Shown: positions 1-21,298 of the stretch, piece after piece
Layout of the letters: every line of letters starts with the position of its first letter
How positions within the stretch are numbered: the first letter of the stretch is position 1
DNA from: a virus
DNA: 21,298 nucleotides
IMG/VR virus record: IMGVR_UViG_3300030105_000253
Coordinates: 1 to 21,298 of that record
Direction: 5' to 3' (one strand)
Made by a program: the position numbers and the translations under genes
The notes under the pieces: generated by a model
The model's database searches: none
Seen by the model: the letters and a program-made list of their open reading frames with translations, nothing else
Told to the model about the DNA's origin: nothing

Positions 1-200
1 GGCAACAACTCTTTAAGCCTAGCCTTTGCAGCCAAACCCAACTTTTTTTCTTCCAAGTTTCTTGTTCGGCTTTCAGGCGTGTTAATGCCGAATAATCGCA
101 CTCGTTCTTTTTGCAAGAACACTTTAAAACCGAGATCAATGTCAACATCTATGGTATCTCCATCTATTACTCTAACTAATTTTGCTTTATACTCATACAT
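1..200 (-). CDS. Staphylococcal-nuclease-like protein (thermonuclease family), C-terminus outside window
   Basis: The 66 visible residues are the N-terminal part of an SNase-like (OB-fold) nuclease, a family that cuts DNA or RNA using calcium. The family signature VIDGDT lies at residues 11-16, and the second active-site block VRLFGINTPE at residues 34-43 contains the expected Arg35 and Glu43. The Asp that usually precedes Thr-Pro-Glu is Asn here, a variation I believe occurs in family members. The start ATG overlaps the stop of the preceding gene as TAATG, so the two are probably translationally coupled. SNase-like genes are known in marine phages; the role may be host DNA degradation or nucleotide recycling, which is inference. 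The reading frame is still open at the window edge, so the C-terminus, including the third catalytic Arg, cannot be checked. Confidence 0.85.
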   Translation of the reverse strand, partial: MYEYKAKLVRVIDGDTIDVDIDLGFKVFLQKERVRLFGINTPESRTRNLEEKKLGLAAKARLKELL

Positions 201-835
201 TAATCTTCCTCTTCTTCTTTTAAATATCTAACCATGTTATCAATAATTTCTTTTTGTTTATCAGTATAAAAATCTTTCCATTCATTATTTTCATCAGGTG
301 CTATAGACCCTCTAATATGAGCATCTAATCTTGACCTATCATGCCAATCTTCATAAGACCTTTCTTCGCCATAAGCATGTTTAGAAGTTCCTTCTGGTAA
401 TATAGCTTTCTCATAAACTCTTCTATCCAAATCTTTTTGTCCAGGTGTCATACTTGTTTTAAATTCTTCTCTCATAGAATTAAATTTTTCATCAGTTTGT
501 GGCAGATCATGTAACATATCTCCTAATATTCTTCTTTGTAAATTAGGATTACTTTCTAAACTTCTTAATGCTATTGTTGGATTATCTTCATTTACAGCAG
601 GTAATGATATAGGAACTCCTTTAGGGTCTGCACTATAGCCAGCTCCTATAAATTCTATATTTCCTTGCCCACCCATTAATTCTGGGTCTACTACTAACCT
701 AAAATCGTTACTTTTTAATCTAGGATATTCTTCATATATAGGTTTAAGTGTACTAGAAGGCATAGAATAAGGTCCTTCAGGTTTTCTGCCTGTAAGTATT
801 CTTGACATAACTAATCTTCTTTCTTCTTCCGTCAT
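200..835 (-). CDS. Unrecognised 211-aa phage protein between the spanin-like genes and the nuclease
   Basis: I do not recognise this protein. It is soluble-looking, with no signal peptide or membrane segment. The N-terminal half is mixed (a GGQGNIEFIGAG stretch and prolines), and the C-terminal half (about residues 100-211) is helical and highly charged, including DRSRLDAHIRGSIAPDENNEW, and ends in an acidic run of Glu and Asp. I chose the ATG at 835 because it forms an ATGA overlap with the stop of the o-spanin-like gene; a GTG two codons upstream, at 841, is the alternative and adds two residues. Its stop overlaps the nuclease start as TAATG. It sits where an endolysin might be expected, but I see no lysozyme, amidase or peptidase motif, so a lytic function is not supported. 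Confidence 0.8.
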   Translation of the reverse strand: MTEEERRLVMSRILTGRKPEGPYSMPSSTLKPIYEEYPRLKSNDFRLVVDPELMGGQGNIEFIGAGYSADPKGVPISLPAVNEDNPTIALRSLESNPNLQRRILGDMLHDLPQTDEKFNSMREEFKTSMTPGQKDLDRRVYEKAILPEGTSKHAYGEERSYEDWHDRSRLDAHIRGSIAPDENNEWKDFYTDKQKEIIDNMVRYLKEEEED

Positions 836-1032
836 GAGCACAATCTTTCGTATATTTCATTATGGATTAATAAATCGTCAACAAGTTCGTCAGATATAAC
901 GTCTATATCTGCATCTGTTGGATTAATCGGACTGGATATTATACAATAGCCTTTATTTCCGCTTCCTATACTTCCGCAACTTGCTACGCTTAGCACTAGC
1001 AGTAGTAGCATTAATCTTCTTTTTAACTTCAT
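832..1032 (-). CDS. Small lipoprotein, putative outer-membrane spanin subunit (Rz1/LysC-like)
   Basis: This 66-aa protein has a classic lipoprotein signal: positively charged residues KLKRR, a leucine-rich core, then the lipobox VASC with Cys19 as the predicted lipidated residue. The mature part would be 48 residues, with further cysteines at positions 30 and 65 and an ending HNEIYERLCS. A Cys near the start, a short acidic helix and a final 'HN..Y..LC' resemble small Rz1/LysC-type outer-membrane spanins as I know them. It overlaps the upstream gene by 80 bp in another frame, as is common for Rz/Rz1 pairs. In that role it would sit in the outer membrane and join the inner-membrane partner to breach the envelope in the last step of lysis. 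The lipobox is direct evidence; the spanin role is inferred from architecture and position. Confidence 0.65.
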   Translation of the reverse strand: MKLKRRLMLLLLVLSVASCGSIGSGNKGYCIISSPINPTDADIDVISDELVDDLLIHNEIYERLCS

Positions 1033-1159
1033 CAGCCACCCTAATATCGTCTAGTTGTTCTTTCATTACATCAGCTTGGACGGCCTTCCGTATTAGCATA
1101 AAGCCAAAAATTTTAGAGGCAAGTTTAGCCAGAGGTCCTAATGCGGAAAGCCAACCCAT
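953..1159 (-). CDS. Putative inner-membrane spanin subunit (Rz-like), partly overlapping the lipoprotein gene
   Basis: The 68-aa protein begins with a hydrophobic but partly amphipathic N-terminal helix (about residues 3-23, interrupted by Lys12 and Lys16). A charged helical segment follows (about 24-56, coiled-coil-like) and then a very basic tail ending KLRKYRKRK. An N-terminal anchor with a charged helix fits an inner-membrane spanin, although the two lysines make the membrane segment weak. Its last 80 bp overlap the lipoprotein gene in a different frame, the arrangement expected for i-spanin/o-spanin pairs. The start overlaps the stop of the holin-like gene as TAATG. Alternative: a small membrane-associated structural or lysis-control protein. 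Confidence is moderate for the gene and lower for the role. Confidence 0.5.
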   Translation of the reverse strand: MGWLSALGPLAKLASKIFGFMLIRKAVQADVMKEQLDDIRVADEVKKKINATTASAKRSKLRKYRKRK

Positions 1160-1353
1160 TATTTGTCGTCTGCGTTTTTGTTCTTACCAATATTACCAGC
1201 AACCAAGTTTAATATCTTAAGGATAAAAGAAATTATCTTGTCGTCTGTTTTCGTTGGCGTCAAAGAGGTGATAAGCGTTGCCGAGGTAACTACTGCCGTA
1301 ATCGCAGTAACCCAAGCAGGTGCGCCAGTAACAAAGTTTAATATCATATCCAT
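1159..1353 (-). CDS. Holin-like small membrane protein
   Basis: The 64-aa protein has a hydrophobic segment at about residues 12-32 (VTAITAVVTSATLITSL), a short polar turn with TPTKTDD, a second hydrophobic helix at about 39-53 (IISFILKILNLVAG), and a polar charged tail NIGKNKNADDK. Two hydrophobic helices, a charged tail and a position directly upstream of a spanin-like pair fit a holin that would permeabilise the inner membrane. A clear Shine-Dalgarno core AGGAG lies just upstream of the ATG at 1353, so unlike its coupled neighbours this gene can be initiated independently. No family assignment was possible by eye; another small phage membrane protein remains possible. Confidence 0.55.
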   Translation of the reverse strand: MDMILNFVTGAPAWVTAITAVVTSATLITSLTPTKTDDKIISFILKILNLVAGNIGKNKNADDK

Positions 1354-1362
1354 GTTATTCTC

Positions 1363-1668
1363 CTATTCTGCACTAAATGTGCCTAATTGCGACCATAAAC
1401 TTCCAGGTGCTGTTGTTCCATTTTGTTTTCCCAACTGCCCCATAGCTTCGTTCACATTTGTAAATGGTCCACTTCCCCATTCAGAAACGTCCCATTGAGC
1501 ATTATCCCATGCACTACCTTGTGCATTAGTATATGCCAACATCTTTTCTGAAAAAGTTCCTGTTGTAAAGCCTGAATCTGCAAAAACTTTATCCCAGTCC
1601 TCATTATAAGTACCAGTTGTTCCTGCTTCTGCTCGGCAACTTGCTTGTCGTAATGATTGCTGACTCAT
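1363..1668 (-). CDS. Tandem paralogue B: 'GTxNEDW...GTFxExxLAY' protein with a tryptophan insert
   Basis: The 101-aa protein is clearly related to the gene just upstream. It has TTGTYNEDW (residues 17-25), GTFSEKMLAY (37-46), a TNVNEA segment near 70-75 and a LGTF ending. Compared with the paralogue it carries an insert with evenly spaced tryptophans (Trp54, Trp59, Trp64, pattern WDNAQWDVSEW). A similar motif occurs near the C-terminus of the gp10-like tail protein at 10412-11926. It overlaps the upstream gene by 4 bp (ATGA). There is no signal peptide or membrane helix. Its place between fibre genes and lysis genes suggests a small virion or fibre-associated protein, but the function is unknown. 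Confidence 0.8.
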   Translation of the reverse strand: MSQQSLRQASCRAEAGTTGTYNEDWDKVFADSGFTTGTFSEKMLAYTNAQGSAWDNAQWDVSEWGSGPFTNVNEAMGQLGKQNGTTAPGSLWSQLGTFSAE

Positions 1669-1916
1669 GGTGTAAATGTTCCTATGCTAGAAAAATTATA
1701 ATCACTTTGGTCTACAGCAAAGGCTTGTAAAGCTACATTTACATCAGTATAAGATGAACTTAATTCTCCGTTAATATATGCTAATAGTCTTTCATTAAAT
1801 GTTCCAGCAGGAATAGAACGAGCAGTAAACAAAGCTAACCAATCTTCATTTACAGTACCTGTGGTTGAAGTAACTGTTCTTATTGCTATCTGTCTTGCTT
1901 CGTTATTTGTTGCCAT
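1665..1916 (-). CDS. Tandem paralogue A: 'GTxNEDW...GTFxExxLAY' protein
   Basis: The 83-aa protein shares with the next gene the blocks TTGTVNEDW (residues 18-26), GTFNERLLAY (38-47), YTDVNVAL (56-63) and a terminal SIGTF, so the two arose by duplication. It is compact and soluble-looking with a short helical N-terminus. I recall small proteins with this general pattern near tail-fibre genes in other podophages, but I cannot name a characterised family. It begins just after the stop of the 62-aa gene, and its stop overlaps the start of its paralogue as ATGA, so the pair is likely made together. A structural or fibre-attachment role is inference from position only. Confidence 0.8.
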   Translation of the reverse strand: MATNNEARQIAIRTVTSTTGTVNEDWLALFTARSIPAGTFNERLLAYINGELSSSYTDVNVALQAFAVDQSDYNFSSIGTFTP

Positions 1917-1918
1917 TC

Positions 1919-2107
1919 TTACGCCTTATAATCGTGGTCGTTTCTTTTATTGACATATCCTGCATAGTTATTTAAACCGCCAATAATCCTTTTCTTTTCA
2001 GCTTTTAAATTTGTTTTACCTTTTGCAGTATCAGCTCTTTCTGAATCTACACGCCCAAGTTCTTCTAATTTATTCATTCTTGAAGTGTTTTTCTTTCCAT
2101 AATCCAT
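1919..2107 (-). CDS. Small basic hypothetical protein (62 aa)
   Basis: I do not recognise this 62-aa protein. It is hydrophilic and rich in Lys, Arg and Asn, helical in the middle (about residues 10-45), with a short GGLNNYAGYV stretch near the end and no membrane segment or signal peptide. The evidence that it is real is a strong Shine-Dalgarno sequence (AGGAGG about 5 bases before the ATG at 2107) and tight packing between the XhlA-like gene and the paralogue pair. The role is unknown. Confidence 0.65.
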   Translation of the reverse strand: MDYGKKNTSRMNKLEELGRVDSERADTAKGKTNLKAEKKRIIGGLNNYAGYVNKRNDHDYKA

Positions 2108-2116
2108 TATATCCTC

Positions 2117-2293
2117 CTATAGTTGCTTTATTATTATTGTAGCTAACATTATCATAGTAGCACCACTAAACGCAATAAAGATAGCTTCTAGGCGTTTTAT
2201 ACGCAGTATAGTTTCTTTCCATCTTTCTGCACATACTGCTTCATGGGTATCTAGTTTAGCTTTAACTTTTTCTGCTGATACTCTTGTCATCAT
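2117..2293 (-). CDS. One-TM coiled protein, XhlA/holin-like
   Basis: From the chosen start this is 58 aa: a charged helical N-terminal part (about residues 5-35, including a HEAVCAERW segment) followed by one C-terminal membrane helix (AIFIAFSGATMIMLATIII) and a short tail KQL. A cytosolic coiled region with a C-terminal membrane helix resembles XhlA-type lysis proteins and other small phage holin-associated proteins. I prefer the ATG at 2293, which forms an ATGA overlap with the stop of the upstream gene. An ATG at 2320 adds nine basic residues but lacks a good ribosome binding site. It may take part in lysis with the holin-like protein at 1159-1353; this is inference. Confidence 0.65.
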   Translation of the reverse strand: MMTRVSAEKVKAKLDTHEAVCAERWKETILRIKRLEAIFIAFSGATMIMLATIIIKQL

Positions 2294-2679
2294 AAGCCTT
2301 TTTCTGTTGTTTCTTCCCATGCAGTATTACTTTCATTCCAACTATAGTATTTTCCATCATCTGGATAATCAGTAGGAGCTTTCCATTGATAAGTTGTTTC
2401 ATCTAAAACCCAAGACGCAAAAAATTTAGGAGCAATAAAAGCATCATTAGATGCGTCATAGGTGTAACCACTCCCTGCATAGTTACCACGAAAAGCTGTT
2501 CCTCCTAGACTATGCACGTTCCCTTGAGTATTATAAGAAGTTTGTTTCCAAGTATCGCTAGTACCATAAAGATTATTTATAAATGTAACTCCAGCATTTT
2601 CTGAAGTAGCTATATCATTAGATACCACTATAATTTTAGTTACTATATTACTAGCATTAATTTTTGCAAAATGTGCCAT
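2290..2679 (-). CDS. Marine-phage 'MAHFAKI' conserved protein, fibre-associated
   Basis: The 129-aa protein starts MAHFAKINASNIVTKIIVVS. I know closely similar N-termini from conserved hypothetical proteins of marine phages, especially cyanophages, often near tail-fibre or host-recognition genes. The middle contains GNYAGSGYTYD and DAFIAPK; the C-terminal third is rich in aromatics and alternates Trp, Tyr, Asp and Pro (DYPDDGKYYSWNES). No signal peptide or membrane segment is present. Its start overlaps the stop of the glycine-rich adhesin gene as TAATG, so it may be made with the adhesin and attach to or assist it. The biochemical role is not known. Confidence 0.8.
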   Translation of the reverse strand: MAHFAKINASNIVTKIIVVSNDIATSENAGVTFINNLYGTSDTWKQTSYNTQGNVHSLGGTAFRGNYAGSGYTYDASNDAFIAPKFFASWVLDETTYQWKAPTDYPDDGKYYSWNESNTAWEETTEKGL

Positions 2680-3572
2680 TATGTTGTGTAACTCCCAGAA
2701 GCATTAAATATTAAAATTGTGTTTCCACCACTTGTTGAAACTGTTGGAGAACCACTTGTAGTTGCTGAATAACTAGCTGTTGGTACACTTAATATAACAA
2801 CTCCAGAACCACCATTTCCACCATTTCCAGTTTCACTACTACCGCCACCACCGCCACCGCCTGTGTTAGCTGTACCATTTCCACCAGTAGTTGTTCCACT
2901 ATTACAACCACCTGTTCCACCACCAAATGCATTAGCAGCAACAACAGAACTACCAGTTACTCCACCAGAACCACCACCAGCTCTACCAACAGAAGAACCT
3001 GTTATTGAACTTGCAGTACCTACAGCACCAATTTGACCATCACCAGCACCATCGCCATCAGATCCAACAGCACCAGCTCCGCCACCTGCCGCACCATATT
3101 CACCAGAAGGTGCATTACCACCATTATTACCTTGTGATGGACTTGTAGTTGGAGTGTTTCCATCACCAAAATCACTTTGGTTTGTAGAAGAACCACCACC
3201 AGAGCCACCATCTTGTCCTTTAGCTGGTGCACCACCAGAAGCATCATTTCTTGAACCCCCTGCACCGCCACCAGCAGAAGTAATTGTTGTTAAACCTGTT
3301 CCTGAAATTGAAGAATCTTGACCATTTGCTCCTAATGCTGATTGATCTGTTGAACCTGCTCCACCATTACCAATAGTTATTGTAATTGCAATTCCTAGCG
3401 AAATATCAGTTTGAGTAGAAGTTCTATATCCACCTGCACCTGCTCCACCAGCATAATAACCAGCACCGCCACCGCCACCGCCAGCAACGACTAAGAAGTC
3501 AATATCGTAAGGACCACCACCAGCAGAACCAGGACTTCCAAAACCTAAAACATTATAACCAAAACCAGTCAT
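2679..3572 (-). CDS. Glycine-rich tail adhesin / receptor-binding protein
   Basis: The 297-aa protein is dominated by glycine with Ser, Ala, Thr and Asn. After a short leader it has DIDFLVVAGGGGGGAG (from residue 23), the hallmark start of phage glycine-rich domains. Many GG and GGG blocks follow up to about residue 255, and the C-terminus (VVILSVPTASYSATT...) looks beta-rich. Such proteins resemble the polyglycine adhesins at fibre tips of T-even-like phages, where variable loops between glycine strands decide receptor choice. It follows the tail fibre gene after 16 bp, with its own ribosome binding site (AAGGAG). It probably forms the distal receptor-binding part of the fibre. The repetitive glycine codons give smaller open frames in other phases, which are shadows. 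Confidence 0.8.
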   Translation of the reverse strand: MTGFGYNVLGFGSPGSAGGGPYDIDFLVVAGGGGGGAGYYAGGAGAGGYRTSTQTDISLGIAITITIGNGGAGSTDQSALGANGQDSSISGTGLTTITSAGGGAGGSRNDASGGAPAKGQDGGSGGGSSTNQSDFGDGNTPTTSPSQGNNGGNAPSGEYGAAGGGAGAVGSDGDGAGDGQIGAVGTASSITGSSVGRAGGGSGGVTGSSVVAANAFGGGTGGCNSGTTTGGNGTANTGGGGGGGSSETGNGGNGGSGVVILSVPTASYSATTSGSPTVSTSGGNTILIFNASGSYTT

Positions 3573-3588
3573 ACTAATAACTCCTTAT

Positions 3589-4809
3589 TTAAGCGTCATT
3601 TGCTTTGTCAGTTGTAAAGAATAATTTAATACCTAATAATTTTGCATCTACTGTTAAATTATCTGCTGATACATCTCTCATAATCTGGAAAAAAACATAT
3701 TCATCTACACTTGGAGAACCTGCTATAGTTATTGCTCCACTTTCTGCTGTTACCGCTAAATCATTGGCTGTACCACTCATAGCTTTGGCTGCTGGTCCTA
3801 CTGCTGTTCCAAAAGCAGTATTTAAATCTCCATTATCTGCTAACGCCACCGCATTTACTACCCATGCAGTCGTTCCTGTATTTGTTGAATTTGCTGTAAA
3901 AAAGGCTTGGAAAGTTACTGTTCCAGCGTTCCATGATTTAGGAAAAGCTATTGAAAATTGTGCTAACTCATCTGATCCTGTTGCAAAATCTAAAGTTTTT
4001 AATTCTGGTCCATTTGATAATTCTGTTTGGGCTATAGCGGCACACCCATTAGTTGTATTAGGATACATAGCTACTGCTGGAATCCATATTGTTTCTTTTC
4101 CTACTAGTTTAACAGTACTATCTACACTAACAGTTACAGTATCTGTTGCTCCTACGACTGTCGAAATCCCAGTCCCACCAGCCACATCCATTGTGTTAGA
4201 ATCAGCTATAGTTTGATTAGAACCACTATCACCAGTTAATGTAAAGGAGGTCATTCCTGTTGTAGCTAATTGCGATAACATTTGAAAACTTGTGCCATCA
4301 TAAATAACTTTAATTATTGCGTTAGCTTCTATATCTCCTGCGGCAATATTTTGATCGTTTTTCTTTTTAATGTTTTTAACACCTAAACCATTAACATTTA
4401 AGGTTGATGCACCTGTGCTAGTTGCACCTGCTTTAAAGGTAAATTCTTGTCCTGCAACATACGCTGTTACTACTGGTGCTAAAGCTATAGCATAAGCATC
4501 AGCCGAACCTGTATCACTTGCTTGGAATACTAATCCACCATCTTGTATCTGACCTGCATTTATACCATCTGTATGTGCTACTCCATCTGCTAGTGCTGTT
4601 ATCTTTTGACTTCCTAGATTTGCAGCACCTGTAAAAGCATTTTGCCCATCTTTTGTTATACAAGTATTAATACCCGTTGCTAAGTCATTATCATTAGTGT
4701 CATGCCTATCAGCTACAATCTTTGTTCCAGCATCTCGATCTTGTTGCCAAACTGATGTTCCTGTATGCGTACCATTTGTTCTTGTAAATGTACCACCTGA
4801 CCAACCCAT
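3589..4809 (-). CDS. Tail fibre protein
   Basis: The 406-aa protein begins with a podophage-type tail-fibre N-terminus: MGWSGGTFTRTNG, then WQQDRDAGTKIVADRHD and NDLATGINTCITKDGQ in roughly the first 55 residues. I know this pattern from many tail fibres, where the N-terminus attaches to the tail and the rest extends as a trimer. The middle (about 60-180) has repeats of the type GLGVKNIKKKNDQNIAAGDI, often seen in fibre shafts, and the C-terminal half (about 195-406) is beta-rich and Thr/Ser/Ala-rich. No chaperone domain is present here. A clear AAAGGAG lies upstream of the ATG. It is followed by the adhesin gene, so the two likely form one receptor-binding unit. Confidence 0.85.
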   Translation of the reverse strand: MGWSGGTFTRTNGTHTGTSVWQQDRDAGTKIVADRHDTNDNDLATGINTCITKDGQNAFTGAANLGSQKITALADGVAHTDGINAGQIQDGGLVFQASDTGSADAYAIALAPVVTAYVAGQEFTFKAGATSTGASTLNVNGLGVKNIKKKNDQNIAAGDIEANAIIKVIYDGTSFQMLSQLATTGMTSFTLTGDSGSNQTIADSNTMDVAGGTGISTVVGATDTVTVSVDSTVKLVGKETIWIPAVAMYPNTTNGCAAIAQTELSNGPELKTLDFATGSDELAQFSIAFPKSWNAGTVTFQAFFTANSTNTGTTAWVVNAVALADNGDLNTAFGTAVGPAAKAMSGTANDLAVTAESGAITIAGSPSVDEYVFFQIMRDVSADNLTVDAKLLGIKLFFTTDKANDA

Positions 4810-4867
4810 TATTCTTCTCCTTTGTTTTTCTTAGTTGTAATACTACTTATTCTTAAATTAATTTCCA

Positions 4868-7069
4868 CTATTTATTTTCTTCATCATTTAATAATAATTT
4901 AGAAAAATCTAATACTGCTTGTTGTACTGCTGGACTTTCTCCTGCAAACACAGTCCCTGCTTTACCTAATAATTTAAAAAATTTATCAGCATTTCCTTCT
5001 GCTGCTACTTTACTTGCAGTAGCTAAATAACTCACTAATTTAGGTCTAGTATATACTACACCAACACTAGCTATTCCTAATGCTGTATTTAATAATCCTA
5101 ATAAACCTCCTAAACCAAATGCTGTAGCACTTCCGCCTACTAAAACTAATTGTCCTATTTGCGACATTCCTGCTCCTTCTGGATTTTTAAAAACTGGATT
5201 TGCTTTCATTCTTCCGCTTAATTCTGCTAAAATTTCTAAATTTTTAGCTAAATTTCCATCTTTAGGCGAAGAAAAAAGATATTCTTTTGCTTGTTTGCTT
5301 AAAGATTGCCAATTTTTAAAAAATTCATTTGGATCAAAAACTTCTTCATATATTTTACCCATACCAGTTTGTTTTGATATAGATTTAGCTCCAATTTTTT
5401 TAATTAATTCTTGTTGCACTATAGCAAACTCGCCTTCACTTAATGATTTTTTTAACCCCCCTAAATATTTTCCGCCATCTTTTCCAGAAGTTTGTAAAAA
5501 ATTTAATAACTTATCTTGGTCTACTTTGTTTAATATAGTATTATAAATATTATCTATTCTATCTTTACCTGCTTTGTAATATTTTGAAGCTCTATTCCAT
5601 TGTTTATTTAAACTAGGGTCAATTTTATTTGTAATACTAGAAATATCATTAGATAATGCACCATACAATTGTTTTAAATCTCCTAAAGCTGCATCTGATT
5701 TAGTTCCTTTTGCAGCTATCTGTTTTCCTAATAAACTTCTATATCTTTTTAAATCATTTATTGATATACCTTCATTTGCTAATTTGTCGCTTATTTCTTT
5801 TTTTAATTGAACAATAGCAGGAAAATCTAAAGCTCCAGTTTTTTGACCTACTATTTTTTCATTTACTTTAATTTTGTCTATTATTGGAGCTTCACCATAA
5901 GTATATATTTTTGTGCCTGGTTTTTTTATTCTAAGTGGTTTTCCTAACACATTTTTTGTTACATCTTTTTTTATGTATGCTCCAGTAGGAGTACCTATTT
6001 CATTTAAAATTTTAGTAAAATTAGGAACATTTTTTATTTTATAATTTTTACCTAATTTTTTACTAAAATTTTCAAAAAAATCATCATATAAACCAGAAGA
6101 TTTTGTATTAAATTTAGTTATAGCATTATAAATGCCTTGTTGTGTTATTTCTTCTACTCTGTAAAAAGGTTTTAATATTAATTCACCGCTAGGTCGCAAA
6201 TTATTTGCAGTACGGACAATATTATCTGACATATCTTTCCACATTTTTTTTCCGCTACCTACTATTAATTGCCTACTTCCTGGTAAATTACTCATTAAAT
6301 ATTCTACACTTAATAAAATATCTTTTGTTATATTGCTGCCTGTAATTAATGACATAGCTCTTGGTTGAACATTAGCTCTAAAATATAAATCTAAATTTTC
6401 ATCTGTTCTTTTTCTTGCTGCTCTACTAATACCTCTAAATGGAGCTTTTAATGTTTTTAAAATTAACGGACTTACAAATTCAGATATAGAACCTATGCCA
6501 AAATCATATAATCTTTCTGTTATATGTTGACCAGTATTTCTGTCTATAACACCTCCTGCTAATTGAAATCCTCTGTCTACTATTTCTCCACCTGCTGTTT
6601 CCCCAAATCCTGCTCCTACTGCCATTTTACCTAATTTATATCCTGTGCCCAGCACCCTGCCAGCAGGAATTGCAGCTGCTATATTTGTTGCAGTTTGCAC
6701 AACAGGTCTAACACCAAATTGTGCTATATCTCCTGTATCAAATCCTTTTGGATTAAATATTTTTCCTGTATTAGGGTCTTTAGGGTCTACATACGCAAAA
6801 TTAGTGTCGTCATATCTTACAGTTTCTGGATATTTTTTTTGCATAGTTGCCATTTTAGAATCATAATTAGGACCTGCTCCTATTAAAAGTCTATCTTTTA
6901 TAGAAGCTCCTGTTTCTGTATCTAATTTAAAATTAATAATTGCATCTTCAGAATAACCTGATTGATTTACTAATTGGTTAATTAAATTATTACGAGTTTC
7001 ATCATCTTGTATAGAAGTATCTTCAATAATTCCTTTAATTTTTAATTTTGTTTCTAATAAACTAGCCAT
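4868..7069 (-). CDS. Large internal virion / DNA-ejection protein (733 aa)
   Basis: This is a long, mostly helical, lysine- and asparagine-rich protein. It has two hydrophobic, glycine/alanine-rich stretches: about residues 122-160 (TNIAAAIPAGRVLGTGYKLG...) and about 641-674 (LVLVGGSATAFGLGGLLGLL...). Such amphipathic or membrane-active segments in a huge helical protein next to tail-hub genes are typical of podovirus ejection proteins, which leave the head with the DNA and form a channel through the envelope. I see no lytic transglycosylase motif. The start directly follows the stop of the 607-aa gene (TAAATG) without a good ribosome binding site, so coupling is likely. Family identity cannot be assigned by eye; the role is inferred from size, composition and position. 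Confidence 0.7.
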   Translation of the reverse strand: MASLLETKLKIKGIIEDTSIQDDETRNNLINQLVNQSGYSEDAIINFKLDTETGASIKDRLLIGAGPNYDSKMATMQKKYPETVRYDDTNFAYVDPKDPNTGKIFNPKGFDTGDIAQFGVRPVVQTATNIAAAIPAGRVLGTGYKLGKMAVGAGFGETAGGEIVDRGFQLAGGVIDRNTGQHITERLYDFGIGSISEFVSPLILKTLKAPFRGISRAARKRTDENLDLYFRANVQPRAMSLITGSNITKDILLSVEYLMSNLPGSRQLIVGSGKKMWKDMSDNIVRTANNLRPSGELILKPFYRVEEITQQGIYNAITKFNTKSSGLYDDFFENFSKKLGKNYKIKNVPNFTKILNEIGTPTGAYIKKDVTKNVLGKPLRIKKPGTKIYTYGEAPIIDKIKVNEKIVGQKTGALDFPAIVQLKKEISDKLANEGISINDLKRYRSLLGKQIAAKGTKSDAALGDLKQLYGALSNDISSITNKIDPSLNKQWNRASKYYKAGKDRIDNIYNTILNKVDQDKLLNFLQTSGKDGGKYLGGLKKSLSEGEFAIVQQELIKKIGAKSISKQTGMGKIYEEVFDPNEFFKNWQSLSKQAKEYLFSSPKDGNLAKNLEILAELSGRMKANPVFKNPEGAGMSQIGQLVLVGGSATAFGLGGLLGLLNTALGIASVGVVYTRPKLVSYLATASKVAAEGNADKFFKLLGKAGTVFAGESPAVQQAVLDFSKLLLNDEENK

Positions 7070-8893
7070 TTAGTTAATATTCCATTTATTTTTTAATCTA
7101 TTTATATCATCTTGTAATGGTTTTAATGCACCATCTCTATTTTTATATATGCTTTGAATATTTTGTGGGTATGAAGCAAATATAGTTTTTAAATCATTAT
7201 TTAATCCTCTTTCTAATAAAGATATAGCATTTCTAAATTGTTCTTCTGTTTTCATAAATCCTACAGGCATTTGTTGTTTATATCTTTCAAATTCTGAATC
7301 TGTAACTGCTGCTCCTGACACTAAACGCAATTCTGTGTTCATAAGTCTAGCTAAAGTATCTCGTAATATTCTTCCTTCTGGTGTTAAGAATTTAGTATTA
7401 ATATTTCCTAATCCTCCAGCTATTTGTCCAATACCAGGTATATTTCCTTTTTCTGGTATTAAACTTCTTACTTCTTTAACTAAATTAAATACTCTACCAA
7501 TATCAGATTTAATTATATCATCATTTAAAGATTGTATATTTTTATCTATTCTTGCTGCTTGTTCTGGTTTTTTGTTTCTAAAATCATTTAATTTTTCATC
7601 ATTATCTATTGATATTAAATCAATATTACCAATATTTTTAAGATTATTATATACTACTTCTAATTCATCTATATCCTGCCCTGTGAGGTTGTCTATTCTA
7701 AAAGTATCTCCTGTAAAGCCTTCTGCCATATTTTTAATAAATTCTTCATTTTCATTTAAATTTCTTGCACGCAACCATTGTTTAACAAATCCTATTTTTC
7801 TATTTAATGTTTTATCTTCCTCTCCTATTTTATCTTTTGTTGCCATTTTAAAGCCACTATTTCTTATAGGTTGCCATGTGCCTGTAGAAGGTTGCCAATA
7901 TACTTGTTCTGCTTCTCCAGATAATGTAGTTCTAGTAGCGGTCTTAGTTTCAAATGTGTTTGTTCCATTTGTTAATAATACATCACTTACATTTTGAAAT
8001 TTATATTCTTTTCCTTCTTTTTCATTAAGTTGTTGTTCAAATAAAGACCATTCTAATGGGTCATATCCTGCTAACTGCACTAATTCTAATTTATCTCTTA
8101 CAGTAGCATCTGGTATAGCTCCTAATATATTTTTATCCCACCAATCAGGGTCTTTTTTTGAACCTTCTATAGTTATTCCAGGAGTTGTTTCCGCTTTATA
8201 AAGCTCTTTTCTTTCTATTGCTTGGTTTTGTATAGGCAATAAAGGCTCTAAAGGCTGTATATCTTCTCCTCTATAATTTCCTGACAATACTGCTGATAAA
8301 GGGTCTTTTTGAGTTCCAACATACCCATTACCTGCTCCTGTATTAGAATAAGACACTTTGTTAGGTTGGTCTGATACAAACTCATTAAATAGAGCTTTTT
8401 CTTCTGCTATTTCTCTATTTCTTTTTCTAATTTCGTATTCTCTTTCTGCGATTTCTAAAGGTGTTCCTTGTCCTTGTTCTCTTAGTATTCTAGCTTCGTA
8501 TGCTTTTCTATCTACGTCTTGCCCTACTCCTAGGTACACAGGAGCTGCTTGTGTTACAAATTTACCTTCAGGAGTCATATATTCTCCTCCTGCAAATTCT
8601 CCATTTGGTAATAATTGCGGTTGTATATCTGTTGCTCTTCCTGAAATTAATGCCCTAGCTGCTGCTTTAGCTTGTGCATCTCTATTCATAGATCTTTTAT
8701 CAGAAGCTCCTGCTAATACACCACTTAGTATTTTAGCTGTCATAGTTCCTACTGGAAATTTACCACCATAGGCTTCTGATGCAATATCTTGAGGTCCAAT
8801 ACTTCCACCCATTTGACGTAAATATTCCGCCATTTGTCTATCATATTCTGTTAAATAGGACTGTTGTCTAACTGGTGCTTTATTTACTGCCAT
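7070..8893 (-). CDS. Large internal virion / ejection protein (607 aa)
   Basis: The 607-aa protein has an N-terminal region with a small glycine-rich stretch (GGKFPVGTMTAKILSGVLAG, about residues 43-62). A strongly charged coiled-coil segment follows (around residues 155-190, rich in Glu and Arg), then a mixed middle with tryptophans. The C-terminal 200 residues are helical and include TNTELRLVSGAAVTDSEFERY-like blocks, in which the segment NTELRLVSGAAV stands out. It overlaps the S74-domain gene as TAATG and abuts the 733-aa gene. Together these genes occupy the place of the gp7/gp16/gp20 ejection cluster in P22-like phages or gp14-16 in T7-like phages; that comparison is positional, not sequence-based. 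Confidence 0.7.
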   Translation of the reverse strand: MAVNKAPVRQQSYLTEYDRQMAEYLRQMGGSIGPQDIASEAYGGKFPVGTMTAKILSGVLAGASDKRSMNRDAQAKAAARALISGRATDIQPQLLPNGEFAGGEYMTPEGKFVTQAAPVYLGVGQDVDRKAYEARILREQGQGTPLEIAEREYEIRKRNREIAEEKALFNEFVSDQPNKVSYSNTGAGNGYVGTQKDPLSAVLSGNYRGEDIQPLEPLLPIQNQAIERKELYKAETTPGITIEGSKKDPDWWDKNILGAIPDATVRDKLELVQLAGYDPLEWSLFEQQLNEKEGKEYKFQNVSDVLLTNGTNTFETKTATRTTLSGEAEQVYWQPSTGTWQPIRNSGFKMATKDKIGEEDKTLNRKIGFVKQWLRARNLNENEEFIKNMAEGFTGDTFRIDNLTGQDIDELEVVYNNLKNIGNIDLISIDNDEKLNDFRNKKPEQAARIDKNIQSLNDDIIKSDIGRVFNLVKEVRSLIPEKGNIPGIGQIAGGLGNINTKFLTPEGRILRDTLARLMNTELRLVSGAAVTDSEFERYKQQMPVGFMKTEEQFRNAISLLERGLNNDLKTIFASYPQNIQSIYKNRDGALKPLQDDINRLKNKWNIN

Positions 8894-10077
8894 TAGATTC
8901 TTTCCATATTTACATCAAGTTTACTATAATCCACCATTAAATGACCAAAGATATTAGATAATACAGCTTTTGGTTTAATTTTCTGTACTTCTTGAGCAAT
9001 TACCCCTCTAAAGCGTTCTGGACTCCATAAGTAATTCCATTCATAAATATTAAATCCTGATGGTGATTGTCCTACTTTAACTATATTTTCTTTTAATGTT
9101 TTATCAGACAGCATAGTTGCTATATTACCTATAGCGTTCATTCTAGCACCATACCCTTGTTGTGCTGTTGCGTATCTATTTGCATCATTAGCTCCTTGAG
9201 CTTGTGTAGCTGCCATTATTGGTGGTGGTGCAACACTTACTCCTGGAACATTTAATCCAGTAGTTGCAATACCTAAACCAGCAGAACCAATACTTGGTGA
9301 ACCAGTTAATGTTGCTAATTCTTCCATTGGTAAACGTCTTTGTAATAAAGCATCTGTTAAACCTTGTGCTCTTGCTTGATTTTGCATTTCTCTCATCATA
9401 CTTGCTTCTGCTAATTGTGATTGACGCATAGTTTGTGCTTCTCCTGCTAATCCTTGACGCATACGTTGCCCTTCAGCAATAGAAGATTGTGCTAATCCTT
9501 GCATTTGATCGTTTTGTTGTAACCCTAATTGCGCCATAGAATTATTATAAGCATCTGAACCTACTGGTAATCCTGAATTAATTAAATCTGTATGTAGTGA
9601 TGTTCTTTGCATCTCCATAGCAGGTTGCAAACGATTCATAGCTCTATCATAATACGCACCTTCACTTCTCGTTGCATAATCAGATAAATCATCTGTGCTT
9701 GCTAAAGGTGTAAACCCAGTTCTGTCTACTCCTGCTTGAAAAGTAGGTAAATTTGTGAAATCAAATTCCCTAGAAGGTAATTCTCCTAATCTTTGTCCTG
9801 CTACATCTAAATATTGTTCTCCTATGTTTGCTTGTTTAACTCTTTGCCTTTCGTATTCAGGTCGTAAAGAATATTGAGATTCAAATCTTGGTTTATCTTC
9901 TGTACCTACATCAGTCCATGTTGTCATATCATAAGGACTATACACATCTGGTCTATTCATAGTGCCTTCTACAATAGCCGTTTCTACATTAGCTGCACCT
10001 TGTGCTCTTGCTGCTCCTGCATAATCTGGAGCTGCTGGTGGTTTAGCTGAACTAAAAAAATCTTTTATAAATCCCAT
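8893..10077 (-). CDS. Virion protein with C-terminal peptidase S74 (intramolecular chaperone) domain
   Basis: The first ~320 residues are helical, rich in Gln, Met, Ala and Arg, starting MGFIKDFFSSAKPPAAPDYAGA. They look like an internal virion or ejection protein rather than a fibre. The C-terminal 71 residues carry the S74 auto-processing chaperone motif SDKTLKENI, with Ser324 and Lys329 as the expected catalytic dyad. FNIYEWNY and GVIAQEV, which are typical of that family, follow. In known fibres and endosialidases this domain trimerises the shaft and then cuts itself off just before the Ser. Here cleavage would fall between Leu323 and Ser324, leaving a ~323-residue mature protein. Both ends overlap neighbours as TAATG. 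The domain call is firm; the virion location is inferred. Confidence 0.85.
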   Translation of the reverse strand: MGFIKDFFSSAKPPAAPDYAGAARAQGAANVETAIVEGTMNRPDVYSPYDMTTWTDVGTEDKPRFESQYSLRPEYERQRVKQANIGEQYLDVAGQRLGELPSREFDFTNLPTFQAGVDRTGFTPLASTDDLSDYATRSEGAYYDRAMNRLQPAMEMQRTSLHTDLINSGLPVGSDAYNNSMAQLGLQQNDQMQGLAQSSIAEGQRMRQGLAGEAQTMRQSQLAEASMMREMQNQARAQGLTDALLQRRLPMEELATLTGSPSIGSAGLGIATTGLNVPGVSVAPPPIMAATQAQGANDANRYATAQQGYGARMNAIGNIATMLSDKTLKENIVKVGQSPSGFNIYEWNYLWSPERFRGVIAQEVQKIKPKAVLSNIFGHLMVDYSKLDVNMERI

Positions 10078-10412
10078 TATATTTCCTTCCGCAATAATAC
10101 TGCTTTTTTGTTATAACCGTCTAAAACTTTTTCCCAACCTTTGCGCCCTAAAATATCAATATATTTATATTTACGCTTTTTTGCATATTTTTCAATTCTT
10201 TTCGTAATTTCTTTAATAGCACCTAAATTACCACCGCCAACACCAATGCGTAAAATTTTTCCCTGATGAGAAGTAATTATTGCACTATTGTCTTTAGTAA
10301 ATAGTTGATATTCTTTACTTTTTATCATTTCTTCTAATTCCTCCCTTGTTACTTCCTGTGTTGATTCTATAGCTGGCTCTAATACTTTCCATATTTTATC
10401 CGTAATAAACAT
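10077..10412 (-). CDS. GNAT-like small phage protein linked to tail genes
   Basis: The 111-aa protein has a strand and helix pattern reminiscent of the GNAT fold. A segment KILRIGVGGGNLGAIKEI (about residues 52-69) is followed by a helix, then YIDILGRKGWEKVLDGYNKK (84-103), which resembles the C-terminal block 'GRKGWxxxLxxYxxxxxxLxK' of small phage proteins often labelled acetyltransferase-like and found between tail-hub and ejection genes. The acetyl-CoA-binding motif of true acetyltransferases is not clearly present, so enzymatic activity is doubtful and a structural or assembly role is just as likely. The start and stop overlap both neighbours as TAATG, so its dose is tied to the gp10-like and S74 proteins. 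Confidence 0.65.
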   Translation of the reverse strand: MFITDKIWKVLEPAIESTQEVTREELEEMIKSKEYQLFTKDNSAIITSHQGKILRIGVGGGNLGAIKEITKRIEKYAKKRKYKYIDILGRKGWEKVLDGYNKKAVLLRKEI

Positions 10413-11926
10413 TATAATCCTCTACCTCTTTCAAACATAACATCAGTAGCGTGCCATTTAACAGTTTGTGTTGTTGTACTTGTTCTTATGCGAATTGCAG
10501 CGTTCCAACCAATATTTGAAACACTACGCCATACACTTTGCGTTTGTGTCGTTCCACCCCAAGCATCTACGTCCCAAGTTGCAACGTCCCATTCAGAACC
10601 AGTTGTTGTTGCTGCACTTGGCGTATACACACTTGTTCCATCATTAAAGTCTACATCAAAACCAATACTAACTGGCAAATCAGCATTACTACCCATAACT
10701 GGTCTTATTGCTGTAAATCTCTTTGGCGAACCTCTACCACCATAATAAATAAATGCTGTTTTAGCATCTCCTTGTATTGCGGCTGTGTTATCACTATCGC
10801 CATCATCAGCTTTAAATACTTTAGTGTCTTCACCAAAATATAGTTCGCCATTTAATAGTTCCCAACAATACGAATTTTGTCCAGTAAATCTACCCCATGA
10901 GCCTGTACTTACATTGACTACATATTGGTTAAAATCTCCTACTGTTGATGTAGGAACATTAAATAAACCATATTGTCCTTTAGGATAAATAATGCCTTGC
11001 CAACCAAATGTGGTGGCAAAATTATTAACAGAATCTAATATACTACCACTTATTTTATCGGATATAGCTTTTGCTGGAGCGTTTTCTCCAGTAACTAATG
11101 TTTGTGATAAAGGCATAAATCCTTGTTCACATATTAAAACTAAATCAGAATTAATATTAATTAAACATCTTTTTCCTATTGGTCTTGGTAATTTAAAAGT
11201 ACCAACTAAACTCCATTTAGTCGCATCTGCTGGGTCAGAACCAGTATAAATTGCTGCTTCTCCATGATTAGTTACAAATACAATATAATCATCTGGTCCA
11301 CTACCACCATCTCTAGTCCATTGTCCTATGGATTGAATATATCCACCCATATTAAATATACTACCTAAATTAAAGGTAGATACAGAACCAGCTACATTAT
11401 TTATTGGTAAATACCCAAAACTTAATGAATTATTAATACAGAAAAATAATCTTTCTTTAAATACTGTAACATTATTAATTGTAGAACCTGTTACGCCACT
11501 TAATGATGGTGTAGCCCATGCACTACCATTATAATGTCTTGGAGAATCTGCTCCATTACATATCCATAAATATCCACCACCTGATATTGTAAAATTAACA
11601 TGCTGAAATTGTGCATTACTCAATGATGTAACTACAGCACTTCCTATAGAACCTGCACTTGTAGCATCATAAATAGCTGACCCACTTGCTGCAAATAATT
11701 TATTTGTCGCACCAGAAGAATACGCCATTAATGATTGTACTGTGCTTGGTAATCCTGTTGCATGACTTGTATAACCATTTCTTAGCGATACATCTGTACT
11801 GCCTGGAAAGAAGTTATCTAAACGTATAGCGTCAGATTGTTCCATCATATCAGGTGCATCTCTAGTATTTAGACCACCGATTGGTGCTGGGACTGTTGTA
11901 CTTTCACCTGTTGGTTGAAATGCCAT
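10412..11926 (-). CDS. gp10-like head-completion / tail hub protein (beta-propeller type)
   Basis: The 504-aa protein starts with PAPIGGLNTRDAPDMM and LDNFFPGSTDVSLRNGY (within residues 13-52), the N-terminal signature of podovirus tail proteins that resemble P22 gp10 (packaged-DNA stabilisation). The rest is a long series of short beta strands with repeating GxxYLWIC, DDYIVFVTNHGEAAIYTG and similar units, as expected for a beta-propeller-like hub. Near the C-terminus (from residue 446) is a WDVATWDVDAWGG motif that recurs in the small protein at 1363-1668. It probably caps the connector and holds packaged DNA while forming the attachment site for fibres. Three bases separate its ATG from the stop of the upstream gene. 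The exact family should be confirmed by profile search. Confidence 0.7.
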   Translation of the reverse strand: MAFQPTGESTTVPAPIGGLNTRDAPDMMEQSDAIRLDNFFPGSTDVSLRNGYTSHATGLPSTVQSLMAYSSGATNKLFAASGSAIYDATSAGSIGSAVVTSLSNAQFQHVNFTISGGGYLWICNGADSPRHYNGSAWATPSLSGVTGSTINNVTVFKERLFFCINNSLSFGYLPINNVAGSVSTFNLGSIFNMGGYIQSIGQWTRDGGSGPDDYIVFVTNHGEAAIYTGSDPADATKWSLVGTFKLPRPIGKRCLININSDLVLICEQGFMPLSQTLVTGENAPAKAISDKISGSILDSVNNFATTFGWQGIIYPKGQYGLFNVPTSTVGDFNQYVVNVSTGSWGRFTGQNSYCWELLNGELYFGEDTKVFKADDGDSDNTAAIQGDAKTAFIYYGGRGSPKRFTAIRPVMGSNADLPVSIGFDVDFNDGTSVYTPSAATTTGSEWDVATWDVDAWGGTTQTQSVWRSVSNIGWNAAIRIRTSTTTQTVKWHATDVMFERGRGL

Positions 11927-11929
11927 TAA

Positions 11930-12427
11930 TTAACGCCTTAACAATAAGTTTATTAAAAATTGATTTTCGTCTTTGTGAGGATTCATACCTTCCATCATAT
12001 TTTTTCCTAATCCTACATCTCCATGTGATGCATTAAAATTTGCTGAAAAATTATCATTTACTGGTAAATTATAATTTATACCAAACCTTCTTTGTATTGG
12101 GCTTTTCCAATTACCACTACCTGTAAAATTCTTTGCATCTACTGCCCAATCACCTTTATTTGATTGGTGTTTATAGTCTAAATTTAAATTTCCTAAATTT
12201 AAGTTTGCTCCATAAAATTTATCTTTTACATTTTCTGTTATATAAGCATCATTAGGTTTTCGTATATATCTATTTTTAATTTCACCAGCATTTAAAGATA
12301 TAGAATTTCCATCTCCTATATCTATACTTGCTCCTACAATAGTTCTTTTTTTTCCATCTTGAGCTTCAGAAATATCTAAATCTGTAATTCTTAAAGCATT
12401 AATCAATCTTTTTTTTTCCTCGTCCAT
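11930..12427 (-). CDS. Unrecognised beta-rich protein (165 aa) with outer-membrane-barrel-like strand pattern
   Basis: I do not recognise this protein. A charged helical N-terminus (about residues 1-28) precedes a series of short strands alternating hydrophobic and polar residues: SISLNAGEI, GANLNLGNLNLDY, WAVDAKNFTGSGNW, FGINYNLPVNDN and FSANFNASHG. This looks like the hairpin pattern of outer-membrane beta-barrels or of beta-solenoid virion proteins. There is no signal peptide, so it is not exported by the usual route. It sits between the unrecognised 160-aa gene (junction TAAATG) and the gp10-like gene, within the neck and tail block, so a virion role, perhaps touching the host outer membrane, is possible but speculative. 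Confidence 0.75.
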   Translation of the reverse strand: MDEEKKRLINALRITDLDISEAQDGKKRTIVGASIDIGDGNSISLNAGEIKNRYIRKPNDAYITENVKDKFYGANLNLGNLNLDYKHQSNKGDWAVDAKNFTGSGNWKSPIQRRFGINYNLPVNDNFSANFNASHGDVGLGKNMMEGMNPHKDENQFLINLLLRR

Positions 12428-12910
12428 TTATCCATACCCTTGATTTCTTCTTAATATTGCCGCTATTATTTTTCTTTCTTCTTCTTCTGATCCGTCATCT
12501 AACACCATTCTTTTTCTGCCATATAAATTTGGTTTACTGCCGATCATACCTACTTCTCTTGTGGGAACATTATATATAGGAGTTTCTATTCTAGGTGGTA
12601 AATTCATTTGATAATCTGAACTCTGAAAAGGGTTTCTTATTTCTTCTTCTACTGGTGTAGGTTCTTCGTCTGGTGGTATCTCCGCTGGATCAGTGCTTCC
12701 ATACATAGGCTTTCTATTTTTATTAATACCTGCGCCACTTGTATCTGCGTTAACTCCTCTTAATGCTTTGCCTAATGCAGTTTTCTTTAAATCATCTATT
12801 AACCCTATATCATTAAATAATCCTGCCTCATTAATACCAAAAAGGTCATTAGCATCAGCCTTACTTACTAGATTGCTTGCTTTGTCATATAAATCATCTA
12901 ACCAATCCAT
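12428..12910 (-). CDS. Unrecognised proline/acid-rich protein (160 aa) in the neck-tail block
   Basis: I do not recognise this protein. The N-terminal 55 residues are helical (MDWLDDLYDKASNLVSKADA...) and contain hydrophobic patches. The middle (about residues 70-125) is probably disordered, rich in Pro and Glu (STDPAEIPPDEEPTPVEEE), and the C-terminus is a charged helix (EEEERKIIAAILRR). No signal peptide or catalytic motif is visible. Its start overlaps the stop of the 44-aa basic gene as TAATG, and its stop is directly followed by the ATG of the next gene. A flexible linker or assembly protein of the virion would fit the composition, but this is inference. Confidence 0.75.
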   Translation of the reverse strand: MDWLDDLYDKASNLVSKADANDLFGINEAGLFNDIGLIDDLKKTALGKALRGVNADTSGAGINKNRKPMYGSTDPAEIPPDEEPTPVEEEIRNPFQSSDYQMNLPPRIETPIYNVPTREVGMIGSKPNLYGRKRMVLDDGSEEEERKIIAAILRRNQGYG

Positions 12911-13044
12911 TATTTACTTTTCCTTTTCTTTCCATAACCAGAAGCATAAATCGCTTTTGCTTGTTTAACAGCTTTTGTGCGACTCCCATAAGTTTTACCT
13001 TTATTACCAAATTTATATCCACCTGTTGTTTTTTTAACTGGCAT
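12910..13044 (-). CDS. Small basic phage protein (44 aa)
   Basis: A short open frame reading MPVKKTTGGYKFGNKGKTYG at its start and ending in YASGYGKKRKSK fits exactly between two genes, with TAATG overlaps at both ends, which argues strongly that it is real. It is very basic (many Lys, few acidic residues) with an AIYASGY block. I have seen similar tiny proteins (KGGYKWG...KGKxY...A...AIYASGY) in many phage structural regions, but no function is known to me. The charge suggests contact with DNA or RNA or with an acidic virion protein. It is short enough to be missed by automatic gene calls. Confidence 0.8.
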   Translation of the reverse strand: MPVKKTTGGYKFGNKGKTYGSRTKAVKQAKAIYASGYGKKRKSK

Positions 13045-13751
13045 TATAATGTGTAATTCCCTTCTGGTTCATTAACTGGTAAGAATAATCTTGGGCTACC
13101 AGACATTCTAAGTATAGGTTTTGCACCATCTTTAGCTTGTTTTTCAAATATTTTTAATTGATATTCTTGTAATTGGTTATCATAGGGCAAACCTTTTTGT
13201 TTTAAAAATCTCCATATAACGCCCATAGTTATTATATCTTCGTCTAATATAGTTGTATTGGCATCTGCTGCAAATTTTTCTGCATTAGCATTACCATCAC
13301 CTGTAGTATCAACCCACCATTTAGAAACATACTCAAAATATATTGCATCACTTACTGTTGGAACTGGGTTCATTAATAATAACCCACCTCTAATTCTAAA
13401 ATAATTTGTTATACCACTTTGTACTGAACCTTTTAATCTTTGCCATTCTGAATTATTTAATGGTCCATAAAACTTTCTATCTGTAGTTCTATTCCACATA
13501 GTATTATTAGAAAATCGTTCAAAATCCGTAGCTATCGTTGTCATTTTGCCTTGACTTTCGGCTGCTATAGCTGTGTGATTTTCTTCTTTTACTAATACTT
13601 CCCAATCATAACCAGATACTAAATTTTTGCCTTCTCGATTGGCTGCTGCCAATAATTGAATAACTGTTGTGTCTGTTGAACCAATAACAGCACTAGGAGA
13701 TGGAACTCCTATTTCATTTGCTGCATCTTGGCATATTGTTAATAATGTCAT
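13044..13751 (-). CDS. Head-tail adaptor (SU10 adaptor-like)
   Basis: The 235-aa protein begins MTLLTICQDAANEIGVPSP and continues with QLLAAANREGKNLVSGYDWE (about residues 32-51). This is the N-terminal pattern of phage adaptor proteins of the SU10-adaptor type, which dock on the portal and extend the neck. The middle is beta-rich with FRIRGGLLLMNPVPTVSDAI, and the C-terminal part has a helical segment containing MGVIWRFLKQKGLPY that is also usual for the family. It lies downstream of the portal and capsid genes and overlaps both neighbours (ATGA at its start, TAATG at its stop). In the virion it would form a ring between portal and tail hub. Confidence 0.7.
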   Translation of the reverse strand: MTLLTICQDAANEIGVPSPSAVIGSTDTTVIQLLAAANREGKNLVSGYDWEVLVKEENHTAIAAESQGKMTTIATDFERFSNNTMWNRTTDRKFYGPLNNSEWQRLKGSVQSGITNYFRIRGGLLLMNPVPTVSDAIYFEYVSKWWVDTTGDGNANAEKFAADANTTILDEDIITMGVIWRFLKQKGLPYDNQLQEYQLKIFEKQAKDGAKPILRMSGSPRLFLPVNEPEGNYTL

Positions 13752-14143
13752 GAGCCCACCACTTGTAATGGTTTAATATTATGTTTTTCCATAAGAAATT
13801 CTTTAGCATCTTTTCTATAATCTAATGTGCCTTTGCCTAAACCATGACAAGCACCATCAGATAATTCTGCTAATTGTTCTACAGATTCTACCCCTTCTAA
13901 CTTTAATGCGTCTATTTTTCTTGGGTTCATAGTTTGTAATACATCTAAATTTGTTGTTTTTATTGTTTTAACTGGGCTTTTATCTTTATAGAAAGCTGCC
14001 CATTCTTTAGGAAAATCTTTTTTAAATTCTTCTGATTTTGCGGATACTTTGTAAATTACGGAATTAGGATCGCCTATTATTTTTAATTCTACTAAATCAA
14101 TGCCTTCTTCTGATTTATAAAAAGTTGCTCTTAAATTAGACAT
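13748..14143 (-). CDS. Head-neck region protein with helix-hairpin-helix-like C-terminus (131 aa)
   Basis: The N-terminal part (residues 1-58) has short strands (EGIDLVELKIIGD, SVIYKVSAKS) and a block KKDFPKEWAAFYK. The C-terminal half (about residues 75-117) reads IDALKLEGVESVEQLAEL...GLGKGTLDYRKDAKEFL, like the helix-hairpin-helix or Rad51-N-terminal-like motifs that often bind DNA. It is not a known enzyme to me. The start has a strong AGGAGG ribosome binding site just after the hairpin at 14159-14188, and its stop overlaps the adaptor start as ATGA. It may be a small head or neck protein; DNA contact is only suggested by the motif. Confidence 0.7.
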   Translation of the reverse strand: MSNLRATFYKSEEGIDLVELKIIGDPNSVIYKVSAKSEEFKKDFPKEWAAFYKDKSPVKTIKTTNLDVLQTMNPRKIDALKLEGVESVEQLAELSDGACHGLGKGTLDYRKDAKEFLMEKHNIKPLQVVGS

Positions 14144-14158
14144 TTTATCCTCCTAGTT

Positions 14159-14188
14159 TATAGAGGGCAGTCTAAACCACCCTCTATA
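14159..14188 (-). terminator. Perfect 9-bp hairpin after the decoration-protein gene (terminator, attenuator or mRNA-stability element)
   Basis: TATAGAGGG (14159-14167) is the exact reverse complement of CCCTCTATA (14180-14188), with a 12-nt loop. It lies just downstream of the stop codon of the decoration-like gene and just upstream of the AGGAGG of the next gene. In the minus (transcribed) direction no U-run follows the stem, so it is not a textbook terminator for this operon; the T-run is on the plus-strand side. A partial terminator or a 3' stabiliser that keeps capsid mRNA more abundant than the downstream genes would fit, as a terminator after the capsid gene does in T7. This role is inference. 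Confidence 0.6.
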
Positions 14189-14198
14189 TATTTTAATG

Positions 14199-14663
14199 CT
14201 ACAATGGAAATTGACACATTACTATTTTTGCACTTGCGTCTATAGCAGTTGCACAAATAGCATCAGTAACAGCACCAGATACATCTAATGTTGAATCTCC
14301 TGCTCCTACTAATGTTAATGCGTTACCATCAGCACCTGCTGTTAAAGCAGTTGTTAATGTCGCTGAACCAGCTACTTGTATCCAACAATATTCGCTAGTG
14401 GCTGGTGCTGATTGAAGTACGCCAGCTCCTGCTCTTGCAGTATCGCTAACATCAGCAGTAACAATATCTACTTGTCCTGCTGAAGCACCACTAGCTGCGT
14501 AGTAACCTACTACGTTGCCAGAAACTGCTGCTACTGATCCTGCGCCCACTACATATTGAACGTATTTATAGAGCTTACCATCAGAAGTTTGACCTATTTG
14601 ACCTAATTGAAAGTCAACAGTCGTACTTGTTGCGGTAATATCTATACCCATAATATATGACAT
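14199..14663 (-). CDS. Head decoration-like protein (154 aa)
   Basis: The 154-aa protein is rich in Ala, Gly, Thr, Val and Ser and looks all-beta: TVDFQLGQIGQTSDGKLYKY near the N-terminus, then repeated short strands (GSVAAVSGNVVGYY, CWIQVAGSATL, ALTLVGAGDSTLDVSG). Compact, beta-rich, Gly/Ala-rich proteins encoded directly after the major capsid gene are commonly capsid decoration or head-fibre proteins that stabilise the shell. A strong AAAGGAG precedes the ATG at 14663, in line with high expression. Only 17 bp separate it from the capsid gene. No protein family was recognised with certainty. Confidence 0.65.
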   Translation of the reverse strand: MSYIMGIDITATSTTVDFQLGQIGQTSDGKLYKYVQYVVGAGSVAAVSGNVVGYYAASGASAGQVDIVTADVSDTARAGAGVLQSAPATSEYCWIQVAGSATLTTALTAGADGNALTLVGAGDSTLDVSGAVTDAICATAIDASAKIVMCQFPL

Positions 14664-14680
14664 AATATTTTACTCCTTTA

Positions 14681-15634
14681 CTATGCTTGTATGATGCCTT
14701 GTCTTGCACGATTTGAAACAGTCATGTTACCTGCCCAAACTACTGGCAATACCATTGCATCTTGGTTAACAGAAGCCTTCTCACCTAAAGGAGTAAATTC
14801 TCTACCTTTAGCTGGACGAAGGAATAAATAGTCCGTATTCAGCATATACATAGCTGTTGCGGTACATTGATCATCATAGTATACTGGTGCGTTCATAAAC
14901 ATTAAGTTCATAAACCCAGCACTTGCTTTATCATCACTTGTAAACCTTTGATTGGTTTGTAGTGAAGCCCAATAATATTGGAAATAAGTAGTGCCAGCGA
15001 CTATGCAATCAGGTTGATCTGCACCTCTAATACAACTCAACCATAAAGTATTCATAGCTGTTTGTATTGTAGTTGCACTAGCTGTTACACTTGCTGTTGA
15101 AAAATCATAAACTTGATTTTGCCAGAAAGAATAAGTTGTTGAGTTAATTCCACCAACAGTATTTCCAACTGTTCCTGGAACTATTAAAGCTAGTCCACCT
15201 AAATCTTTACCACTTGTTCCTGTTCCGTCTGCGTATAAAGAAGTCGCCATTGTATTCTTTAATGACTTTTCAAGATTTCTTACTCTTGATTTTAGAAGGT
15301 TAAATACTTGCTCTTTACCAGAATTTTCTACTTGCTCTAGTCCAGATATAACTACATTACCTGCAAGCTGTTTATAATTAAATTCAGCTGCTGTAAATAC
15401 GTTACTTGTTGAAGTATCTAATACTTCGTAACCACTATACCATTTAGCTGTACCATTTTGCGCATATTCTAATTCTTGCACGATTGTACGACCACCTGCT
15501 ACAATTTTGTTGCCTTTTTCACTTATTGATTTAAGTAAGGCGTTATTGTTGGTTATGTTATCTGCCATTGTCTTGCTGTAATTAGCAAGAGTGGTAGTAA
15601 CAATCTCTGTAAATGTACTATTTGGAGATGCCAT
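14681..15634 (-). CDS. Major capsid protein (HK97 fold)
   Basis: The 317-aa protein follows the scaffold gene and precedes the decoration-like gene, the usual place for the major capsid protein. It starts MASPNSTFTEIVTTTLANYS and has GGRTIVQELEYAQN (about 47-60), then a long charged helix (about residues 105-133) like the spine helix of HK97-fold shells. A beta-rich middle follows, with DCIVAGTTYFQYYWASL, and a C-terminal part with FLRPAKGREFTPLGE and LPVVWAGNMTVSNR, typical of the closing strands of the axial domain. The length is normal for the fold without a cleaved delta-domain, consistent with a separate scaffold. An AGGA ribosome binding site lies upstream of the ATG. Confidence 0.85.
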   Translation of the reverse strand: MASPNSTFTEIVTTTLANYSKTMADNITNNNALLKSISEKGNKIVAGGRTIVQELEYAQNGTAKWYSGYEVLDTSTSNVFTAAEFNYKQLAGNVVISGLEQVENSGKEQVFNLLKSRVRNLEKSLKNTMATSLYADGTGTSGKDLGGLALIVPGTVGNTVGGINSTTYSFWQNQVYDFSTASVTASATTIQTAMNTLWLSCIRGADQPDCIVAGTTYFQYYWASLQTNQRFTSDDKASAGFMNLMFMNAPVYYDDQCTATAMYMLNTDYLFLRPAKGREFTPLGEKASVNQDAMVLPVVWAGNMTVSNRARQGIIQA

Positions 15635-15669
15635 TATCTATTTCCTAATTAAAAATTAAGCCCTGCAAT

Positions 15670-16800
15670 TTAGCCACTAAATCCTGCTCCCTCAATACTT
15701 GTCATTAACAAACTATCCAAATCAGTAGTTTTAATAGAGCCTTTAGGTGGGTTAGCAGAACCAGAAGGTTTTACTTTTCTAGCTTTATCTACTGCTGCTT
15801 TCCTTTTGCTATCTTCCTGTTTTTTAACTGATAATTGAGATGTTTTAATTGCTTCAGCGTATAGATCATCATCTAACCTAACGGCTTTAACATAAGCATC
15901 ATCAATTCCTTTTGCTTCTCCAGCATCTATTAAATTACCCATTTTAACTCTTACTTTGTCAAAATGTGGGTGAGCTAATTTGCCGTCAGCACCAGTTTTT
16001 TGAGAAAATTGCTCTACTGTTTGCTCTGTCTGCGTTACTGTTGTTTGTATATTTTGTTGCTTAAATTGGTTGAGTTCTGCCATAATTTGTTGGTTTTGTT
16101 GCATTAATTGGGCGTATTGTGGGTCTGGATCATTCCAAGACTCACTTTCTTCATTCATGGAAGACAAATTAATTCCGTAACCTTGTGCAAGTTGTCGAAG
16201 GGCATTTTTAGGATCAGTTCTCAAGGCATGGTCAGCATTAAGTAACCGAGATATATATTCTGCTTCACCTATCCCTGTTGCTTGAATACTTTGACGTGCT
16301 GGTTGTAGAACTGCATCTAATGCTTCTATGCTTTTACGTTGTTGCGCTAATTCTTGTGTCTTTTTGGTGTAATCTGATGTCATTTCTTTATCACGCTTAA
16401 TCATAAATTCTTGTGATTCAGTTGGTAAAGTTTCAAACACTTTTTTTACATCCTCTGTCCAATTTTTAGGAGCTTCTATTTTGGATTCCGTAGAATTTTC
16501 AGACGCTTCTATATTGTCAGGGTTTTCTTCTGAACCTTCAGTTTCAGGTTGATCTTCGTCATGTTCAGTAGCTAACTGATCCAAGTCTTCAGATTCATCA
16601 ACTTGTGTTTCAGGAGAAGTATGTTTTTCTGCTGGTACTGTTAAATCTTCTTTAGAAGCTTGTTCAGTATTTTCTACTGGAGCTTCTTCTGGTTCTTTAA
16701 CTGAGTCTAAAGAAGTGCCGATTGAACTTTCCAATACAGCATCTAGGCTCATTGGGGTATCTGCTGATTCCTGTATTTCAGGAGTGCTTTCTAACGCCAT
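15670..16800 (-). CDS. Capsid scaffolding protein
   Basis: The 376-aa protein has the layout of a scaffold. The first ~110 residues are very acidic and probably disordered (many Glu, Asp, Ser, Thr, Pro). A conserved-looking block PKNWTEDVKKVFETLP follows (about 111-126), then a long helical, Gln-rich coiled-coil (about 130-170 and 210-260) and a basic C-terminal stretch (KKQEDSKRKAAVDKARKVKP) before a short tail. Basic C-terminal ends bind coat protein in P22-type scaffolds. The gene lies directly before the capsid gene and after the portal-linked small protein, with its own AAAGGAAC binding site. It would guide procapsid assembly and then leave. Confidence 0.85.
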   Translation of the reverse strand: MALESTPEIQESADTPMSLDAVLESSIGTSLDSVKEPEEAPVENTEQASKEDLTVPAEKHTSPETQVDESEDLDQLATEHDEDQPETEGSEENPDNIEASENSTESKIEAPKNWTEDVKKVFETLPTESQEFMIKRDKEMTSDYTKKTQELAQQRKSIEALDAVLQPARQSIQATGIGEAEYISRLLNADHALRTDPKNALRQLAQGYGINLSSMNEESESWNDPDPQYAQLMQQNQQIMAELNQFKQQNIQTTVTQTEQTVEQFSQKTGADGKLAHPHFDKVRVKMGNLIDAGEAKGIDDAYVKAVRLDDDLYAEAIKTSQLSVKKQEDSKRKAAVDKARKVKPSGSANPPKGSIKTTDLDSLLMTSIEGAGFSG

Positions 16801-16820
16801 TTTTTGTTCCTTTCAAGAAC

Positions 16821-17081
16821 TTATTGTTGCCAATTAGCAGGTTTTGCACTACTTGTTTCTGCTTTTCCTGCCCAATCGTTACCAATTTGACGAATACCAT
16901 GTCGTCTTTCATGATTTCTTAACCCAGATCGACTGCTTATAACAGATTTGTCTACTGGACTAACAAATTCTTCTATATCAGACATTACTTGCAAAGATTT
17001 AGTACGTCTACGATTATTTTTACTTATGTACTCTTCTCCGCCTGTCCAATCAATTGTATCGTAATTTTTTAAATAGCTCAT
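16821..17081 (-). CDS. Small conserved portal-linked phage protein (86 aa)
   Basis: The 86-aa protein has a central block MSDIEEFVSPVDKSVISSRS and LRNHERRHGIRQIGNDW (about residues 33-70). I associate this 'I.....SPV....I.SRS....H...HG....GN' pattern with small proteins encoded next to the portal gene in many podoviruses and siphoviruses; the histidines and arginines are conserved in my memory of that family. Its function is unknown, perhaps head-related. The start overlaps the portal stop as ATGA, showing tight coupling, and the scaffold gene follows 20 bp downstream with its own binding site. Confidence 0.75.
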   Translation of the reverse strand: MSYLKNYDTIDWTGGEEYISKNNRRRTKSLQVMSDIEEFVSPVDKSVISSRSGLRNHERRHGIRQIGNDWAGKAETSSAKPANWQQ

Positions 17082-19015
17082 TCCATTACCTTTTCTGCTA
17101 GTTTTATGTCTGAATTTAATAAAGCTAAATCTTCTTTTAAATCATTTCTTTCTCTTGAAAGCTCTGCTTGTGATTGTATTTTAGTCATTTCTGCACCAGT
17201 TTTAGCTTGTATATCTGCTAATTTACCTTCTTGCTTCATTTTCTCACGCATTAACTCACCTTGTATCTTAGCTTGTGTTACTTTTTCATTTTCGCTAGGC
17301 TGTGGTGGAGCTTGCATTTGTTGTTGCATTTGTTGCATAATTTGTTGCTCTGTTTGGTCTATAATTTCTTCAAATTCTCTACCAACTTTCCAAGCACCTA
17401 TTAAAAACCTTAAAGATTGAAAAGCTATAGGTGTAAGCAAAGGATTAGCACTAGATATTGCTATTGCTTTTTCTAAATAAGAGCCCATAGTTTGCAAAAA
17501 CTCAATTCTTGTTTGTTTTTCTGCATTTTCGTCAGCAAATATTGTAGAATCTGTTTCTACATCTATATTATACATTCTAAGCTTATCATCTCGCATAATT
17601 TCTACCATTTCAGGTGTTACTTCTATGCCAGTAATTGCTTGTAATGTTTCTGGTTCGTAATGCTCTGCAACTATTTCTGCTTTTATTCTAAATAAATCTC
17701 TTATGTAACGCTCTATTTCTTCTTGTCTTTTACGCATACGCATACTACCAAATTGTGCTTTTAATTGCTGTGCAGTAGCTGTTTCACTAGCTTTAGTATT
17801 ACCTCTTAATAAATCCGATATGCCAGTAACTTCGTATATTATTTCTAATATTTGCGTTCTTTGCGTGTATAGTCCTTGTAATACCATGCTTATTGGGGAG
17901 ATATCTTCTTGTTGAAACACACCAGCTAGACCACCTTTTTGTGCTAATAATGAAAAGTTTTCTGATGGTATAAAGTCATTATCACCAGCGTTTGCTAAGT
18001 GTGATAATTCTGGTACAGAAGCATCATAAACACCACGTCTTTTTAAACCTTCAATTAGATTACTTATTCGGCTTGTGATTCTATCTAGTTCTTCTGCTTG
18101 ATCTTGATACAAAGTAAATTCAGGAATAGGAACGCTTGTATCATTTGTTTTAACAGAAATCATTGGTGTAGGAGTTGGAAAAAAGTTTTGTAATTCATAA
18201 GGGTCTTCGTCAGTTCTTAAAATTTCATCATACCCTTTAGCAATATAATACCTCTTGTATTTAACTCTATCCCATATTTCCCATATTTCTGCTCTTTTAA
18301 AGACTTCTTGTGCTTCGTACTCTGTTTCTCCCGTATCAGGCGACCAATTTAAAGGTATATCATCAACATTAGAAAATCCTTTATCTTTTAATTCATCTCT
18401 TGTCCATAAATGTCTTCTGGCTTTCCATGTTACATCTTCTGCTCTTTTTGAAGGGTTTTCTCTATAATCTTCCCAATGCACGTAGTCAAAATAACATTTT
18501 TGGTCAGCAACTCTTTCTTCTTCTACTTCTATAATAATAGGCTCGCCAAATTCATTAATTTGTTCTATTTGCACAGTTTCTTTTACAAAAGTAGGCTCAT
18601 ACACTACCCATACTACGCCACGTCCAGGCAATAAATAATCTTCTAATGCTGCTTCAATAGGTTTGTTAGCATTATATACGTCATTAGCATATTCTAATGT
18701 TCTTTCTAATACTCTAGCTATATCTTTAGTTACTGGGTTATTATCAGGAAAACGCCTTCTTACGTCAGGTTTAGCCATTTTTGCAAATAATGCACCTTTT
18801 AAAGTTTCTGTATTTGCCCATAATATATTGAATTTTTTTTCTGCACCAACGCCATAAGTGTCTACATTGCGTTCATCTCTGTAGCGTTCTATAACTTTTC
18901 TAGCTCTTCTGCGCCAATTCTCTTCCGTTTTATCAGCATTTTCTAGTTCTATATGCCAATATTGAGCAGTACCTTGTCTAAGTTCTAATTTAGCTCTTGT
19001 GTCTTCGCTTGCCAT
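17078..19015 (-). CDS. Portal protein (P22-like)
   Basis: The 645-aa protein has the usual podovirus portal N-terminus: WHIELENADKTEENWRRRA and VIERYRDERN (about residues 20-50), then FNILWANTETLKGALFAKM with PDVRRRFP. The middle has the wing and stem-type block SRISNLIEGLKRRGVYDASV, and the C-terminal ~80 residues are a helical, Gln- and Met-rich coiled-coil (QQIMQQMQQQMQ) like the barrel of P22-type portals. The length is near that of P22 gp1-type portals. It lies just after the large terminase and before the scaffold. In the capsid it forms the 12-subunit ring through which DNA enters and leaves. The start shown has an AGGA site and overlaps the 46-aa gene by 26 bp. Confidence 0.9.
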   Translation of the reverse strand: MASEDTRAKLELRQGTAQYWHIELENADKTEENWRRRARKVIERYRDERNVDTYGVGAEKKFNILWANTETLKGALFAKMAKPDVRRRFPDNNPVTKDIARVLERTLEYANDVYNANKPIEAALEDYLLPGRGVVWVVYEPTFVKETVQIEQINEFGEPIIIEVEEERVADQKCYFDYVHWEDYRENPSKRAEDVTWKARRHLWTRDELKDKGFSNVDDIPLNWSPDTGETEYEAQEVFKRAEIWEIWDRVKYKRYYIAKGYDEILRTDEDPYELQNFFPTPTPMISVKTNDTSVPIPEFTLYQDQAEELDRITSRISNLIEGLKRRGVYDASVPELSHLANAGDNDFIPSENFSLLAQKGGLAGVFQQEDISPISMVLQGLYTQRTQILEIIYEVTGISDLLRGNTKASETATAQQLKAQFGSMRMRKRQEEIERYIRDLFRIKAEIVAEHYEPETLQAITGIEVTPEMVEIMRDDKLRMYNIDVETDSTIFADENAEKQTRIEFLQTMGSYLEKAIAISSANPLLTPIAFQSLRFLIGAWKVGREFEEIIDQTEQQIMQQMQQQMQAPPQPSENEKVTQAKIQGELMREKMKQEGKLADIQAKTGAEMTKIQSQAELSRERNDLKEDLALLNSDIKLAEKVME

Positions 19016-19130
19016 GTATTTTTTTCCTAGATAATTTGCTTTTTGCTTTTTTTTCTAATTTATTTGACATTTTATAAAAAGTATAATCCATTTTCTTGTA
19101 ATTACCATCATATTTTTCACCGCTAAACAT
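18990..19130 (-). CDS. Small basic protein (46 aa) between large terminase and portal
   Basis: This short frame starts with the ATG at 19130, overlapping the large-terminase stop as TAATG, and runs into the portal gene, ending 26 bp inside it in another frame. The product, beginning MFSGEKYDGNYKKMDYTFYK, is very rich in Lys and Arg, with a KLEKKAKSKLSRKK stretch and an ending RRHKS. No known family was recognised. The overlap geometry, and the fact that it fills what would otherwise be a 114-bp gap in a tightly packed operon, support it as a real gene; low complexity (AAA codons in AT-rich DNA) is the main doubt. It is too short for most gene finders. Confidence 0.6.
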   Translation of the reverse strand: MFSGEKYDGNYKKMDYTFYKMSNKLEKKAKSKLSRKKIHGKRRHKS

Positions 19131-20464
19131 TATATTCTTGGTTGCCCTCTGTTTTTCTGTGATTTTAAATGCATTTCTACAAGTTCGTCAAGTGTTGGTT
19201 GTTTTAATAATTCATCTAATGGGTCTTTTGCTTTTTCTTTTGGTTTTATATTTTTATACGCCATAGCAAGATATCTAAAGCTGTCGCTTGCATGTGAAGC
19301 CCAATTATGAAGAGGGTTTCTTTTAAATACTCTTTTTACATCATCCCATTCTCTTTGGTAATTTCTTAAAGCATTAAGACCATTTTCACATTTTTCTTGG
19401 TCAAAATAACAATGTCCTAGCAGTAATCGTGCAGCATTAATTCCATCATCTACTTTATGCATAGGGACTATTCTAGGTTTTCTGCCCATATTAATTAAAG
19501 TTTCTGCTCTTGTTCTTCCTGTTCCTAGTTCTCTAACCTTTGCATCATGGGGCAAATAATCATCTCCCCAGTAGGTATAGGGCATTTCTTCCATAACTTT
19601 TACATAATGGTCTAAGCCTACGCCACCGCTTTCATAATAATTAATTATTCTTATCTCTCCCATAGTAACTTGGAAAAACCATAACGCACAACTATCGGAT
19701 ATTCCTAAATCCCATGCGACATGCACAGGCAAAGTTTCATCATAATCTACTTTAGTTATTCGACCATCTTGTTCTGCATCTATAACCATATTGCCATAAT
19801 ATGCTCCTTTAATAGCTGCAGCCCAACTACATTCAAATTCCTGCATATATTCATCTTCACCCATTTGTTTCTTAGCAGCTTCTAATTCTTTTTGATCTAC
19901 AACTTTAGTTTCTGAAGCTTTGTATATTACTCTATGCCAATCAGGATCATGTTTTGCATCTTCATACAATCTCCAAAATTGATTTCTTCCTTTAGGAGTT
20001 CCAATAAAAATAGCCCAACCTTTTCTATCCACAAGCGCAGGTCTTACAATCTCTCCCCACATTCTCGGACTCATATCGGCATACTCATCAAGTATTACGC
20101 CATCAAGATAAATACCACGCAAAGCATCTGGATCATCCCCTGCTCCGTATAAGCGAATACGACTACCATTTAATAAATCGACTCTTAACTCCGATTGATT
20201 GATTTTAGTTCCAGGAATATCTCTCGTATAATACATAAGATAATCCCAAGCCACAGCTTTTGCTTGTCGGTAGTAGGGAGCAATATAAGCATATCTGCCA
20301 TCACTACGTTCTGTTTTTAACTCTAATGCCCTACGTAATAACTCGGTAACAGCATACACAGACTTTCCCCAACGTCTATGCGACACACAGATTTTAAATC
20401 TTTTATTATTCTGATGTAAGCTTGCCTGTAAAGGTCTTGGTGTATACGGAATAGTTACATGCAT
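19130..20464 (-). CDS. terL: Terminase large subunit
   Basis: The 444-aa protein shows both terminase domains. ATPase: a Walker A-like motif SHRRWGKS at residues 28-35, Walker B VILDE at 123-127 with catalytic Glu127, and the coupling motif GTPKGRN at 155-161. Nuclease (RNase H-like): WDLGISD at 251-257 with Asp252, a later acidic cluster WGDDYLPHD, and SHASDSFRYL near the C-terminus supplying the last metal-binding Asp. This is the motor and cutter that packages DNA into the procapsid. It overlaps the small terminase stop as TAATG at its start and the 46-aa gene at its end. The packaging type (cos or headful) cannot be settled from the protein by eye. Confidence 0.95.
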   Translation of the reverse strand: MHVTIPYTPRPLQASLHQNNKRFKICVSHRRWGKSVYAVTELLRRALELKTERSDGRYAYIAPYYRQAKAVAWDYLMYYTRDIPGTKINQSELRVDLLNGSRIRLYGAGDDPDALRGIYLDGVILDEYADMSPRMWGEIVRPALVDRKGWAIFIGTPKGRNQFWRLYEDAKHDPDWHRVIYKASETKVVDQKELEAAKKQMGEDEYMQEFECSWAAAIKGAYYGNMVIDAEQDGRITKVDYDETLPVHVAWDLGISDSCALWFFQVTMGEIRIINYYESGGVGLDHYVKVMEEMPYTYWGDDYLPHDAKVRELGTGRTRAETLINMGRKPRIVPMHKVDDGINAARLLLGHCYFDQEKCENGLNALRNYQREWDDVKRVFKRNPLHNWASHASDSFRYLAMAYKNIKPKEKAKDPLDELLKQPTLDELVEMHLKSQKNRGQPRI

Positions 20465-20862
20465 TACTCAACCCTTTTATCAGTTACTTCACCCTCTATC
20501 ACAGTCATATCTTTTGGTGGGTCTAACGAAAAGCTCACACTAATCTGATTAGGTATTCCCTCATGCTCCACCTTTTCCTGAAAGCCACCCTTAGTTTTTG
20601 CCAAAAATATAGCAGAAATCGTATCGCCATTCATTGCTTTCTTATACAACTGACTACCAATATCCATAGTCAATCTTTCCCTACCAGTTTCTAATGCATG
20701 ACCAAAATGTTTTCGCAAAGTCTTAGGATCACAACCCACTAACTTCCCTATCTGCACATGCGTTAATCCAAACCCTACTCCCAATGAACATACCTTCTCC
20801 TGCTCTGGTGTCGGTTTAAAGATAGGTCTGCCGCCTAAGTCCTTCTGTACTTTAACTTCCAT
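20464..20862 (-). CDS. terS: Terminase small subunit
   Basis: The 132-aa protein has GGRPIFKPTPEQEKVCSL at residues 10-27, then a helix-turn-helix (about residues 33-53, LTHVQIGKLVGCDPKTLRKH) of the type small terminases use to recognise the packaging site. A helical oligomerisation segment follows (about 56-92, ending LAKTKGGFQEK), then a polar tail. This order and length suit small-subunit terminases of podoviruses. It is the first gene of the operon: no gene is supported upstream, and promoter-like elements lie 65-95 bp before its ATG. An AAGGG at a normal distance before the ATG serves as the ribosome binding site. The stop overlaps terL as TAATG. Confidence 0.85.
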   Translation of the reverse strand: MEVKVQKDLGGRPIFKPTPEQEKVCSLGVGFGLTHVQIGKLVGCDPKTLRKHFGHALETGRERLTMDIGSQLYKKAMNGDTISAIFLAKTKGGFQEKVEHEGIPNQISVSFSLDPPKDMTVIEGEVTDKRVE

Positions 20863-20926
20863 ACCTGTTCCCTTTTTGTTTTTTTATATTATTATTTACA
20901 AAATGGCAAGTTCTAATTTTCTTTCT

Positions 20927-20956
20927 ATAATATATTACAAAACTCATACAAGTCAA
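20927..20956 (-). promoter_or_regulatory. Candidate sigma70-like promoter for the late operon (P1)
   Basis: Reading on the minus strand, a -35-like TTGACT (20951-20956) is followed after 16 bases by TATATT (20929-20934), or after 18 bases by TATTAT (20927-20932). The small-terminase ATG is 65 bases further on, leaving a short leader. This fits a bacterial housekeeping promoter, so transcription by host RNA polymerase is inferred. AT-rich DNA gives many chance -10 boxes, so the good -35 match is the main support. Confidence 0.5.
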
Positions 20957-20982
20957 CACCCCACAGAGTTTGATTATTAAGT

Positions 20983-21019
20983 GTGGGTAGTAGTACTTTA
21001 TCCCCACCACTACACCCAC
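20983..21019. repeat. GC-rich imperfect dyad (11 paired bases, one bulge)
   Basis: GTGGGT-a-GTAGT (20983-20994) pairs with ACTACACCCAC (21009-21019), with one bulged A and a 14-base loop. No T-run follows on either strand, so a terminator is unlikely. Its GC content stands out against the AT-rich surroundings, and it lies just upstream of P1 and near the terminase genes, so a protein-binding or packaging role is possible. Confidence 0.5.
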
Positions 21020-21104
21020 CCCCCACTCGGTCGGTTGAAAAAATCTCAAATCAAAAAAGATTGAATGAGCCTCATTACCTATCCTAGCACCTAAACAGTA
21101 ATTA

Positions 21105-21133
21105 ATTAGCTAGGTTGTTATGCACCTAGTCAA
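21105..21133 (-). promoter_or_regulatory. Second candidate sigma70-like promoter (P2), with a dyad in its spacer
   Basis: On the minus strand TTGACT (21128-21133) is followed after exactly 17 bases by GCTAAT (21105-21110), a weak -10 match. The same TTGACT hexamer is used by P1. A dyad CTAGGT/ACCTAG (21110-21129) lies almost wholly between and over the two boxes, suggesting that access could be controlled. Support is moderate to low because the -10 box is imperfect. Confidence 0.35.
21110..21129. repeat. Inverted repeat CTAGGT-8-ACCTAG, possible operator
   Basis: CTAGGT (21110-21115) and ACCTAG (21124-21129) are exact reverse complements separated by 8 bases. A second short pair, TGTTAT (21116-21121) and ATAACA (21133-21138), overlaps it. 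Placement over the -35 and spacer of P2 is what would be expected of a repressor or activator site, although no regulator is encoded in the window. Confidence 0.45.
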
Positions 21134-21197
21134 TAACATCTAACTTAATGCTAGTTAATGCCAATGGAAGAGTTTTAAGTGGTGGTGGCTTGCCCTA

Positions 21198-21210
21198 ACC
21201 AGTAACTGGT
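21198..21210. repeat. 13-bp perfect palindrome ACCAGTAACTGGT
   Basis: ACCAGT and ACTGGT flank a central A with perfect symmetry at 21198-21210. The size and symmetry are typical of a dimeric regulator's half-sites. It sits about 65 bases upstream of P2 in the transcription direction, inside the non-coding region. A chance palindrome of this length is possible but uncommon in a 400-bp region. Confidence 0.4.
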
Positions 21211-21298
21211 AGCTATCACCTATGCCAATTATTAAAGGTAAACTATGCCATGTTATTTTATAGCTCTTTTTTAGCAAGGATTAACTCCGTATTAATTA

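Follow-up and report, generated by a model that had tools for sequence, protein, structure and literature searches.

Across a divergent phage lineage, a non-coding element of about 80 bp is kept just upstream of the small terminase gene terS and on its strand. Comparison of the sequences suggests that a G-rich patch within this element is the core of the DNA-packaging initiation site, that is, a candidate site for recognition and cutting by the terminase, and we give this reading a probability of roughly 0.55. The element was found in a stretch of 21,298 bases (the window), which is an entire linear IMG/VR-type virus record from an uncultured marine phage. In the window, terS (20464..20862, minus strand) encodes a small terminase subunit of 132 aa with a helix-turn-helix-like N-terminal part and a match to phrog_309 (E 1.6e-4), and terL (19130..20464, minus strand) encodes a large subunit of 444 aa with Terminase_6N and phrog_2 matches; genes for a P22-like portal, a major head protein and the tail also lie on the minus strand. 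The TerL protein is 46–47% identical to those of HTVC010P-type pelagiphages and of Methylophilales phage Venkman. The predicted structure of TerS has a mean pLDDT of 62.7 and gave no significant match in the PDB. The helix-turn-helix-like stretch of TerS is nearly invariant among the 13 relatives compared, as would be expected if the shared DNA element were the target of this protein. A sigma-70-like promoter for terS, recognized as a consensus match only (TTGACT, 16 or 18 nt, TATATT or TATTAT; 20927..20956, minus strand), lies downstream of the element and is kept in close relatives.

The patch resides in the non-coding right end of the window (436 bases), starting 121 bases ahead of the terS start codon. 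The sequence-only reading had described C-rich blocks here, and direct reading confirms a C6 run at 21019–21024, CCCC at 21002–21005, CCC at 21015–21017 and CTCGGTCGG at 21026–21034, together with the 11-bp dyad with one bulged base that it had claimed, whose arms are GTGGGTAGTAGT (20983–20994) and ACTACACCCAC (21009–21019). Its description of a GC-rich patch in an AT-rich genome is equally accurate, as the G+C content is 0.58 at 20983–21030 versus 0.25–0.47 in 500-base windows. The C6 run by itself is ordinary: the window has two runs of at least six C or six G, at 5456 and at 21019, against a mean of 2.2 in its first-order Markov copies. Taken as a whole, the patch does stand out, as no other 35-mer in the window is richer in C or G (20/35). 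When cut tightly (43 nt), the dyad folds better than its shuffles (z −2.6, matched by 3/200 shuffles); in a 58-nt piece, z is −0.9 and 39/200 shuffles are as good. The dyad is common to the closest relatives, but in others its register is shifted or the dyad is broken. Conservation across the compared sequences is strong evidence for the reality of the patch. Upstream of the element, the window also has an imperfect direct repeat: GCACCTA(A/G)(A/T)CA(G/A)TAA occurs twice, 35 bp apart (21087–21101 and 21122–21136).

The patch is one part of the element, which occupies positions 20983–21076 on the minus strand. Along that strand, a small dyad leads into an A/T tract, and CCGA is then followed by a G-run and (A/C)TAAAG. 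The small dyad (AATGAGGCTCATT, 21064..21076) forms the upstream edge, and other dyads, statistically weak, are found there in most relatives. As a covarying palindrome it was rejected: the mean arm is 3.44 versus 2.85 in shuffles, yet several neighbouring places reach 3.2–3.3, and the dyad is therefore kept only as description. It is followed by the A/T tract (CTTTTTTGATTTGAGATTTTTTC, 21036..21062), which was delimited by the alignment of relatives and is AT-rich in most groups; L104 has a GC-rich hairpin at this place instead. The G-rich block (CCGACCGAG, comprising G6 TGGG TGTAGTGG TGGGG; 21002..21034) contains the second arm of the 11-bp dyad at 21009–21019, and four or more G residues stand in place in 40/43 unique elements, a set of 44 sequences minus L143 (a chance coding match) in which the weak members L104, L075, L055, L057 and L020 (E 0.02–1) were kept. 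The ATAAAG anchor (20996..21001) has a TAAAG-like counterpart in 41/43 unique elements, and beside it lies the candidate cut region (GTACTACTACCCAC, 20983..20996), which includes the other arm of the 11-bp dyad. Its placement in the window would follow from homology with the ends of three contigs (L193, L190 and L194), and it is predicted to form a 14-nt 5′ overhang if the site is a cos site.

Relatives were collected with TerS, which gave 38 loci, and with TerL, for which the best 80 of 312 loci were used. The layout recurs in these relatives on the terminase strand, from the small dyad and A/T tract to (A/C)TAAAG, with either CCGA or CGGA ahead of the G-run. Conservation in related phages had been proposed beforehand as a check on the patch, and this comparison bore it out: the element is kept where its flanks are not. 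Leave-group-out models, for which the expected places had been set with a model that the held-out groups had helped to build, re-found the element at the expected place in 35/40 relatives (10/11, 8/8, 13/13, 0/2 and 4/6 loci by group), compared with 1/40 for an equally long 80-bp flank upstream and 6/40 for one downstream. A stricter test with training on the nearest relatives only recovered 1/28 distant loci at E 1e-3, so that conservation concerns the layout of the element more than its exact sequence. In three relatives (L005 2108–2185, L007 2727–2804 and the right end of L194), the G-run is replaced by a C8–C9 run (CTACCCCCCCCCTAG) with the neighbouring sequence kept, as if the core of the element had been turned round; L005, with C9, is among the 43 unique elements, and L007 and L194 belong to its type. 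The GC-rich relatives L103, L104, L106 and L107 (G+C 0.56–0.58) seemingly follow the same plan upstream of terS, although the match is weak, with the order GGGGCCCC, a hairpin GCTCGGCTTCGCCGAGC and then GGGGGTCGG. A host and prophage search of genome contigs returned six loci, the best at 51% (Rhizobiales), and on reading no clear element was seen in L181 and L182.

The element is also tied to terS when it is searched for on its own. A DNA pattern of the element alone, of the group C/D type and not that of the window's own subgroup, fetched 32 contigs, nine of which the terminase searches had missed, and a TerS homologue lies downstream on the same strand in 32/32 of them. The distance between element and TerS is 66–159 bp in 28/32 contigs and 544–2077 bp in 4/32; otherwise, extra sequence in these contigs sits between TerS and TerL. 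The location expected of a cos site, beside the terminase genes and upstream of terS, is thereby found in the window and in all 32 element-fetched contigs. Extra genes, some of them methyltransferase-like on reading, occupy the element–terS or terS–terL gap in the contigs of L158, L162, L168 and L178, and the same pattern is seen at the packaging genes of L011–L013, L019–L024, L027 and L028; the packaging-gene neighbourhood looks, from these extra genes beside terS, like an insertion hot spot.

The sequence-only reading had offered a packaging site or a quadruplex-type control site. The packaging half is the most likely reading, given the conservation, the tie to terS and three contig ends, and the quadruplex half was not supported. 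In the packaging reading, TerS would bind the element through its helix-turn-helix, the A/T tract would bend the DNA, and TerL would cut at or beside the TAAAG anchor, starting and perhaps ending the packaging of a concatemer. The contig ends come from 61 contigs (62 were submitted, and L006 had no match), which had been found with patterns chosen after the element was seen. Three of them, each from a different sample, have a terminus no more than 15 bp from the anchor: L193 ends with GGTGTGGGGATAA, L190 begins with GTAATACTACTCAC and L194 ends with GGGGATAAAGGAATACTACTCAC. Two of the three approach the anchor from upstream and the third from the side of terS; the closest of the remaining contig ends lies 114 bp away. 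The end of L194 and the start of L190, which belong to different samples and phages, have 14 nt in common with one mismatch; filled-in 5′ overhangs give such sequence shared by both ends, as an excerpt of PMC5557969 describes. If the three ends are physical, the simplest geometry would be a staggered cut with the 14-nt 5′ overhang GTACTACTACCCAC (20983–20996, minus strand). The cluster has a P value of 0.027, which becomes 0.066 when local density is taken into account, and 27–29% of draws should contain an equally tight cluster at some place in the stretch; the fit of the contig ends to such a cut is only suggestive. The 14-nt cos geometry is a sharp guess within the packaging reading, to which a headful pac cut and a short terminal repeat are alternatives.

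About 58/61 contigs read across the anchor and may originate in concatemers or permuted genomes; cos phages also give read-across contigs when unpackaged DNA is present, according to the same excerpt (PMC5557969). Three further contigs start 149, 149 and 153 bp upstream of the anchor (L003, L174 and L104), and these starts, together with the ends of L193 and L194 at −1 and +13, would fit a terminal repeat of about 150–165 bp. L190 fits cos and not a terminal repeat, whereas L003, L174 and L104 fit a repeat and not cos. For the Skadi phages, a 125-bp direct terminal repeat is reported for 4/9 circular contigs in an excerpt of PMC10504331; the k-mer overlap of the assembler, and not a repeat in the DNA itself, may be its source. 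The 62.9-kb IMG/VR contig 3300030116_002682 (L021, L029 and L151) carries two terminases, related but distinct, at a distance of 35 kb, and part of it is about 99.7% identical to contig 3300037963_001475, so that it appears to combine two phages, as a chimera or a recombinant. In the parts compared, no join was found at the element, and the contig reads across the ends of a related contig.

L008 shares its element with L009 and its downstream flank with L005, L014 and L015, the switch falling at ATAAAG. Joining of cos ends would produce such a block exchange, and so would ordinary recombination. The bolder proposal, that the site is a cos with a 14-nt 5′ overhang and that cohesive-end joining between co-infecting phages shuffles genomes exactly there, is unlikely. 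Were it true, the G-run, which is a C-run in L005 and L007 and lies on the opposite strand in pelagiphages, would be read by shape or strand asymmetry and not by letters. A 3′ overhang of the mycobacteriophage L5 type is CGGTCGGTTA; a resemblance to it in CGGTCGGTTG at 21028–21037 was discarded, as this piece is not kept in relatives.

The element is ordinary in kind and can be compared with known packaging sites. Like the lambda-type cos (cosQ–cosN–cosB), it is non-coding and lies directly upstream of the small-terminase gene, and a short 5′ overhang would suit the three contig ends, lambda having 5′ cohesive ends. In contrast to lambda, no lambda cos sequence is recognized in the element, most contigs read across it, and the phage has a Terminase_6N TerL and a P22-like portal; P22 itself packages by the headful mechanism. 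The headful pac sites of P22, SPP1 and P1 are likewise near terS, and the portal and the predominance of read-across contigs, as with permuted genomes, are further points of likeness; the repeats upstream of the element in group D recall P1 pac, which has repeated boxes. Unlike these pac sites, the element is not inside terS. The HTVC010P-type pelagiphages share the related TerL, and HTVC010P, Greip, Lederberg, HTVC035P and HTVC024P have C/G-tract blocks upstream of terL, but their G-runs lie on the strand opposite the terminase, and the element model did not find the blocks when run on these regions. On the terminase strand upstream of terL, C-rich blocks such as TACCCCCTACCCCC are seen in the HTVC010P-type loci L041, L042, L043, L045 and L049. 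The pelagiphage C-rich blocks are possibly an analogue of the element.

The strongest competitor of the packaging reading, in our view unlikely, is a control region of the late operon, in which an operator, an activator site or a structured 5′ leader would govern the terminase and structural genes from terS onward. The constant position upstream of terS on the same strand suits this explanation as well, as do the location of the element between replication-type and late genes in L132 and L148, the −10-like sequences noted by eye before the dyad in several groups, and an anchor hairpin that beats shuffles in L001 (z −2.1), L004 (z −3.2) and L025 (z −3.4). However, the terS promoter match in the window begins downstream of the element, and its transcript would therefore not contain the element. 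The z of the anchor hairpin varies among relatives from −3.4 to +1.6, the A/T hairpin does not outdo its shuffles, and no terminator was found. Stems that seemed by eye to covary had suggested a structured RNA, which was abandoned: the shuffles did not bear it out, RNAalifold on 30 sequences gave five pairs only as a common structure, and the element has no Rfam match.

A phage replication origin or priming site, which is quite improbable, would account for the A/T tract and for a putatively DUF1376-like gene and a primase-helicase-like gene nearby in relatives. It would also agree with the TGTTC repeats upstream of the element, present in six to eight copies in 5/5 group D loci tested (P 0.000–0.025); the loci with such TGTTC(T/C) copies, which lie within 330 bp and exceed dinucleotide shuffles, are L084, L090, L078, L091 and L077. 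The repeats are not significant in most other groups (of the 25 loci submitted, five gave no result and L018 was too short), the GC-rich L104 has no A/T tract there, and the element is constantly tied to terS and not to replication genes. A G-quadruplex control element can be given very little credence: a run of at least four G occurs in 40/43 and a two-layer pattern in 33/43 unique elements, but the three-layer motif is present in 0/43 with loops of up to 7 or up to 12, L005 and L007 have a C-run instead, and two-layer motifs are common on the minus strand of the window (27).

The excerpts of the literature that were searched contain no mapped packaging site for HTVC010P-type phages or for the lineage of the window, and HTVC010P-type phages are reported, in an excerpt of PMC5332604, to be among the most abundant in the sea. 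A packaging site at this element would offer a first handle on genome packaging in the window lineage. The 14-base prediction can be checked in existing virome reads and, if borne out, would show where the genomes behind many contigs truly end.
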